Shown piece after piece: positions 1-64,000 of a DNA stretch of 64,000 nt. Every line of letters begins with the position of its first letter. Position 1 is the stretch's first letter. This stretch comes from Clostridia bacterium (GTDB taxonomy: Bacteria; Bacillota; Peptococcia; DRI-13; UBA5745): the NCBI GenBank assembly GCA_018434325.1, contig JAHDPO010000051.1, positions 1 through 64,000 on the forward strand. Direction: 5' to 3'. Below the pieces are notes generated by a model. That model had not been told where the DNA came from, searched no databases, and worked only from the letters and a program-made list of their open reading frames with translations. A program made the position numbers and the translations under genes.

Positions 1-382
1 GGCGCAAGCGGGCGACAACATCGGCGTGCTGCTGAGAGGCGTGGATAAGAAAGAGATCGAGCGCGGCCAGGTATTGGCAAAGCCCGGATCCATCAAACCC
101 CACACGAAGTTTGACTCTGAGGTATACGTATTGACGAAGGAAGAAGGCGGTCGTCATACGCCGTTCTTCACGGGCTATCGTCCTCAGTTCTACTTCCGTA
201 CAACGGACGTGACGGGTGTGGCCACTTTGCCGGAAGGTGTAGAGATGTGTATGCCTGGCGACAACATCAAGATGGTCATCGAGCTGATCACGCCTATCGC
301 CATTGAGCAGGGACTGCGCTTCGCTATTCGTGAAGGCGGCAGGACCGTAGGCTCCGGCGTTGTAGCCGGCGTTACCGAGTAA
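1..382 (+). CDS. tuf: Elongation factor Tu, C-terminal part (5' end cut by window)
   Basis: EF-Tu is the GTPase that delivers aminoacyl-tRNA to the ribosome. Only about the last 126 residues are present. The reading frame is open from base 2 and begins [20 protein letters not shown], typical of EF-Tu domain 2, followed by [17 protein letters not shown] and the domain 3 signature [18 protein letters not shown]. The GTPase domain lies upstream of the window. The GTG at 26 is an internal valine codon, not a start. A hairpin terminator follows. In Bacillota tuf often lies just before the S10 operon; here about 12 kb of metabolic genes separate them. Confidence 0.97.
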
Positions 383-424
383 GACTGAAGCAAAGATGCT
401 TAAATTGATTTAAGCATAAATAAG

Positions 425-478
425 AGAGGGTGTCCGCGATGGATCTGAAAAGGTGCAGGAGGGCACCCTCCTTTTGTC
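425..478 (+). terminator. Intrinsic terminator after tuf
   Basis: GAGGGTG pairs with CACCCTC across a loop of about 30 bases and is followed by CTTTTGTC. It sits 45 bp past the tuf stop codon and closes that transcript. Confidence 0.75.
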
Positions 479-524
479 ATTATTTGTCGTATACTTGTAT
501 ACATCAGGACAATTTAGGAAAAGG

Positions 525-554
525 TTGACTTTGCTTGATCCGATCATTTAGAAT
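525..554 (+). promoter_or_regulatory. Promoter of the TAXI TRAP operon
   Basis: TTGACT (525-530), an 18-bp spacer, then TAGAAT (549-554). It lies 42 bp upstream of the lipoprotein gene and downstream of the tuf terminator. Confidence 0.6.
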
Positions 555-596
555 GTTAAGACAGGTTAGATCAAATTGAGTGGGGAGGGTTTAATT

Positions 597-1631
597 ATGA
601 TTAAGAAGGTTCATTTTATTACTTTGGTTGTACTGGTTTTATTTTCTGTATCGCTTTTAGCCGGCTGCGGCGGCGGCGGCACCGGCGGCAGCACCGGCAG
701 CACGCAGGCTACCGGCGCCCCTGCCGGCACTGAAGCGGCGGCCGACAAGATCAGCGGCGACTTCATTATGGCTACCGGCGGCACTTCCGGCACCTACTAT
801 CCTCTGGGCGGCGCTATGTGCCAGATTCTGAAAACCGCTACCGGCGCCAATATCAATGCTAATGCCACCGGCGCTTCCGTGGAAAATGTTCGTCTGCTGG
901 AAAAAGGCGAGGCTGATCTGGCCATCGTTCAGACGGATATCATGAGTTATGCCGTATCCGGTATCAACAATTTTGAAAAAGAGGTCAAAGGCGTCAAGGC
1001 TATCGGCTCCTTGTATCCCGAAGTGGTTCATGTGGTAGTGGGCGCCGACAGCGGCATCAACAGCATCGAGGATTTGAAAGGCAAGAAGGTTTCCGTAGGT
1101 GCAGCCGGTTCCGGCACGGAAATCAACGCCCAGCAGTTTTTTGAAGCTTACAACATGACCTACAAGGACATCGATCCTCGTTATCTTTCCTTTGCCGAGT
1201 CCGCCACGGCTTTCCAGGACGGCACCATCGACGCTTTCTTCTGCGTGGCCGGTACTCCCAATGCAGCTATCGTGGAGCTGAAGGTCAGCCGTGATATCAA
1301 GCTGATCAGCCTGGATAAAGCCCATCAGGATGCTCTGATCGCCAAGTATCCCTTCTTCGCCGCCCATACCGTCAGCAAGGATGTTTACGGTATGGCTGAG
1401 GACGGCCAGACCCTGGCCATCAAGGCTCTGCTGATTGTCCGTGAGGAAATGTCGGAACAGGATGTTTACTTGCTGACCAAAGGTCTTTATGACAACCTGA
1501 CCGCCCTGGGCGAGGCTCATGCCAAAGGCAAGGAAATTTCCATGGAAAAAGCTATGGAAGGCGTGGTGCCCGGCAATCTTCATCCCGGCGCCGCCAAGTA
1601 CTTCCAGGAAAAAGGCATTGCTACACCCTAA
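597..1631 (+). CDS. TAXI-family TRAP transporter solute-binding lipoprotein
   Basis: This is the extracytoplasmic receptor of a TAXI-type TRAP transporter; the family handles organic acids such as glutamate or 2-oxoglutarate, and the substrate here is unknown. The 344-aa protein has a lipoprotein signal (hydrophobic stretch, then LLAGC) and a Gly/Ser/Thr linker. The mature domain starts at about residue 55 with FIMATGGTSGTYYPLGGAMC, the family hallmark. The ATG at 597 is chosen because GGGGAGGG precedes it by 7 bp; an in-frame TTG at 576 has no ribosome-binding site. It is followed without a gap by the DUF1850 gene and then the permease, the usual TAXI operon order. Confidence 0.92.
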   Translation: MIKKVHFITLVVLVLFSVSLLAGCGGGGTGGSTGSTQATGAPAGTEAAADKISGDFIMATGGTSGTYYPLGGAMCQILKTATGANINANATGASVENVRLLEKGEADLAIVQTDIMSYAVSGINNFEKEVKGVKAIGSLYPEVVHVVVGADSGINSIEDLKGKKVSVGAAGSGTEINAQQFFEAYNMTYKDIDPRYLSFAESATAFQDGTIDAFFCVAGTPNAAIVELKVSRDIKLISLDKAHQDALIAKYPFFAAHTVSKDVYGMAEDGQTLAIKALLIVREEMSEQDVYLLTKGLYDNLTALGEAHAKGKEISMEKAMEGVVPGNLHPGAAKYFQEKGIATP

Positions 1632-2168
1632 ATGAAACTCAGCGATATAGTGTCTTTAATGAATAGAAAGGCAGACAAGCGAACAAGAGGGATTTTGCTC
1701 GCTTGTCTCCTTCTTATTATCCTCTTATGTTTGCTTTTGCCCATTTTACCGCCCAGCCTGCTGCTGGTGTCGGGGGAGCAAGTGCTTTTTGAGAGGGTAT
1801 TGGGAGAGTCCTATTGCGAGGTGGATTTTCGCCACTCCGTCAATAAAGGCCATATCCGGGAAATTTATCTCCTGGACGGTCAAAGGCGGCAGCTGACTCT
1901 TGAAACCGGCTACTACCAAAGCTATGGCGCCGGTATGATGGATACGCCGCCGCCGGAAGTGAGCTGGAGGCAGGAAGGCAATTATATGATTCTGACCTTT
2001 CCGCCTAATTGGCAGCAGCGTATCAACTATATCGGGGGAGCCGTGGCCGGCCACTGGTTTATTTATGAAGACTTCCGCCTGGAAATCGGCAGCTTGCGGC
2101 CGGGGAAGCCCTTCTCTTTGCTGATCCGGCGGCGCAGCCTCTGGAACAGATGGCGGCAAATACTGTAG
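1632..2168 (+). CDS. DUF1850 domain protein of the TAXI TRAP operon
   Basis: A 178-aa protein of unknown molecular function. It has one N-terminal membrane segment (about residues 20-47, leucine-rich), then a small domain with the DUF1850 pattern: FRHSVNKGHIREIY near residue 65 and GAGMMDTPP near 98. DUF1850 proteins are commonly encoded beside TAXI TRAP permeases, so an accessory role in transport is likely but unproven. Its ATG directly follows the TAA of the binding protein, so the two are probably translationally coupled. The permease follows 37 bp later. Confidence 0.8.
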   Translation: MKLSDIVSLMNRKADKRTRGILLACLLLIILLCLLLPILPPSLLLVSGEQVLFERVLGESYCEVDFRHSVNKGHIREIYLLDGQRRQLTLETGYYQSYGAGMMDTPPPEVSWRQEGNYMILTFPPNWQQRINYIGGAVAGHWFIYEDFRLEIGSLRPGKPFSLLIRRRSLWNRWRQIL

Positions 2169-2205
2169 AAACCAATGGTTTGGAACGCAGAAAAGGAGGT
2201 ACCCA

Positions 2206-4128
2206 TTGTTCGGGAAAAAGAAAGTAAATGAAGAAATAGAAATTGATTTAAGTACGCTGGAACGGGAAGCGGTTACCAGAAATTATGAAGGTATGGCGGC
2301 AAAAATCATTACGGTGATTTTAACCTGCTTTACCTTGTTTCAGGTCTACTCCTCCATTACCGGCACAGTGCCCCAGCAGCTGCTGCGCTGGGCTCATCTG
2401 GCTTTTGTAATACCGCTGGCTTTTTGGCTATATCCTGCCACAATCAAAGGAGACCGCAATAAGCTTCCGATCATCGACCTGGTTCTTGGCTGCGCCTTTG
2501 TGGCGGTAGCCTGCTACTGCTTTTATAATTATAATGCGTTGATTCAACGGGCCGGTATGTACAATACCCTGGATGTTATTGTGGGGGCTGTGGGTATTCT
2601 GCTGATTATGGAAGCCTGCCGCCGGGTGGTGGGCCTGCCCATCGTAATCATTGCCAGCATCTTTTTGCTGTACGCTTATTTCGGTCCTTATATGCCCGGT
2701 TTTTTGCGGCACCGGGGCTATTCGCTGACCAGAATCATCACCCATATGTTTTTTACCACCGAGGGTATTATCGGCACGCCTCTGGGGGTTTGCTCCACCT
2801 TTATCTTTTTATTTATCCTTTTCGGTTCTTTTCTGGAAAAGACCGGCATTGGTCAATTCTTTATTGATATTGCCAACTCTTTGGCCGGCTGGGCTGCCGG
2901 CGGTCCCGCCAAGGTGGCGGTGCTGACCAGCGCCTTGCAGGGTACGGTATCCGGTTCTTCCGTGTCCAATACGGTGGCTACCGGCTCTTTTACTATCCCT
3001 ATGATGAAATCTTTAGGCTATTCGCCAAACTTCGCCGGCGCCGTAGAAGCGGCAGCTTCCACCGGCGGCCAGATCATGCCGCCCGTAATGGGCGCGGCAG
3101 CCTTCCTGATTGCCGAAGCCGTAGGCATTCGCTATCTGGAAGTGGCTAAAGCGGCTGTGGTGCCGGCCTTGCTCTATTTCACCGGCATCTGGATCATGGT
3201 TCATCTGGAGGCCAAAAGGCTGGGGCTGCGGGGGCTGCCCAGGGAGCAGCTGCCTAAGGCAGGCAAGCTGATGGTCGAAAAAGGCCATTTGATTCTGCCC
3301 CTCGTCTCCATCGTCTTTTTCCTGACCCAAGGCTTCACCACCACCCGGGCCGCTTTGTGGGGTATTCTGACGGCAATTGTGGTGCCTTTTTTGCGGAAAA
3401 ACACCTGGGTTTCACCGAAGCAAATTGCCGGCGCTATTACTCAAGCTGCCAGAAGCATCCTTTCGGTGGCTTGCGCCTGCGGCGTAGCCGGTATTATTGT
3501 CGGCGTGGTCACCCTCACCGGCCTGGGGCTGAAGATCGGTGAAGGCTTAGTCAGTCTCACCGGCGGCCTGCTGCTGCCCACCTTATTTTTTGCAATGATC
3601 ACTTCCATTGTTTTGGGAATGGGCGTGCCCACCACCGCCAACTATCTGATCACTTCCACCATTGCCGCCCCTATTTTGATTAAGCTGGGAGTGCCGGTGC
3701 TGGCGGCTCATATGTTCTGCTTTTATTTCGGTATTGTGGCGGATATTACGCCGCCGGTGGCTTTGGCCGCTTACGCCGGCTCCGCTATCGCCAAGGGTGA
3801 TCCCTTTATGACAGGAGTCAATGCCACGAAGCTGGCTATCGCTGCATTCTTGGTACCATACATCTTTGTGCTGAGCCCGCAGCTGATCCTTATCGACGCC
3901 AGCCCCCTGATGGTGGTACAGGTAATTTTTACATCTCTAATCGGTATGGTGGGCATCGGCGCCGGTATTACGGGCTATATGATGACGGTTTTGCGCTGGT
4001 ATGAGCGGATTCCCATGATCGCCGCCGGTCTTTTGCTGATCCATCCCGGACTGCTTACCGACGTGATCGGCTGCGGTGTGATCATTATCGTTTTAGCTAT
4101 GCAATATTCCAAGAAAAAGAAACAGTAA
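2206..4128 (+). CDS. TRAP transporter fused permease (4TM + 12TM, TAXI type)
   Basis: The 640-aa permease fuses the small (DctQ-like) and large (DctM-like) TRAP membrane subunits, as is usual for TAXI systems. Many hydrophobic helices span the whole length. The conserved DctM signature GTVSGSSVSNTVATGSFTIP lies near residue 250, with STGGQIMPPVMGAAAF soon after and GMGVPTTANY near 475. It moves substrate delivered by the upstream lipoprotein, driven by a sodium or proton gradient. The start is TTG at 2206, 5 bp after a strong AAAGGAGGT. The methyltransferase gene begins 12 bp after its stop. Confidence 0.93.
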   Translation: MFGKKKVNEEIEIDLSTLEREAVTRNYEGMAAKIITVILTCFTLFQVYSSITGTVPQQLLRWAHLAFVIPLAFWLYPATIKGDRNKLPIIDLVLGCAFVAVACYCFYNYNALIQRAGMYNTLDVIVGAVGILLIMEACRRVVGLPIVIIASIFLLYAYFGPYMPGFLRHRGYSLTRIITHMFFTTEGIIGTPLGVCSTFIFLFILFGSFLEKTGIGQFFIDIANSLAGWAAGGPAKVAVLTSALQGTVSGSSVSNTVATGSFTIPMMKSLGYSPNFAGAVEAAASTGGQIMPPVMGAAAFLIAEAVGIRYLEVAKAAVVPALLYFTGIWIMVHLEAKRLGLRGLPREQLPKAGKLMVEKGHLILPLVSIVFFLTQGFTTTRAALWGILTAIVVPFLRKNTWVSPKQIAGAITQAARSILSVACACGVAGIIVGVVTLTGLGLKIGEGLVSLTGGLLLPTLFFAMITSIVLGMGVPTTANYLITSTIAAPILIKLGVPVLAAHMFCFYFGIVADITPPVALAAYAGSAIAKGDPFMTGVNATKLAIAAFLVPYIFVLSPQLILIDASPLMVVQVIFTSLIGMVGIGAGITGYMMTVLRWYERIPMIAAGLLLIHPGLLTDVIGCGVIIIVLAMQYSKKKKQ

Positions 4129-4140
4129 GGAGGAACTCCT

Positions 4141-4851
4141 ATGATGGAGAAGCTGGGCCAGGAATTGCAAAAAATCAAGGTGGGAAGAGTGGTGGACATC
4201 GCTACCCGCCGGGGAGATTTTGCGGCTAATCTGGCTAAGGGCCTGGGAGGATTTGAGGAGATCATCGCCATCGACGTCGATGAAAAAGCTTTGGCTAAGG
4301 GCCGGGAAGCCCTGGCGGCGGATAGTCGCATCAAATTTGAATGCCGGGACGCCTACCATACAGGCTATGCGGAGGGCTCATTCGACCTGGTAGCCGTCGG
4401 CAACTCCCTCCATCATTTTGAGGATGTTCCGGCTTTATTTCAGGAGATGAAAAGGCTGCTGGTCCCCGGCGGAACGCTGCTGATCAGCGAAATGACTGCC
4501 GACGGTCAGGAGGGCGCCAGCCTCACCCATGCCTTGATCCATCGCTGGGAAAGCGATGTGGACAGAGCCCAGGGAATTTACCACCATCACACTTACAGCA
4601 GCCGGGAGATCCTGGATATGGCAGAGGCTGCCGGCTTTAAAGTAACCAAGTCTTTTCTGGATTGGGACAAGGAGCCGAAGCTGGTGAAGGGCATAGAAAA
4701 ACGGCTGGAGGAGCTGGAGGAGAAATTGGCGGAGCTTAAAGAGCTGCCCGATTATCAGGAGCTGGCTGAAGGCGTTGCCCGGATCAAGGCCAATCAGGCG
4801 GAGCACGGAGCTGCATTCGCTGCCGCTTTAGTGGTTTTTGCCGAGAAATAG
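4141..4851 (+). CDS. Class I SAM-dependent methyltransferase
   Basis: A 236-aa protein with a Rossmann-type methyltransferase fold: motif I VVDIATRRGDFAANLAKGL (residues about 18-36), acidic motif II AIDVDEKAL, and motif IV DLVAVGNSLHHFEDV. The second half holds a charged, probably coiled-coil helix (LEELEEKLAELKELPDYQEL). The substrate is unknown; similarity in pattern is to UbiE/MenG-like methyltransferases. A TAAGGAGG site lies 5 bp before the start, and the gene is 12 bp behind the TRAP permease, so it is probably in that operon. A functional link to transport is not evident. Confidence 0.8.
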   Translation: MMEKLGQELQKIKVGRVVDIATRRGDFAANLAKGLGGFEEIIAIDVDEKALAKGREALAADSRIKFECRDAYHTGYAEGSFDLVAVGNSLHHFEDVPALFQEMKRLLVPGGTLLISEMTADGQEGASLTHALIHRWESDVDRAQGIYHHHTYSSREILDMAEAAGFKVTKSFLDWDKEPKLVKGIEKRLEELEEKLAELKELPDYQELAEGVARIKANQAEHGAAFAAALVVFAEK

Positions 4852-4918
4852 CGAAGCGTTATCAAGAGGCCTGCTGATTACGAAACAACAGACAAAAAAA
4901 TAGGAAGGGGCCAGCATA

Positions 4919-6607
4919 ATGACAATGAAAAGTGATATCGAAATTGCCCAAAGTACTGAGATGTCGCCCATTGAGCAAGTGGCGGCGGAGCTGGGACTTG
5001 ACCGCGAAGCTATTGAGTTGTACGGCAATTATAAAGCCAAAATCAACTACAATAAGCTTGCCGCCTCAAAGAAAGAAGCGGGGAAGCTGATTTTAGTAAC
5101 GGCGATCAATCCCACGCCGGCCGGTGAAGGCAAAACCACCACCACCGTAGGCTTAGGCGACGCTCTCCATTATTTGGGCAAGAAGACCATAATTGCCTTG
5201 CGGGAACCTTCCTTAGGCCCGGTTTTTGGCGTCAAGGGCGGCGCTGCCGGCGGCGGCTTTGCCCAAGTGGTACCCATGGAGGAGATCAACCTGCATTTCA
5301 CGGGAGATTTCCATGCTATTGGCGCCGCCAATAATCTTTTGGCCGCTCTCCTCGATAACCATATATTTCAGGGCAATGCTCTGAATATTGACGGCCGCCG
5401 CATCACCTGGCGGCGCTGCCTGGATATGAACGACCGTCAGCTTCGCAACATTACCGACGGCCTGGGGGGCCGGGTCAACGGCGTACCCCGGGAGGATGGC
5501 TTCGATATTACCGTAGCTTCCGAAATTATGGCCATTCTTTGTCTGTCCAAGGATTTGGAGGACTTAAAGGGCAGACTGGCCAAAATCATCGTCGGCTACA
5601 CCCGGGATGAGGAGCCGGTGACAGCAGGCCAATTAAAGGCTCAGGGAGCTATGGCCGCTCTCCTGAAAGAGGCATTGAAGCCCAACCTGGTTCAGACCCT
5701 GGAGCATACTCCTGCCTTTATCCACGGCGGTCCCTTTGCCAACATTGCCCATGGCTGCAACAGCGTTATGGCTACGCAGCTGGCCCTTGATCTGGCTGAT
5801 TATGTGGTTACGGAAGCCGGCTTCGGCGCCGATCTGGGGGCGGAAAAGTTCCTGGATATCAAATGCCGCAAGAGCGGCCTTAAGCCCTCGGCGGTAGTGA
5901 TTGTGGCCACCTTGCGGGCCCTGAAAATGCATGGCGGCCTGCCGAAAACGGAGTTGGGCCAAAAAGACCTGGATGCTCTGGAAAAAGGTCTGCCCAATCT
6001 GCTGAAGCATATTGAAAACGTGACGCAGGTCTTTGGCCTGCCGGCGGTGGTGGCCATCAACCGCTTTGCCGCGGATCATGAAGAGGAATTAGCTTTGGTA
6101 GAGCGGCGCTGCCGGGAGCTGGGAGTGAACGTAGCCCTTTCCGAGGTTTGGGAAAAAGGCGGCGCCGGCGGAGCGGCTTTGGCCACAGAGGTGCTGAAGC
6201 TTATCGCCGCCAGAGAGGCAGAAGGCAATCCGGATATTCGCTTTGCCTATCCCGACAGCATGAGCCTCAAAGAAAAGGTGGAGACCATCGCCGCCAAAAT
6301 ATATGGAGCCGACGGCGTAGACTTTGCCCCCGCCGCCTTAAAGGAGCTGGACAAGCTGACGGCTTTAGGCTTTGGCAGCCTGCCGGTCTGTATGGCTAAG
6401 ACCCAATACTCCCTGTCCGATGACGGGGCCAAGCTGGGGCGGCCTGCCGGCTTCCGGATCACTGTCCGCAATGTCAGGGTATCTGCCGGCGCCGGCTTCG
6501 TGGTGGTGCTTACCGGCGATATTATGACCATGCCCGGTTTGCCGAAAGTGCCGGCGGCAGAAAGTATCGACGTGGACGTCAACGGCAAAATATCCGGCTT
6601 GTTTTAA
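4919..6607 (+). CDS. fhs: Formate--tetrahydrofolate ligase
   Basis: Fhs interconverts formate, THF and ATP with 10-formyl-THF, ADP and phosphate in the cytoplasm. The 562-aa length is normal. The P-loop [18 protein letters not shown] lies near residue 63, and the ligase signatures [27 protein letters not shown] (split 105-131) and [11 protein letters not shown] are intact. An AGGAAGGGG site precedes the start. The neighbours (formate channel, cyclohydrolase, dehydrogenase) indicate a complete formate/methylene-THF branch. With the glycine cleavage operon in the same window, the reaction could run toward formate with ATP gain, or toward formyl-THF for purines. Confidence 0.97.
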
Positions 6608-6657
6608 CAGCTGGGCAGTAAAAAATTAAATTTAATATTGTGGAGGGTAGCATCGGA

Positions 6658-7494
6658 ATGGCAGAAAAACAATTCCTGACCCCGGCGGAAATTGCCGAAA
6701 CCCTGGCGGAAGCAGCTCAAGTTAAAGCGGCTTCAGGGACGGCTAAGCTGCTGGCCTTAGGGATTATTGCCGGAATCTTTATCGCTTTTGGTGCAAACGG
6801 CTCCACTATGGCGGCTCATAACCTGCTTTTGCAGCCGGGGCTTCAGGGCCTTGGCAGAATGGTGGCAGGATTAATGTTTGGTACCGGGTTAATCCTTGTA
6901 ACGGTAGCCGGCGGCGAATTATTTACCGGCAATAATCTGATGATCGTAAGTCTTTTGGAAAGACGAATCAATGGGCTGGCTATGGCCCGCAACTGGCTGC
7001 TGGTTTATGTGGGCAACTTTGCCGGCGCCCTGGCAGTGGCGGCACTGGTGGTCTTTTCCGGCATACTTAATACCAGCGCCGGTAATTTTGGCGGCATGGC
7101 TATACGTATCGCTGTCGCAAAAATCAACTTAGGCTTCTGGCAAGCTTTTGCTTTGGGAGTTCTTTGTAACCTCCTGGTCTGCGGAGCCGTTTGGATGGCT
7201 TGCGGGGCCAGGGATATTGCCGGTAAGGCTCTTGCCTGCTTTTTCCCTATCTGCCTTTTTGTGACTTCCGGTTTTGAGCATTCCATAGCCAATATGTTTT
7301 TTATTCCCGCCGGTATTTGGGCTTCGTCCAACAGCCTTTGGCTGGAAGCCGCCGGTATCGGCAGGGAGGCCTTGATGAGCCTGACCTGGGCCAATTTCCT
7401 GGCTAAGAATCTGCTGCCGGTTACTTTAGGCAACACCCTTAGCGGCTGCTTGCTGGGCGGCGTTTATTGGTTCAGCTTCCTGCGGTCGAAATAA
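6658..7494 (+). CDS. Formate/nitrite transporter (FNT) family channel
   Basis: A 278-aa integral membrane protein of the FNT family, which forms pentameric channels for formate and similar anions. About six helices are visible, with the FNT motifs GIIAGIFIAFGANGS (near 38), AGGELFTGNNLMI (near 84) and GFEHSIANMFFIPAG (near 205). The lone histidine in GFEHSIANM matches the central gating residue of the family. The ATG at 6658 follows GGAGGG by 10 bp; the TTG at 6640 overlaps that site and is rejected. Placed between fhs and fchA, export or import of formate is the most likely role. Confidence 0.9.
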   Translation: MAEKQFLTPAEIAETLAEAAQVKAASGTAKLLALGIIAGIFIAFGANGSTMAAHNLLLQPGLQGLGRMVAGLMFGTGLILVTVAGGELFTGNNLMIVSLLERRINGLAMARNWLLVYVGNFAGALAVAALVVFSGILNTSAGNFGGMAIRIAVAKINLGFWQAFALGVLCNLLVCGAVWMACGARDIAGKALACFFPICLFVTSGFEHSIANMFFIPAGIWASSNSLWLEAAGIGREALMSLTWANFLAKNLLPVTLGNTLSGCLLGGVYWFSFLRSK

Positions 7495-7593
7495 AGCAGC
7501 ATTTAAGGGAAAAGTGCCGGGGGTTAAGGAAAAAGCAAGCTATGACCTTAGCAACGCGGGGACCCTGAAAAATTTGCTCAAGTTTCAGCCTTT

Positions 7594-7745
7594 TGCGCAA
7601 AATTGCAAGTTTAAAGTGTCCTTGACATGGGGTACACATCGACTAACGCCACTTATCGGCCGTTTTTGGTTGTATTTAGTGTTGGATTCAGTATCAACCC
7701 GCTATTTTGAAGGAGCGGCACACTTTAAACCTGCAATTTTGCGCA
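7594..7745. repeat. MITE-like element, copy 1
   Basis: A 152-bp element bounded by 26-bp terminal inverted repeats at 7594-7619 and 7720-7745. The left repeat begins TGCGCAAAATTGCAAG, and the two ends differ at one position. Flanks show a possible TTT duplication. The interior shares GTATTTAGTG and CGCTATTTTG with the copies at 27745 and 35399. It occupies most of the 367-bp gap between the formate channel and fchA and codes for nothing convincing. Confidence 0.85.
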
Positions 7746-7861
7746 TTTGAAGGCGCCTTCATGCAAGAGCGGCGGAGCTAAGCAAAAAGGCAGATAGAAT
7801 GAAGCGGGGTCTAAATGACGGCGACAGTCTAAATGGCCGAAATAAACGGGGGTGGGACAAC

Positions 7862-8485
7862 ATGCTGGAAAAGAGCTGTCTGGAATTTATTGACGTACTG
7901 GCTTCGGCAGAACCGGTGCCCGGCGGCGGCGGCGCTGCCGCTTATGCGGGGGCCTTGGGTGTAGCTTTAGGCAGCATGGTAGCTAACCTGACTGTGGGCA
8001 AAAAAAAGTATGCGGCAGTTCAGGAGGATATAGCTGTTATCCTGGATAAAGCCGCCGGCCTGCAAAAAAGGCTGGCAGACCTGGTGCAGCGGGATGCCGA
8101 GGTTTTTGAGCCCTTATCCAAGGCTTACGGCTTGCCGAAAGAAACGACGGAGCAGCTGCAGCTGCGGAATCAGGTGATGGAAGAAGCCCTTCTGGCCGCC
8201 AGCCTGGTGCCCTTGGAGATCATGGAGCAGGCCTACGAAGGATTGCTGCTTCACGCCGAGTTGGCGGAAAAAGGCAGCCGTCTGGCCGTCAGCGATGTGG
8301 GAGTAGGCGTGCAAATGCTGAGGGCGGCTATTCTGGGGGCGGCCATGAATATTTTTATCAATGTGAAGTTTATGGAAGACCGCCGGCAGGCCGAAGAAAT
8401 CCGGGAAAAAGCCGAGAAGCTGATTACCAGAGGAGCTGCCTTAGCCGATGAGATTTACCGCAAGGTGGAGGAGGCTATCCGATGA
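7862..8485 (+). CDS. fchA: Methenyl-THF cyclohydrolase / formimino-THF cyclodeaminase family
   Basis: A 207-aa, mostly helical cytoplasmic enzyme of the FTCD_C/FchA family. The characteristic start LEFIDVLASAEPVPGGGGAAA (residues 6-26) and GSMVANLTVGKKKY are present. In clostridia the stand-alone protein hydrolyses methenyl-THF to 10-formyl-THF. The ATG at 7862 has a GGGGGTGGG site; the in-frame ATG at 7799 would add 21 unrelated residues. The stop overlaps the folD start by 4 bp (ATGA), indicating coupled translation. It supplies the activity that FolD here seems to have lost. Confidence 0.93.
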   Translation: MLEKSCLEFIDVLASAEPVPGGGGAAAYAGALGVALGSMVANLTVGKKKYAAVQEDIAVILDKAAGLQKRLADLVQRDAEVFEPLSKAYGLPKETTEQLQLRNQVMEEALLAASLVPLEIMEQAYEGLLLHAELAEKGSRLAVSDVGVGVQMLRAAILGAAMNIFINVKFMEDRRQAEEIREKAEKLITRGAALADEIYRKVEEAIR

Positions 8486-9333
8486 GCGTCATACTAAAGG
8501 GAGCCGATGTGGTAAAGGAAATGAATGAAGCCATGATGGCAGAGCTGGCGTTACGTACCGCCGACGGCCTGGCTGTCCCCAAACTGGCTATCGTCAGGGT
8601 TGGCGAGCGGCCCGATGATCTGGCTTATGAGCGGGGGGCTGTCAAACGCTTTGCCAATATTGGCCTGCGCACAGAGCTCTATGCTTTTGCTGCCGAGATC
8701 AGCCAGGAGGATTTCCTGGCCGCTTTCCGGCAAATCAATGCTGATCCCGATGTTCACGGCATATTGGTGTTTCGGCCGCTGGCGCCACAGATCGATGACC
8801 GGCTGGTTATTGAAGCCATCGATCCTGCTAAAGACGTTGACGGCATCAGCCCCGTCAATATGGCTAAAATATTTGCCGGCGACGACAGCGGTTTTGCTCC
8901 TTGCACAGCGGCGGCAGTCGTGGCCATCCTCGATCATGCAGGCATCTCATTAAAAGGCAAGCGGGTGGCAGTAGTGGGCCGTAGTTTGGTTGTGGGCAAG
9001 CCCTTGTCCATGCTGCTTTTGGCCAGGGACGCCACCGTGACGCTTTGTCACAGCAAGACCCTGGATCTGCCCGCCGTCTGCCGGGAAGCCGATATTCTGG
9101 TAGCCTGCGTAGGCAAAGCAAAAATGCTGGGAGTCGAATACGTCCGGCCGGGAGCTGTCGTTATCGATGTGGGCATCAATGTTGACGAAGAGGGCAATCT
9201 TTGGGGCGATGTGGATTTTACCGCAGTAGAGGGTATAGCCGGCGCTGTTACGCCGGTGCCCGGCGGCGTCGGCACGGTGACGACTTCGATTTTAGCCAGG
9301 CAGCTGATGAAGGCGGCGGCAAAAGGCCGTTAG
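8482..9333 (+). CDS. folD: FolD-type methylene-THF dehydrogenase, probably lacking cyclohydrolase activity
   Basis: FolD normally oxidises methylene-THF to methenyl-THF and then hydrolyses it. The 283-aa protein has both domains: PAKDVDGISPVN (115-126), the nucleotide-binding VVGRSLVVGKPLSMLLL (about 162-178) and the C-terminal TPVPGGVGTVTTSIL. The Y-x-x-x-K-x-K active site reads Y49-E-R-G-A53-V-K55: the first lysine (E. coli Lys54, human Lys56) is alanine. The usual LVQLPLP is LVFRPLA, so the active-site glutamine is phenylalanine. D120 is kept. In characterised enzymes the lysine and glutamine are needed for cyclohydrolase but not dehydrogenase activity. The overlapping fchA gene would compensate. 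Confidence 0.93.
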   Translation: MSVILKGADVVKEMNEAMMAELALRTADGLAVPKLAIVRVGERPDDLAYERGAVKRFANIGLRTELYAFAAEISQEDFLAAFRQINADPDVHGILVFRPLAPQIDDRLVIEAIDPAKDVDGISPVNMAKIFAGDDSGFAPCTAAAVVAILDHAGISLKGKRVAVVGRSLVVGKPLSMLLLARDATVTLCHSKTLDLPAVCREADILVACVGKAKMLGVEYVRPGAVVIDVGINVDEEGNLWGDVDFTAVEGIAGAVTPVPGGVGTVTTSILARQLMKAAAKGR

Positions 9334-9440
9334 AGCCAGGGGCTTTGAGGCGTGGCGCTTGGCAGTGGCTTCATAGTGATGGTTTGTGGCAGTGACTTGT
9401 GGCAGTAGCTGGTTCCTGGGGGCTCCTCAGGTGTGCAAAA
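9334..9440. other. Non-coding stretch after folD with degenerate GGCAGT repeats
   Basis: No gene is visible. Degenerate TGGCAGT units recur between 9358 and 9410. Together with the cloverleaf element and the bidirectional terminator that follow, this fills the 472-bp gap between folD and the convergent malic enzyme gene. Confidence 0.5.
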
Positions 9441-9568
9441 TTTGAGGTTGTGCACTATGCTATTCTGCCTGCGCCTTTAGCGCAGTGGCAATCAAGAATT
9501 GCCAGATTAAAATATGAAATATTTTAATCGCAGAATAGTATTACTTTGTTTTTTGCACATTTTTGAGG
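9441..9568. mobile_element. Small insertion-like element with a perfect cloverleaf (four-way junction) core
   Basis: A 114-bp unit flanked by a 7-bp direct repeat TTTGAGG (9441-9447, 9562-9568), which looks like a target duplication. TGTGCA near the left end and TGCACA near the right end are inverted. The core folds without unpaired junction bases: closing stem CTATTCTGC/GCAGAATAG (9460-9468 with 9530-9538, extendable to 12 pairs), arm 1 CTGCGC/GCGCAG (loop CTTTA), arm 2 TGGCAAT/ATTGCCA (loop CAAGA), arm 3 GATTAAAATAT/ATATTTTAATC (loop GAA). Loop sizes exclude a normal tRNA. A non-autonomous mobile element is the best guess; a structured RNA is the alternative. Confidence 0.6.
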
Positions 9569-9648
9569 TAGGACGTTTTCTTCGCCGGATCAAGCCTGCT
9601 AATAGTTGAAAATCATTCTCAAAGCCGGAGGAAAGAATTAAGCGGTAT

Positions 9649-9700
9649 AAAAAGGGGGGTGTCTCCTGAATTTCTAGATTCAGAGTGACATCCCCCTTTT
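9649..9700. terminator. Bidirectional terminator between folD and malic enzyme
   Basis: AAAAGGGGG and CCCCCTTTT enclose inner pairing TGTC...GACA and CTGAAT...ATTCAG. The A-run and T-run at both ends let it work for both convergent genes. Confidence 0.8.
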
Positions 9701-9805
9701 CTAATACATGATCTTGAGGCACCGGCTAAGCCTTGGCTGTGCTCCGGCGACTACGTGTTAGCCGTGCTTCAGCCTCGCTTCGGCCGTGCTTCGGCCTCGC
9801 CTTGG

Positions 9806-10978
9806 CTAAGCTCTGGCCACGCCGCTTTTGATGGCGGCCTGGGCTACGGCGGCAGCCACCGCTTTGCTGACCCGGGGATCAAAAGCTGTGGGCATGATAA
9901 AATCGGCGTTAAGCTCTTCGGCCGATACCAGATCCGCTATTGCCTGAGCGGCGGCGATTTTCATCTCGTCATTGATATCGCTGGCCCGCACGTCCAAAGC
10001 GCCCCGGAAAACGCCGGGAAAGGCCAGGACGTTGTTGATCTGATTGGGGAAATCGCTGCGGCCGGTGCCCACCACAGCAGCCCCGGCCTCCTTAGCTTCA
10101 TCGGGGAAGATCTCGGGTGTAGGATTGGCCATCGGAAAGAGGATGGCGTCTTTAGCCATGGTCTTGACCATGTCCTTGGTGAGGGTGCCGGGGCCGGAGA
10201 CGCCGATAAAAACGTCGGCGCCAGCCAAAACGTCAGCAAGGCTGCCTTTTTTCATCAGCTTGTTGGAAATGGCGGCCATTTCCTGTTTTTCGGCATTGAG
10301 GCCTTCCCGGCCGGCATAAATGGCTCCGGCCCTGTCGCACATCACCACATCCTGCAGTCCTACAGCCATCAACAGCTTGATAATCGCCACGCCGGCCGCC
10401 CCGGCGCCGCTGGTGACTACACGGATGTCTTTGATGTCTTTGCCCACCACCTTCAGAGCGCTGATCAGGGCGGCTAACGTGACGATGGCGGTGCCGTGCT
10501 GGTCGTCATGGAAAATCGGAATATCGCAGCGTTCTTTGAGCTTGCGTTCAATTTCAAAGCAACGGGGAGCGGAGATATCCTCCAAATTGACGCCGCCAAA
10601 GCTGCCGGCCAGGAGGGTTACCGTATTGACGATTTCCTCCACATCCTTTGAACGGATGCAGAGGGGGATGGCATTGACGCCGCCGAATTCCTTGAAGAGG
10701 ACACACTTGCCTTCCATTACCGGCATGCCGGCTTCGGGGCCGATATCCCCCAGGCCTAAAACAGCGGTGCCATCGGTGACTACAGCCACCATATTGCCCC
10801 GTCCGGTCAGCTGGTAACTAAGCTCCGAATCTCTTTGGATGGCCAGGCAGGGCGCCGCCACCCCCGGCGTGTATGCAATGCTTAGCTGTTCCTTATTGGT
10901 CACCGGTGCTTTGGAAACGATATCAAGCTTGCCTTTCCATTGGGCATGCATTTTCAGAGCTTCCGTTGAGTAATCCAT
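9806..10978 (-). CDS. NAD(P)-dependent malic enzyme (short bacterial type)
   Basis: It decarboxylates malate oxidatively to pyruvate and CO2. The 390-aa length fits the short bacterial malic enzymes. Motifs: YTPGVAAPCLAI near residue 33, DGTAVLGLGDIGPEAGMPVM near 70, FHDDQHGTAIV near 155, and the Rossmann sequence VTSGAGAAGVAIIKLL near 185. An AAGGAGGT site lies 5-6 bp upstream on the minus strand. It is transcribed away from the decarboxylase beta-subunit gene, with which it may cooperate in C4-acid to pyruvate conversion. The bases just past its stop (9720-9805) are a degenerate GTGCTTCGGCCTCG-like repeat. Confidence 0.93.
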   Translation of the reverse strand: MDYSTEALKMHAQWKGKLDIVSKAPVTNKEQLSIAYTPGVAAPCLAIQRDSELSYQLTGRGNMVAVVTDGTAVLGLGDIGPEAGMPVMEGKCVLFKEFGGVNAIPLCIRSKDVEEIVNTVTLLAGSFGGVNLEDISAPRCFEIERKLKERCDIPIFHDDQHGTAIVTLAALISALKVVGKDIKDIRVVTSGAGAAGVAIIKLLMAVGLQDVVMCDRAGAIYAGREGLNAEKQEMAAISNKLMKKGSLADVLAGADVFIGVSGPGTLTKDMVKTMAKDAILFPMANPTPEIFPDEAKEAGAAVVGTGRSDFPNQINNVLAFPGVFRGALDVRASDINDEMKIAAAQAIADLVSAEELNADFIMPTAFDPRVSKAVAAAVAQAAIKSGVARA

Positions 10979-11118
10979 ATTTTTACCTCCTTGTTGTGTA
11001 ACCTTGTAAAATCCACTGTGTTTATCATAGCGTCGAAGGATTTATCTGTAAAGGGCTATACTTCAAAAACCTGAACCGGCGAGGCTGTCGGAGTTTTTGC
11101 TTTTTTGTCAAAAAATCC

Positions 11119-11147
11119 TTTACTATTCAGAACGCCGGAGCTATAAT
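11119..11147 (+). promoter_or_regulatory. Promoter of the decarboxylase beta-subunit gene
   Basis: TTTACT (11119-11124), a 17-bp spacer and a consensus TATAAT (11142-11147), 54 bp before the coding start. Confidence 0.65.
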
Positions 11148-11201
11148 CAGGAAGAAATGCAGCTATTGCAGGGTCAGCGAAACTGAAATGAGGCGGAATA
11201 A

Positions 11202-12326
11202 ATGAGTCAGATTTTTGGCAATTTTATGTACTTGACTTGGCAGCAGGTGGCGATGTGGGGTATTGGCGGCCTTTTGATTTATTTGGCTATCAGTAAGGAA
11301 ATGGAGCCTACCCTGCTTTTGCCTATGGGCTTTGGCGCTATTTTGGTAAACCTGCCCTTCAGCGGCGCCGTTACCCAGATGGTGGATGGCTTGATGGAAA
11401 TCGGGGTCATCGACGTTTTGTTTAATAGCGGTATAGCCAACGAGCTTTTTCCCCTGCTGCTATTCATCGGCATAGGGGCCATGATCGATTTTAGTCCCCT
11501 CTTAAGCAATCCAAAGCTGTTTTTATTCGGTGCTGCGGCTCAATTCGGTATTTTTTTCACCCTGTGCCTGGCGGCGCTTTTGGGCTTTGACCTGAAAGAC
11601 GCCGCTTCCGTGGCCATCATCGGGGCGGCCGACGGCCCTACCTCGATCTTTGTGGCTATGCATTACGGCAGCAAATATTTGGGCTCGATTGTGGTGGCCG
11701 CTTATTCCTATATGGCCCTGGTGCCCATCGTCCAGCCTCCCGTCATCCGCATGATCACCACTAAAAAGGAGCGCCTGATCCGGATGAATTACACCAACAC
11801 CAAGGTGTCCAGGAAGGCAAAAATCCTCTTCCCCATTTTTGTCACCATCATCGCCGGGCTTTTCTCGCCTAAAAGCATTGCCCTCGTGGGCTTTTTGATG
11901 TTTGGCAACCTGATCCGGGAATGCGGCGTATTGGAGTCCCTTTCCCAGAGCGCCCAGCACGAGCTGGCCAATCTGATCACCATTTTCCTGGGTATCACCA
12001 TCTCCACAAAAATGCAGGCCCATCTCTTCCTCAATAAGGAGACGCTGATGATTATGGCATTGGGTTTAGTGGCTTTCATTTTTGACACCATCGGCGGCGT
12101 TCTTCTAGGCAAGCTGATGAATCTGGTTTGCAAGGAAAAGATCAATCCGATGATCGGCGCGGCAGGTATTTCCGCCTTTCCCATGTCTTCCCGGGTAATT
12201 CATAAAATAGGCTTGCAGGAGGATCCGCACAATTTCCTGCTGATGCATGCCGCCGGCGCCAACGTATCAGGCCAAATAGCCTCGGTTATTGCCGGAGGAC
12301 TGATTTTAAACTTGATTGCGAAATAA
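11202..12326 (+). CDS. Sodium-translocating decarboxylase beta subunit (OadB/GcdB/MmdB family)
   Basis: The membrane subunit of biotin-dependent oxaloacetate, glutaconyl-CoA or methylmalonyl-CoA decarboxylases; it removes carboxyl groups from carboxybiotin and pumps sodium out. The 374-aa protein is strongly hydrophobic. It carries the conserved core GAADGPTSIFVA (residues about 143-154) and GNLIRECGVLESLSQSAQ. The carboxyltransferase and biotin carrier genes are not in the window, so the substrate cannot be named; oxaloacetate is reasonable beside malic enzyme. The small gamma-like gene follows 46 bp later. Confidence 0.92.
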   Translation: MSQIFGNFMYLTWQQVAMWGIGGLLIYLAISKEMEPTLLLPMGFGAILVNLPFSGAVTQMVDGLMEIGVIDVLFNSGIANELFPLLLFIGIGAMIDFSPLLSNPKLFLFGAAAQFGIFFTLCLAALLGFDLKDAASVAIIGAADGPTSIFVAMHYGSKYLGSIVVAAYSYMALVPIVQPPVIRMITTKKERLIRMNYTNTKVSRKAKILFPIFVTIIAGLFSPKSIALVGFLMFGNLIRECGVLESLSQSAQHELANLITIFLGITISTKMQAHLFLNKETLMIMALGLVAFIFDTIGGVLLGKLMNLVCKEKINPMIGAAGISAFPMSSRVIHKIGLQEDPHNFLLMHAAGANVSGQIASVIAGGLILNLIAK

Positions 12327-12372
12327 GCCAGGTAAGCTAGATGAGCCAGATAAGGAAAGGAAGGTTAGGACG

Positions 12373-12501
12373 ATGAATTTTGTTTCTCTTTCGGTGACGC
12401 TGCCGGTGCTGCTTTGGGGCATGGGGGGAATATTTGTGGTGATCGGTTTGATTGCCCTCAGCGTCGTGGTAATGAATAAAGTCTTTAATAAAAAGCGATG
12501 A
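12373..12501 (+). CDS. Small gamma-type decarboxylase subunit or membrane peptide (42 aa)
   Basis: A 42-residue peptide with one membrane helix (SLSVTLPVLLWGMGGIFVVI, then GLIALSVVV) and a basic tail NKVFNKKR. OadG-like gamma subunits of sodium-pump decarboxylases share the single-helix layout and lie beside the beta subunit, so this is the likely identity. The ATG at 12373 has an AAGGAAGG site 7-14 bp upstream. The longer in-frame start at 12316 overlaps the beta-subunit gene and adds a charged tail atypical for the family. Confidence 0.65.
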   Translation: MNFVSLSVTLPVLLWGMGGIFVVIGLIALSVVVMNKVFNKKR

Positions 12502-12612
12502 TAAAGCATAGATATAGTGTGGCGAGGCCCAATTCAACCCTAAAATATTTAAAGTTCACAAATTGTTTACAATTAAAAAGGGTACAAGAAATAAGCCGGC
12601 AAGAAAAAACCC
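12502..12612. other. Gap before the ribosomal promoter
   Basis: No gene or terminator of convincing strength is visible. A 64-codon open frame crosses it but has no ribosome-binding site, no domain and runs through the promoter that follows. Confidence 0.4.
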
Positions 12613-12641
12613 TTGCATGGCTTATTTTTTGCTGCTATAAT
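12613..12641 (+). promoter_or_regulatory. Strong promoter of the S10 ribosomal operon
   Basis: TTGCAT (12613-12618), exactly 17 bp, then consensus TATAAT (12636-12641). It is the only strong promoter seen ahead of the 30-gene ribosomal block. Confidence 0.85.
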
Positions 12642-12647
12642 ACGAAG

Positions 12648-12806
12648 GTATGGCTGCATGCGATGAAGCGGAAGGTTGCCGAAGGATCATGACACGCCGG
12701 TAGGCGTTGGTCATGAATGAGCTGAAAAACAGTTCCATACCGGGGAATTTTCGCTGAGTATGTCCGAAAAATCATCAGTCGGGCGAAAAGGAGGAAGTAC
12801 AAAATT
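12648..12806 (+). promoter_or_regulatory. Structured 5' leader of the S10 operon
   Basis: The leader of about 160 nt contains a clear hairpin ATGAC-ACGCC-GGTA-GGCGT-TG-GTCAT (12690-12715), flanked by GGTATGG (12648) and CCATACC (12735), which can close an outer stem. This resembles a regulatory leader; no known ribosomal-protein binding motif was recognised. A GGAGG site precedes rpsJ. Confidence 0.5.
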
Positions 12807-13118
12807 ATGGCCAAACAGCAAAAAATCAGAATCCGTTTAAAGGCGTTCGATCACAAGATCCTTGACGCATCAGCGGAGAAAATCGTGGACACTGCCAAGC
12901 GCACAGGCGCCAGTGTCGCAGGACCGGTTCCCCTGCCTACGGAGAGGAACTTGTACACCATCTTGAGGTCTCCCCATGTTAACAAGGACTCCCGGGAGCA
13001 GTTTGAGATGAGGACCCACAAGCGGTTGATCGACATCATCGATCCCACACCCAAAACTGTCGATTCCCTGATGAGCCTTGACCTGCCTGCGGGTGTCGAT
13101 ATTGAAATCAAGCTTTAG
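12807..13118 (+). CDS. rpsJ: 30S ribosomal protein S10
   Basis: S10 belongs to the 30S head and, as NusE, also joins NusB in transcription antitermination. The 103-aa length is standard. It begins with [20 protein letters not shown] and contains the family pattern [22 protein letters not shown]. It opens the S10-spc-alpha block and is transcribed from the promoter at 12613. rplC follows after 12 bp. Confidence 0.98.
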
Positions 13119-13130
13119 GAGGTAGGCACA

Positions 13131-13757
13131 GTGAAAAAAGCTATTTTAGGCACAAAGCTGGGCATGCTGCAGATCTTTGACGATGCGGGGCGGGTGGTAC
13201 CGGTGACTGTGATCCAGGCCGGCCCCTGCGTAGTGACCCAGAAGAAAACAAAAGAAAATGATGGCTACGAAGCCATCCAGGTAGGTTTCGTACCTGCCAA
13301 GGACAAACACCTGTCCAAGCCCCAAAAAGGCCATTTTGCCAAGCAAGGCGTCAGCGCCATGCGTCATTTGAAGGAATTCCGTCTGGAAGATATCGCTTCT
13401 TATGAGTTAGGCCAGGAGATCAAGGCCGACATCTTTGCCGCCGGCGATGTAGTGGACGTAACCGGCACCAGCAAGGGCAAGGGCTTCCAAGGCTCCATCA
13501 AACGGCACGGCTTCTCCAGAGGACCCATGGCCCACGGTTCCAAATACCACCGGCGCAACGGTTCTTTAGGTGCCAAGGGCCCGGCCAGGGTATTCCCCGG
13601 ACGCAAAGGTCCCGGTAGAATGGGCGGCGATATCGTTACCATTCAGGGCTTGCAAGTGGTGCGGGTGGATGCTGAGAAGGATTTGATCCTGATCAAGGGC
13701 GCTATCCCCGGAGCCAAAAAAGGCACCATTATGATTCGGAACTCGGCCAAGGCTTAA
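13131..13757 (+). CDS. rplC: 50S ribosomal protein L3
   Basis: L3 is an early 50S assembly protein that reaches toward the peptidyl transferase centre. The protein is 208 aa, with the signature [20 protein letters not shown] and the conserved loop [22 protein letters not shown]. It starts with GTG after TAGGAGGT. Unlike other S10 operons, 140 bp containing a palindromic element separate it from rplD. Confidence 0.97.
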
Positions 13758-13782
13758 TCGAAAGAAAAAATCTGAAAGATAG

Positions 13783-13882
13783 TTTTGGCTGAATCAATCA
13801 GCTGTCCTTCGGACACAATCTGCTATTCGTAGTTCCTAACGGCGCAGATGTTCCGCAGTTGCTCAGGATGTTTCAGCCAAAA
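13783..13882. repeat. Palindromic element between rplC and rplD
   Basis: About 100 bp closed by TTTTGGCTGAA (13783-13793) and TTCAGCCAAAA (13872-13882). Inside are the hairpin GTCCTTCGGAC and ATCTGC...GCAGAT around CTATTCGTAG. This inner unit matches copies at 37951-38070 and, partly, 42897-42923. Its right arm directly adjoins the AAAAGGAGG site of rplD, so folding could affect L4 translation. Confidence 0.7.
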
Positions 13883-13897
13883 AGGAGGTATTAAACA

Positions 13898-14521
13898 ATG
13901 TCTAAAGTTGCCCTTTATAATGTTGAAGGCCAGCAAGTGGGCGAGTTCGAGCTGAATGACGCAGTCTTCGGCATCACTCCCAACGAGGCAGTGGTTCATG
14001 AAGCAGTAGTCATGCAGCTGGCCAGCCTGCGCCGGGGTACCGTAGGCGTTAAAACCCGCGCTATGGTCAGCGGCGGCGGCAAAAAGCCCTTTAAACAAAA
14101 AGGCACCGGCAGAGCCCGGGCCGGCAGCAGCCGTTCTCCTCTGTGGCGGCACGGCGGCGTTATCTTCGGACCTCAGGCCAGAAGCTACGCTTATACCATT
14201 CCCCGCAAAAAACGCCGTTTGGCGATGAAATCCGTCCTTTCCGACAAGGTTGCCTCCGGCAACTTCATCGTGGTGGAGGATTTGAAAATGGCAAAACCCA
14301 GCACCAAGGGTATGGCTCAGCTGCTCAGCAAGCTGGGAGTGGACAGGAAGGCCCTGGTGGTTACCGGTTGCAGCGACGCAGTGCTGTCCGCCAGAAATCT
14401 CGCCGGTGTAAAGCCGGTAGACGCCGAAGGCGTTAATGTTTATGATGTGCTGAACCACGACAAGATCGTCATCAGCGCCGAGCAAGTCCGTAAAATCGAG
14501 GAGGTGCTGGCAGATGCGTAA
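13898..14521 (+). CDS. rplD: 50S ribosomal protein L4
   Basis: L4 lines the exit tunnel with its extended loop. The protein is 207 aa, with the tunnel-loop signature [21 protein letters not shown] and [10 protein letters not shown] following. An AAAAAGGAGGT site is present. In proteobacteria L4 represses its own operon; that has not been shown for this type of leader. Its last 8 bases overlap rplW. Confidence 0.98.
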
Positions 14522-14798
14522 TCCCCACGAAGTATTAGTCAAGCCTATCGTGACGGAGAAATCTTCAGGCATGATGGCTGAAGGCAAGTACACCTTCAAG
14601 GTTGACAAAGCCGCCAACAAGATTGAAATCAAGCATGCTGTGGAAGCCATCTTCAAAGTAGACGTTACCGACGTCAAGACGATGAATATGCCCGGCAAGC
14701 TGAAACGTCAGGGCAAGACCCAGGGCATGACTTCCGAATGGAAGAAAGCTATCGTAACGCTGAAGTCCGGCCAGACACTGCCCATCTTCGACGAGTAA
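14514..14798 (+). CDS. rplW: 50S ribosomal protein L23
   Basis: L23 sits at the tunnel exit and forms the docking site for trigger factor and SRP. The protein is 94 aa with [19 protein letters not shown] at the start and [17 protein letters not shown] in the loop. It starts inside the rplD end (8-bp overlap), suggesting translational coupling, and rplB follows after 18 bp. Confidence 0.98.
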
Positions 14799-14816
14799 AG
14801 GAGGAAACAAACCACT

Positions 14817-15650
14817 ATGGCTGTAAAAAGTTTTAGACCAATAACCCCCTCTCGTCGCCAGATGACTGTTGCCACTTTCGACGAGATTACCACCGACAAA
14901 CCGGAAAAATCCCTGGTAGAGCCCTTAAAGAAACGGGCCGGCAGAAATAACCAGGGCCGTATGACTGTCCGCCACCAGGGCGGCGGCCACAAGAGAATGT
15001 ACCGTGTTATTGACTTCAAAAGAAATAAAGACGGTGTACCGGCCAAAGTGGCCACCATTGAGTACGATCCCAACCGTACCTGCTACATCGCTCTGCTCCA
15101 CTATGTGGACGGCGAGAAACGTTATATTCTGGCTCCTATCGGCTTAAAAGTAGGGGATACCGTAGTATCCGGCCCCGAAGCTGATATCAAGGTGGGCAAT
15201 GCTCTGCCTTTGGCCAATATTCCCGTAGGTACCGTCGTGCACAATATTGAGCTGAAGCCTCTGAAGGGCGGCCAGATGGTCCGCACCGCCGGCGCTTCCG
15301 CCCAGTTGATGGCCAAGGAAAACAATTACGCTTCCCTGCGCCTGCCTTCCGGCGAAGTCCGCAAGGTGCTGATGGCTTGCAAGGCCACTATCGGCCAGCT
15401 GTCTAACCCGGAAAACGAGATCCTCAACATCGGTAAAGCCGGCCGTTCCCGCTGGATGAACAAACGCCCCGCCAACCGCGGCGTCGTGATGAATCCCGTG
15501 GATCATCCCCATGGCGGCGGCGAAGGCCGTTCTCCTGTTGGCCGCAAGCGCCCTGTTACTCCTTGGGGTAAATCCGCTATCGGCGGCAACACCCGCAAGA
15601 AGAAGAACCCCAGTAACAAATACATCGTCACTTCTCGCAAGAAGAAATAG
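14817..15650 (+). CDS. rplB: 50S ribosomal protein L2
   Basis: L2 is a primary 23S rRNA binder near the peptidyl transferase centre and subunit bridge B7b. The protein is 277 aa, with [16 protein letters not shown] near residue 50 and the universally conserved [19 protein letters not shown] near 225, which includes the functional histidine. An AAAGGAGGAAAC site precedes the ATG. Confidence 0.99.
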
Positions 15651-15676
15651 CGCTGACGGAAAGGAGGCTCTTTAAT

Positions 15677-15955
15677 ATGGGAAGATCCATTAAAAAAGGA
15701 CCATATGTAGAAGAAAGACTGATCGGCCGGATCAATGCGTTGAATGAAACCAACGACAAAAAGGTATTGAAGACCTGGTCCCGCCGTTCTACGATATTCC
15801 CCCAGATGGTGGGCCATACCATTGCCGTATACGACGGCCGCAAGCATGTTCCCATCTATGTAACGGAAGATATGGTAGGGCACAAATTGGGTGAGTTTGC
15901 CCCCACCCGTACATTCAAAGGACACGCCGGGGATAAATCCAGCGGCGGCAGATAA
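15677..15955 (+). CDS. rpsS: 30S ribosomal protein S19
   Basis: S19 forms a complex with S13 in the 30S head and contacts the A-site region. The protein is 92 aa, with the typical [13 protein letters not shown] start and [20 protein letters not shown] signature, plus [17 protein letters not shown] near the end. An AAAGGAGGC site lies upstream. Confidence 0.98.
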
Positions 15956-15976
15956 GCCGGGAGAGGAGGAAGCAAC

Positions 15977-16318
15977 ATGTCGATTAAAGAAGCAAAAGCA
16001 ATGGCCAAATATGTGCGCATCTCTCCCCGGAAGGCCCGGGCGGTCATTGATTTGATCCGGGGCAAGGAGTTGAAGGAAGCCGAGGCCATCCTGAAATTTA
16101 CCGTTCACAAAGGAACGGAGTCCATTGGCAAAGTGCTGCAGTCCGCTGCCGCCAATGCCGAACACAATTATGAGATGGACCGTGAACAGCTTTATGTGAA
16201 AGCGGCCTATGTCGATGGCGGTCCGGTAATCAAACGGGTGATGCCCAGGGCCCAGGGCCGTGCAGACGTCATCAAAAAGCGGACCAGTCACATTACCATC
16301 GTCATCGGTGAGAAATAA
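15977..16318 (+). CDS. rplV: 50S ribosomal protein L22
   Basis: L22 spans the 50S subunit and narrows the exit tunnel with its beta-hairpin. The protein is 113 aa, starting [20 protein letters not shown], and the hairpin tip sequence [19 protein letters not shown] is intact. A GAGAGGAGG site precedes it, and rpsC follows after 14 bp. Confidence 0.98.
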
Positions 16319-16332
16319 GGAGGGAATCGTCA

Positions 16333-17004
16333 GTGGGCCAAAAAGTACATCCCAAGGGAATGCGGGTCGGCATTATTCGCGGCTGGGAAAGCAACTGGTA
16401 CGCGGATAAAAAGAACTTCTCCGATCTGCTTCTGGAAGATATTAAAGTAAGAAACTACGTAAAAGAAAAACTGTTTCAGGCCGGCGTTTCCGGCGTGGAG
16501 ATCGAGCGCAGCGCCAACCGCATCAAGGTGACCATCAAAACCGCTAAGCCCGGTATCGTTATCGGCAGAGGCGGCACCGAGGTAGAGGTTCTCCGCAAAG
16601 AGCTGGAGAAAATGACCGGCAAGAAGATCAACATCAACATTGCCGAGATCAAAAAGCCGGAGCTGGATGCTCAGCTGGTGGCCGAAGGCATCGCCGCTCA
16701 GCTGGTAAAACGTATCGCTTTCCGCCGGGCCATGAAGCAGTCCGTTAACCGGACCATGCGTTTAGGCGCCCAGGGTGTTAAAATCTCCTGCGCCGGCCGT
16801 TTGGGCGGAGCGGAAATCGCCCGTACTGAGTGGTACAGCGAAGGCAAAGTGCCTCTGCATACCCTGCGGGCAGACATCGAATATGGTTTTGCTGAAGCCA
16901 ACACCACTTATGGTAAGATTGGCGTCAAGGTATGGATCTACAAAGGGGAAATCCTGCCGGAAGCAAAGAACCGGAAGGAGGAAACGGCCAATGTTATTGC
17001 CTAA
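16333..17004 (+). CDS. rpsC: 30S ribosomal protein S3
   Basis: S3 surrounds the mRNA entry channel and has helicase-like function. The protein is 223 aa. It has the KH-domain loop [15 protein letters not shown] (about residues 75-89) and the C-terminal [19 protein letters not shown] motif (split in sense around residue 155). The GTG start follows AAGGAGGG. The end overlaps rplP by 14 bp. Confidence 0.98.
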
Positions 17005-17431
17005 GAGAGTCAAGTGGCGCCGTCCCCACCGGGGAGGCACTATCAAAGGGAAGGCAACCCGGGGCAACAAGGTCAATTATGGTGAGTTTGGGCTTCAGTC
17101 TACGGAAGCCGGCTGGATTACCAACCGCCAGATCGAAGCAGCCCGTATTGCCATGACCCGTTATATTAAGAGAGGCGGTCAGGTTTGGATCAAGATCTTC
17201 CCTGATAAGCCCATTACCGCTAAACCTGCAGAAACCCGGATGGGTTCCGGTAAAGGTTCTCCCGAATACTGGGTGGCGGTGGTTAAGCCCGGCAGGGTTC
17301 TGTTTGAAATCGGTGGCGTCAGCGAAGAGTTGGCCAAGGAAGCTATGCGTCTGGCCTCTTTCAAACTGCCTGTCAAAACTAAATTTGTCAGAAATGAGAC
17401 TGCGATAGGTGGTGAAGCAGGTGAAAGCTAA
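16991..17431 (+). CDS. rplP: 50S ribosomal protein L16
   Basis: L16 helps position tRNA in the A site of the 50S. The 146-aa product starts [15 protein letters not shown], as in other bacteria, so ATG 16991 is chosen although the open frame extends far upstream inside rpsC. Conserved parts include [32 protein letters not shown] and the [18 protein letters not shown] block. It overlaps rpsC by 14 bp and rpmC by 11 bp. Confidence 0.97.
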
Positions 17432-17618
17432 GAGTTTTCGTGATATGACCAGCGAAGAGCTCAACGTTAAAGTGGGAGAATTGAAAGAGGAACTGTTCAA
17501 CCTGCGGTTCCAGCTGGCCACCGGACAATTGGAAAATCCCATGCGTCTTGGAGAAGTGCGTAAAGATATCGCCCGGACCAAAACCGTGCTTCGGGAAAAA
17601 GAACTGCAAAGTAAATAA
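17421..17618 (+). CDS. rpmC: 50S ribosomal protein L29
   Basis: L29 is a small two-helix protein beside L23 at the tunnel exit. The chosen GTG at 17421 gives 65 aa starting [18 protein letters not shown], matching the family; GTG codons at 17409 and 17412 are in frame but add residues not seen in the family. [20 protein letters not shown] is the conserved core. It overlaps the rplP end by 11 bp. Confidence 0.95.
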
Positions 17619-17639
17619 CGGCAATAGGAGGGAACAGCT

Positions 17640-17906
17640 TTGGAGAAAAGCAACCGTAAAACCTTGACTGGTGTTGTCGTCAGCAACAAGATGGATAAAA
17701 CCGTAGTCGTTGCCGTTACTACTACCGCAAAGCATGGTATGTACAGCAAGACCATCAAGGTAACCAATAAATATAAAGCTCATGACGAGCAAAACGAATG
17801 CGGCATGGGAGACAAAGTTTCCATTGAAGAGTGCCGTCCATTAAGCAAAGACAAACGTTGGAACGTGGCTTCCATTATCGAGAAAGCCCCCGGAGTCAAC
17901 GCATAA
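17640..17906 (+). CDS. rpsQ: 30S ribosomal protein S17
   Basis: S17 is a primary 16S rRNA binder with an OB fold. The protein is 88 aa; conserved segments are [19 protein letters not shown] and the loop [19 protein letters not shown]. The start is TTG, 6 bp after AGGAGGG, since no ATG lies near the family start. Confidence 0.97.
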
Positions 17907-17930
17907 CATCTCTGAAAGGAGGCAACAGGA

Positions 17931-18299
17931 ATGATTCAACAAGAAACCAGATTAAGAGTAGCGGACAACACCGGCGCTAAAGAGCTGCTGTGTATCCGTC
18001 CTATGGGCGGTTCCTTCCGCCGCTATGCCGCCATCGGAGATGTGATCATGGCTTCGGTTAAGGAAGCCGCCCCCGGCGGTACAGTCAAAAAAGGCGAAGT
18101 TGTCAAGGCTGTGGTGGTACGGACGAAAAGTGCCGTGCGCCGGGCCGACGGTTCTTACATCCGTTTCGACGAAAACGCTGCCGTAATCATCAAAGACGAC
18201 AAAAGCCCCAAAGGCACCCGTATCTTTGGACCGGTGGCCAGAGAGCTGAGAGAACACGACTTTACTAAGATTCTTTCTTTGGCACCGGAAGTGCTGTAA
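17931..18299 (+). CDS. rplN: 50S ribosomal protein L14
   Basis: L14 forms an intersubunit bridge and is the site bound by silencing factor RsfS. The protein has the standard 122 aa: [20 protein letters not shown] at the start, [18 protein letters not shown] in the middle, and [14 protein letters not shown] near the end. An AAAGGAGG site lies upstream. It opens the spc part of the block. Confidence 0.98.
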
Positions 18300-18333
18300 G
18301 AATATCCAGAGAGGTCCGGAGGTGAAAAAAACG

Positions 18334-18654
18334 ATGAAGATCCATGTCAAAAAAGGTGATATGGTCCAGGTTATAACCGGTAAAGACACCGGCAAAAAAG
18401 GTAAGATCCTCGATGTCGATACCGATAAGGGCCGGGTAGTGGTAGAAGGCGCCAACATGATCAAAAAGCATCGCAAGCCTACCCAAACCAGTCCCCAGGG
18501 CGGTATCCTCGAAAAGGAAGGTACCATTGCCAGCTCCAATGTATTACTCTACTGCAATAAATGCAAAGCTCCCGTCCGTCATGGCAAACAGATCAAGAGT
18601 GACGGCACTAAGGTTCGGGTTTGCAAAAAATGCGGCGAAGCTTTTGATAAATAA
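18334..18654 (+). CDS. rplX: 50S ribosomal protein L24
   Basis: L24 is an assembly initiator with a KOW motif. The ATG at 18334 gives 106 aa starting MKIHVKKGDMVQVITGKDTG, with GGAGGTGA 9 bp upstream; the GTG at 18322 falls within that site and is rejected. The C-terminus carries two CxxC pairs (CNKC and CKKC), a likely zinc ribbon found in many Bacillota L24 proteins. Confidence 0.97.
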   Translation: MKIHVKKGDMVQVITGKDTGKKGKILDVDTDKGRVVVEGANMIKKHRKPTQTSPQGGILEKEGTIASSNVLLYCNKCKAPVRHGKQIKSDGTKVRVCKKCGEAFDK

Positions 18655-18676
18655 ATGGCCGGGAGGTGAATGTTAG

Positions 18677-19219
18677 ATGAATCGTTTAAAGGAAAAATAC
18701 CTGCAAGAAGTTGTCCCTGCTATGCAGCAGAAGTTCAACTACGATAACGTTATGGAGATCCCCAAGCTGGTTAAGGTTGTAATCAATATCGGTATGGGCG
18801 AAGCTATCGGCAATCCTAAATCAATGGAAGGCGCCGTGGCCGATCTGAAAAAAATCACCGGCCAAAAGCCCGTGATTACCAAAGCCAAGAAATCCGTAGC
18901 TGCCTTTAAAGTCAGGGAAGGCATGCCTATCGGCGTCAAAGTGACTTTGCGGGCTGAACGGATGTTCGACTTTACCGACAAGCTGTTCAACATCGCGCTG
19001 CCCCGTGTTCGTGACTTCCGGGGTGTGTCTGACAAATCCTTCGACGGCCGGGGTAATTACACCATGGGCTTGAAAGAGCAATTGATGTTCCCGGAAATCG
19101 ACTATGACAAAATTGACAAGCTGCGGGGCATGGACATTGTGTTTGTGACCACAGCCAAAACCGACGAAGAAGCCAAAGCGCTGCTCAGCTTTATGGGTAT
19201 GCCTTTCACCGATCGTTAA
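18677..19219 (+). CDS. rplE: 50S ribosomal protein L5
   Basis: L5 binds 5S rRNA in the central protuberance. The 180-aa protein contains [31 protein letters not shown] and the [20 protein letters not shown] loop. A GGGAGGTGA site is present. Order and spacing to rplX and rpsN are as in other Bacillota. Confidence 0.98.
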
Positions 19220-19236
19220 GGTAAGGAGGGAAACAC

Positions 19237-19422
19237 GTGGCAAAAACGTCACTCATTAACAAGCAGCAGCGCCCCCAGAAATTTCAGGTAAGGGCCTATA
19301 ATCGCTGCAAGATCTGCGGTCGTCCCCATGCTTATATGCGGAAATTCGGCATCTGCCGTTTATGCTTCCGTAAGCTGGCGTACGAAGGTCAGATTCCTGG
19401 CGTCACCAAAGCCAGCTGGTAA
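19237..19422 (+). CDS. rpsN: 30S ribosomal protein S14, zinc-binding (type Z)
   Basis: This is the short, 61-aa zinc form of S14, which packs in the 30S head. The zinc ligands are visible as [20 protein letters not shown] (CxxC...CxxC, residues about 24-43). The start is GTG after AAGGAGGG. The zinc-independent paralogue is not in the window. Confidence 0.98.
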
Positions 19423-19455
19423 ACGGAAGTATAATGAAAGGGGGTTCCATAAACC

Positions 19456-19854
19456 ATGGTTATGACAGATCCTATTGCGGATTTTTTAACCCGCATTCGC
19501 AATGCCAATTCCGTGCATCACGAAAAGGTTGAAATTCCTGCTTCTAAATTAAAAAAGACAATGGCTCAGATCCTGAAAGAAGAAGGCATGATTAAGGATT
19601 TCGAGTATATTGAAGACGGCAAGCAAGGCATCATCCGGGTACATCTTAAATATGGCGCCAATAAGCAGAAGGTTATCACCGGCTTAAAACGGATCAGCCG
19701 TCCCGGCCTGCGGGTCTATGCCAAAAAAGACGAGGTACCCAAGATTTTGGGCGGTCTTGGTATCGCCATCATTTCCACATCTCAGGGCGTGATGACCGAT
19801 AAGCAAGCTAGAAAATGCGGATTGGGCGGAGAAGTTCTCTGCTACGTCTGGTAG
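19456..19854 (+). CDS. rpsH: 30S ribosomal protein S8
   Basis: S8 is a primary 16S rRNA binder in the central domain and, in enterobacteria, the spc-operon repressor. The protein is 132 aa: [19 protein letters not shown] at the start and [20 protein letters not shown] near the end. ATG 19456 is 10 bp after AAAGGGGGT; ATG 19462 is an alternative. Confidence 0.98.
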
Positions 19855-19868
19855 GCGGGAGGTAACAG

Positions 19869-20411
19869 ATGTCCAGAATAGGAAAATTACCGATTCCTGT
19901 GCCTGCAGGAGTTGACGTAAAAATCGAAGGCAACAACATCACGGTTAAGGGGCCTAAAGGCACTCTTGCCTATGAATATCCTCAAGAAATCTCCGTGGTC
20001 CTGGAAGATGGCAAAATTGCCGTTACCCGGCCCAACGACGAGAAACAGAACCGGGCCTACCACGGCTTGATCAGAACCCTGATCAACAATATGGTCGTAG
20101 GCGTCAGCACCGGCTTTGAAAAATCCCTGGATATGGTCGGCGTGGGATATAAAGCCCAGATGCAGGGCACTAAATTAGTCCTGTCTATCGGCTACTCCCA
20201 TCCGGTGGAAGTGGAGCCCGGCCCGGGATTGAGCATTGAAGTACCCGGCCCCACCAAAATCTTGGTTAAAGGCGCCGATAAGCAGGCCGTAGGCCAGCTG
20301 GCTGCCGATATCCGCAAGATCCGCCAGCCCGAGCCTTACAAAGGCAAAGGTATTCGTTACAGCAACGAAGTTGTGCGGACTAAAGCGGGCAAGACCGGCA
20401 AGAAAAAATAG
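19869..20411 (+). CDS. rplF: 50S ribosomal protein L6
   Basis: L6 sits near the sarcin-ricin loop, where translation factors bind. The protein is 180 aa: [18 protein letters not shown] at the start, [20 protein letters not shown] in the middle and the C-terminal [13 protein letters not shown]. Its end abuts a palindromic insertion that separates it from rplR by 354 bp, where other bacteria have a few tens of bases. Confidence 0.98.
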
Positions 20412-20641
20412 TTTTGGCTTGCAGCCTTTCCGCCTGGCGGCGTAAACGTCGTCCAGCCGGGACAGTCACATACTAGAGTATGCTCCTGCCCCGTCTGAAC
20501 TAGTTTTCTTGCCAGACGAAAAGTTGCCGGCGCCAAAACCATGATTCAGGCTGTCTTTCAGTCAGAATCTGGTGCTCAAGTTTTCCGCCTGGCGGCGTAA
20601 ATGTCGCCTAGCCAGACGAAAAGTTGCCGGCGCCAAAACCG
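20411..20641. repeat. Palindromic/direct-repeat insertion between rplF and rplR
   Basis: Two imperfect copies of a unit. TTTCCGCCTGGCGGCGTAAA begins at 20428 and, as TTTTCCGCCTGGCGGCGTAA, near 20580. GCCAGACGAAAAGTTGCCGG followed by CGCCAAAACC occurs at 20512-20541 and 20612-20641. The first copy is closed by GTTTTGGC (20411) and GCCAAAAC. Many inner palindromes (CCGCC/GGCGG, CCGGCGCC, CATACTAGAGTATG) are present. No protein is supported. Confidence 0.75.
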
Positions 20642-20765
20642 GTAGACAAGTCAAGTGCCAGGCTGAGAATAGCTCTTGGCTATATTGGCTGCACTCAAGG
20701 AAGGATGGGCACTGGCCGGGCTGCGGCTCGCCAGCCACTATCCAAAAAGAGAAGGAGTGAACAAT
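20642..20765. other. Rest of the rplF-rplR gap
   Basis: A GC-rich stretch with no supported gene. It holds GCCAGCC/GGCTGGC-like short palindromes, and at its end the GAAGGAG site of rplR. A 62-codon open frame across it looks spurious. Confidence 0.4.
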
Positions 20766-21134
20766 TTGATTAACCAGATCGACCGCAAAGCGGTGCGGCA
20801 GAAAAAGCATCTGCGGATTCGCAAAAACATCGTGGGGACCCCTAGTCATCCCCGTTTGGCTGTATTTCGCAGCCTCCATCATATGTACGCTCAAATCATT
20901 GACGATACCAAGGGCGTGACCCTCGTATCGGCCTCCACCCTGGAAGCGCCGCTAAAGGGAGCCTTGGACAATACCGGCAATGTGGAAGCCGCCAAAAAGG
21001 TGGGCCTGGAAATCGGCAAAAAGGCCTTGGAAAAAGGCATCACCGAAGTTGTATTTGACCGGGGCGGCAATATTTATCACGGCCGGGTCAAGGCTTTAGC
21101 AGAAGGCGCCCGGGAAGCGGGTCTAAACTTTTAA
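20766..21134 (+). CDS. rplR: 50S ribosomal protein L18
   Basis: L18 binds 5S rRNA with L5. The TTG at 20766 gives 122 aa starting [20 protein letters not shown], the normal family length, 8 bp after AAGGAG. The longer open frame starting at 20676 reaches into the repeat-rich gap and is not credible as protein. Conserved [14 protein letters not shown] and [20 protein letters not shown] are present. Confidence 0.96.
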
Positions 21135-21160
21135 TCGAACCGTAAAGGAGGGAACAGAGC

Positions 21161-21670
21161 ATGGCCAGAAATGAAAGAAACGAAGAAAACAACAGCGAAT
21201 TTACTGAACGGGTGGTATACATCAACCGTGTTGCCAAGGTTGTAAAAGGCGGACGGCGTTTCAGCTTCAGCGCTTTAGTGGTTGTCGGCGACGGCAAAGG
21301 CCGGGTAGGCGCAGGGCTGGGAAAAGCTACGGAAGTACCGGAAGCTATTCGCAAAGGTATCGAAGACGCTAAGAAGAACCTGATCAACGTGCCCATCAAA
21401 GGCACCAGCATTCCTCATGAAGCTAAAGGTATTTTTGGCGCCGGCTGCGTTTTCATGAAACCAGCTGCCCCCGGTACCGGCGTTATTGCCGGCGGTCCTG
21501 TCCGTGCCGTTATGGAATTGGCGGGAATTCGCGATATTTTAACTAAATCCATTGGATCAAATAATGCAAACAACATGGTGCAGGCTACGCTGACAGGGCT
21601 GAAGGGCCTGATGAAGGCGGAGGATGTAGCCAAGCTTCGCGGTAAAACCGTCGAAGAATTGTTGGGCTAG
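21161..21670 (+). CDS. rpsE: 30S ribosomal protein S5
   Basis: S5 contributes to decoding accuracy and mRNA entry. The protein is 169 aa. The N-terminal dsRNA-binding-like domain is seen in [19 protein letters not shown], with [20 protein letters not shown] next and [20 protein letters not shown] in the C-terminal domain. The start ATG follows AAAGGAGGG. Confidence 0.98.
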
Positions 21671-21679
21671 GAGGACAGA

Positions 21680-21880
21680 ATGGCACAGGCAAAAGCTGAA
21701 GGTAACATGAAGATTACCTTGATCAAAAGTGTGATCGGTTATAACCAGGATGTGCGGGAAACTGCTAAATCCTTGGGCCTTGGCAAGCTGAACTCCAGCG
21801 TAGTCCAGGCCAAAACGCCGGATATTCTCGGCAAGGTTCGCCGGATCGCTCATCTGGTGACCGTGGAAGATGTTCAATAA
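21680..21880 (+). CDS. rpmD: 50S ribosomal protein L30
   Basis: A small 50S protein of 66 aa. The core is MKITLIKSVIGYNQDVRETA, followed by LGLGKLNSSVVQAKTPDILG. ATG 21680 has a good TAGGAGG site, giving nine extra N-terminal residues relative to the usual family start (ATG 21707). Confidence 0.96.
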   Translation: MAQAKAEGNMKITLIKSVIGYNQDVRETAKSLGLGKLNSSVVQAKTPDILGKVRRIAHLVTVEDVQ

Positions 21881-21901
21881 TTTCAAGGAGGTACATAGGC
21901 G

Positions 21902-22345
21902 ATGAAACTGTCTGAATTAAAGCCGGCGCCTGGTTCCCGGCATGCCGAGAAACGGCTGGGCCGGGGCGTTGGTTCCGGTCTTGGCAAGACCTCCGGCAAA
22001 GGACATAAAGGCCAGAAAGCTCGCTCCGGCGGCGGTAAAGGCCCTTACTTTGAAGGCGGTCAGACGCCGCTGCAACGGCGCATGCCGAAAAGGGGCTTTA
22101 CTAATATTTTCAAGAAAAATTACGTTGAAGTTAATTTAGAAGACTTAGAAGCTCGCTTTGAAGCCGGCGCTACCGTTAACACGGAAACTCTGGTAGAGAG
22201 CGGGCTGGTGAAAAATGTCCGGGACGGCATCAGGATCTTAGGCCGGGGTGAGATCACGAAAGCTCTTAACGTTAAGGCTAAGGGTTTCTCAAAAACTGCG
22301 GAAGAGAAGATTAAAGCCGCCGGCGGCTCAATTGAGGTGATTTAA
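21902..22345 (+). CDS. rplO: 50S ribosomal protein L15
   Basis: L15 is a late 50S assembly protein. The protein is 147 aa with the long basic-glycine N-terminus ([20 protein letters not shown]) and the [17 protein letters not shown] motif. AAGGAGGT lies upstream. The secY gene starts 1 bp after its stop. Confidence 0.98.
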
Positions 22346-22346
22346 T

Positions 22347-23597
22347 TTGATCGAGGTCATGAGAAATGCGTTTAAGGTACCGGAACTGCGGAAGAAGCTC
22401 CTCTTCACTCTGATGATGATCGTGGTCTTCCGTGTCGGCACCCATGTGCCGGTACCGGGGATTGATACGGACATAATCAAGCAATTGAGCAGCGGACAGC
22501 TGTTGGGCTTCTTTGATGTGATCTCTGGCGGCGCTTTTAAGAATTTCTCTGTTTTCGCTATGAGCATCACCCCTTACGTCAATGCATCGATCATATTGCA
22601 GCTGTTAACCGTAGTCATCCCTTCTCTGGAACGTTTAAGTAAAGAGCCCGACGGCAGGAAGAAAATTGCTTCCTACACCCGTTACCTGACGGTAGTGCTG
22701 GCTTTCGTACAGGCCATTGGTATTTCCATCGGCTTCCGTACTGCTTATCTCAGCTACAACTGGTTCAACGTGGCCATCGTGGCGCTTTCCCTGACGGCAG
22801 GCACCGCCTTCCTGATGTGGATGGGCGAGCTGATCAATGAAAATGGTATTGGCAACGGTATTTCCATCCTGATTTTCGCCGGTATCGTTTCCCGGCTGCC
22901 CTTTGGTTTGATCCATATTTACGATTATCTCGTAAGCGGAACCACCAACATTTTTGTGGTGCTGATCATGCTGATTTGCGCCGTCTTGATGGTAGCGGCA
23001 GTGGTAATGCTGAATGAAGGCCAGCGCCGGGTACCGGTACAATACGCCAAGCGTGTTGTGGGCCGTAAAGTCTATGGGGGTCAAAACACCCATATTCCTC
23101 TGCGGGTCAACCAAGCCGGCGTTATTCCCATCATTTTTGCCATGACCATTCTGTCCTTCCCCGGCCAGATTGCCAGCTGGTTTCCCGCCAACGGTGCAGC
23201 CGTGGCGATAGCCAACTTCTTTAACCCCAGACTTTTCTGGTATCAGTTGGTCTATGCGCTGCTGATTGTCTTCTTCACTTTCTTTTATTCGGCGATTACT
23301 CTCAATGTGATGCAGATTGCCGATGACCTGAAGAAGTACGGCGGTTTTATTCCCGGCCTGCGGCCCGGTCGTCCCACTTCCGATCACCTGTCCAAGATTT
23401 CGCAGCGGATCACTTTGGCCGGCGCTATGTTCTTAGCGATTATTGCCACAGTACCGACGATTCTGGTGGGCTTTACGGCAATGGAGCTTTCTTTGGGCAG
23501 CACCAGCCTTTTGATCGTAGTGGGCGTGGTTCTGGATTCCGTAAAACAATTGGAATCTCAGTTGATGATGCGCAATTACCAGGGATTTTTGAAATAG
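22347..23597 (+). CDS. secY: Protein translocase subunit SecY
   Basis: SecY is the pore-forming core of the Sec translocon in the cytoplasmic membrane. The protein is 416 aa with about ten helices; FRVGTHVPVPGIDTD near residue 30, VTPY-like SITPYVNASIILQLL and the cytoplasmic loops GQRRVPVQYAKRVVG and DDLKKYGGFIPGLRPG are present. The TTG start at 22347 is 7 bp after GAGGTGA located inside rplO; ATG 22359 is an alternative. Confidence 0.97.
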   Translation: MIEVMRNAFKVPELRKKLLFTLMMIVVFRVGTHVPVPGIDTDIIKQLSSGQLLGFFDVISGGAFKNFSVFAMSITPYVNASIILQLLTVVIPSLERLSKEPDGRKKIASYTRYLTVVLAFVQAIGISIGFRTAYLSYNWFNVAIVALSLTAGTAFLMWMGELINENGIGNGISILIFAGIVSRLPFGLIHIYDYLVSGTTNIFVVLIMLICAVLMVAAVVMLNEGQRRVPVQYAKRVVGRKVYGGQNTHIPLRVNQAGVIPIIFAMTILSFPGQIASWFPANGAAVAIANFFNPRLFWYQLVYALLIVFFTFFYSAITLNVMQIADDLKKYGGFIPGLRPGRPTSDHLSKISQRITLAGAMFLAIIATVPTILVGFTAMELSLGSTSLLIVVGVVLDSVKQLESQLMMRNYQGFLK

Positions 23598-23616
23598 GCA
23601 AGGGAGGGTTTAACAG

Positions 23617-24264
23617 ATGAATAATATTATTTTACTGGGCCCTCCCGGGGCCGGCAAAGGCACCCAAGCCGTTGTATTATCAGCAAAACTGGATATTCCC
23701 CATATCTCCACCGGCGACATGTTCCGTAAAGCCGTTAAGGATCAGACCCCCATGGGTCTTGAAGCTAAACGCTATATGGACAGCGGCGCCCTGGTTCCCG
23801 ACGAGGTCACCATCGGCATTGTTCGCGACAGGCTGGCTCTGGAGGATTGCGCTAAAGGCTTTTTGCTGGACGGCTTTCCCCGGACGGTTTATCAGGCCGA
23901 AGCTTTGGAAGGGATTCTTGGAGAGCTGGGCAAAGCTGTGGATTTTGTCTTTTGCATTGATGTCGAAGCCAAAGACCTGATCGACCGGATCAGCGGCCGC
24001 CGTACCTGCAAAGATTGCGGCGCCTTGTATCACGTCAGCTTCAGCCCCTCCAAAAAACCCGATATCTGCGATGCCTGCGGTGGGCCTTTATATCAGCGGG
24101 ACGACGATAAAGAAGAAACTGTTCGGCGCCGCCTGGAGGTGTATAGCCAGCAGACTTCGCCTTTGATCAGCTTCTATCGTGACAAAGGACTGCTGGTGGA
24201 TATCGCCGGCGACCAAGGCAAGGACCGGGTAACGGAAGCTATCCTGGCAGCCTTGGAGCAGTAG
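23617..24264 (+). CDS. adk: Adenylate kinase, zinc-binding lid type
   Basis: It interconverts ATP + AMP and 2 ADP. The 215-aa protein has the P-loop [11 protein letters not shown] at the N-terminus, the AMP-binding [13 protein letters not shown] and a lid with four cysteines, CKDC near residue 130 and CDAC near 150, typical of zinc-containing Gram-positive enzymes. It lies behind secY as usual, but the map gene normally found next is absent. Confidence 0.98.
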
Positions 24265-24405
24265 AACTATGGTTTATATTTTGCTTCATCCTCTTAATCC
24301 GGTCTCCGTTAAGGCGGCTGCTGGCGGAGACTGTTTAAGACATGAAAAAATTGGTAATCCTATCAGAATAGATAACCTGGCCAATCAGAAGGAGGTTTGG
24401 GCTCC
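24265..24405. other. adk-infA spacer with hairpin, map missing
   Basis: Most Bacillota have map (methionine aminopeptidase) here. Only 141 bp remain, with a 7-bp hairpin GTCTCCG/CGGAGAC (24302-24331) without a T-run. A 47-codon frame from 24269 has no recognisable similarity and no ribosome-binding site. Confidence 0.6.
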
Positions 24406-24624
24406 ATGTCAAAACAAGATGTGATCGAAGTTGAGGGAACGGTCGTTGAACCCTTGCCCAATGCCATGTTTAAAGTTGAGCTGGCTAATGGGCATCAGGT
24501 TTTGGCGCACGTCTCCGGCAAGATTCGCATGAATTTTATCCGGATTCTGCCTGGCGACCGTGTCACCGTGGAGTTGTCCCCTTATGACTTGAGCCGGGGA
24601 CGTATCACTTACCGATACAAGTAA
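24406..24624 (+). CDS. infA: Translation initiation factor IF-1
   Basis: IF-1 occupies the 30S A site during initiation. The ATG at 24406 gives 72 aa, the family standard: [20 protein letters not shown] and the OB-fold sequence [27 protein letters not shown] lies 10 bp before it; the TTG at 24397 is too close to that site. Confidence 0.98.
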
Positions 24625-24691
24625 ACAAAATGCACATGCGGAAAAGATCAGCAGGAAATGACGAATGCTTTCGTCAAAGGAGGCTAGCGCA

Positions 24692-24805
24692 ATGAAAGTA
24701 AGGCCATCTGTTAAGGCTATTTGCGAAAAATGCAAAATCATTAAACGTAAAGGCGTTGTGCGGGTGATTTGCGAAAATCCCAAGCATAAGCAGCGTCAGG
24801 GTTAA
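24692..24805 (+). CDS. rpmJ: 50S ribosomal protein L36 (zinc type)
   Basis: A 37-aa protein, [20 protein letters not shown] and a further 17 residues ending KHKQRQG, with the CxxC...C...H zinc site (C11, C14, C27, H32). A hairpin TGACGAA/TTCGTCA (24659-24676) lies immediately before its AAAGGAGG site and could modulate translation. It is the smallest gene in the block. Confidence 0.97.
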
Positions 24806-24849
24806 TAAACCGTTAAATTACACGAAAAATAAGCCAAGGAGGTATGGGC

Positions 24850-25218
24850 ATGGCAAGAATTGCGGGTGTCGACCTGCCCCGTGATAAACGGGTAGAAATC
24901 GGGTTGACTTACATTTTTGGGATCGGCAGATCCACGTCCAAAATGCTTTTGGAAACCGCCAACGTCAATCCGGACACCAGAGTCAGGGATTTGACGGAAG
25001 ACGAAGTGGCTCGCCTGAGAGAAGCTATCGGCGATAATATCAAGGTTGAGGGCGACCTGAGAAGGGAAGTTTCCCTTAATATCAAACGGCTCATGGAAAT
25101 TGGCTGTTACCGCGGTCTCCGCCACCGCAAGGGCCTGCCGGTGAGAGGTCAGAGGACAAAAACCAATGCCCGCACACGCAAGGGTCCGCGCCGCACCATC
25201 GCCGGCAAGAAGAAGTAA
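24850..25218 (+). CDS. rpsM: 30S ribosomal protein S13
   Basis: S13 contacts the P-site tRNA and the 50S from the 30S head. ATG 24850 gives 122 aa starting [17 protein letters not shown], 7 bp after AAGGAGG; ATG 24844 is too close. The basic tail [20 protein letters not shown] is intact. Confidence 0.98.
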
Positions 25219-25233
25219 GGGGGAGATCACTAA

Positions 25234-25629
25234 ATGGCCAAGAGAAACGTTACAACCAGGGTTAAACGCAGAGAGCGTAAAAATGTGGATAGGGGCGTAG
25301 CCCATATTCAGTCCACATTCAACAATACTATCGTGACCATCACCGACACTAACGGCAACGCCATTTCCTGGGCTAGCTCCGGCGGTATGGGTTTCCGCGG
25401 TTCCAGAAAGAGCACTCCTTTTGCTGCTCAGATGGCAGCGGAAAAAGCGGCCAAAGCTGCTATGGAACACGGGATGCGGGAAGTGGAATGCTTCGTCAAA
25501 GGCCCCGGCTCCGGCCGGGAGGCGGCTATTCGTTCCTTACAGGCTACGGGCCTGGAGGTCAGCGCCATCAAAGACGTAACACCCATTCCCCACAATGGCT
25601 GCCGGCCGCCTAAGCGCCGCAGAGTATAA
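25234..25629 (+). CDS. rpsK: 30S ribosomal protein S11
   Basis: S11 lies on the 30S platform near the Shine-Dalgarno helix. The protein is 131 aa, with [18 protein letters not shown] and the C-terminal [17 protein letters not shown] signature. AAGGGGGAG precedes the ATG. Confidence 0.98.
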
Positions 25630-25643
25630 GGAGGATATGCGAT

Positions 25644-26270
25644 ATGGCAAGATATACAGGTCCTGTCTGCAGGCTGTGCCGCCGGGAAGGAATGAAGTTA
25701 TTTTTAAAGGGTGATCGGTGCTACACGAAGAAATGCGCCATCGAAAAGGGCAGAGTCACCCCTGGCCAGCATGGCCAGAGCCGTAAGAAGGTCACCGAGT
25801 ACGGCACTCAGCTCCGGGAAAAACAAAAGACCAAGAGAATCTACGGCATGCAGGAAGGCCAGTTTAAGCTGACTTTCAACAGAGCCGAGCGGCAAAAAGG
25901 CGTGGTGGGTGAAAACTTCCTGATGCTTTTGGAACGCCGTCTGGACAACGTGGTATTCCGTCTGGGATTTGCTAATTCCCGTAAAGAAGCCCGGCAGTTG
26001 GTAAGACATAATCATTATACGTTAAACGGTCATAAGGCCAACATCCCGTCTATGACGGTGAAGCCCGGCGATGTGATCGCAGTAAAGGCGAAGAGCAAAG
26101 AATCCCCTAAATTTAAGGAAATCAAAGAATTGGCTGCCGGCAAAACGATTCCCTCCTGGCTGGAACTGGATGCGGAAGGCATGGTAGGCCGCGTTGTGGC
26201 TTTACCGAATCGGGAGAGCATCGACATTCCTGTACAGGAGCATCTGATCGTCGAATTGTATTCTCGATAA
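25644..26270 (+). CDS. rpsD: 30S ribosomal protein S4
   Basis: S4 nucleates 30S assembly. The protein is 208 aa. It has an N-terminal zinc knuckle (CRLCRREG...CYTKKC, residues about 9-31) and an S4 RNA-binding domain, [20 protein letters not shown] (93-112). In B. subtilis rpsD is a separate autoregulated gene; here it sits in the alpha operon between rpsK and rpoA. Confidence 0.98.
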
Positions 26271-26291
26271 AAAGCCAGAGGGAGGAAGCCG

Positions 26292-27236
26292 ATGATAGAG
26301 ATCGAAAAGCCAAAAATCGAATGCGTGGAAACCAGTGAAGACAGGCAATATGCCCGTTTTGTGGTGGAACCCTTAGAAAAAGGCTATGGTATTACTTTGG
26401 GAAATTCCCTGCGGCGTATCCTATTGTCTTCTCTGCCCGGCGCGGCGGTGACATCCGTCAAAGTTGAAGGCGTACTCCATGAGTTTTCTACGATTCCCGG
26501 GGTTGTGGAGGATGTGACGGATATCATCTTGAATCTGAAAGCTTTGTCTTTGAAGATTTTTGATGATGAGTCCCATACTCTGCGGCTGGAAGCCGATACT
26601 GCCGGGCCCGTTACAGCAGGCGACATTGAGCCCAACAGCCAAGTGGAGATTCTGAATAAGGATCTGGTTATCGCTACTTTGGAAGATGATGCCCGCTTAT
26701 CCATGGAGATTGCGGTAGAGCGAGGCAGGGGCTATCGTTCCGGTGACAAGAACAAGAAGGATGACATCATCGGTGTGATTCCGGTGGACTCCATCTTCTC
26801 ACCGGTGACCAAGGTCAATTACACCGTAACGGCTGCCTGGGACGCCACCGGCACCAATTATGACCGGCTTTCCATGGAAGTCTGGACTGACGGCTCCTTA
26901 GTTCCTGACGAGGCTGTAAGCCTTTCCGCCAAGATTCTCCATGACTATCTGAAGATTTTCATGGGTCTGACGGAAAAAGTCAGCGATGTGGAGATCATGG
27001 TCAACAAGGTTGAGGAGGAGAAAGATAAGATCCTGGATATGAGTATCGAGGAGCTGGATCTTTCCGTGCGCTCTTACAACTGCCTGAAACGGGCCGGCAT
27101 CAACACCGTTGGCGAGTTGATTATGAAAACGGAAGACGACATGATGAAGGTACGGAACCTGGGCAAAAAGTCTTTGGAAGAAGTAGATGAAAAGCTAAGC
27201 TCTCTGGGCCTTGGCCTCAGAAAGTTTGACGAATAG
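26292..27236 (+). CDS. rpoA: RNA polymerase alpha subunit
   Basis: Alpha dimerises to nucleate polymerase assembly, and its C-terminal domain binds UP elements and activators. The protein is 314 aa. The N-terminal domain has [20 protein letters not shown] (about 34-53), and the CTD has [20 protein letters not shown] and [16 protein letters not shown]. An AGGGAGGAAG site is present. Confidence 0.99.
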
Positions 27237-27248
27237 GGGGAAGGTACT

Positions 27249-27587
27249 GTGGTACAAAGAAAATTAGGCAGAACCACCGGACAGCGCAGGGCCTTGATGC
27301 GGCATCTGACCACAGCGCTGATCCGCCATGGCAGAATTGAAACTACGGAGCAGAAAGCTAAAGAATTGCGCTGCACCGCAGAAAAAATGATCACCTTGGG
27401 CAAGCAGGGAGACTTGGCTGCCCGCCGTCAGGCCATGGCCTACATGATGGATGAGACAGTGGTCAAAAACCTCTTCGATGAAGTTGCACCGAAATATAAA
27501 GAGCGCAACGGCGGTTACACCCGTATCATCAAAAGCGGTCCCCGCAAAGGCGACGCTGCTATGATGTGCTATATCGAATTGGTATAA
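27249..27587 (+). CDS. rplQ: 50S ribosomal protein L17
   Basis: L17 ends the ribosomal block. The 112-aa protein starts with GTG after AGGGGGAAGG and contains [20 protein letters not shown] and [18 protein letters not shown]. An intrinsic terminator follows 22 bp later; the ecf transporter genes often found next in Bacillota are absent. Confidence 0.98.
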
Positions 27588-27607
27588 CGAAACCGCAATA
27601 ACACATG

Positions 27608-27671
27608 GAAAACAGGGATATTCCGGGACGGATGCTTAGTGGCACCGATCCGAAATTTCCCTGTTTTTTTG
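27608..27671 (+). terminator. Terminator of the ribosomal block
   Basis: AAAACAGGGA pairs with TCCCTGTTTT and is followed by a run of Ts to 27670. Inner pairing GGATCGGTGCC-like (GGACGGATGC with GCACCGATCC) lengthens the hairpin. Confidence 0.85.
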
Positions 27672-27744
27672 TATTGATTGACGCAGGGCATATCTGCGTC
27701 CAACGCCAACTTTTCGGTGATCCGGTCAGCAGAGAACAATTTTT

Positions 27745-27884
27745 TGCGCAAAATTTCAAGTTTAAAGTGTCCGGACACCAGTTATCGGCTGTATTTGGCT
27801 ATTTTCTGATGTATTTAGTGTCGCGTTCAGAAAATGACCGCTATTCTGGAGGGACAGCACACTTTAAACTTGAGATTTTGCTCA
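27745..27884. repeat. MITE-like element, copy 2
   Basis: A 140-bp element with 26-bp terminal inverted repeats at 27745-27770 and 27859-27884, beginning TGCGCAAAATTTCAAG. The interior has GGCTATTTTCTGATGTATTT and ATGACCGCT, shared (in opposite orientation) with copy 3. With the preceding terminator and following riboswitch it fills the gap between rplQ and gcvT. Confidence 0.85.
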
Positions 27885-27957
27885 GTTGGGGGCGCCCTCT
27901 AACAAACCTGCAACTTTTGAGCATCAAACCGGAGGCAAGGCGGATTGGATGAAAGAG

Positions 27958-27986
27958 TTGACAGAGGCTATGTGGTTGGTTATAGT
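27958..27986 (+). promoter_or_regulatory. Promoter of the glycine cleavage operon
   Basis: Consensus TTGACA (27958-27963), a 17-bp spacer and TATAGT (27981-27986), 35 bp before the riboswitch. Confidence 0.8.
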
Positions 27987-28021
27987 ATTGATAAGAAATA
28001 AAAGAATATGGGTCGGATGAT

Positions 28022-28258
28022 GGTTTTCTGGAGACGCCGCAGCTTGCGGGACCGAAGAGGAAAGCCGTATGAGTCAGCATACGGCGAAGCTTTCAGGTAA
28101 AATGTACAGAAGCCGGACGATTTCCTGGAAAGCCCCTGATTAGCAGCAGCAGTCGGGCGGCGCCGAAGGAGCAAGGGCAGGGGGCCTCAAAGCCCCGGCA
28201 GCCTCAAGGGGGCGGGCCCGAATCTCTCAGGTAGGATTAGATTCTTGATACAGGAGGA
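28022..28258 (+). ncRNA. Tandem glycine riboswitch
   Basis: Two consecutive glycine aptamers. The first has the core GGACCGAAGAGGAAAGCC and the 3' element CGAAGCTTTCAGGTAAAATG, ending in the P1 partner ACAGAAGCC. The second has GCGCCGAAGGAGCAAGG and CCCGAATCTCTCAGGTAGGA, ending near ATACAGGAGG. Its place ahead of gcvT fits the known role: glycine binding switches on the cleavage system. Confidence 0.93.
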
Positions 28259-28259
28259 G

Positions 28260-28313
28260 GACAGCTTTTATTGGCATGGGATAAGGCCGATAAAGACTGT
28301 CTTCTTTAATTTT
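28260..28313 (+). terminator. Riboswitch-controlled terminator (expression platform)
   Basis: GACAG-CTTTTATTGGC pairs with GCCGATAAAG-CTGTC and is followed by TTCTTTAATTTT. Its left arm immediately follows the second aptamer, so glycine binding probably prevents it from forming and gives an ON switch. Confidence 0.75.
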
Positions 28314-28370
28314 AGCTAAACAGGATTTAGGGAAGGCTAAATAAAGGCTAATAAGAAGGAGGACTGTCAG

Positions 28371-29498
28371 ATGGCAGGAAAACGAACACCCCTTTTTGAA
28401 GAGCACCAGGCCATGGGCGCTAAAATGGTGGACTTTGGAGGCTGGGACATGCCGGTGCAGTATACGTCGATTATTGAGGAGCATCTGGCTACCCGGGAGA
28501 AGGCCGGCTTATTCGATGTATCTCATATGGGGGAGATCCTCGTTAAAGGCCGGGGCAGCAGAGAGGCCCTAAACCGGCTGGTGACCAATAACCTGGCGGC
28601 ATTGGAGCCGGGGAAGATCATTTATACGCTGCTGCCCAATGACCGGGGCGGCGTAGTTGATGATCTGCTTATCTACATGCTGGGTGAGGAAGAGTTTTTT
28701 CTGGTGGTTAATGCCTCCAATACGGATAAGGATTATGCCTGGCTTGTCCGGCAATTAGAGGTCTTGGCCGTCGCCGAGCCGGCTCTGGCTCAGGTGCGGG
28801 CGGAGAACGCCTCCGCCGATTATGCCCAAATCGCCATTCAGGGTCCGGCGGCTCAGGAGATTCTGCAAAAGCTTTCGGTTTACGACCTGAATCAGATCAA
28901 GTTTTTCCGCTTTGCCCAAACGGAGGTTCTCAATCAGCCCGTTATCCTGTCCCGCACCGGCTATACGGGAGAGGATGGCTTTGAGATTTATTGCGGCCGG
29001 TCGGCTGCGGTGAGTCTTTGGCGGGAGCTCCTGGCTTCCGGCAAAGAAGAAGGCCTTTTGCCTGTAGGCTTGGGAGCCAGGGATACGCTGCGCTTCGAGG
29101 CCGCCCTGCCCTTGTACGGCCACGAGTTGTCCGAGGAGATCACGCCGATTGAGGCAGGGCTGAAACATTTTGTGAAGATGGATAAATGCGATTATCCCGG
29201 CAAGGAGATTATCAAGGATCAAATGGAAAACGGCCCTCGCCGCATTCTGGCAGGTATCGAGCTGGTGGAACGGGGTATTCCCCGGGAAGGCTATGTTATC
29301 GCTAAGGATGGCCAGCCGGTGGGCGATGTGGCCAGCGGCACCCATAGTCCTACGTTTAAGAAGGGGCTGGCTACAGCCTTTGTGCCGCCGTCGTTGGCGG
29401 CGATAGACACGGAGCTGGACGTGATCATCAGGGATAAGCCGGTAAAGGCCAAAGTAGTTCAATTGCCGTTTTACCGGAAAAAGACAAAGCAAAATTAA
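28371..29498 (+). CDS. gcvT: Glycine cleavage system T protein (aminomethyltransferase)
   Basis: GcvT moves the aminomethyl carbon from lipoyl-H protein to THF, giving methylene-THF and ammonia. The 375-aa protein has the normal length and motifs: FGGWDMPVQYTSI near residue 22, LFDVSHMGEI near 48, the conserved RTGYTGEDGFEIY near 196 and LGARDTLRFEAALPLYGHE near 236. AAGGAGGA lies upstream. It is first in the riboswitch-controlled operon. Confidence 0.98.
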   Translation: MAGKRTPLFEEHQAMGAKMVDFGGWDMPVQYTSIIEEHLATREKAGLFDVSHMGEILVKGRGSREALNRLVTNNLAALEPGKIIYTLLPNDRGGVVDDLLIYMLGEEEFFLVVNASNTDKDYAWLVRQLEVLAVAEPALAQVRAENASADYAQIAIQGPAAQEILQKLSVYDLNQIKFFRFAQTEVLNQPVILSRTGYTGEDGFEIYCGRSAAVSLWRELLASGKEEGLLPVGLGARDTLRFEAALPLYGHELSEEITPIEAGLKHFVKMDKCDYPGKEIIKDQMENGPRRILAGIELVERGIPREGYVIAKDGQPVGDVASGTHSPTFKKGLATAFVPPSLAAIDTELDVIIRDKPVKAKVVQLPFYRKKTKQN

Positions 29499-29522
29499 GC
29501 CAAATAAAATTGAGGAGGAACA

Positions 29523-29906
29523 ATGATGAGTACGAAGAGCTTGAAGTTTTCCCAGGAGCACGAATGGGTGAAGGCTGAGGGGGTCACGGCATATATCGGT
29601 ATCAGTGATTTTGCTCAACATTCTTTAGGGGATATTGTTTTCGTCGATCTACCGAAAGCCGGAGCCAAAATCAGTGCCGGTAAGGTTTTTGCCGCCGTGG
29701 AATCCGTAAAGGCTGTCTCGGATATTTTCGCTCCCGTATCCGGCAAGATTATTGAAGTAAACGAAGCTTTAAACGATGCTCCGGAATTAATCAATGAAGA
29801 TCCTTATGAAAATTGGATCGTTATGGTGGAAATGGAGGAGCCCTCCGAGCTGGCCGCTTTGATGGATAGCGAGGCTTACGATGAGTTTTGCAAGGAAGGG
29901 GAATGA
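29523..29906 (+). CDS. gcvH: Glycine cleavage system H protein
   Basis: The lipoyl-bearing shuttle protein of the complex, 127 aa. The lipoylation site is the lysine in AAVESVKAVSDIFAPVSG (about residue 63). The start EHEWVKAEG and GISDFAQHSLGDIVFVDLP are typical. It overlaps the next gene by 4 bp. Its lipoyl group would be attached by the ligase encoded at the operon end. Confidence 0.98.
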   Translation: MMSTKSLKFSQEHEWVKAEGVTAYIGISDFAQHSLGDIVFVDLPKAGAKISAGKVFAAVESVKAVSDIFAPVSGKIIEVNEALNDAPELINEDPYENWIVMVEMEEPSELAALMDSEAYDEFCKEGE

Positions 29907-31261
29907 TGATGAATTCTTATATTCCCCATACTAAGGAGGATCGGCGGCAGATGCTGGCCAAAATCGGCCTGTCGGATATGGAACAGCTGTTTGCCGAAAT
30001 TCCTGAGGCCTTAAAGCTAAAAAGACCCCTGGCTATTCCTCAGGGCTTAAGCGAGATGGAAGTGGCTGCCGCCATGAAAGCCCTGGCCGGCGGCAATGCC
30101 TCTGCCGAAGATAAGATTTGCTTCCTGGGAGGCGGTATTTATGATCATTATATACCGGCGGCAATTCCCCAGCTTTTGCTGCGGCAGGAGTTTTACACGG
30201 CCTATACGCCTTATCAGGCGGAGATGAGCCAGGGCACTTTGCAGTCGATCTTTGAATTTCAAAGCTACATCGCCCGCCTTACGGGTATGGATATCGCCAA
30301 TGCTTCCGTTTATGACGGAGCCAACGCTTGTGCCGAAGCTATGTTTATGGGGGCAAATGCCACGGACAGGGACGAAGTAATCCTTCTGGGGGCTTTGAAT
30401 CCCCAATATGCAGAGACATGCAAAACCTACGCCAGGTTCCGGGATATCAAGCTGAAGGAGTGCCCCTGGGACAGCAAAACCGGCGGCGGTGATTTAACGG
30501 TCTTGGCGGAGTTAATCGGTGATAATACGGCCGCCGTTATTGTGCAAAGTCCTAATTATTTTGGCATCATTGAAGATCTGGCTAAGATTGGGCCTTTGGT
30601 CAAAGGAAAGGGTGCTTTGCTGATTGTGGCGGCAGATCCTATTTCTCTGGGGCTGTTGAAGCCTGCCGCTGAGTACGGCGCCGACATTGCCGTAGGGGAA
30701 GGGCAGTCCTTGGGCATACCCATGAGCTTTGGCGGCCCGGGCTTAGGCTATCTGGCCTGCAAGAATGAATTGCTGCGCAAGCTGCCGGGCCGTTTGGTGG
30801 GTGAGACTACGGATAAGGAAGGCCGCCGGGGCTTTGTCTTGACGATTCAGGCCAGAGAGCAGCATATCCGCCGGGAAAAGGCCACCAGCAACATCTGTAC
30901 GAACCAGGCCCTTTGCGCCTTAGCTGCCGCCATGTATATGACCTTTATGGGTAAAGAAGGTTTGCGGGAAACGGCGGAGCTTTGTCTGCAGAAATCCCGC
31001 TATCTCCATGACGCGCTGATTGCCGGCGGCCGGTTTACCAGCGTATTTACGGGGCCCACATTTAAAGAGTTTGTGGTGCGTTATCAGGGGGATGCGGTAA
31101 AATTCCGGCAGGCTATGGCTGAGGCCGGCTTCCTGCCGGGCATAGTCTTAGCTGAGCCGGCAAATCCCGGGTTGGCTGATTGCCTGCTGATTGCGGTGAC
31201 AGAAAAACGGACGAAAGCCGAGATGGACGCTTTTGTCAAGAAAGCAGGTGAAATCCGATGA
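29903..31261 (+). CDS. gcvPA: Glycine dehydrogenase (decarboxylating) subunit 1
   Basis: The N-terminal half of the split P protein, which decarboxylates glycine and loads the H protein. It starts MMMNSYIPHTKEDRRQMLAK; three successive ATGs (29903, 29906, 29909) are possible, the last best spaced from AAGGAAGGGG. Length is about 450 aa. YTPYQAEMSQGTLQSIFEFQ and the TTDKEGRRGFVLTIQAREQH region match the family. It overlaps gcvH and gcvPB by 4 bp each. Confidence 0.97.
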   Translation: MMMNSYIPHTKEDRRQMLAKIGLSDMEQLFAEIPEALKLKRPLAIPQGLSEMEVAAAMKALAGGNASAEDKICFLGGGIYDHYIPAAIPQLLLRQEFYTAYTPYQAEMSQGTLQSIFEFQSYIARLTGMDIANASVYDGANACAEAMFMGANATDRDEVILLGALNPQYAETCKTYARFRDIKLKECPWDSKTGGGDLTVLAELIGDNTAAVIVQSPNYFGIIEDLAKIGPLVKGKGALLIVAADPISLGLLKPAAEYGADIAVGEGQSLGIPMSFGGPGLGYLACKNELLRKLPGRLVGETTDKEGRRGFVLTIQAREQHIRREKATSNICTNQALCALAAAMYMTFMGKEGLRETAELCLQKSRYLHDALIAGGRFTSVFTGPTFKEFVVRYQGDAVKFRQAMAEAGFLPGIVLAEPANPGLADCLLIAVTEKRTKAEMDAFVKKAGEIR

Positions 31262-32727
31262 ACAAGCCGTCAGTAAAAAAACTGGTTTTTGAATTAGGGG
31301 CTCCGGGCCGCCGGGGCCACAGGCTTCCTGCTTGCGATGTGGAGCAAAAGCCTCTGGATCAGCTGCTGGGCCCCGATTTTTTGCGGCAGGAGCTGGATTT
31401 CCCTGAGCTTTCCGAGCAGGAGGCGGTTCGTCATTACATCGGTTTATCGCAATTGAATCATGGAGTGGATTCCGGATTTTATCCCCTGGGCTCCTGCACC
31501 ATGAAATACAATCCAAAAATCAATGAAGCGGTGGCAGCCGGCAGCGGCTTTGCCGCCAGTCATCCTCTGGCCGGCCCGGAGCTGTCCCAGGGTAATCTGG
31601 AGCTGATGTATAAGTTATCTCAACACCTTGGTGAAGTAACGGGTATGGATAGCTTTAGCCTTCAACCGGCAGCGGGAGCCCAGGGCGAGCTGGCCGGGCT
31701 GATGGTGATCCGGGCTTACCATGACCACCGGGGTGACAGCAAGCGCCGCAAGATCTTGATTCCCGATACGGCCCACGGCACCAACCCGGCTTCTGCCGCC
31801 ATGGCGGGCCTGGAGATTGTGGAGATCAAGTCCGATCAGGAAGGCAATGTGGATTTAGAGGATTTGGCCGCCCATCTGGACGAACAGGTGGCGGGCCTGA
31901 TGCTGACCAATCCCAGCACCCTGGGCCTTTTTGAGATCAATATCGAAAAGATTGCCGCCATGGTTCATGAGGCGGGGGGATTACTTTATTATGACGGCGC
32001 CAACATGAACGCCATCATGGGCATTGTCCGCCCCGGCGATATGGGCTTTGACGTGGTGCATCTAAACCTGCATAAGACCTTTTCCACTCCCCACGGCGGC
32101 GGCGGCCCCGGAGCGGGTCCCGTAGGCGTTAAGGCCGGCCTGGCGGATTTTCTGCCCAAGCCGGTAGTTTGCCAAAAAGAGGACGGCAGCTATTATCTGG
32201 AGGAGGACAGACCGCTGTCCATCGGCCGTCTGCGTTCTTTCTTCGGCAACTTCGGCGTACTGGTGAAAGCGTATACCTACATCCTGACCATGGGCGGCGA
32301 CGGTCTGAAAGCCGCCTCGCAGCACGCCGTGCTGAATGCCAATTACCTGCGCACCTTATTGACGGAGTTTATGGAAGCGGCCAGCCCCAGGACTTGCATG
32401 CATGAGTTTGTTCTGACGGCTCAGCCCCAAAAGCAAGCCGGCTTCTCCGCCCTGGATATTGCCAAAAGAATGATTGATTTTTCGATCCACCCGCCGACGA
32501 TTTACTTCCCCTTGATCGTGAAAGAAGCGATGATGTTTGAGCCGGTGGAGACGGAAAGCAAGGAAAGCCTCGATGAAGCGGCGGCGGTAATGCAGAGTAT
32601 TATTGAAGAAGGCAGCCGGGAGCCCGCTGTTTTGCACAATGCCCCGATGACTAAGGTGGTAGGCCGGCTGGATGATACGAAGGCCGCCAGAAAACCGGTT
32701 CTGGTCTACCGGCCGGAGAAGCAATAA
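31258..32727 (+). CDS. gcvPB: Glycine dehydrogenase (decarboxylating) subunit 2
   Basis: The PLP-binding half of the split P protein, 489 aa. The cofactor lysine is in HLNLHKTFSTPHGGGGPGAG (about residues 265-284). It also has GSCTMKYNPKINE and the PDTAHGTNPASAAMAG motif. Split P proteins are the rule in Bacillota. It ends 40 bp before the dihydrolipoyl dehydrogenase gene. Confidence 0.98.
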   Translation: MNKPSVKKLVFELGAPGRRGHRLPACDVEQKPLDQLLGPDFLRQELDFPELSEQEAVRHYIGLSQLNHGVDSGFYPLGSCTMKYNPKINEAVAAGSGFAASHPLAGPELSQGNLELMYKLSQHLGEVTGMDSFSLQPAAGAQGELAGLMVIRAYHDHRGDSKRRKILIPDTAHGTNPASAAMAGLEIVEIKSDQEGNVDLEDLAAHLDEQVAGLMLTNPSTLGLFEINIEKIAAMVHEAGGLLYYDGANMNAIMGIVRPGDMGFDVVHLNLHKTFSTPHGGGGPGAGPVGVKAGLADFLPKPVVCQKEDGSYYLEEDRPLSIGRLRSFFGNFGVLVKAYTYILTMGGDGLKAASQHAVLNANYLRTLLTEFMEAASPRTCMHEFVLTAQPQKQAGFSALDIAKRMIDFSIHPPTIYFPLIVKEAMMFEPVETESKESLDEAAAVMQSIIEEGSREPAVLHNAPMTKVVGRLDDTKAARKPVLVYRPEKQ

Positions 32728-32767
32728 GGCAAGTGATGCAGGATAAGCGCAAGAGGAGGGGAGCAAG

Positions 32768-34282
32768 CTGGAGATTTACGATATCATTATTATCGGCGGC
32801 GGTCCCGGAGGCTATAATGCCGCTTTAGCCGGGGCCAGAGCCGGATTAAAGGTATTGCTGGCGGAGATGGATAAGCTTGGCGGCGTCTGCCTCAATGAGG
32901 GCTGCATTCCCTCAAAGGCTTTACTTTATAGCGCCAAGCTGCTGGAGGGGGCCATTCAGGGTGAGAAGTATGGCCTCAGCGTTGAAAAGGCTTCCCTGAA
33001 TCAGGAAAAAGTGATCGACCGCAAAAATAAGGTGGTTCGTACCTTGGTGTCAGGGGTCAAGGGAGCGTTAAAAGAAGCCGGTGTTACCCTGGTCATGGGC
33101 GCAGGCCGGCTTTTGCCAAAAGCAATTGATCAGGCGACTGACCAATCTACTGGCCAATCTACTGACCGGGAAGGGTCTCAGAATGCGGCTTTTACCGTCC
33201 GGATAGGGGAGCAGCAGTACTTAGGCCAAAACGTTATACTGGCTGCCGGCTCCAGTCCTCTTTTGCCTCCTATTCCCGGTCTTGGCGAGCAGCGGGAAAA
33301 AGGCTTTGTCCTTACCAGCAAAGAAATGCTGGATTTGCGGCAAATACCGGCAAGCCTGGCAGTCATCGGCGGCGGCGTCATCGGGCTGGAAATGGCCTGC
33401 TATTATAATGCCGTCGGGACTAAGGTAACGGTTATTGAAATGCTGCCCAAAATCGGCGGTCAGATCGATGAGGATATCGCCGCTTTGCTCCAGAAGAATC
33501 TGGAGAAAAAGGGCATTGTCTTTCATTTGGCGGCTAAGGTGACGGAGATTGGCGAAGGGGCAGTGGTCTACGAAAAAGACGGTGAAAGCCGGTCATTAGC
33601 TGCGGAGCTGGTTTTGGCGAGTTTGGGCCGGCAGCCGAACACAGAGGGGCTGGGCCTGGCGGAGCTGGGCGTAGCCATGGCCGGCAAAGCCGTGAAAACC
33701 GACGGCCGGCTGCGTACCAATATCCCGGGCTTGTATGCCGTAGGGGATATTAACGGCAAAGTGATGCTGGCCCATACGGCTTATTGGGAAGGGGAGCGGG
33801 CAGTCAAGGATATCCTGGCTCGCATTAAAGAGACGGACGGTAAATGGTCGGAAAATAAGCCATCACAGAGTGAGCAGGCTTTCCGGGCTATTTTAGGCAT
33901 TGATGTACCAGCTGATGAGGCTGATTACAGCATGATTCCCGGGGTGATCTACACAAACCCTGAAGTGGCTTGGGTGGGCAAAAGCGGTGATCCGGCGACA
34001 AGCGGAGAACAAGATTTCTATGTTCAGACGATTTCCATGCGGTTTTCCGGCCGTTACCTGGCCGAAAATGAGGGGGGCGACGGTATTTGTAAGCTGGTGC
34101 TGGACAAAGAAAGCCAGCGGCTGGCCGGCGTTCATATGATCGCCAACCACAGCGCGGAAGTTATTGCCGCGGCGGCCATTCTGGTTCAACGGGGGGGCGA
34201 CGTTCAGGAAATCAAGGATTACATATTCCCCCATCCTTCCGTTTCGGAAATACTGCGGGAGGGTATTCACAGCCTGCAATAA
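32768..34282 (+). CDS. lpdA: Dihydrolipoyl dehydrogenase (L protein), CTG start
   Basis: It reoxidises dihydrolipoyl-H protein with NAD+. The FAD motif IIIIGGGPGGYNAA lies upstream of the first ATG, so the start must be earlier. Upstream to the in-frame TAA at 32744 there is no ATG, GTG or TTG; CTG 32768, 7 bp after AGGAGGGG, gives 504 aa. The redox disulfide GGVCLNEGCIPSK (about 40-52), NAD-binding AVIGGGVIGLEMA and the C-terminal base HPHPSVSE are intact. Residues about 119-137 (DQATDQSTGQSTDREGSQ) are a low-complexity insert from a 12-nt DNA repeat. Confidence 0.95.
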   Translation: MEIYDIIIIGGGPGGYNAALAGARAGLKVLLAEMDKLGGVCLNEGCIPSKALLYSAKLLEGAIQGEKYGLSVEKASLNQEKVIDRKNKVVRTLVSGVKGALKEAGVTLVMGAGRLLPKAIDQATDQSTGQSTDREGSQNAAFTVRIGEQQYLGQNVILAAGSSPLLPPIPGLGEQREKGFVLTSKEMLDLRQIPASLAVIGGGVIGLEMACYYNAVGTKVTVIEMLPKIGGQIDEDIAALLQKNLEKKGIVFHLAAKVTEIGEGAVVYEKDGESRSLAAELVLASLGRQPNTEGLGLAELGVAMAGKAVKTDGRLRTNIPGLYAVGDINGKVMLAHTAYWEGERAVKDILARIKETDGKWSENKPSQSEQAFRAILGIDVPADEADYSMIPGVIYTNPEVAWVGKSGDPATSGEQDFYVQTISMRFSGRYLAENEGGDGICKLVLDKESQRLAGVHMIANHSAEVIAAAAILVQRGGDVQEIKDYIFPHPSVSEILREGIHSLQ

Positions 34283-34353
34283 AGAGCGGCATAAGGACGT
34301 AAAAGCAAAGACCGGCAAAAACAAAGTACAGCAAAACAAAGCGAGGTTAATTG

Positions 34354-35355
34354 ATGATCTACGTACCCAATGGCAGCAAGGACCCTTATTATAACCTTGC
34401 TTTTGAAGAATATTTGTTCCAGCAGGCGGCGGCGGGAGAGACGTATTTCAGTCTGTGGCAAAATGACAATACCATCGTTATCGGCAAAAATCAGAATCCG
34501 TATAATGAGATTGACGCCGATTTCGTCAAAGAAAAGGACATCACGGTAGTAAGGCGCATCACCGGCGGCGGAGCCGTCTATCACGACCTGGGCAATGTAA
34601 ATTTTACTTTCATTGCGCCGGTGGATGATCAGGCCGGATTCGATTTTGCCAAATTCACGGAGCCGGTGATCGCTGCTCTGAAAAGCTTAGGCCTGCCGGC
34701 GGAAAACCAGGGCCGCAATGATATTGCTATTGCCGGGGCCAAAATCTCCGGCAATGCCCAGCATGTGACCGGCGGCAAGCTGCTGCACCACGGCACTTTA
34801 TTGTTTGATTCCAACCTGGAAATGCTGGGCAAGTGTCTGACAGCGCTGCCTGAGAAGCTGGCGGCCAAAGGCATCACTTCCGTCAGGAGCCGGGTGGCCA
34901 ATATCAGGGAGCTTTTGCCCGAGGGAAGTGATCTGGAAGTAGAAAGTTTTATGGACAGGCTAAGGGAATTTGTCTTCAGCCTTAATCCCGGCTGCACCAG
35001 TTGGAATCCCGGCGAGGCCGACCAGGAAGCCATCATGACACTGCGGAACAGCAAATACGCCACTTGGGAATGGAACTACGGCTCTTCACCGGCGGGAGAC
35101 ACCGTCTACAGCCGCCGTTTTGAAGGCTGCGGCACCATTACCTTGCGTTTGTCCATAGCTGCCGGCCGGATTGCCCAATGCAGCATCTCCGGCGATTTCT
35201 TTGGCTCCGGCCAGGTTGCCGACATTGAGAAGCTGCTTACCGGCGTCAAGAATGAACCCGAGGCAATAGCTGAAGCTTTGGTGGATGTAAAATTAGCCCA
35301 TTATTTTTATGGGCTGGAAAAAACAGATTTTATTAAGTTTTTTGAAGGCGTTTAA
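34354..35355 (+). CDS. lplA: Lipoate--protein ligase
   Basis: It activates lipoate with ATP and attaches it to the H protein. The protein is 333 aa from ATG 34354 (TTG 34351 is also possible). Motifs: NDNTIVIGKNQNPYNEI, the lipoate-binding RRITGGGAVYHDLGNVNFTF (about 69-88) and the catalytic lysine in AGAKISGNAQ (about 130). It is last in the glycine cleavage operon, matching its job there. Confidence 0.96.
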   Translation: MIYVPNGSKDPYYNLAFEEYLFQQAAAGETYFSLWQNDNTIVIGKNQNPYNEIDADFVKEKDITVVRRITGGGAVYHDLGNVNFTFIAPVDDQAGFDFAKFTEPVIAALKSLGLPAENQGRNDIAIAGAKISGNAQHVTGGKLLHHGTLLFDSNLEMLGKCLTALPEKLAAKGITSVRSRVANIRELLPEGSDLEVESFMDRLREFVFSLNPGCTSWNPGEADQEAIMTLRNSKYATWEWNYGSSPAGDTVYSRRFEGCGTITLRLSIAAGRIAQCSISGDFFGSGQVADIEKLLTGVKNEPEAIAEALVDVKLAHYFYGLEKTDFIKFFEGV

Positions 35356-35357
35356 TT

Positions 35358-35393
35358 GAGGCGCTTAATTAAGACACGTAATTAAGACGCCTC
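35358..35393. terminator. Hairpin after lplA
   Basis: GAGGCG/CGCCTC with inner TTAATT/AATTAA. No clear T-run follows on either strand, so it may only protect the 3' end of the gcv transcript. Confidence 0.45.
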
Positions 35394-35398
35394 CGAAA

Positions 35399-35538
35399 TA
35401 TACAAAATTGCAAGTTTAAAGTGTGCTTTTCCTTTGAAACAGCGGTCATCTCCTGATTGAGACACTAAATGCAGCGGATGAATAGCGTCTTATTGGGGAG
35501 CGGATGTTTCGAACACTTTAAACTTGCAATTTTGCTAG
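35399..35538. repeat. MITE-like element, copy 3 (opposite orientation)
   Basis: A 140-bp element with 26-bp terminal inverted repeats at 35399-35424 and 35513-35538. The ends contain CAAAATTGCAAGTTTAAAG and its complement. AGCGGTCAT and ACACTAAAT in the interior are the complements of ATGACCGCT and ATTTAGTGT in copy 2. It ends 2 bp from the yitT stop codon. Confidence 0.85.
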
Positions 35539-35540
35539 AT

Positions 35541-36410
35541 TTACTCGCCTATGCTTTTGAAGCCTTCGCCCAGGATTTCACCGGCCTCCAAAACCACCAT
35601 AAAAGCATGGGGATCCAGCTGATGGATGATACGCTTCAGTTCGTAATATTGACTTTTGCGTACTGCCGACAGCAAAACCGGCCGATCCTTATCTGTGTAA
35701 CTGCCCCTGCCCTCCAATATGGTGCAGCCCCGGCCTAAATGCTTAAAAATGAGAGGCGGCAATTCTTCATGGCGCTCGGAAATGATCATCAGGACTTTTC
35801 CTACATCCAAGCCGTAGAGGATGCTGTCGACCATGCGGGAGGAAGCAAAAATACAGATCAGGGCGTATAAGGCGCTGTTTACATTGGCGTAAACAATGGC
35901 GGCGCAAATGAGGACGCAGCCGTCAAACATCAGCATCAGCTTGCCGATAGAGATGCCGGGGGCTCTCTTCTGGGCAAGCCGGACAACGATATCGGAGCCG
36001 CCGGTGGTGGAGGAGCGCATGAAAACCAGGCCCAGGCCCAGGCCGCTGAGGACGCCGCCATAAAGGGCGGCCAGAATCATTTCACCATGATAGGGCGGTA
36101 TATAGGCTTCCACCAGAGAAAGAACCGCCGTAAAAATCAGCACGGATCTAAGGGTCTTAACGGTGAACCGCTTGCCCAGAAATAAAAAGGCCAGAATCAG
36201 CAAAGGCACGTTGATTGCAAAGTTTAAAACGGAAATGGGCAATCCGGTCAGATGATTGATCAAAATACAAATGCCCGTAACGCCGCCGGGGGCAATATTA
36301 TTCGGCGCATCGAAAATCTGGGTGCCGATGGCCAGAAAAGCACAGCCCGCAATATCAAAAAGGGTATCCACGATTAACTCTTTAATGGTATGCCAATTCA
36401 CTTTCCCCAT
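35541..36410 (-). CDS. YitT family membrane protein (DUF161/DUF2179)
   Basis: An integral membrane protein of unknown transport function, 289 aa. The N-terminal part has five to six helices with the family pattern FDAPNNIAPGGVTGICILIN and GLGLGLVFMRSSTTGGSDIV. The C-terminal soluble DUF2179 domain is seen in GRGCTILEGRGSYTDKDRPV. A GGAGGG site directly abuts ATG 36410; GTG 36401, three codons later, has better spacing. It is divergent from the paaK gene and alone on its strand. Confidence 0.87.
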   Translation of the reverse strand: MGKVNWHTIKELIVDTLFDIAGCAFLAIGTQIFDAPNNIAPGGVTGICILINHLTGLPISVLNFAINVPLLILAFLFLGKRFTVKTLRSVLIFTAVLSLVEAYIPPYHGEMILAALYGGVLSGLGLGLVFMRSSTTGGSDIVVRLAQKRAPGISIGKLMLMFDGCVLICAAIVYANVNSALYALICIFASSRMVDSILYGLDVGKVLMIISERHEELPPLIFKHLGRGCTILEGRGSYTDKDRPVLLSAVRKSQYYELKRIIHQLDPHAFMVVLEAGEILGEGFKSIGE

Positions 36411-36496
36411 CCCTCCTGCAACTGGTAGTTTTGCCTGTATGTGGTTATCATATGCTTTGGCTCAGAAAAGTGCAAGTTCGAATCCTTTTCCCGGAC

Positions 36497-36525
36497 TTGA
36501 AAGTACAGGCATAAAATTATATAAT
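36497..36525 (+). promoter_or_regulatory. Near-consensus promoter ahead of paaK leader
   Basis: TTGAAA (36497-36502), 17 bp, TATAAT (36520-36525). The predicted start near 36532 gives a leader of about 100 nt. Confidence 0.8.
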
Positions 36526-36570
36526 ACGGAGGTAGCATGGTAGTCTGGTAGGGCAATGTATTGTTCCCTT

Positions 36571-36614
36571 GCCTATGGCTCCTGCGCATAAATCAGGCCA
36601 TAGGTTTATTTTTG
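36571..36614 (+). terminator. Leader terminator before paaK (possible attenuator)
   Basis: GCCTATGGC pairs with GCCATAGG across a 17-nt loop and is followed by TTTATTTTTG. It lies between the promoter and the gene. Upstream GGGCAA can pair with TTGCC just before the stem, which could compete with it. Confidence 0.7.
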
Positions 36615-36633
36615 TCAAAGGGGATGAGTAGAA

Positions 36634-37941
36634 ATGATATGGAATAAAGAAAGGGAATGCATGGAGCGGCCGGCTATGGAGGCTCTGCAGCTTGAGCGGC
36701 TGCAGGAGACGGTAGCCAGGGTATACCGGCAGGTCCCTTTTTATCGTAAAGCCTTGGATGAAAAAGGCTTGCGACCGGAGGATATCAGGTCTTTGGCAGA
36801 TGTAAGCAAGCTGCCTTTTACGACGAAGCAGGATCTGCGGGATAATTATCCTTACGGGCTGTTTGCCCTGCCCCTTAAAGATGTAGTACGGCTTCACGGT
36901 TCTTCCGGCACTACCGGCAAACCTATTGTAGTGGGCTATACCCGGCAGGATCTGGATGACTGGTCTGAGCTTTTGGCCAGGATCATTACTCAGGCTACCG
37001 TAGGCTCGGAGGATGTGACCCAAATCGCTTTCGGCTACGGTCTTTTTACCGGCGGTTTCGGCCTCCATTACGGCATGGAAAAAGTAGGCGCCACGGTGGT
37101 GCCGATGTCTTCCGGCAATTCAGAAAAGCAAATCATGCTGATGCAGGATTTTGGGACCACCGCTTTGGTATCTACCCCCAGCTATGCTCTTCATTTGGTA
37201 GAAGTGGCTCAGAAAATGGGCATTGATCCCAAAAAAGATCTTAACCTTCGGGTGGGACTTTTCGGCGGCGAGCCTTGCAGCCAGGGTATGGAGGCGGCTC
37301 TGCAAGAGCTTTGGGGCATTCGGGTCACGGATAATTATGGGCTGACGGAAGTCGGCGGCCCCGGCGTTTCCGGCGATTGCGGCCTGGGCGAAGGCCAGCA
37401 TATCAGCGAAGACTTTTATCTGGCGGAGATTATCGATCCCGATACCTGCGAGGTTTTACCTTATGGTGAAGAAGGGGAACTGGTCATCACTACCTTGAGG
37501 AAGGAAGCTTGCCCCGTACTGCGTTATCGGACCAGAGACATTACCCGGCTGATGCCGGAACCCTGCGCCTGCGGACGCACCACTTTGCGGATGAAAAAAA
37601 TCCGGGGCCGCAGTGACGATATGCTGATCATCAAAGGCGTCAACGTCTTCCCCTCCCAGATCGAGGCCGTGCTGGCGGAAGTAGCGGCGGTGGCTATGCA
37701 TTACCAGATGGTAGTGACGAAAGAAGGCTACAGCGACGCTTTGGAAATTAAAGTGGAGCTGGAACCGGCTTATTTCACCGACGACTGGCGGCAATTGAAA
37801 GAAATCGAGAAGAGCATCCTGCGGGTATTGAAGCGGATAGTCGGCATCGAATGCAAAATCACCCTGGTATCCCCTCAGTCTCTGGAACGCACCGCCGGCA
37901 AAGCCAAGCGGGTGCTGGATTTGCGGGGCGATTGCTGCTAA
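36634..37941 (+). CDS. Phenylacetate--CoA ligase family enzyme
   Basis: It forms the CoA thioester of phenylacetate or a related aryl acid with ATP. The 435-aa protein has the adenylation motif LHGSSGTTGKPIVVGYT (about residues 88-104), YGLTEVGGPGVSGDC near 236 and the C-terminal hinge KIRGRSDDMLIIKGVNVFP. In anaerobes such enzymes often work with indolepyruvate oxidoreductases; none is in the window. ATG 36634 is used, but its ribosome-binding site GGGGATGAG is modest. Confidence 0.9.
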   Translation: MIWNKERECMERPAMEALQLERLQETVARVYRQVPFYRKALDEKGLRPEDIRSLADVSKLPFTTKQDLRDNYPYGLFALPLKDVVRLHGSSGTTGKPIVVGYTRQDLDDWSELLARIITQATVGSEDVTQIAFGYGLFTGGFGLHYGMEKVGATVVPMSSGNSEKQIMLMQDFGTTALVSTPSYALHLVEVAQKMGIDPKKDLNLRVGLFGGEPCSQGMEAALQELWGIRVTDNYGLTEVGGPGVSGDCGLGEGQHISEDFYLAEIIDPDTCEVLPYGEEGELVITTLRKEACPVLRYRTRDITRLMPEPCACGRTTLRMKKIRGRSDDMLIIKGVNVFPSQIEAVLAEVAAVAMHYQMVVTKEGYSDALEIKVELEPAYFTDDWRQLKEIEKSILRVLKRIVGIECKITLVSPQSLERTAGKAKRVLDLRGDCC

Positions 37942-37950
37942 AGCGGTGAG

Positions 37951-38073
37951 CATCCTTAGATACTTAGAACGCAGATGTCCTACGGACTCAATCCTTCGGA
38001 TACAATCCGCTATCCGTAAATAGTTAGCACGCGGATGTTCTGCTATCCGTAGATACTTAGTACGCAGATGTAG
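37951..38073. repeat. Tandem copies of a short palindromic repeat
   Basis: Three imperfect units with CTATCCGTAGATACTTAG followed by ACGCAGATG (or variants) begin near 37951, 38008 and 38041. The middle one is closed by ATCCGC/GCGGAT; the copy inside the ribosomal operon has ATCTGC/GCAGAT at the same place, a compensating change. The last unit ends in the AGGAGG site of the next gene. Confidence 0.7.
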
Positions 38074-38084
38074 GAGGTTTCTTA

Positions 38085-39257
38085 ATGGAAGAATTGGTAT
38101 TGAAATACGGCTGCAATCCCCATCAAAAGCCGGCCCGGATTTTTCGGGAAGAGGGTTCTTTACCTATAGAGGTATTAAACGGCAAGCCCGGCTATATCAA
38201 TCTGCTTGACGCCCTCAACGGCTGGCAGCTGGTTAAGGAGTTAAAAGCAGCCACGGGTCTGCCGGCGGCAACCTCCTTCAAGCATGTGAGCCCTGCCGGC
38301 GCTGCCGTTGGGCTGCCGATAGACGATGTTCTGCGCCAAGTCTATCGTGTGGAGGATTGCTGCCTTTCACCGCTGGCCAATGCTTATGCCAGGGCCAGGG
38401 GGGCCGACCGCATGTCCTCCTTTGGCGATTTTATCGCCCTGTCCGACGTATGCGACAAGGAGACGGCGGCTTTGATTGCCCGCGAGGTTTCCGACGGCGT
38501 CATTGCGCCGGGTTATGATGAAGAGGCTCTCGCCATACTTAAAGGTAAACGCAAAGGCAGCTATACCATTATCCGTATCGATCCGGAGTATGTGCCTAAA
38601 GACCTGGAAAGAAAGACGGTTTACGGCATCGAGTTCGAACAGGGCCGTAATGATTTGCTCATCGACGCCGGCGTCCTGGGCAATATCCCCACGATGAAAA
38701 AAGATATTCCGGAAAGCAAGATAAAGGATTTACTCATCGCTTTGATTACGTTAAAATATACCCAGTCCAATTCTGTTTGCTACGTTAAGGATGGACAAGC
38801 CATCGGCATCGGCGCCGGCCAGCAGTCGAGAATCCACTGCACCCGTTTGGCCGGAGACAAGGCGGACCGCTGGTATCTGCGGCAGCATCCCCAGGCTTTG
38901 GCCTTGCCTTTTCTTCCCGGCCTGGGCCGGCCGGAGCGGGATAATGCTACGGATGTTTATTTGTCCGGCGAGTCCCAAGAGGTCTTGGCCCCCGGCCGCT
39001 GGCAGCAGTACTTCAGCCGACAGCCGGAAGAGTTGACGGCGGCTGACAAGGCGGCCTGGCTGGCGGGCTTGACGGGAGTGGCCTTAGGCTCCGACGCTTT
39101 CTTCCCCTTTGAAGACAATATTCAGCGGGCGGTCAGGAGCGGCGTCGGCTATATTGCTCAGCCCGGCGGCTCCATCCGGGATCAGCAAGTCATTGCTGCC
39201 TGCGATAACAGTGGTATTGTAATGGCTTTCACCGGCATTCGGCTATTCCATCATTAA
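38085..39257 (+). CDS. Stand-alone AICAR formyltransferase (C-terminal half of PurH)
   Basis: It transfers a formyl group from 10-formyl-THF to AICAR, the ninth purine step. The 390-aa protein starts with KYGCNPHQKPARIF, which is where the transformylase domain begins in bifunctional PurH, and carries the catalytic TSFKHVSPAGAAVG. AGQQSRIHCTRLAG and the end region ALGSDAFFPFEDNIQRAV are typical. There is no cyclohydrolase domain; that is encoded separately at 53106. Separate proteins of this kind are known in some Bacillota. Confidence 0.93.
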   Translation: MEELVLKYGCNPHQKPARIFREEGSLPIEVLNGKPGYINLLDALNGWQLVKELKAATGLPAATSFKHVSPAGAAVGLPIDDVLRQVYRVEDCCLSPLANAYARARGADRMSSFGDFIALSDVCDKETAALIAREVSDGVIAPGYDEEALAILKGKRKGSYTIIRIDPEYVPKDLERKTVYGIEFEQGRNDLLIDAGVLGNIPTMKKDIPESKIKDLLIALITLKYTQSNSVCYVKDGQAIGIGAGQQSRIHCTRLAGDKADRWYLRQHPQALALPFLPGLGRPERDNATDVYLSGESQEVLAPGRWQQYFSRQPEELTAADKAAWLAGLTGVALGSDAFFPFEDNIQRAVRSGVGYIAQPGGSIRDQQVIAACDNSGIVMAFTGIRLFHH

Positions 39258-39304
39258 AAGAAAAGCAAGCCAAAAGCCAAAAGAGGCTGCAAGGAGGAGA
39301 GCGG

Positions 39305-39919
39305 ATGAATACTCATCGTCCTGTATGGATTTTTCTGTGGGCCCAGCGTTATTCCCCTATGTCCAACGAAGAGCGGCTGCTGTCTTGTGCTCAGGCCTAT
39401 GTCGAAAGCACAAAAATGGCCGATATGCCGGACTTTCTTCATTTGCCTCAGCCTGCGATTCTTCGCCATCAAAAGGGCAAGCCTTATTTTCCGGCGGCGC
39501 CGGGTCTGCATTTTTCCCTTTCCCACAGCGGCGATTATGCCGCCTGTGCTTATTACGAACATCCAATAGGCCTTGATCTCCAGGTGCATTGCCGCTGCAA
39601 TAAGGCAGCCATTGCCCGGCGGTTTTTCCATCCTGAGGAATATGCCTATTTGGAAGCGGAGAATTATCAGCACTTTTTTGCGGTATGGGCGGCAAAAGAA
39701 AGCTACGTAAAATACACGGGGACCGGCATTGCCGGCGGCCTGAACCGGTTTTGTGTAGTCGATGGTCAAGGCTTAAGAAACAAAATGGATGATGTGGAGT
39801 TCTATCACAGCCAGCTGCCGGATGGCAGCATGTCTTTATGCGCCCGGACTTTGCCCGAGATAAGGCTGGCGGATCTGAGAACCAATAGCGGTAATGACGG
39901 CATAACGATCAACAGTTAG
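39305..39919 (+). CDS. Sfp-type 4'-phosphopantetheinyl transferase
   Basis: It attaches phosphopantetheine from CoA to carrier proteins. The 204-aa protein shows the three family motifs: FSLSHSGDYAACAY (about 72-85), GLDLQ near 93 and FFAVWAAKESYVKYTGTG (about 123-140). The second motif is usually G-I/V-D-I/V-E; here glutamine replaces the glutamate. No carrier protein or synthetase gene is nearby. AGGAGAG lies before ATG 39305. Confidence 0.87.
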   Translation: MNTHRPVWIFLWAQRYSPMSNEERLLSCAQAYVESTKMADMPDFLHLPQPAILRHQKGKPYFPAAPGLHFSLSHSGDYAACAYYEHPIGLDLQVHCRCNKAAIARRFFHPEEYAYLEAENYQHFFAVWAAKESYVKYTGTGIAGGLNRFCVVDGQGLRNKMDDVEFYHSQLPDGSMSLCARTLPEIRLADLRTNSGNDGITINS

Positions 39920-39954
39920 GCCGAAATTAAAAAAAGAATAATGGAGGGATTTAT

Positions 39955-41217
39955 TTGTCGAGCAAAAAAATTATCCAGGTGGAGGAAAAGGTACCTTTTT
40001 TAACCTTGCTGCCTCTCAGTATTCAGCATGTATTTGCCATGTTTGGAGCATCGGTGTTGGTTCCCATTCTTTTTGGATTGGAAGCCGGCATCGTTCTTTT
40101 TATGAATGGGGTAGGAACTCTTCTCTTCATTGTGATTACAAAAGGTAAAGCGCCCGCTTATCTGGGCTCCAGCTTTGCCTTTCTGGCGCCGGTCAGCGCC
40201 GTCATTGCCAGCCACGGTTTTGCCTATGCCCAGGGCGGCATAGTTTTCGTGGGCGTTATCGGTATGATTCTGGCCTTAATCATTTATAAGTTTGGCACGG
40301 AATGGATCGACATCGTTCTGCCACCGGCGGCGATGGGGCCGATAGTAGCTTTGATCGGTTTGGAGCTGGCCGGGGTTTCCGTAGGCGGCGGCGCCATCGG
40401 CGCCAATATTACGGGGCCCGGAGCGACGGCGGCAGACATGATCGTTTTTGGCATCACCTTGGGCGTAGCCGTTTTTGGCTCCGTTTTGTTTAAAGGCTTT
40501 TTGGGGGTTATTCCTCTTCTGGTAGCCATGGCTTGCGGTTATGTCACCGCAATTTTCTTTAATATGGTGGATTTTGCACCGCTGCTTCAGTCTGCTCTTT
40601 TCACCATGCCCAGCTTTACCATAGCCAAGTTTGACTTGGGCGCCATGCTGACTATTGCGCCGGTAGCCTTGGTGCTGGCTACGGAGCATATCGGCCACCA
40701 GATTATTACCAGTGAAATTGTTGGCAGGGATCTACTGAAAAATCCCGGCTTGCATCGCTCCATCTTCGCAGATAATTTTTCCACCGCAGTTTCCGGCTTG
40801 GTGGGCGCCGTGGGTACTACTACTTACGGTGAAAACATCGGCGTTATGGCCGTTACCGGTGTGTATAGCGTTCAGGTAATCGGCGGCGCTGCCGTGGTTT
40901 CCATACTGATGGCCTTCATCGGACCCCTTTCGGCTTTGATTTCCACTATTCCCGGCAATGTTATCGGGGGCATTACCTTTTTGCTGTATGGTATGATCGG
41001 CACCTCCGGCCTGCGGATATTGGTGGACCGTAAGGTGGATTACGGCAATCCCCGCAACCTGGTGATGACTTCGGTGGTTATGGTAGCCGGCTTATCGGGC
41101 TTGAGCATCAGCATCGGCCAGGTGGGCATCAGCGGCATGACCCTGGGCGCTCTTACCGGTTTGTTTTTTGGCATAGTCTTCTTCCTTTTTGACAAGATTG
41201 GCGGCCAAAGAGCCTAA
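39955..41217 (+). CDS. Uracil/xanthine permease (NCS2 family)
   Basis: A nucleobase:cation symporter of 420 aa with about 14 hydrophobic segments. PAYLGSSFAFLAPV near residue 67 and the signature VVGTTTYGENIG-like GAVGTTTYGENIGVMAVTG near 289 point to the uracil branch (UraA). The start is TTG after GGAGGG. It probably imports uracil; no pyrimidine regulatory leader was seen. Confidence 0.9.
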   Translation: MSSKKIIQVEEKVPFLTLLPLSIQHVFAMFGASVLVPILFGLEAGIVLFMNGVGTLLFIVITKGKAPAYLGSSFAFLAPVSAVIASHGFAYAQGGIVFVGVIGMILALIIYKFGTEWIDIVLPPAAMGPIVALIGLELAGVSVGGGAIGANITGPGATAADMIVFGITLGVAVFGSVLFKGFLGVIPLLVAMACGYVTAIFFNMVDFAPLLQSALFTMPSFTIAKFDLGAMLTIAPVALVLATEHIGHQIITSEIVGRDLLKNPGLHRSIFADNFSTAVSGLVGAVGTTTYGENIGVMAVTGVYSVQVIGGAAVVSILMAFIGPLSALISTIPGNVIGGITFLLYGMIGTSGLRILVDRKVDYGNPRNLVMTSVVMVAGLSGLSISIGQVGISGMTLGALTGLFFGIVFFLFDKIGGQRA

Positions 41218-41223
41218 AGGCTA

Positions 41224-41252
41224 TTTACCAATTGGTTATTGTCATATATAAT
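41224..41252 (+). promoter_or_regulatory. Promoter of the HTH/coiled-coil gene
   Basis: TTTACC (41224-41229), a 17-bp spacer, TATAAT (41247-41252); coding starts 89 bp further on. Confidence 0.6.
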
Positions 41253-41341
41253 CATGGATATAAAGGCAAAGCCCAGTGTATTGCCCCGCTCATTGCCTAA
41301 GGATGAGAGGGACGCTGCACTAGAATGGGGGAGGCAGGAAA

Positions 41342-42856
41342 ATGACGTTTGGAGAATATCTAAAAGAATTAAGGCAGTCTAAGGGTATCTCTCAAAAGGA
41401 ATTAAGCAGTCTGACAAAAGGGCAGGTCAGCAATGCTGAAATTTCTCGTTTGGAAGCCGGAATTCGTAAGAAGCCGTCTCCGGCGGTGCTGAAAATACTG
41501 TCCCCTCATCTGGGTGTGCCCGTAGGCCTTTTGCTGATGGAGGCAGGCTACATGGACGCCCTGCCTACCGATATGCTTCTTGAGGACAAAGAGCTGGTTC
41601 TGGGAGGCGACGGCGGTGAGGAAGCTTATAGCCGGCAGCAGGCCGGTTTGCAGGGATTAGCCGAGGAGAGAGAAGCTCTCCAGCAGGCCAACCGCCGGCT
41701 GAAAGAGCAGATCAGTGATTTGAATAAGCGCTGTCAGGAGCTGATGGCCAGCAATAAAGAGCTGGAGGATAAATGCGGCGATTTTTGGCGGCAGAGCCAG
41801 TCCGTCCGCAAGGGCAGCGATGAGCTGGAAGAGGAGAATCGCAGCTTAAGGGAAAAAAACGAAAACCTGAAGGAAGAAAACCGCCGCATCAAAGAAGAAA
41901 CCATTGTTTTTCTTGAGGAGGGCACTTCGCTGCGGGCTGAGGCGGAAAGCTACCGCAAAAAAATGACCCAGGCTGACGAGGAGACACGCAAGGCCAAGCA
42001 GCGCCTGGAGATTTTGGAAGAAGAGTATAAAGCTTTGCAAGAAAAACAGGAAGCAGACTGCCGGCAGCTGGAGGCGCTGAAGGGACTTCAGGGTAAGTCC
42101 GGCGATCTGGCGGGGCAGGAGGCGGATTGGCAAGAAAAGAAGGAAAAGCTGGAAAAGGAAATCCGCCGGCTGAAGGAAGATGCTCTGGACATGCTGGAGA
42201 AGGATAACCGGCTAATGCAAGAGATCAAGGAACTGAAAGAAAAAAAGGCGGCTTTGGAAGAAGGCGGAACAGCGTTATTTAAAGAAGAAAAAGCGGCCCT
42301 GGAAGAAGAGAAGGCAGCGCTGCTGGAAGAAAAAGCAGCCCTGTTGGAAGATAAAGAGGCTTTGGAAGAAGAGAGAGAAATCCTGCTGGAAGATAAAAAG
42401 TCGCTGCAAGAAGAGAAAACAGCTTTGGAGAAGCAGTTGGCGGAGTTGCAGCAGGATGACGGCCAGGAAGCTGAGGCAGTGGAACATTTGCAGCAGAAGC
42501 TGGCGGAGCTGGAAGAGTCGAAAGCCGCCGAGGCTGAAGAGATTTCTAAGCTGGAGCAGCAATTGAAAGAGCAGAGCCAGGCCCAAGAACAGTTGCTTCA
42601 GGAGAAGAAGGCCTTGGCCGATGAGCTTTTGGCGGCGAAGGAAATCTCCAGGGAGACGGCCGGCTTTGCTAATATTTTAAGCGAAATCAAGGTGGGCGAC
42701 AGAGACCTGGGCCAGCTTTTTGCCGCTGTGGTTAAAGGGGCGGCCGGCGAGGATTTGGATATGATCGGCCGCTTCATGCAGGCGATGGATAAGGACTCCA
42801 TCAGAGCCTCAGATAAGAAGATGCTGATGGATATTTTGAAGCGTTTTGTCAAGTAG
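41342..42856 (+). CDS. XRE-type HTH protein with long coiled coil
   Basis: A 504-aa protein of unknown function. Residues 1-65 form a Cro/C1-type HTH (FGEYLKELRQSKGISQKELS, ISRLEAGIRKKPSPAVLKIL). Residues about 95-435 are almost pure coiled coil rich in E, K, L, A and Q. Around 313-366 there is a near-heptad repeat (EEKAALLEEKAALLEDKEAL). The last 65 residues (ILSEIKVGDRDLGQLFAAVV and following) look globular and helical. DNA binding joined to a long rod recalls KfrA-like or SMC-like architectural proteins, but no homologue was recognised. It has its own promoter and no operon partner. Confidence 0.75.
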   Translation: MTFGEYLKELRQSKGISQKELSSLTKGQVSNAEISRLEAGIRKKPSPAVLKILSPHLGVPVGLLLMEAGYMDALPTDMLLEDKELVLGGDGGEEAYSRQQAGLQGLAEEREALQQANRRLKEQISDLNKRCQELMASNKELEDKCGDFWRQSQSVRKGSDELEEENRSLREKNENLKEENRRIKEETIVFLEEGTSLRAEAESYRKKMTQADEETRKAKQRLEILEEEYKALQEKQEADCRQLEALKGLQGKSGDLAGQEADWQEKKEKLEKEIRRLKEDALDMLEKDNRLMQEIKELKEKKAALEEGGTALFKEEKAALEEEKAALLEEKAALLEDKEALEEEREILLEDKKSLQEEKTALEKQLAELQQDDGQEAEAVEHLQQKLAELEESKAAEAEEISKLEQQLKEQSQAQEQLLQEKKALADELLAAKEISRETAGFANILSEIKVGDRDLGQLFAAVVKGAAGEDLDMIGRFMQAMDKDSIRASDKKMLMDILKRFVK

Positions 42857-42922
42857 AGTTTATGAGTTTGTCTTTAAAAGGGGCGCAGATATTCCGCTAT
42901 CCTGAGATAATTGGGGCGCAGA

Positions 42923-43145
42923 TGTACAATTTTTGCGTTTGTATGCGTTTTCCGGATTCGGCCTGTACAATTTTTACGTTTGTGGGTGAATTGCAGCAGT
43001 AGTTAAGGCCTATTTTAGCCAAATCGAGGTCTGTTTTGTGCAATTTCTTCGGTTGTAAGGGAATATTTTCCCTGCATTTCACCTACAAACGCAATTTTTG
43101 TACACCCTGCCCCGGCCAATTGACCACAACCGCAATTTTTGTACA
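42923..43145. repeat. Nested inverted-repeat element
   Basis: Four related ends. Left ends read TGTACAATTTTTGCGTTTGT (42923) and TGTACAATTTTTACGTTTGT (42964). Right ends, reverse complemented, read TGTACAAAAATTGCGTTTGT (43104 leftward) and TGTACAAAAATTGCGGTTGT (43145 leftward). The inner pair (42964-43104) matches over 33 bp with six mismatches; both left ends and both right ends are 41 bp apart. A weaker copy, TGTGCAATTTCTTCGGTTGT, begins at 43038. It resembles one small transposable element inside another. No coding potential. Confidence 0.65.
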
Positions 43146-43282
43146 AGCTACTGCCGCTAAGGGGGCTAAGGGTCCACTAAGAGCAGTACCAGGAGCCATC
43201 GTTGCATGGTTCTATTGATGCGGCGCGGCCAATGCTCCATGAATTCGCCAACTTTTTGCTTATCTAAATAATCATGACATTG
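43146..43282. other. Non-coding gap
   Basis: Nothing recognisable. This and the surrounding repeats make a 690-bp gene-free zone at the left edge of the AT-rich island. Confidence 0.4.
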
Positions 43283-43306
43283 GGAGGGGGGCCCTCTCTT
43301 TTTTGG
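43283..43306 (+). terminator. Short GC hairpin with T-run
   Basis: GAGGG-GGG-CCCTC followed by TCTTTTTTGG. Confidence 0.55.
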
Positions 43307-43334
43307 TGAAAAAAGAAGAGCAAATAACCAGGGG

Positions 43335-43373
43335 GTGTCTCAAAACAGCGAAGAAAACGCTGTTTTGAGACAC
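43335..43373. terminator. Perfect 16-bp hairpin
   Basis: GTGTCTCAAAACAGCG and CGCTGTTTTGAGACAC enclose a 7-nt loop, AAGAAAA. There is no long T-run on either side. The design (GTGTC-CAAAACG) recurs at 63845. Confidence 0.65.
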
Positions 43374-43474
43374 TCCTTGGTACATTAAAAGTGTAAGTAT
43401 GCAACTGCAGCCAGCGATTGTATATCTTTTGTTTTGCTGCTTATTTTTAATGACTATAATAAAATATTTTGTAG

Positions 43475-43504
43475 TTGACCAACTGATATATCAGATGATA
43501 TAAT
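43475..43504 (+). promoter_or_regulatory. Promoter with internal operator, serine hydrolase gene
   Basis: TTGACC (43475-43480), an 18-bp spacer, TATAAT (43499-43504). The spacer holds CTGATATATCAG, part of a 22-bp site (43483-43504) that matches a site upstream of the PLP enzyme gene at 18 of 22 positions. A repressor here would block polymerase directly. Confidence 0.7.
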
Positions 43505-43548
43505 TCAGACAGTTGCCAATAGCTTCAATGAAACTTAGGAGGTGTATA

Positions 43549-44361
43549 ATGCAAAGAACAGAAATGGAGAATTTAGTTGCCGGGAAAATTTCGGGGTTAT
43601 CAGGTAAAGTATCTATTTATGCCAAGAATTTAGTTTCCCAGGAAGAATTCGGCTGGAATGAAAACGAAGTAGTGATGAGTCCTGCCAGTACGATTAAATT
43701 GCCGATACTATGTGCTGCTTATGCTGAGGCAAAAAAGGGCCATGTTTCTCTGGACCAAAGAATTACACTGCTAAGCAAAGACAGGGTTGGAGGCAATGGT
43801 ATATTAGCGGAGCTTGACGAAGGACTGCAGCCTACCTTACATGACCTGATGACTCTGATGATTGTTATCAGTGATAACATGGCGACAAACCTGGTTATGG
43901 AGACGGTGGGCACAGAACGCATTCAAGCTTTTTTAGAAGAAAAGAAGCTTGATGTAATCAGGGCGGAGAGAAAAATGCTCGATCCGGTGGGCATGAGCAA
44001 AGGGTTGGTCAATTGTGTTACAGCCCGGGCTTTAGGGCTGATTTTAGAGGGGTTGGACAATAAAACCTTGCTTGATCCGGAGGACTGTGAGGATGCAGTT
44101 TCGATCCTACTACGCCAGCAATATAATACCAAGATGCCGAGCAAAGTTATTGATCGTTGGGATTTGATTTTTAAGAAAGCAGATATTCAGATTGCTCATA
44201 AAACAGGTGATATGCCGGAAACAGAACATGATATTGGTATTGTTTACATGCCAAAGACCAAATTTGTTCTTGCAGTGTTGACCGAAAAAGTAAATAATGC
44301 CGAAGCCATAGAGTTTATCGGGGAAATAACTAAGGAGTTTGTTCAGTACTTTAAATCATAA
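43549..44361 (+). CDS. Class A beta-lactamase-like serine hydrolase without signal peptide
   Basis: A 270-aa protein with the serine beta-lactamase/DD-peptidase fold motifs: SPASTIKLPIL with S47-x-x-K50, ISDN (S108-D-N110) and HKTGD (K218-T-G). E140 in RAERKMLDP may take the place of the class A general base, but this is uncertain. No signal peptide or lipobox is seen, so the protein is probably cytoplasmic, unlike true beta-lactamases. ATG 43549 follows AGGAGGTG. It opens the AT-rich island with D-amino-acid enzymes, so hydrolysis of an imported D-amino-acid amide, ester or lactam is plausible. Real substrate unknown. Confidence 0.85.
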   Translation: MQRTEMENLVAGKISGLSGKVSIYAKNLVSQEEFGWNENEVVMSPASTIKLPILCAAYAEAKKGHVSLDQRITLLSKDRVGGNGILAELDEGLQPTLHDLMTLMIVISDNMATNLVMETVGTERIQAFLEEKKLDVIRAERKMLDPVGMSKGLVNCVTARALGLILEGLDNKTLLDPEDCEDAVSILLRQQYNTKMPSKVIDRWDLIFKKADIQIAHKTGDMPETEHDIGIVYMPKTKFVLAVLTEKVNNAEAIEFIGEITKEFVQYFKS

Positions 44362-44425
44362 GAGCGTATAAGGCCATAGCCAGCAATAGTAAAATGCGAC
44401 TTATTAAATAAGGGGGGCAATAGTA

Positions 44426-45736
44426 ATGATTTTTGGATTACCGCCTATTTTAGGGCTCTTACCTATTGTAATTTATGCGTTTTTAGGTTTTAAAAATGTT
44501 CATCCTTTGTTAGCAACTGCTGCCGGTGTATTGGCGGCAGCAGTTTTGGCAGGCAAGAGTATGCTGGAAATAGGCGCTGCTATATCCACAGGGGCAGGCT
44601 CATTTCTTGGCATTATCGGATTACTGGTCATGTTTGGAACCTGCTTGGCAGAAATGCTTAAGGATACCGGCGCAGCGCCTCTTATTGTAAAAAAATTAAT
44701 GTTTCGCTTTGCTGTCAGCCCCACAGGTATACTTGTGGGCACCATGATATCCATTGCTCTCCTTACCGTTGCTATCGGCAGCATGATAGCGGCCGCGGCC
44801 ATGGTTGCCACGGTTGCCATTACTTTGGCGGCCACTTATAAAGTATCGCCGGCTGCCATGGGTATCGCCTTTCATACGGGAAGCGTAACCGGTTTAATTC
44901 TAGGGCCCTTTACACCGCCCACCGTGCAGATTCTTAAGATGACGGAGATGTCATATGGACAGCATCTTTTAAGCATTGCCTTACCTTTTTCTTTATTGAT
45001 CTTCATAACTGGAGTTGTCATGTCCCAATGGGCCCAAAAGAAATACGGAAAAGAAAACGGCATCCATTATCCGGCAGAAGAGGCTATAGATACTGGCCTG
45101 GAGGATGGCTCATTTACGAAAGAAGCAAGATGGGGAGCAAAGGGATTTATTTTTTCCGTAATACCGCTTATTGCCTATGGAATCTCTATCCGCGGCGGCA
45201 TGAGCTATGCTTTAGCCATGATTTTAGCCTGTACTGTTATTACAGGTATGGCTGCAAGATATTCTTTTACTAAAATTATGGAAGTAATGATTAAAGGCGT
45301 ATCAAGGATGGCCTGGTTTTACGTGATGTTTGTTCTTTTCGATCCTTTTATCAACTTTGTATCACAAACCGGCGCATTTACGGCAATGGGGACAATATTC
45401 AGCCCATTAATCAATGCCGGAGGTTCAGTTGTCTTCTTGATGATCGGCGCATTGGTGGGCATTTTTGGAATATCCGGCGCTGCTGTAGCTCAAGTTGAAA
45501 TTATGCATGGCATGTTTGGCGCCACAGCGCTGGCAATGGGTGTAAGCGTTCCGCTATACTATACCATGCTGCTGGTCGGTTCCCAAATTACATCCTTTGC
45601 TTACCCCGGCGCCGACATGATGACTGAGCTGGGCCTGGCAAGATCCAATCATATAAAATCGTTAATTATTAACGGTTGGGTTGTTACCGGTGTAATGATT
45701 ATTTATATGCTGGTCAGAGGAATTCTTAATATCTAG
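44426..45736 (+). CDS. Ion-transporter superfamily permease (GntP/NhaC/CitM-like)
   Basis: A 436-aa membrane protein with about 11-12 helices. GLLVMFGTCLAEMLKDTGAA near residue 71 and FHTGSVTGLILGPFTPPTVQ near 150 resemble the re-entrant loops of the ion-transporter superfamily. The exact family was not certain: GntP-type carboxylate symporters and NhaC-type antiporters are the closest patterns. Between the serine hydrolase and D-amino-acid enzymes it probably imports the substrate. AAGGGGGG lies before the ATG. A long hairpin follows the stop. Confidence 0.8.
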   Translation: MIFGLPPILGLLPIVIYAFLGFKNVHPLLATAAGVLAAAVLAGKSMLEIGAAISTGAGSFLGIIGLLVMFGTCLAEMLKDTGAAPLIVKKLMFRFAVSPTGILVGTMISIALLTVAIGSMIAAAAMVATVAITLAATYKVSPAAMGIAFHTGSVTGLILGPFTPPTVQILKMTEMSYGQHLLSIALPFSLLIFITGVVMSQWAQKKYGKENGIHYPAEEAIDTGLEDGSFTKEARWGAKGFIFSVIPLIAYGISIRGGMSYALAMILACTVITGMAARYSFTKIMEVMIKGVSRMAWFYVMFVLFDPFINFVSQTGAFTAMGTIFSPLINAGGSVVFLMIGALVGIFGISGAAVAQVEIMHGMFGATALAMGVSVPLYYTMLLVGSQITSFAYPGADMMTELGLARSNHIKSLIINGWVVTGVMIIYMLVRGILNI

Positions 45737-45741
45737 AATAT

Positions 45742-45811
45742 TGGAGAAGTATATAGATGTATCCTGGGTATAGCAACAGGTGCGGCCTGGATACATCTAT
45801 ATACTCCTGAT
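45742..45811. other. Long hairpin after the permease gene
   Basis: AGTATATAGATGTATCC (45748-45764) and GGATACATCTATATACT (45789-45805) are perfectly complementary, extended by GGAG/CTCC with one bulge. No T-run follows, so it may stabilise the transcript or bind a protein rather than terminate. Confidence 0.7.
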
Positions 45812-45859
45812 AAAAAATACCGGATAGGTTCTCTCGTAACATAATCCTTCACATTATTG

Positions 45860-45868
45860 TGGTATAAT
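45860..45868 (+). promoter_or_regulatory. Extended -10 promoter of the gntR gene
   Basis: TGGTATAAT (TGn plus consensus TATAAT at 45863-45868), 33 bp before the ATG; no good -35 is visible. Confidence 0.55.
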
Positions 45869-45901
45869 CTGTTTATATAAAAAATCGTCGGAGGATTTGT
45901 T

Positions 45902-46543
45902 ATGAAAGAGACTGCACAATCCAATGGCCGAGCCTTGGCCTATGAAATAATTTATAAAAAAATTGTTAGCGGAGAAATGCCGGCCGGAACCGTTACTTCG
46001 GTCAATGAGTTAATAAAAATTACTAATCTGGGGAGGTCGCCAATTCGGGATGCAATCTTGCAGTTAAATGATCAAGGCTTGGTTCAGGTTGTTCCCCAAA
46101 AAGGTATTTTCATTGTAGGGATTCGAGCCAAAGACGTTAAAGAAATGTTCCAATTAAGGTTAGCCATTGAATTTCTGGCTTTAGACAACATTATTAAGAT
46201 CAATAATAAGCAGAACTTGATTAAGCTACATAAAATATTGGAAAAACAAGAGAGCACTATGTTGCCTGGCAGTCAGGAATTATTCCCTAAACTGGATGAG
46301 GACTTTCACTTTTTTATTATCAATACTTTAAATAATGGCAGAATCAACCGTATTTTAGAAGAGAGCCGCAGGCAAATGGCTTTGTACGGATACAATGCAA
46401 TAACGGCCCATAAAAATATAGAGGAATCGGTGAAAGAGCATAAAAGAATACTGGAATTTATCGAGCAGGGCAATGCAGATGAGGCAAAAAGAGAAATGGA
46501 GAATCATCTGATTAAGGCTCAAAACTCTGTTCTTTTAAGTTAG
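45902..46543 (+). CDS. GntR/FadR-family transcriptional regulator of the island
   Basis: A 213-aa DNA-binding regulator. The winged HTH covers residues about 8-75 (IVSGEMPAGTVTSVNELIKI, GRSPIRDAILQLNDQGLVQV). The C-terminal helical FCD domain covers about 85-205, including FQLRLAIEFLALDNI and the metal/ligand histidine region DEDFHFFIINTLNNGRI. The GGAGG site is present. Matching 22-bp palindromic sites at 43483 and 46587 are its probable operators, with a substrate or product of the D-amino-acid pathway as inducer. Confidence 0.9.
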   Translation: MKETAQSNGRALAYEIIYKKIVSGEMPAGTVTSVNELIKITNLGRSPIRDAILQLNDQGLVQVVPQKGIFIVGIRAKDVKEMFQLRLAIEFLALDNIIKINNKQNLIKLHKILEKQESTMLPGSQELFPKLDEDFHFFIINTLNNGRINRILEESRRQMALYGYNAITAHKNIEESVKEHKRILEFIEQGNADEAKREMENHLIKAQNSVLLS

Positions 46544-46586
46544 CCGCCATCAAGGTTCTCGTTAAGGGTTTGTTTGTAGTTTTTCT

Positions 46587-46608
46587 AATATATCATATGT
46601 CATATCAG
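46587..46608 (+). promoter_or_regulatory. Putative GntR operator ahead of the PLP enzyme gene
   Basis: Reverse complement reads CTGATATGACATATGATATA, sharing CTGATATNNCANATGATATA with 43483-43504 (18 of 22 in all). It lies 14 bp before the start codon, over a weak -10. Confidence 0.6.
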
Positions 46609-46622
46609 CCGAGGAGTTTGAA

Positions 46623-47672
46623 ATGAAAATAGATAACATGCCCAAAATTAAACTGATTAATTTGCCTACCCCTATTGATGAGTTAGCTAGGCTGAGAAAA
46701 GTGATTGGCGGGCCCAAGATTTTAATGAAAAGAGATGACTTAACAGGCCTGGCTTATGGCGGCAATAAGAGCAGGAAGCTTGAGTATTTGCTGGGCCAGG
46801 CAAAAAAGGAAGGAGCGGATACCATTATTACCTCCGGTGCTTTGCAAACAAATCACGGGAGATTAACTGCCGCCGCCTGCGCTAAAGAAGGACTGGATTT
46901 CTATCTGGTGATTACAGAGGAAGAACGAGAGCATTTTGAAGGGAATACAATTTTACAGTCATGGCTGGGTACAAATTTTGTTTTTATTGATCCGGTACAG
47001 CCAAGGGAGGGCGAAGATATTGCTAAAGCCCGGCTGAGGGCCGGTGATGATAAAATAAGCCAACTTTGCCATCATCTCACGGCAAAAGGCAAAAAGCCTT
47101 ATATAATTCCAAGGGGGGGACGCTCTTTACAGGGGACGGCCAGCTACTGCGCTGCCATAAGGGAAATTAAGCAGCAGCTTGCGGGCATGGAAGAAACAGT
47201 GAATTATATTATCGTGCCTGTAGCGACGGGCAGTACAATGACAGGGATTCTTTTGGGCACTAAAGCCTATGATTTGCCCGCCAAGGTGATAGGGATGTCT
47301 GTTTCCAGGCCTTGCGAAGAAGTCAAGTCAATGATCATCGAGGAGTTCAACAAAGATGCCAAAGAGTTAGGGTATTCCTATCAAATAGAGAATCAGGATT
47401 TTATCATCGACAATTCTTATATTGGCCAGGGATATGGTATATCAACAGAAGCCGGCTTGCAGGCAATCAAGCTGCTTGCTGAAACGGAGGCTATTTTTTT
47501 AGATCCTGTTTATACAGGCAAGGCCATGGCCGGCTATTTAGATTTGGTATCCAAGGGGTTCTTTTCGGATAAGGATAATGTTTTATTTATCCATACGGGA
47601 GGGGGACCTCTGATGTTTCTCGATAGTATTGGCCAAAAAGCAAAGGAGATGAGAAAAGTTTATGAAATTTGA
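46623..47672 (+). CDS. D-cysteine desulfhydrase / ACC deaminase family PLP enzyme
   Basis: A 349-aa fold-type II PLP enzyme. The cofactor lysine is in LAYGGNKSRKLEYLL (about residues 43-57); TSGALQTNHGRLTAAAC contains the substrate-binding region and VATGSTMTG the phosphate loop. The family removes ammonia from D-cysteine, D-serine analogues or aminocyclopropane carboxylate to give a keto acid. Its place before the D-aminoacylase gene (11-bp overlap) suggests it degrades the released D-amino acid. CGAGGAG lies upstream. Confidence 0.9.
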   Translation: MKIDNMPKIKLINLPTPIDELARLRKVIGGPKILMKRDDLTGLAYGGNKSRKLEYLLGQAKKEGADTIITSGALQTNHGRLTAAACAKEGLDFYLVITEEEREHFEGNTILQSWLGTNFVFIDPVQPREGEDIAKARLRAGDDKISQLCHHLTAKGKKPYIIPRGGRSLQGTASYCAAIREIKQQLAGMEETVNYIIVPVATGSTMTGILLGTKAYDLPAKVIGMSVSRPCEEVKSMIIEEFNKDAKELGYSYQIENQDFIIDNSYIGQGYGISTEAGLQAIKLLAETEAIFLDPVYTGKAMAGYLDLVSKGFFSDKDNVLFIHTGGGPLMFLDSIGQKAKEMRKVYEI

Positions 47673-49269
47673 TCTTCTCATTAAAAATGGCTTGATTGCC
47701 GATGGATCAGGGGGCGCTTGTTATCAGGGGGATGTAGGCGTCATCGATGGCAGAATTATGCAGGTGGGCAATTTGGCCGGCGATGAAGGTAAAAAAACGA
47801 TCGATGCTGAGGGCTTGGTCGTCGCTCCCGGTTTTATTGATGTCCACGCTCATTCCGAACTGGATATGTATAATCAGAAGTGTATTTTGGCTAAGATTTC
47901 CCAGGGCATTACTACCGAGCTGACGGGTCAGTGCGGGATATCGGCTTTTCCTGTCATGGCTGAGGCTATGGAAAATATAGCGAAATATATTGCGCCTGTG
48001 CTTGGTAAAATAGACTGCACCTGGCCATGGCAGAATCTGGAGGGCTACCGCAAGACAATAGAAAACGTGGGCTTCCCCCTCAATCAAGGTAATTTTATTG
48101 GCCACGGTAATTTAAGAATCAATGCCATGGGTTTTTTGGATAGGAAATCCACGGCTTCTGAGCTTGAGCTTATGAAGTTTATGCTGAAAGATGAGCTAAA
48201 GAGCGGGGCTTTGGGCTTATCTTCGGGGCTGGTCTATGCTCCAGGAATATTTTCTAATATTGATGAAATGGTTGAATTAGCAAAAGTCTGTGCTGAAGCA
48301 GGGAAAATATATACAACCCATATGCGCAGTGAAGCCGGTGAGCTTCTGCCTTCGGTAGAAGAGGCTATCCAGGTTGCCCGTCTTTCGGGAGTACAATTAA
48401 CCATATCTCATATTAAAGCTATGGGGAGATTTAATCATGGCAAAGTAAGAAACGTATTAGAAATGCTTGATTCTGCCGTGGCAGAGGGACTCGTCGTTTA
48501 TGGCGATTGCTATCCTTACGCTGCGGCAAGCACAACGATGACGATTATTTTGCCGCCTTGGACATTGGAGAAAGGCATACCGGGCCTATTAGAGATATTG
48601 CAGAGCAATGAAATGAGAGAACGAATTAAGAGCAACTTTAAAGAGGGAATAAAAGGTTGGGAAAATAGGCCTGTTACCATAGGCTGGGAAAACTTAATTG
48701 TCGCTTCGGTGGCAACGGAGAAAAACCGAAGCCTGGAAGGCAGAAGTTTGGCTGACGCAGCAACGGAAAATAGTAAAGATCCTGCTGACATTCTTTTTGA
48801 TTTACTCCTTGAGGAAAAAGGTAATGCTGCAGTTCTCATCACTGGAATGAATGAAAAGGATGTAGCTTCTGCGATAAGCCATCCGCGGGTGATGATTTGC
48901 AGTGATGGTATACCTGTAGGCAATAAACCCCACCCCAGATTATATGGTGCAATTACTCGCTATTTATCTAGATATGCGGATTTATCCGACAATACAGCGA
49001 TTGGAGCTGCTATATATAAGTTAACGGGCTTGCCGGCCAAAGCCTATAAATTACGAGATATTGGTTTGTTAAAAACCGGGTATTGGGCTGATATAACCTT
49101 GATAGATACGGATAAAGTTAAAGATCTGGCTACCTTTAATAATCCTTTTGAGCTTTCAGAAGGAATCGAAAGAGTAATCGTAAGTGGTGAAGTGGTATAT
49201 AAAGAGAAGAAATATACCGGAGTCAAGCCGGGACGATTTATTATTAATGAAAGTGGTAAGGAGAATTAG
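47662..49269 (+). CDS. N-acyl-D-amino-acid deacylase (D-aminoacylase)
   Basis: A zinc amidohydrolase of 535 aa that frees D-amino acids from N-acyl derivatives. Motifs: GFIDVHAHSELD (HxH, about residues 58-69), the metal-ligand cysteine in TELTGQCGIS, FIGHGNLR, YTTHMRSE, ISHIKAMG, and the catalytic aspartate in MICSDGIPVG. The C-terminal LKTGYWADITLIDTDKV is typical. It overlaps the previous gene by 11 bp, so the two are coexpressed. Confidence 0.92.
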   Translation: MKFDLLIKNGLIADGSGGACYQGDVGVIDGRIMQVGNLAGDEGKKTIDAEGLVVAPGFIDVHAHSELDMYNQKCILAKISQGITTELTGQCGISAFPVMAEAMENIAKYIAPVLGKIDCTWPWQNLEGYRKTIENVGFPLNQGNFIGHGNLRINAMGFLDRKSTASELELMKFMLKDELKSGALGLSSGLVYAPGIFSNIDEMVELAKVCAEAGKIYTTHMRSEAGELLPSVEEAIQVARLSGVQLTISHIKAMGRFNHGKVRNVLEMLDSAVAEGLVVYGDCYPYAAASTTMTIILPPWTLEKGIPGLLEILQSNEMRERIKSNFKEGIKGWENRPVTIGWENLIVASVATEKNRSLEGRSLADAATENSKDPADILFDLLLEEKGNAAVLITGMNEKDVASAISHPRVMICSDGIPVGNKPHPRLYGAITRYLSRYADLSDNTAIGAAIYKLTGLPAKAYKLRDIGLLKTGYWADITLIDTDKVKDLATFNNPFELSEGIERVIVSGEVVYKEKKYTGVKPGRFIINESGKEN

Positions 49270-49273
49270 CAAA

Positions 49274-50236
49274 ATGAGAAAAGTGCTTCTTACAGAGCCA
49301 ATTCAGCCTATAGGCATGGAGCTATTGCAGCGGGGATTTACGATAACCATAGCTCCAGATCCTAAGCCCGAAACGATACGGAGGATGATTAAGGGATTTC
49401 ACGGTCTAATCGCCCGTAATACGATAATTGATGAAAGCATTTTTGCAGAAGGTGACTGTCTTCAGGTTGTAGCTGCCCATGGCGCCGGCGTAGATCATAT
49501 TGATGTAAAGGCGGCATCAGCTTACCGAGTTCTTGTCGTTAATACGCCGGGCGCTAATTCTCTTTCTGTTGCGGAAGCAGTGGTGGGGCTTATGCTGGCG
49601 GTAAGCCGTAAGATTGTCGAAGGTGATTATGCTCTTCGTATGGAGAAAGATTTTTATCATCGCGATAAGTGCATCGGAGTAGGTCTAACCGGTAAAAAAT
49701 TGCTGATTATCGGCATGGGAGAGATAGGGAAGAAGCTGTCTGATATCTGTACAAAGGGTTTTGGCATGTCTGTCTATGGGTATGATCCGTATGTTTCAGC
49801 AGAAGAGCTGAGCTTGTACAAAGTAAGCAAGATAACTAATATTGATGATGCAATAGGCGAAATGGACTATATTTCTTTGAACTGCCCCTATTCCGTTGAG
49901 TCACATCACATGATCAATGCCGATAGAATGATGAAGATGAAATCCAGCGCTTATCTGATCAATTGTGCCAGAGGCAGCTTAATTGATGAAGAAGCTTTAT
50001 ATTTTGCATTGAAGAACAATGTAATCGCCGGGGCTGCTCTCGATGTTTTTCAAGAAGAACCGCCCAGATATGACAGCCCTATCTTTACCTTATCAAATGT
50101 AGTAGTGACCCCTCATATTGCGGCTTTTGCCAAAGAAAGCATTGATAATATGTCCATGATATCAGCTGAAGATATCATCTCGGTGTTACAGGGAGATCTA
50201 GAGAAAGCACATATCGTCAATAAAGAAATACTATAA
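49274..50236 (+). CDS. D-isomer-specific 2-hydroxyacid dehydrogenase
   Basis: An NAD-dependent dehydrogenase of 320 aa. ATG 49274 is chosen, 10 bp after AAGGAG; the longer frame (from 49184) lies inside the preceding gene. The nucleotide motif LLIIGMGEIGKKLSDI is near residue 140; NCARGSLIDEEAL near 236 supplies the arginine, and TPHIAAF near 283 the catalytic histidine. It may reduce the keto acid formed by the PLP enzyme, recycling NADH. It is last in the island operon. Confidence 0.9.
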   Translation: MRKVLLTEPIQPIGMELLQRGFTITIAPDPKPETIRRMIKGFHGLIARNTIIDESIFAEGDCLQVVAAHGAGVDHIDVKAASAYRVLVVNTPGANSLSVAEAVVGLMLAVSRKIVEGDYALRMEKDFYHRDKCIGVGLTGKKLLIIGMGEIGKKLSDICTKGFGMSVYGYDPYVSAEELSLYKVSKITNIDDAIGEMDYISLNCPYSVESHHMINADRMMKMKSSAYLINCARGSLIDEEALYFALKNNVIAGAALDVFQEEPPRYDSPIFTLSNVVVTPHIAAFAKESIDNMSMISAEDIISVLQGDLEKAHIVNKEIL

Positions 50237-50462
50237 TCTGTTGAGCGTGATAATAGATAATGAAGAAATGAGAAGGGCACGGCAGTTTAAGCTGTCTGCC
50301 CTTTTTAAGAAAATAGTTATTTTGCACAGAAAGCCGGGTTACTGCCGAGTCAAGCCAGTGCCGGCTCCCTATGGCTCCACGACCTTCTTTCTTAACGAAA
50401 TGACAGTGTTCTGAACTGTAACTTTTTAAATGCTGTTACCCTATAAAATGGTTAAACGGTTC
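50237..50462. other. Gap after the island operon
   Basis: GGGCACGGCAGTTTAAGCTG with CTGCCC then TTTTTAAG (50276-50308) forms a terminator-like hairpin (GGGCA...TGCCC). The rest shows no gene. Confidence 0.55.
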
Positions 50463-50588
50463 TTGAAGAATAAACTAAATTATGTTAGGATATAAATAGA
50501 AATAGGAACTGCTGCTTTTTGTGGGGCGGCCAGATCCTTATCTAAGGATAGCCGCTTATCTATGGATAGGCGGTTTTATTTTTTTGGT
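50463..50588 (+). ncRNA. Probable small antisense RNA (antitoxin) with terminator
   Basis: Promoter TTGAAG (50463-50468), 17 bp, TAGGAT (50486-50491). Terminator CCGCTTATC/GATAGGCGG (50552-50573) followed by TTTTATTTTTTT. An alternative hairpin GCGGC...GCCGC with ATCCTT/AAGGAT (50526-50555) shares bases with it. Its 3' end overlaps the end of a small hydrophobic frame on the other strand, as in type I toxin-antitoxin loci. Confidence 0.5.
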
Positions 50589-50653
50589 CGTGTCAAGCCG
50601 ATGACACCGATGATAACCAAACAGAACGTAAACAGTTCTATATAGGTGATTAT
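50576..50653 (-). pseudogene. Remnant or non-ATG holin-like toxin peptide
   Basis: On the minus strand a 25-residue hydrophobic frame ends KK-stop: IITYIELFTFCLVIIGVIGL then TRPKK. It resembles the short holin-like toxins of Bacillota type I systems (start, TYE-like motif, one helix, Lys tail). A GGAAGGGGGTGATGCC site is placed correctly, but the start codon position reads ATA, and a TGA lies two codons upstream. It is therefore decayed or uses a rare start. Confidence 0.45.
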
Positions 50654-50718
50654 TTGGCATCACCCCCTTCCTGGGGGACCTAACCGCCAAACAGACAGTA
50701 TACATATACAAAACAATA

Positions 50719-50747
50719 TTGGTGTGGTAATATATTGGATATAAAAT
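50719..50747 (+). promoter_or_regulatory. Promoter of the pur operon
   Basis: TTGGTG (50719-50724), 17 bp, TAAAAT (50742-50747), 76 bp before purE. No purine riboswitch or PurR box was recognised in the leader. Confidence 0.6.
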
Positions 50748-50823
50748 CGAATGAATCAGCTTCCTTTCTGCAAGCGATAAAAGCGCAAAAGAGAAGGAAA
50801 ATACATAATAAAGGAGAAAAAAG

Positions 50824-51336
50824 GTGGCCGGAAAAGTATTGGTTGTCATGGGCAGCGACTCCGACTGGAATATCATGAAAAAGGCTGTGGAGACATTAAA
50901 AGCCTTCGAGGTGGAGGCGGATGTGCAGGTGGCCTCAGCCCACCGTACACCGGAGAAGGCTTTGGCTTTGTCCGAAAACGCCAGGGAAAAAGGCTTTGCA
51001 GTGATCATTGCCGGCGCCGGCGCCGCCGCCCATTTGGCGGGGGTTTTAGCGGCAAAGACTACGCTGCCGGTAATCGGCGTACCCATCAACGGCACAGCCT
51101 TGCAGGGCTTGGACGCCTTGTATGCCACAGTGCAGATGCCTTCGGGGGTGCCGGTAGCTGCGGTAGCTATTGACGGCGCCAAAAACGCCGCGCTGCTGGC
51201 TATACAGATATTAGCCGTGAGCGACGAAAGGCTCAGCCGGCTTTTGGCTCAGGAAAAAGCAGCCATGGCCGCTCAGGTGGAGGAAAAGAATCAAAAGATC
51301 CGCCAGCTGGCTGAAGAAGGAGGGCTCTTAAATTGA
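50824..51336 (+). CDS. purE: N5-carboxyaminoimidazole ribonucleotide mutase
   Basis: PurE (class I) interconverts N5-CAIR and CAIR in purine synthesis. The protein is 170 aa; [19 protein letters not shown] at the start, [10 protein letters not shown] near 39 and the [20 protein letters not shown] segment are conserved. The start is GTG after AAGGAG. The partner PurK is not present next to it. The end overlaps purM by 4 bp. Confidence 0.97.
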
Positions 51337-52481
51337 CGATGGCAGGACGAGAGAAGGATAGCCTACAGGAGGGCACGTTAAAAAAAGATACCGCTGCTCC
51401 GGCCATGGATTATCAATCCGCCGGAGTAGATATTGACCGGGGCAACGAGACGGTGGCCAGGATCAAGCCTTGGGTGGAAAAAACCCGCCGTCCCGAACAA
51501 ATGGGAGGCATAGGCGGCTTCGGCGGCCTTTTTCAATTGGACACAAGCAAATACCGGCAGCCGGTGCTGGTATCCGGCACCGACGGCGTAGGCACGAAGC
51601 TGGCGGTGGCCCACCAGGCCGCTATTCATAACACCATCGGTATCGATGGCGTCGCTATGTGCGTAAATGATATCCTGGTTTCCGGCGCCGAGCCCTTGTT
51701 CTTCCTGGACTATCTGGCTACGGGCGTTTTGGAGCCGGAAATAGCGGAAGCCGTGGTGGCCGGAGTGGCCGAAGGCTGTTGTCAGGCGGGCTGCGCATTG
51801 ATCGGCGGCGAGACGGCGGAGATGCCCGGTTTTTACCGGCCGGGGGAATACGATTTGGCCGGTTTTGCCGTAGGCGTAGTGGAGAAAGAAGAAATCATCG
51901 ACGGCAAAAGCATTGCCGAAGGCGACGTAATCATCGGAATAGCCTCTTCCGGCCTGCATTCCAATGGCTTTTCGCTGACGCGAAAAATAGTGTTTGAGCG
52001 GGCCGGCCTTAAGCTTGCGGATCGGGTAGAAGAATGGGGCCGCACCGTGGCGGCAGAATTGCTGACGCCCACTAAAATTTATGTGAAGCTGGTATTAGGG
52101 CTTTTGGCCAAGAGCAAAAAAGGCGGCCCGTTGATTAAAGGGATGAGCCATATTACCGGCGGCGGTCTGCTGGAAAATCCTAACCGGGTGTTGCCAAAGG
52201 GCCTGGATTTGCAGCTGGAATGGGGCAGCTGGCCGGTGCCGCCGGTGTTTACCTGGCTGCAAAGAGAAGGCAATGTAGCGACTTTGGAGATGCTGCGGAC
52301 GTTCAATATGGGCATCGGCTTCTGCTTTTTCGTGGCGGCGGATCAGGCGGCGGAGCTCCAGGCGGAGCTTTTGGCGGCGGGAGAAAAGAGCTGGATCATC
52401 GGCAAGGTGATTGCTGCCGGGGAAGCCTCGGCGGCGGCTGGCGGCAGACAAGTGGCCGTGGCCAATTTGCCTCAGGACTGA
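51333..52481 (+). CDS. purM: Phosphoribosylformylglycinamidine cyclo-ligase (AIR synthetase)
   Basis: PurM closes the imidazole ring with ATP. The TTG start overlaps the purE stop; ATG 51339 is also possible. At 382 aa it is longer than the usual 345, the excess being about 25 N-terminal residues before the conserved [20 protein letters not shown]. Conserved: [22 protein letters not shown] and [24 protein letters not shown] lies upstream. Confidence 0.97.
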
Positions 52482-52494
52482 TTGGGGAGTCGGC

Positions 52495-53109
52495 ATGTTA
52501 AACATGATTGTATTAGCCTCCGGCAGAGGCAGCAATTTAGTCGCCATTCAGGAAGCCATCGACAGAGGTGAGCTGACGGGACAGATACGGGCTGTAATCA
52601 GCAACAAAAAAGACGCCGGCGCCCTGGCTTTTGCCTCTGAGAGTGGTATACCGGCCCTCTGGATCAACCCTAAAGAAGCCGATGGCCGACAGGGCTATGA
52701 GCGAAGGCTTCTTGGCGCTGTGGAAGAGATCGGCTCCGATTGCCTGGTGCTGGCCGGCTACATGCTGCTGCTGGGCAGCGAATTTATTCAGGGCTATGGC
52801 AAGCCGATTTTAAATATCCATCCTGCCTTGCTGCCGGCTTTCCCCGGCGGCTCAGCCCAAAAGGACGCCCTGGAATACGGCGTGAAATACAGCGGCTGCA
52901 CCGTGCATTTTGTGGATGAAGGCATGGATACGGGGCCGATCATTGCCCAGACACCGGTGCCGGTGCTGGACAGCGATGATGAGGCAGCTTTGGCTGCCAG
53001 GATATTGGCAGAGGAACATAAGCTATACGCTAAAGTGCTGTCCTGGCTGGCTCAGGGCAGAATCAGCCGTCAGGGCAGGAAAGTCATGATACGGAGTGAT
53101 GAACAATGA
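52495..53109 (+). CDS. purN: Phosphoribosylglycinamide formyltransferase
   Basis: PurN transfers formyl from 10-formyl-THF to GAR. ATG 52495 gives 204 aa starting [19 protein letters not shown]; an upstream frame reaching into purM is ignored. The catalytic N-H-D set is visible in [11 protein letters not shown] and [14 protein letters not shown]. It draws on the formyl-THF made by fhs/fchA/folD. It overlaps the next gene by 4 bp. Confidence 0.97.
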
Positions 53110-53684
53110 AAAAACGAGCGTTATTGAGCGTATCCGATAAAACGGGTATTGTGGAATTTGGCAAAGCCTTGACGGCTTTGGGCTTTGAGCTATTGTCCAC
53201 TGGGGGCACCTATCAGGCCTTGGAAAAGGCAGGCATAGCGGTAACGGCCGTTGCCGAGGTTACCGGTTTTCCGGAAATTATGGATGGACGGGTGAAAACC
53301 CTTCATCCCAAAATCCACGGCGGTATTTTAGCCCGGCCCATTCCTGCCCACTTGCAGGCGGCGGAAGAGCTGGGCATTGGCCTCATCGACATTGTGGCGG
53401 TCAATTTGTACCCTTTTCGGGAGACGATTGCCAAAGAGGGCATTCACCGGGAGGAAGCCGTGGAGCAAATCGATATCGGCGGCCCGGCCATGGTGCGGGC
53501 GGCGGCGAAAAACCACGAGCGGGTGGCTGTGATCGTTGATCCCAGCGATTATGGAGCAGTAATTGACGAATTAAAAGACAAAGGGAATATTTCCAGGGAA
53601 ATAAGAGAAAGCTTGGCAGCGAAAGCCTTTCGGCATACGGCGGAATACGACGGCTGCATTGCCGATTATCTGGCAAGCCATTAG
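53106..53684 (+). CDS. Stand-alone IMP cyclohydrolase (N-terminal half of PurH)
   Basis: It closes the ring of FAICAR to IMP, the last purine step. The 192-aa protein is the MGS-like domain of Pur[43 protein letters not shown] and [10 protein letters not shown]. It ends at [16 protein letters not shown], exactly where bifunctional PurH passes to the transformylase domain. That domain is a separate gene at 38085. No frameshift joins the end to a downstream domain; 50 bp later purD begins. Confidence 0.95.
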
Positions 53685-53736
53685 TCTTGGCAAGCTACTG
53701 GTCTTGGAAAGGCATTAGTATAGGAGGGCGAATTTG

Positions 53737-55014
53737 GTGAAGGTATTGATCGTAGGCGGCGGCGGCAGGGAACATGCCTTGGCCTGGAAATTAAAGCAGA
53801 GTCCCCGGGTGGATGCCTTGTATTGCGCTCCCGGCAATGCCGGCACCGCCGGGATAGCCGTTAATGTGGCTGTGGAGGTACAGGATATTTCAGCCCTGGT
53901 GGCATTCTGCAAAGAAAAGGGCATAGACTTTGTAGTAATCGGGCCGGAGCTGCCCCTGACCTTGGGCTTGGTCGACGAACTGGCTGCTGCCGGCATACCG
54001 GCTTTTGGCCCTTCGAAAGAAGCGGCCCGGCTGGAAGGCAGCAAAGCCTTTGCCAAAGACTTCATGAAGCGCCACGGTATTCCGACGGCGGCTTACGGCG
54101 TATTCAGCAGCGGCGAGACGGCCCAGGCCAAAGCCTTTGCCAAAGAACTGCCGGGCCCCTGGGTTGTCAAGGCCGACGGTCTGGCTGCCGGCAAAGGGGT
54201 GCTGATCTGCCAAAGCCTGGTGGAAGCTGAAAAAGCTATCGAATACATACTGGACGAAAAAGCCTTCGGCCAGGCAGGGGCCTCCTTGGTGGTGGAAGAA
54301 TATCTGGAAGGTCAGGAGCTTTCCCTGATGGCCTTCTCCGATGGCCAGACTGTGGTGCCCATGCTGACTGCTCAGGATCATAAGCGAATTTTTGACGGCG
54401 ATCAGGGTCCCAACACCGGCGGCATGGGAGCTTATGCTCCGGCGCCTATCGGCACGGCTGCTTTAGTGGCCCAAGCCCAAAAAGAGATATTGGAGCCTAC
54501 CGTAGCTGCTATGGCGGCGGAGGGAAGGCCTTTTAAAGGCGTTCTTTATGCCGGCCTGATGCTGACGGAAAAAGGCCCCATGGTATTGGAGTATAACGCC
54601 CGCTTTGGCGATCCCGAAACCGAGGTGGTGCTGCCCATGCTGGACAGTGATTTATTCGATATCATGGAGGCTTGCTCCGCGGGGGGGCTGGCCCGAATGA
54701 CCATCCGCTGGAAGGAGGGCAGCTGCGTCACCGTGGTGATGGCTGCTGCCGGCTATCCCGGCGATATCCGCAAAGGCGACGTTATCGGCGGCTGGGAGCA
54801 AGTGCCGACCGACGTGACGGTTTTCCACTGCGGCACAGTCCGCAATCAGCAGGGCCAGGCAATAACTGCCGGCGGCCGGGTGTTGTCGGTGACTGCCGGC
54901 GACGCTGATTTGCAAAAGGCTGTGGATCTGGCCTATCAAGGCGTGGCGGCCCTGCATTTTGAGGGTTGCCAATTTCGGCGGGATATTGCCCAAAAAGCCC
55001 TCCGCCAGCGGTAA
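53737..55014 (+). CDS. purD: Phosphoribosylamine--glycine ligase
   Basis: PurD makes GAR from phosphoribosylamine, glycine and ATP. From GTG 53737 the protein has 425 aa (TTG 53734 would add one). MKVLIVGGGGREHALAWKL, the ATP-grasp VKADGLAAGKGVLIC near 145 and LEYNARFGDPETEVVLP near 284 are conserved. It follows AGGAGGG. It ends the pur operon; purF, purL, purC and purB are elsewhere. Confidence 0.97.
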   Translation: MKVLIVGGGGREHALAWKLKQSPRVDALYCAPGNAGTAGIAVNVAVEVQDISALVAFCKEKGIDFVVIGPELPLTLGLVDELAAAGIPAFGPSKEAARLEGSKAFAKDFMKRHGIPTAAYGVFSSGETAQAKAFAKELPGPWVVKADGLAAGKGVLICQSLVEAEKAIEYILDEKAFGQAGASLVVEEYLEGQELSLMAFSDGQTVVPMLTAQDHKRIFDGDQGPNTGGMGAYAPAPIGTAALVAQAQKEILEPTVAAMAAEGRPFKGVLYAGLMLTEKGPMVLEYNARFGDPETEVVLPMLDSDLFDIMEACSAGGLARMTIRWKEGSCVTVVMAAAGYPGDIRKGDVIGGWEQVPTDVTVFHCGTVRNQQGQAITAGGRVLSVTAGDADLQKAVDLAYQGVAALHFEGCQFRRDIAQKALRQR

Positions 55015-55036
55015 CGCGACAAAAAAATTGGTTATT

Positions 55037-55061
55037 TCGGCCGGCTGCGCCGGCTTTTCGA
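55037..55061 (+). terminator. Short terminator-like hairpin after purD
   Basis: GCCGGC-TGC-GCCGGC followed by TTTTCG, between purD and metY. Confidence 0.5.
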
Positions 55062-55081
55062 TAATGAGGAGGCTATTGACG

Positions 55082-56359
55082 ATGACGAAAGAAACATGGG
55101 GTTTTGACACTTTACAGGTTCACGCCGGCCAGGAGGCTGATCCGTTTACCGGCTCCCGAGCCTTGCCTATATACCAGACTACGGCGTATGCCTTCCGGGA
55201 TTCCCAGCATGCCGCCGACCTTTTTGCCTTGAAAGAAATGGGCAATATCTATACCCGGCTGCAAAATCCCACCACCGACGTTTTAGAAAAACGGATTGCC
55301 GCCCTGGAAGGGGGCGTGGGCGGCCTGGCTACGGCCTCCGGCATGTCGGCTATCATGATGGCCGTGCTGAATATCGTTTCCGCCGGTCAGGAAATTGTGG
55401 CCTCCAGCGCTTTATACGGCGGTACCTTCAATTTATTTTCCGTTACCCTGCCGAAAATGGGTATTAAAGTCCATTTCGTAGACCCCAAGGATCTGGAGGG
55501 CTTTAAGAAGGCCATCAATGAGAAAACCAGGGCTGTCTATGTAGAGAATATCAGCAATCCCAGCATGGCCGTCATCGATCTGCAAAAGGTGGCGGACATA
55601 GCTCACGAAGCCGGTCTGCCTTTAATTGTAGATGCTACCTTTACCACGCCTTATCTTTCCCGACCTATCGATTTCGGAGCGGATATCGTCGTCCATTCGG
55701 CTACCAAGTACTTAGGCGGCCACGGCAATTCCATGGGCGGCCTGATCGTTGACGCCGGCAAATTTGACTGGGCAGCCAAGGGGTTTTTCCCCGGTCTGAC
55801 AGAGCCGGATGACAGCTATCATGGCATTCGTTATGTGGAAAGCTTCGGGCCTCTTGCTTATATCGTCAAAGCCCGGGTTCAGCTTTTACGAGATATGGGG
55901 CCGGCGATCAGCCCCATGAACGCCTGGCTGATTCTCCAGGGTATAGAAACCTTATCCTTGCGCATGCAAAAACATGTGGAAAATGCCGTGATTGTGGCCC
56001 AATGGCTGAAAGAGCAGCCTGAGGTTTCCTGGGTCAACCATCCCGGCCTGCCGGATCATCCCGATTATGATCTGGCTGTCAAATACATGCCTAAAGGCAT
56101 TGGCTCGACTTTTGCTTTCGGCTTAAAAGGCGGCCTGGCAGTAGGCCAGAAGCTGATCGAGTCTGTGGAGCTTTTCTCTCACGTTACCAATGTGGGGGAT
56201 ACCCGCTCCATCATCACCCATCCCGGCAGCACCACCCACCGGCAATTGTCGGAGGAGGCCCAGATCGCAGCCGGCGTCAATCCCGAGCTGATCCGTTTAT
56301 CCATTGGCCTGGAAGATCCTAAGGATCTGATCGCTGATTTAGAGCAGGCAATGAAATAA
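55082..56359 (+). CDS. metY: O-acetylhomoserine sulfhydrylase (PLP-dependent)
   Basis: It makes homocysteine from O-acetylhomoserine and sulfide. ATG 55082 gives 425 aa starting TKETWGFDTLQVHAGQEADP; the longer frame from 54959 lies inside purD. The PLP lysine is in VHSATKYLGGHGNSMGG (about residues 202-218). THPGSTTHRQLSEE near the end is typical for the branch. AGGAGGC lies upstream. It pairs with metA downstream. Confidence 0.94.
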   Translation: MTKETWGFDTLQVHAGQEADPFTGSRALPIYQTTAYAFRDSQHAADLFALKEMGNIYTRLQNPTTDVLEKRIAALEGGVGGLATASGMSAIMMAVLNIVSAGQEIVASSALYGGTFNLFSVTLPKMGIKVHFVDPKDLEGFKKAINEKTRAVYVENISNPSMAVIDLQKVADIAHEAGLPLIVDATFTTPYLSRPIDFGADIVVHSATKYLGGHGNSMGGLIVDAGKFDWAAKGFFPGLTEPDDSYHGIRYVESFGPLAYIVKARVQLLRDMGPAISPMNAWLILQGIETLSLRMQKHVENAVIVAQWLKEQPEVSWVNHPGLPDHPDYDLAVKYMPKGIGSTFAFGLKGGLAVGQKLIESVELFSHVTNVGDTRSIITHPGSTTHRQLSEEAQIAAGVNPELIRLSIGLEDPKDLIADLEQAMK

Positions 56360-56390
56360 CGGTAAATAACAAATGTAAGGAGGGGCCAAG

Positions 56391-57308
56391 ATGCCAATCA
56401 GAATTCCCGACGACTTGCCGGCCAGCACAACTTTAAGCAACGAAAACATTTTCGTTATGTCGGAAAACAGAGCTTACCATCAGGACATCCGGCCTCTGCG
56501 GGTAGCTATTTTAAATCTGATGCCGACGAAAATCGCCACGGAAACTCAGCTGCTGCGGCTGCTGGGCAACTCGGCTTTACAGGTGGATATCACCTTTTTG
56601 CAGTCCATTTCTCATATCAGCAAAAACACGCCGGAAGAACATCTGGCTGCCTTTTATAAAACCTGGGATGAGGTCAAGCGGGAGCGCTTTGACGGTTTGA
56701 TCATCACGGGAGCGCCGGTGGAAGACTTGGATTTTCATGATGTGGACTATTGGAAGGAGCTCTGCACCATCATGGATTGGTCCACCCGCCACGTCTATTC
56801 CACCATGCATATTTGCTGGGGGGCGCAGGCCGGCCTGTATTACCATTACGGCATCCCGAAAGTATCCCTGCCGGAAAAATGCTTCGGCGTTTTTCCTCAT
56901 GAGGCCACCCGTCAGTATGTCAGATTGCTGCGGGGCTTTGACGATGTTTTCTATTGTCCCCATTCCCGCCATACCACGGTGCGACGGGAGGATATTTTGG
57001 CTTGCGACAAGCTGGATTTGGTAGCCGAGTCCCCTGAGGCCGGCGTCAATATCGTCAGAGCCATGAACGGCCGGCAGGTCTTTATCAGCGGTCATTTTGA
57101 GTACGATCCCCTGACCCTGAAAAATGAATATGACCGGGATGTGGCTGCCGGCAAGCACATTCAGGTGCCGCAAAACTATTATCCCGACGATGATCCCGCC
57201 AAGACGCCTATTGTGCGCTGGCGCAGCACGGCTAATCTTTTCTTTGCCAACTGGCTGAATTACTACGTCTATCAGGAAACGCCTTACGATTTGGGGCAGC
57301 TGGGTTAA
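56391..57308 (+). CDS. metA: Homoserine O-acyltransferase (MetA type)
   Basis: It acylates homoserine; in Bacillota MetA proteins usually use acetyl-CoA. The 305-aa protein starts [20 protein letters not shown]. It has [20 protein letters not shown] near 44, the catalytic cysteine in [16 protein letters not shown] (about 139-154), and the His-x-Glu in GHFEYD (about 233-238). Product goes to metY, giving direct sulfhydrylation. Its stop shares one base with the next start. Confidence 0.95.
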
Positions 57309-58699
57309 TGGACGGGGTCAGCGGCGGCCATATTGCGGGAGCCATTGTCACCTTACTGGGAATTTCGGCAGCAGGGGTCTATTCCGGCAAGAAAGTCAAG
57401 GGAGCCGCTGATTTTGCCACCGGCGGCGGCAAGGCTAATCAAATTATTGTAGCAGGAACAATTATGGGCACGCTGATCGGCGGTTCCTCCACTATTGGAA
57501 CCGCCCAGCTGGCCTTTCATTTTGGCATGTCCGCCCTCTGGTTTTTGCTGGGCGTCAGCCTGGGTTGCCTTATATTGGGCCTGGTTTTTACCGGCCCCCT
57601 GCGGCGGTCCGGCTGTCAGACGATCCAGCAAATCATTGGCCGGGAGTACGGCCCCCGGGCAGAATTGCTTGCTTCCATTCTGTCTTCCTTAGGCACCCTG
57701 ATTGCCGTAGTGGCGCAGCTTTTAGCGGCGACGGCCTTGCTGACGGCTTTTTTGGGCTGGCCGGCTTTAGCCTGCGCTTTTATTGCCATCATTGTGATGA
57801 TTTGCTACGTTGCCTTCGGCGGCCTTTGGGGGACCGGCCTGGTAGGGGGCCTGAAAACCCTTTTGATTTATTTGGCGGTTATTCTCAGCAGCTGGGTGAT
57901 TCTCAGGCAAAGCGGCGGTTTTACCGCCTTGTATGAGGGACTGGATCCTGTCAGATACCGCAATCTTTTTGCCCGGGGCATCGGTGTCGATGGCGGCGCC
58001 GCTTTATCTCTGATTTTAGGGGTGCTGTCTACCCAGACGTATATGCAGGCCGTCATTGCCGGCAAAGATGACAAAACGGCCCGCCAGGGAGCCTTGCTCA
58101 GCGCAGCCTTGATGCCGCCCATTGGGGCGGGAGGCATGTTGGTGGGCATTTTCATGTCCCGCTTTTCACTGGCCGATTCCAGCCAGGCTTTCCCCACCTT
58201 TTTGATTCAGCATATGCCTCCTTTTATCGGCGGCATATTTCTGGCGACACTGCTGATTGCCATTGTAGGCACCGGCTCGGGGCTGGCTTTAGGCACCAGC
58301 ACCATACTAAGTAATTTGTATAAAATGAAGCTGGCCAAGGAAAACCGCAAAATGCCGGTCAGTGAGCTATGGCTGGCCAGGGGGCTGATCCTGGCTATTT
58401 TGCTTTTAGCTTTTCTCTTTACCCTGGGAGATATGGGGGCTTTCATTTTGCAATGGAGTATTATGTCGATGGCCCTGCGGGCGGCGGCAGGCTTCATCCC
58501 CTTATGCTGCGCCTTGTTTTTTAGGGGCCGGGTGCCGTCAGGATATATGCTGGCTGCTATCGTTGCCGGGCCCTGCGTAGTGCTGGCGGGAGAGCTGCTT
58601 TACGCTGAGGCGGTGGATCCCGTATTTTTTGGCCTTTTGGCCTCCCTGGTGATTTGTCTTCTTGGCGCCGCCGTTAATAAATTTGTTAAAAAGACTTAA
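57308..58699 (+). CDS. Sodium:solute symporter family protein
   Basis: A 463-aa membrane protein with about 13 helices. It belongs to the SSS family by GGGKANQIIVAGTIMGTLIG near residue 39 and QLLAATALLTAFLG in the core. Its start overlaps the metA stop (TAATG), so it is in the methionine operon. A role in amino acid or precursor uptake can be guessed only from that position. Confidence 0.82.
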   Translation: MDGVSGGHIAGAIVTLLGISAAGVYSGKKVKGAADFATGGGKANQIIVAGTIMGTLIGGSSTIGTAQLAFHFGMSALWFLLGVSLGCLILGLVFTGPLRRSGCQTIQQIIGREYGPRAELLASILSSLGTLIAVVAQLLAATALLTAFLGWPALACAFIAIIVMICYVAFGGLWGTGLVGGLKTLLIYLAVILSSWVILRQSGGFTALYEGLDPVRYRNLFARGIGVDGGAALSLILGVLSTQTYMQAVIAGKDDKTARQGALLSAALMPPIGAGGMLVGIFMSRFSLADSSQAFPTFLIQHMPPFIGGIFLATLLIAIVGTGSGLALGTSTILSNLYKMKLAKENRKMPVSELWLARGLILAILLLAFLFTLGDMGAFILQWSIMSMALRAAAGFIPLCCALFFRGRVPSGYMLAAIVAGPCVVLAGELLYAEAVDPVFFGLLASLVICLLGAAVNKFVKKT

Positions 58700-58813
58700 G
58701 AAACAGTTCAAAAATTGCCAACATTTTGGACTAAGATTTATTTGTCGTAATGTGATACAATATTGGAAGTGATCAAGAATGATGACAAATGATGCACGGA
58801 AGGGAGAGTATGG

Positions 58814-61588
58814 ATGAGTAAAGCTCTTAAGAATGTGACTTTTTTTATGTTTCTCACAATTATTGTAGCCGTCAGCGGCTTAGGCTTTGCCCGCCAGTTT
58901 GCTCCGGAACTGTATTTCGGTTTTAAACAGGGCATGATGAAGCTGCCGTTGGCTCAAAAGGCCAGTTATACCTTGCCTTCTTTGCCGCCGATTTTAGCCG
59001 GCGGCAGCGGCTTGATCCAGGATTTCCAGGAAGAGGGTCTGTTTCCCTTGCCGGAGCCGGAGGATCTGACCAGGGAGGAAGAGATGCGAGGGGTCTGGGT
59101 TGCCACCGTTTTAAGCATTGATTTTCCCAAGATTCAGGGCAATGCGGAGCAGCAAAAACAAGAACTGATCAATATTTTAAACACGGCTAAGGAAGCGGGT
59201 CTAAATACCGTCTTTTTTCAAGTGCGGCCCCATGGCGATGCTTTTTATCCGTCGGAGTTGTTTCCCTGGTCTTCCTATCTCACCGGCACTGCCGGCCAGG
59301 ATCCCGGCTATGATCCTCTGGCTTTCGTTTTGGAGGAAGCAGATAAGCGGGGCCTGCGGGTACATGCCTGGATCAATCCTTACCGCCTGACCATGGGCAG
59401 TAAGGACAAGCCTCAAAACACCAATGAATTTCTGCCTGTCGGCTCACCGGTAAAAAACAGACCGGATCTGACCATGGCTTGCGGCGACGGCAAGCTGTAT
59501 CTTAATCCCGGCGAACCCGAGGCCATGCAGCTGGTGGTGGACGGAGTAAAAGAGATTATCGAAAAATATAATGTGGACGGCATCCACTTTGATGACTATT
59601 TTTATCCCAGCGATGCTTCCTACAACGACAGCGCCGCTTACGAAAAATACGGCAAGCCTCAGGGACTTTCCCTGGAGGACTGGCGGCGGCAAAACACGAC
59701 TGCGCTGATGAAGATGGTCAAGGAAGCCATTAAGGAAAGCCGGCCCGGCATAGAATTCGGCATTTCGCCCAGCGGCATCTGGCAAAACAAAAAGAGCTCT
59801 CCTCTGGGCTCCGATACCAACGGCTTTGAAAGCTACAACAGAATTTATGCCGACAGCCGCCTCTGGGTGACCGACGAAGTAGTGGATTATATTGTGCCTC
59901 AGATTTATTGGGCTATCGGGACTACCGGCAGCGATTACGACGTACTGGCCCGCTGGTGGCGGGAAGTGGCTTTAGGTACTAAAGTCAAGCTGTATATCGG
60001 TCATGCCGCCTACCGGGTAGGTTCCGAGGGCGCCTGGCTCAATCCTACGGAAATGGGCCGGCAGATTACCCTCAACAGAGCTTTGGGAGCTATCGACGGC
60101 AGCGTGTTTTATGGCTACAAACAAATTGCCGAAAACACGTTAGGCTTGCGGGATCAGCTGAAGGATTTCTTCATTGATATGGAGCTGGCTCAGCCCCTGA
60201 AGATTGTCTATCCGGCTTCGGGTTATGCGACGAATGCAGCCAACTCCTTTATCATCGGTTCGGCAGATCCCCGCTATCCCTTATATCTCAATGGCCAGCC
60301 GGTAGATCGCACCGTCAGCGGCTATTTCAGCCTTTATGTGCCCCTGGAAGTGGGCGATAATAAGTTTACCTTCAAGTTTCAGGACCAGGAGCAGGAGTAT
60401 AGCCTCCTGCGCAATCAGGTGATTACTCCGCCCGCCGGCTCCGGCGGCGGCAGCGGTAGCGGCAGTCAGGGACCCAAAATAACTCAATTTGAAAAGCCGC
60501 TGGTCTACATGACGAAAGAGGATCAGACCGTAGTCCGGGCAGCGGCTTCCAGCAGCGCCACCCGGCTCCAGCCCCTGAAAAAAGGCGTCCGGGGGTATGT
60601 GGTGGCGGAATCCAACGGTTATTACCTGATGGACTCCGGCAACTGGACCTATAAGCCCAATGTAGAAATTTTAAACGACGCCAGCCTGCCCGCCTGCCAG
60701 ATGGGCTCCGCCCAGATCGCCCCCGGCCAGTCCAGTGTGGCGGTGTCTTTCCAGGTGCCTTACTTTGCTTCCTACTATGTGGATATGACTGATGAAGAAA
60801 TCTGGCTGACTGTCCATCAGACGAAAGGCCAGCCGATGACCCGACAAGGGGAAGACCCTCTCTTTGGCGAGGTTACCTTCACCCAGGACGGCGCTCACTC
60901 CGTTTACCATATGCCGTTGAAGAAAACCGGCCGTCTTTACGGCTACACCGTCAATTATGACGAAACGGCTAAGCTTCTTACCTTCTTTTTCAACAATCCC
61001 ATCATGCACGCTTCGGCAGAGCAGCCTTTAGCCGGCAAGACCATTGTGCTGGACGCCGGCCACGGCGGCAGCGATAACGGCGCCACCGGCCCGGCCGGTG
61101 ACCGGGGCAAGCGGGAGAAGGAGCTGAATCTGGAAGTAGCCCTGGTTTTGCAAGGACTGCTGAAGGAGGCCGGCGCCGAAGTGATCATGACTCGCACCGA
61201 CGATATCTATTTGGATCTGGAAACCCGGGCCAATCTGATCCGAGACAAAAAGCCGGACCTGGCTATCTCCCTCCACCGCAATTCCATGGGGGCCGATAAG
61301 GATATCAGCACCTACAAGGGCGTTCTGGCTTTATACAGCCATCAGCAGTCTGCTGCCTTGGCCCAGCATCTCAGCGATGCCCTGGTGAAAGGCACTAACC
61401 ATTATTACGACGGCATTCGTTGGCAAAGCCTGGCGGTCTGCCGCATCGAGGAATGCCCGGCGGTTTTGCTGGAGCTGGGCTTCGTCACCAATCCGTCGGA
61501 GTATGAGCGGATGAATCGCGTATCCACCATCAACAAAGAAGCCCAGGCCATCTTGCGGGGCATCGAGTCCTATTTGGCGGGCAGTTAA
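58814..61588 (+). CDS. GHL10-type glycoside hydrolase fused to N-acetylmuramoyl-L-alanine amidase
   Basis: A 924-aa cell-wall enzyme. Residues about 8-26 form a membrane anchor or uncleaved signal. Residues about 90-480 are the GHL10 (DUF187, YngK/DigH-like) domain: MRGVWVATVLSIDFPK, FFQVRPHGDAFYPSELFPWS, VHAWINPYR, GIHFDDYFYP. A GSGGGSGSGS linker at about 545 leads to an SH3-like part (VVRAAASSSATRLQPLKKG). Residues about 743-924 are Amidase_3: VLDAGHGG, KEKELNLEV, ISLHRNS and LLELGFVTNP give the zinc ligands and glutamate. The amidase strips stem peptides; DigH-type enzymes cut the denuded glycan. Confidence 0.92.
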   Translation: MSKALKNVTFFMFLTIIVAVSGLGFARQFAPELYFGFKQGMMKLPLAQKASYTLPSLPPILAGGSGLIQDFQEEGLFPLPEPEDLTREEEMRGVWVATVLSIDFPKIQGNAEQQKQELINILNTAKEAGLNTVFFQVRPHGDAFYPSELFPWSSYLTGTAGQDPGYDPLAFVLEEADKRGLRVHAWINPYRLTMGSKDKPQNTNEFLPVGSPVKNRPDLTMACGDGKLYLNPGEPEAMQLVVDGVKEIIEKYNVDGIHFDDYFYPSDASYNDSAAYEKYGKPQGLSLEDWRRQNTTALMKMVKEAIKESRPGIEFGISPSGIWQNKKSSPLGSDTNGFESYNRIYADSRLWVTDEVVDYIVPQIYWAIGTTGSDYDVLARWWREVALGTKVKLYIGHAAYRVGSEGAWLNPTEMGRQITLNRALGAIDGSVFYGYKQIAENTLGLRDQLKDFFIDMELAQPLKIVYPASGYATNAANSFIIGSADPRYPLYLNGQPVDRTVSGYFSLYVPLEVGDNKFTFKFQDQEQEYSLLRNQVITPPAGSGGGSGSGSQGPKITQFEKPLVYMTKEDQTVVRAAASSSATRLQPLKKGVRGYVVAESNGYYLMDSGNWTYKPNVEILNDASLPACQMGSAQIAPGQSSVAVSFQVPYFASYYVDMTDEEIWLTVHQTKGQPMTRQGEDPLFGEVTFTQDGAHSVYHMPLKKTGRLYGYTVNYDETAKLLTFFFNNPIMHASAEQPLAGKTIVLDAGHGGSDNGATGPAGDRGKREKELNLEVALVLQGLLKEAGAEVIMTRTDDIYLDLETRANLIRDKKPDLAISLHRNSMGADKDISTYKGVLALYSHQQSAALAQHLSDALVKGTNHYYDGIRWQSLAVCRIEECPAVLLELGFVTNPSEYERMNRVSTINKEAQAILRGIESYLAGS

Positions 61589-61619
61589 AGCATAGAAGCA
61601 TAAGAAAATCCAATTAAGA

Positions 61620-61668
61620 AAAAAAGAGCGCAGCTCCTCCGTTTGACGGCAGGGGCTGCGCTCTTTTA
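61620..61668. terminator. Bidirectional terminator
   Basis: AAAAGAGCGCAGC and GCTGCGCTCTTTT enclose a 20-nt loop, between convergent genes. Confidence 0.9.
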
Positions 61669-61700
61669 GTAAGCCGGAAGCGATGAGTAATCCGGTGGGC

Positions 61701-62462
61701 TTATTTGATGCTATTAAAAATAACGTGATGGTCAACCATTTCCGTATATTGCTTCTTACAGGCAGCATAGTCTTTATTCTTAATAGCGGTATACAAATTC
61801 GCATGGGCCTTAAGGGGATAATCATCTTGCCCTTCAATGAAACGGTCTAAGCGTTGTTTTAAGATAGCTTTAAGGAATTGGTAGATTGTACCCTGGGCTA
61901 CCGTGAAAGAATTGTAGAGTAAAGTGTTGTGGGAAATTTGACAGATATAGCGGTGAATATCCAAATCAAGCTCGGCCAGCCTTTCAATTATTGCCTGCCG
62001 TTCCTGTGCGGATTTGTCTGTGCTTTTCAGGTATTCGGGCTCGTATTTGTCAAAGAGCCTGCACTTGTTTTCAAGCTCCTCCAGCTCTTCCGGGGTTGCC
62101 CGGTCAATTGCCAGACAGGCGCAGGGGATCTCGATGATATTGCGGAATTCGCATACGTCGTCCAGCAGTTCCGGGGCCATAATGAATTCGTTCAGGCCTT
62201 CCAAATGCTTTTGCAGATTAAAGGGTATGACATAGGAGCCGTCGCCGATGCGGGTCTCGACTATTCCTATGGTATTTAATTTTTGTAAGGCCAGCCGTAC
62301 CGTCAGTTTATTGACGCCGTACATCTCCGCAAGCTCGGCTTCTGTAGGTATTTTTGAATAGCTCTGCCAAAGGCCGTCGCTGATAGCTTGCTTAATGCGC
62401 TCCGCTACCTGATCGGCCATGGATATTCTTTTTATTTTGGTATTGCCCAATAAATTTGCCAT
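61701..62462 (-). CDS. GntR/FadR-family transcriptional regulator
   Basis: A 253-aa regulator divergent from an enolase-superfamily gene. The HTH spans about residues 10-80 (ADQVAERIKQAISDGLWQSY, PTEAELAEMYGVNKLTVRLA). The FCD ligand domain follows, with EFRNIIEIPCACLAI and HANLYTAIKNKDYAACKKQY. ATG 62462 is chosen; the longer frame to 62537 runs through its own promoter. A palindrome AATTTATT-N6-AATAAATT (62477-62498) next to its -10 is a likely autoregulatory operator. Confidence 0.9.
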   Translation of the reverse strand: MANLLGNTKIKRISMADQVAERIKQAISDGLWQSYSKIPTEAELAEMYGVNKLTVRLALQKLNTIGIVETRIGDGSYVIPFNLQKHLEGLNEFIMAPELLDDVCEFRNIIEIPCACLAIDRATPEELEELENKCRLFDKYEPEYLKSTDKSAQERQAIIERLAELDLDIHRYICQISHNTLLYNSFTVAQGTIYQFLKAILKQRLDRFIEGQDDYPLKAHANLYTAIKNKDYAACKKQYTEMVDHHVIFNSIK

Positions 62463-62476
62463 ATAAACTAATCTCC

Positions 62477-62498
62477 AATTTATTAATATGAATAAATT
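62477..62498. promoter_or_regulatory. Operator-like palindrome
   Basis: AATTTATT-AATATG-AATAAATT: perfect 8-bp arms overlapping the -10 of the minus-strand gntR promoter. Confidence 0.6.
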
Positions 62499-62524
62499 AT
62501 AATGTAGAGACAAAGGAGTGTCAA
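62496..62524 (-). promoter_or_regulatory. Full-consensus promoter of gntR (minus strand)
   Basis: On the minus strand TTGACA (62519-62524), exactly 17 bp, TATAAT (62496-62501). Confidence 0.85.
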
Positions 62525-62530
62525 TAATAG

Positions 62531-62559
62531 TTGACATTAAATAACGACTATGTTACTTT
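62531..62559 (+). promoter_or_regulatory. Promoter of the enolase-superfamily gene
   Basis: TTGACA (62531-62536), 17 bp, TACTTT (62554-62559). With the divergent -35 it makes the inverted repeat TGTCAATAATAGTTGACA. Confidence 0.7.
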
Positions 62560-62611
62560 ATTAGTAGGCGAACAACTGGTTTAATGAATAAGAAAAGAAT
62601 AAAAGAGGTGA

Positions 62612-63805
62612 ATGATTTTGAAGATTACTAGTGTGGAAATCATCAAACTAAAAGGTGAGAGCAGTGTTCCCGGCATGAATTGGTTCCCTACCTGCGTACG
62701 CATCAATACCGATGAGGGTATATGCGGCTACGGTGAGGCCGGCGTCTGCTATGCGTCCGGCGCCGACGCCGCAGTAGGCATGCTCAAGGATTATGCCAAA
62801 CTGATTATCGGGATGGACCCGATGAAATCGGAAGCAATTTGGAATAAGCTGCACCGCACTACCTTCTGGGGCATGGGCGGCGGCACAATTATCTTTTCCG
62901 CAATCAGCGCCATTGATATCGCGCTTTGGGATATTAAAGGCAAGGCTCTGAATGTTCCTGTCTATCAGCTTCTTGGCGGCAAGACCAATGACAAGCTGCG
63001 GGCCTATGCCAGCCAGATTCAGTTTGATTGGGGCCCTAAAGGAATACCCATGGTAACTCCCGAGGATTATGCGGAGGCTACGCGTAAAGCCATGGCAGAA
63101 GGATATACCTGCGTAAAAGTGGATCCTGTCGGTTTTGATGAAGATGGAATTTGGATGCGCTGGAGCAATTATGGCCTTCTGGAATATGATCAGATGAAGG
63201 TTGCCGTAGACCGGGTGGCAGCGATCCGCGAAGCAGGCGGCCCCAAGATGGACATCATTATCGAGCTCCATGCGCTGACTGATACCAATACCTCCATACA
63301 GATTGCCCGTGAGCTGGAAAAATACCGGGTATTTTATCTGGAAGAGCCCACTCAGCCTCTTAATCAGCGGTTATTCCGGGAAATTGCCCGGGAAGCAAAG
63401 ATGCCCATAGCTTCAGGGGAACGAATTTATACCCGATGGGGATACAGCCAGTTTTTTGAGGATCGCAGCTTAAGCATCATTCAACCGGATTTGTGCAACA
63501 CCGGAGGCATTACGGAAGGTAAGAAAATCTGTGATTATGCCCATACCTATGATATCGGCGTTCAAATCCACATCTGCGGCGGGCCCATTTCCACAGCGGC
63601 CGCCTTGCAGGTGGAAGCTGTCATTCCCAATTTCGTCATTCATGAGCATCACCAATGTTCATTGATTCCTCATAATATCAATTTGTGCAAGTACGATTAT
63701 CAGCCGAAAAACGGCTATTTCGAGGTGCCGGATTTACCCGGCATCGGGCAGGAAATCAACCAGGAAGCTATTGATGACGCCGATACTTACATAAAGATTT
63801 CTTAA
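62612..63805 (+). CDS. Mandelate racemase/muconate lactonizing enzyme family protein
   Basis: An enolase-superfamily enzyme of about 397 aa; most relatives dehydrate sugar acids. The catalytic barrel has CVKVDP near residue 168, the first metal-ligand region IIELHA near 216, FYLEEPTQPLN near 241, ASGERIYTRWGYSQFF near 267 and QIHICGG near 311. The ExH in place of DxH/N leaves the substrate open. ATG 62612 is directly against AGAGGTGA; TTG 62618 has better spacing and is an equal candidate. The divergent GntR protein probably controls it. Confidence 0.88.
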   Translation: MILKITSVEIIKLKGESSVPGMNWFPTCVRINTDEGICGYGEAGVCYASGADAAVGMLKDYAKLIIGMDPMKSEAIWNKLHRTTFWGMGGGTIIFSAISAIDIALWDIKGKALNVPVYQLLGGKTNDKLRAYASQIQFDWGPKGIPMVTPEDYAEATRKAMAEGYTCVKVDPVGFDEDGIWMRWSNYGLLEYDQMKVAVDRVAAIREAGGPKMDIIIELHALTDTNTSIQIARELEKYRVFYLEEPTQPLNQRLFREIAREAKMPIASGERIYTRWGYSQFFEDRSLSIIQPDLCNTGGITEGKKICDYAHTYDIGVQIHICGGPISTAAALQVEAVIPNFVIHEHHQCSLIPHNINLCKYDYQPKNGYFEVPDLPGIGQEINQEAIDDADTYIKIS

Positions 63806-63844
63806 TATTGAATTGACCGGCGATTGACAGGTAAACGTATATTA

Positions 63845-63916
63845 ATCTCAAATAACAAAGGGGCGTGTCGCAAAACGTTAATAAAAAACGTTGGGCGATA
63901 CGCCCTTGTTTGAGAT
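63845..63916. terminator. Long hairpin after the enolase-superfamily gene
   Basis: ATCTCAAA...TTTGAGAT encloses AAGGGGCGTGTCGCAAAACGTT paired with AACGTTGGGCGATACGCCCTT (given as adjoining parts of one stem with a few G-T pairs). It closes the transcript. The remaining bases to the window end show no gene. Confidence 0.75.
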
Positions 63917-64000
63917 ATTCAGGCAAGAAAACACCTTAAATAGAGGGCTGCATCACCATTTTAGCCTTCAATTAGGCACAAAAAACAAGGGGAAGGCCTT

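Follow-up and report, generated by a model that had tools for sequence, protein, structure and literature searches.

The cloverleaf that we analyzed in a stretch of 64,000 nucleotides from a Clostridia bacterium (contig JAHDPO010000051.1; hereafter the window) appears to be one half of a larger transposable element. In all likelihood, this element is a MITE of approximately 170 bp with the ends TACTAATCTGC/GCAGAATAGTA, built from two diverged, inverted cloverleaves, which inserts at TNA and is served in trans by a DDE transposase. It probably represents a new MITE superfamily, whose mobilization in trans is probably due to a DDE transposase with IS5/IS1031-like target preference. Such a superfamily in Clostridia, recognizable by TACTAAT ends and a TNA target, is apparently undescribed; no description of cloverleaf or TACTAAT elements was found in the literature. 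A MITE-like mobile element had already been proposed in the initial annotation, and it is supported by numerous copies, by empty sites and by duplicated targets. However, its boundary had to be redrawn: the duplicated sequence is TNA rather than TTTGAGG, and a complete element comprises two cloverleaves. That a transposase or resolvase recognizes the cruciform, as was also envisaged there, is conceivable.

Within the window, the type-A cloverleaf unit occupies positions 9457..9541 of the plus strand, as delimited by a match (9457-9541) to R1, a covariance model built from A units. The four-way junction had been described with a 9-bp closing stem and arms of 6, 7 and 11 bp, and both sequence and coordinates of this description are right. 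The closing stem pairs 9460-9468 with 9530-9538 and, if one G.T wobble is accepted, reaches 12 bp (9457-9468/9530-9541). Three arms follow: arm 1 (9469..9485, paired as 9469-9474/9480-9485) is a G+C-rich hairpin of 6 bp that has 7 bp in most copies, arm 2 (9486..9504, paired as 9486-9492/9498-9504) is the 7-bp hairpin TGGCAAT/ATTGCCA, and arm 3 (9505..9529, paired as 9505-9515/9519-9529) is an A+T-rich hairpin of 11 bp. No base at the junction is left unpaired. Comparison of inner and outer ends identified the 5' side of the stem, ATGCTATTCTGC (9457..9468), as an inner-type end of the complete element, while the 3' side, GCAGAATAGTAT (9530..9541), is an outer end, whose terminal inverted repeat stops at 9540. 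The right target-site copy, assigned by the TNA rule from 39 elements, is TTA (9541..9543). On the left stands CTA (9455-9457), which is consistent with a damaged left end. Since an inner-type end with CTA stands on the left, we conclude that this is a solo unit which lacks its left, B half. Chance formation of the fold had been judged very unlikely, and our calculations agree: RNA folding of 9441-9568 gave -48.5 kcal/mol (z -6.8), whereas 200 dinucleotide shuffles averaged -26.2 (sd 3.3) and never equalled the native energy; the minus strand folds at z -7.5. The cloverleaf is located between two convergent genes, encoding a FolD-type protein (8482-9333, +) and a malic enzyme (9806-10978, -).

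The heptamer TTTGAGG, formerly taken for the target duplication, is present at 9441 and 9562. However, the pair is not significant, because TTTGAGG occurs seven times on the plus and five times on the minus strand of the window and because 25% of trials with random 60-nt flanks also yielded a shared exact 7-mer. Furthermore, BLAST of 9420-9580 revealed that the part common to the copies is the cloverleaf only, while the flanks with TTTGAGG are not conserved. The true edges of the element fall inside the TTTGAGG pair, and the duplication is found at the base of the stem as TNA. At chance level and beyond the conserved edges, TTTGAGG was ruled out as target duplication.

With the same query, 46 BLAST matches (copies and fragments) were obtained in the element's own genome (G000). 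About 40 units of the window's type (A) were found there, together with a second unit type, B, which has the same ends and different arm sequences. B and A are often joined in inverted orientation through GGCATATATGC, resulting in the element of approximately 170 bp, and TACTAATCTGC...GCAGAATAGTA form the terminal inverted repeats of composites and singles. If the two-cloverleaf model is applied to copy L142, all planned positions except one pair, and about 24 of 170 bases stay unpaired. The elements range from 40 to 197 bp, lack coding capacity and include derivatives such as a single hairpin of 49 bp and forms of 110 bp in which one arm is enlarged. Solo units mostly possess one B-type and one A-type end. 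Since such hybrid ends are expected when a unit is deleted between similar ends, we regard solo units as deletion derivatives; judged by these ends, solo cloverleaves, the window copy included, probably arise by this route. Orthologous sites in G004, the second species of the genus, differ in the units retained: at L112/L148 A was kept in G000 and B in G004, and at L043/L143 A stands alone in G000 while G004 has the pair. In G000, the contigs C3, C8, C25, C30, C32, C34, C48, C50, C64 and C65 end in or near elements. As many contigs start or end at elements, the assembly probably breaks there, and the elements may account for numerous contig breaks in this draft assembly.

The target is a 3-bp TNA, usually TAA or TTA, which is duplicated. 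When TACTAATCTGC...GCAGAATAGTA are taken as the edges, identical TNA trinucleotides were found on both flanks of 23 out of 39 elements (11.2 expected from shuffling), and the middle base was equal on both flanks of 31 (16.4 expected); none of 10,000 shuffles reached either count. Some copies are without a clean duplication. At orthologous sites of G004 the element is absent and a single TTA is present, for example AATATTACAT at L078/L161, which together with L109/L165 and L073/L167 is among the cleanest empty sites. Several others are rearranged and not clean, and the window locus has no orthologous match in G004. Empty sites, proposed by the initial annotation as a check, therefore exist, yet they carry a single TTA and TTTGAGG is not what was duplicated. 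ORFs of at least 100 aa contain none of the 52 copies, and intergenic copies are mostly situated between co-directional genes. At the level of genome comparison, the element is demonstrably dispersed and inserts at intergenic TNA with a 3-bp duplication. Beside the empty TTA site orthologous to L073, L167 (G004 C4, about 137829-137987) harbors another insertion, GTGCTTTGTGTCCACTAAAAG...CTTTTAGTGGACGCAGAGTAC.

A covariance-model search for multiple copies had been suggested as well, and with R1 it delivered 90 matches in G000 (both strands counted) and 11 in the congener G004; there was no match in the other 23 of 25 genomes of the order. The exact B-end pattern led to a Ruminococcus-labelled MAG with hairpin MITEs of its own, approximately 103 bp long, with the same ends and mostly with TNA duplications. 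Such ends occur in 12 of 150 genomes comprising this MAG and its relatives, while the reversed pattern gave essentially no matches. Elements of 188-191 bp in G180, a listed relative of G040, likewise comprise two units in inverted orientation; their arm sequences are different, and TAA is duplicated. R1 matches the G180 units over the full length (E down to 3.5e-8), hitting the right unit on one strand and the inverted left unit on the other. In terms of architecture, the likeness of G180 elements and R1 reflects homology or else strong convergence. BLAST gave no match in viral contigs, phages or plasmids, and three viral pattern matches lacked a partner end. TACTAAT ends with TNA duplications and different interiors were also observed in a 159-bp element with several hairpins (L238 330-488, G116) and in hairpin forms of 59-160 bp (L241-L246, G081).

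The initial annotation had staked its proposal on copies in related genomes and on compensating base changes, and both are present. Of the cells in the G000/G004 composites, 95.2% are paired; both sides have changed in three pairs, and the covariation score exceeded all 500 shuffles, which ignore relatedness. The corresponding values for the G180 elements are 94.5% and four pairs. Pairing vanishes when the partners are slid. The outer pair of arm 2 shows a U-A/C-G double change in other copies. Alignment A2 alone gave weaker covariation. One might take these compensating changes in both lineages, the strong fold and the intergenic placement, mostly between co-directional genes, as signs of a mobile structured RNA (regulatory or retro-copied), with the cloverleaf as its functional form. 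However, the complementary strand folds equally well, the window locus has no Rfam match, related elements gave only sub-threshold microRNA-type matches, and terminal repeats and target duplication indicate DNA transposition. Consequently, we consider an RNA to be most unlikely.

If the element is a MITE, its arms might still be functionless, a mutational by-product kept perfect by quasi-palindrome correction. This alternative fits our reading of what the element is and competes only on the function of the hairpins. The arm-3 loop occurs in either orientation among the copies (GGA/TCC, alignment A2), and L031 (80-164) has an arm-2 half where an arm-3 half belongs. Both features suggest template switching at the hairpins, which could yield paired changes without selection, and each family has only 3-4 pairs with compensatory changes. 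In contrast, a comparable hairpin series with different arm sequences recurs in a distant genome, which suggests constraint. Functionless arms are thus a possibility to be taken seriously, although we lean against them.

Returning to the MITE moved in trans, we infer from the TNA rule a DDE transposase of IS1031-like preference. Encoded elsewhere, it would recognize the ends and insert the element at TNA, as does the IS1031 group of IS5, which prefers TNA with a 3-bp repeat (PMC12016507); PIF/Harbinger elements target TWA (PMC4482050). In such a scenario the hairpins would anneal the two ends of the very short element when single-stranded, and template-switch copying across them would help to keep the arms perfect. 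The hairpins may represent helpful folding or a by-product. That the folded single strand itself, with seven hairpins or two four-way junctions joining the ends, is the transposase substrate, and that architecture instead of arm sequence is conserved across Clostridia, seems improbable to us. An autonomous copy would have its ends 0.8-3 kb apart and a transposase in between; no such arrangement was found in G000, in G004 or at the end positions that were listed for 150 relatives of G040. Two end-like pairs in G180, 1.5-1.9 kb apart, enclose ordinary genes, and inspection of the gene that two composites flank on C65 showed a signal peptidase-like ORF; these candidates were dismissed. The transposase repertoire of G000, probed with two families, contained no match to DDE_Tnp_1 (PF01609). 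The missing parent weighs little, because the assemblies are drafts. Non-autonomous families often have no surviving parent.

A different mobilizer is conceivable as well. Inverted paired hairpin units look like BIMEs, and G000 has one Y1 transposase gene, so that the element might be of the REP/BIME type, in which a Y1 (HUH) transposase (RAYT or IS200/IS605) would act on hairpins in single-stranded DNA and thereby spread inverted palindromes. However, the sole Y1 protein is a single IS200-type TnpA on C49, a contig without cloverleaf match, and the TNA duplication sets the element apart from Y1 elements, which are not known to duplicate their target on insertion. We therefore rejected a RAYT/IS200 mobilizer and regard this origin as very unlikely.

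Besides the cloverleaf, the window contains three copies of a second family of small palindromic repeats (7591-7743, 27742-27882, 35396-35536), one of which folds at z -4.8. The inverted ends of this family lie around GCAAAATTGCAAGTTTAAAGTGT/ACACTTTAAACTTGCAATTTTGC. Sequence related to this family adjoins element L085 and matches many places in G004. A glycine riboswitch aptamer (Rfam RF00504, 49.4 bits) was detected at 28018-28119, approximately 140 bp downstream of one second-family copy.

Taken together, the interior of the MITE is almost wholly paired, and the two-cloverleaf plan occurs in two separate lineages with different arms, providing a concrete test case for the question whether DNA secondary structure aids the transposition of very short elements. 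Among known systems, integron attC sites, where recombination takes place on folded single-stranded DNA, offer a conceivable analogy; our element shows TNA duplication and terminal repeats instead of cassette arrays. BOX/RUP-type pneumococcal repeats are likewise non-coding and intergenic, and BOX resembles our element in the modular gain and loss of internal parts, whereas RUP is associated with IS630 and has TA as its target. Palindromic units in inverted pairs, intergenic and multicopy, are shared with REP/BIME elements mobilized by RAYT, but these differ from the four-way cloverleaf units with target duplication and terminal repeats, and no RAYT was found in G000. In contrast to IS5-family (IS1031 group)/PIF-Harbinger MITEs, the element is accompanied in its genome by neither a DDE_Tnp_1 gene nor an autonomous relative, and its interior consists of two cloverleaves (up to seven hairpins) with no recognizable IS remnant. 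Its ends, TACTAATCTGC (TACTAAT), also differ from GAACCTGTC of ISLrh, the one IS1031-group member compared, by eye, which starts with GAACCTG (PMC12016507). Nevertheless, it resembles these MITEs in being short, non-coding, intergenic and multicopy, with terminal inverted repeats and a 3-bp TNA/TWA duplication.
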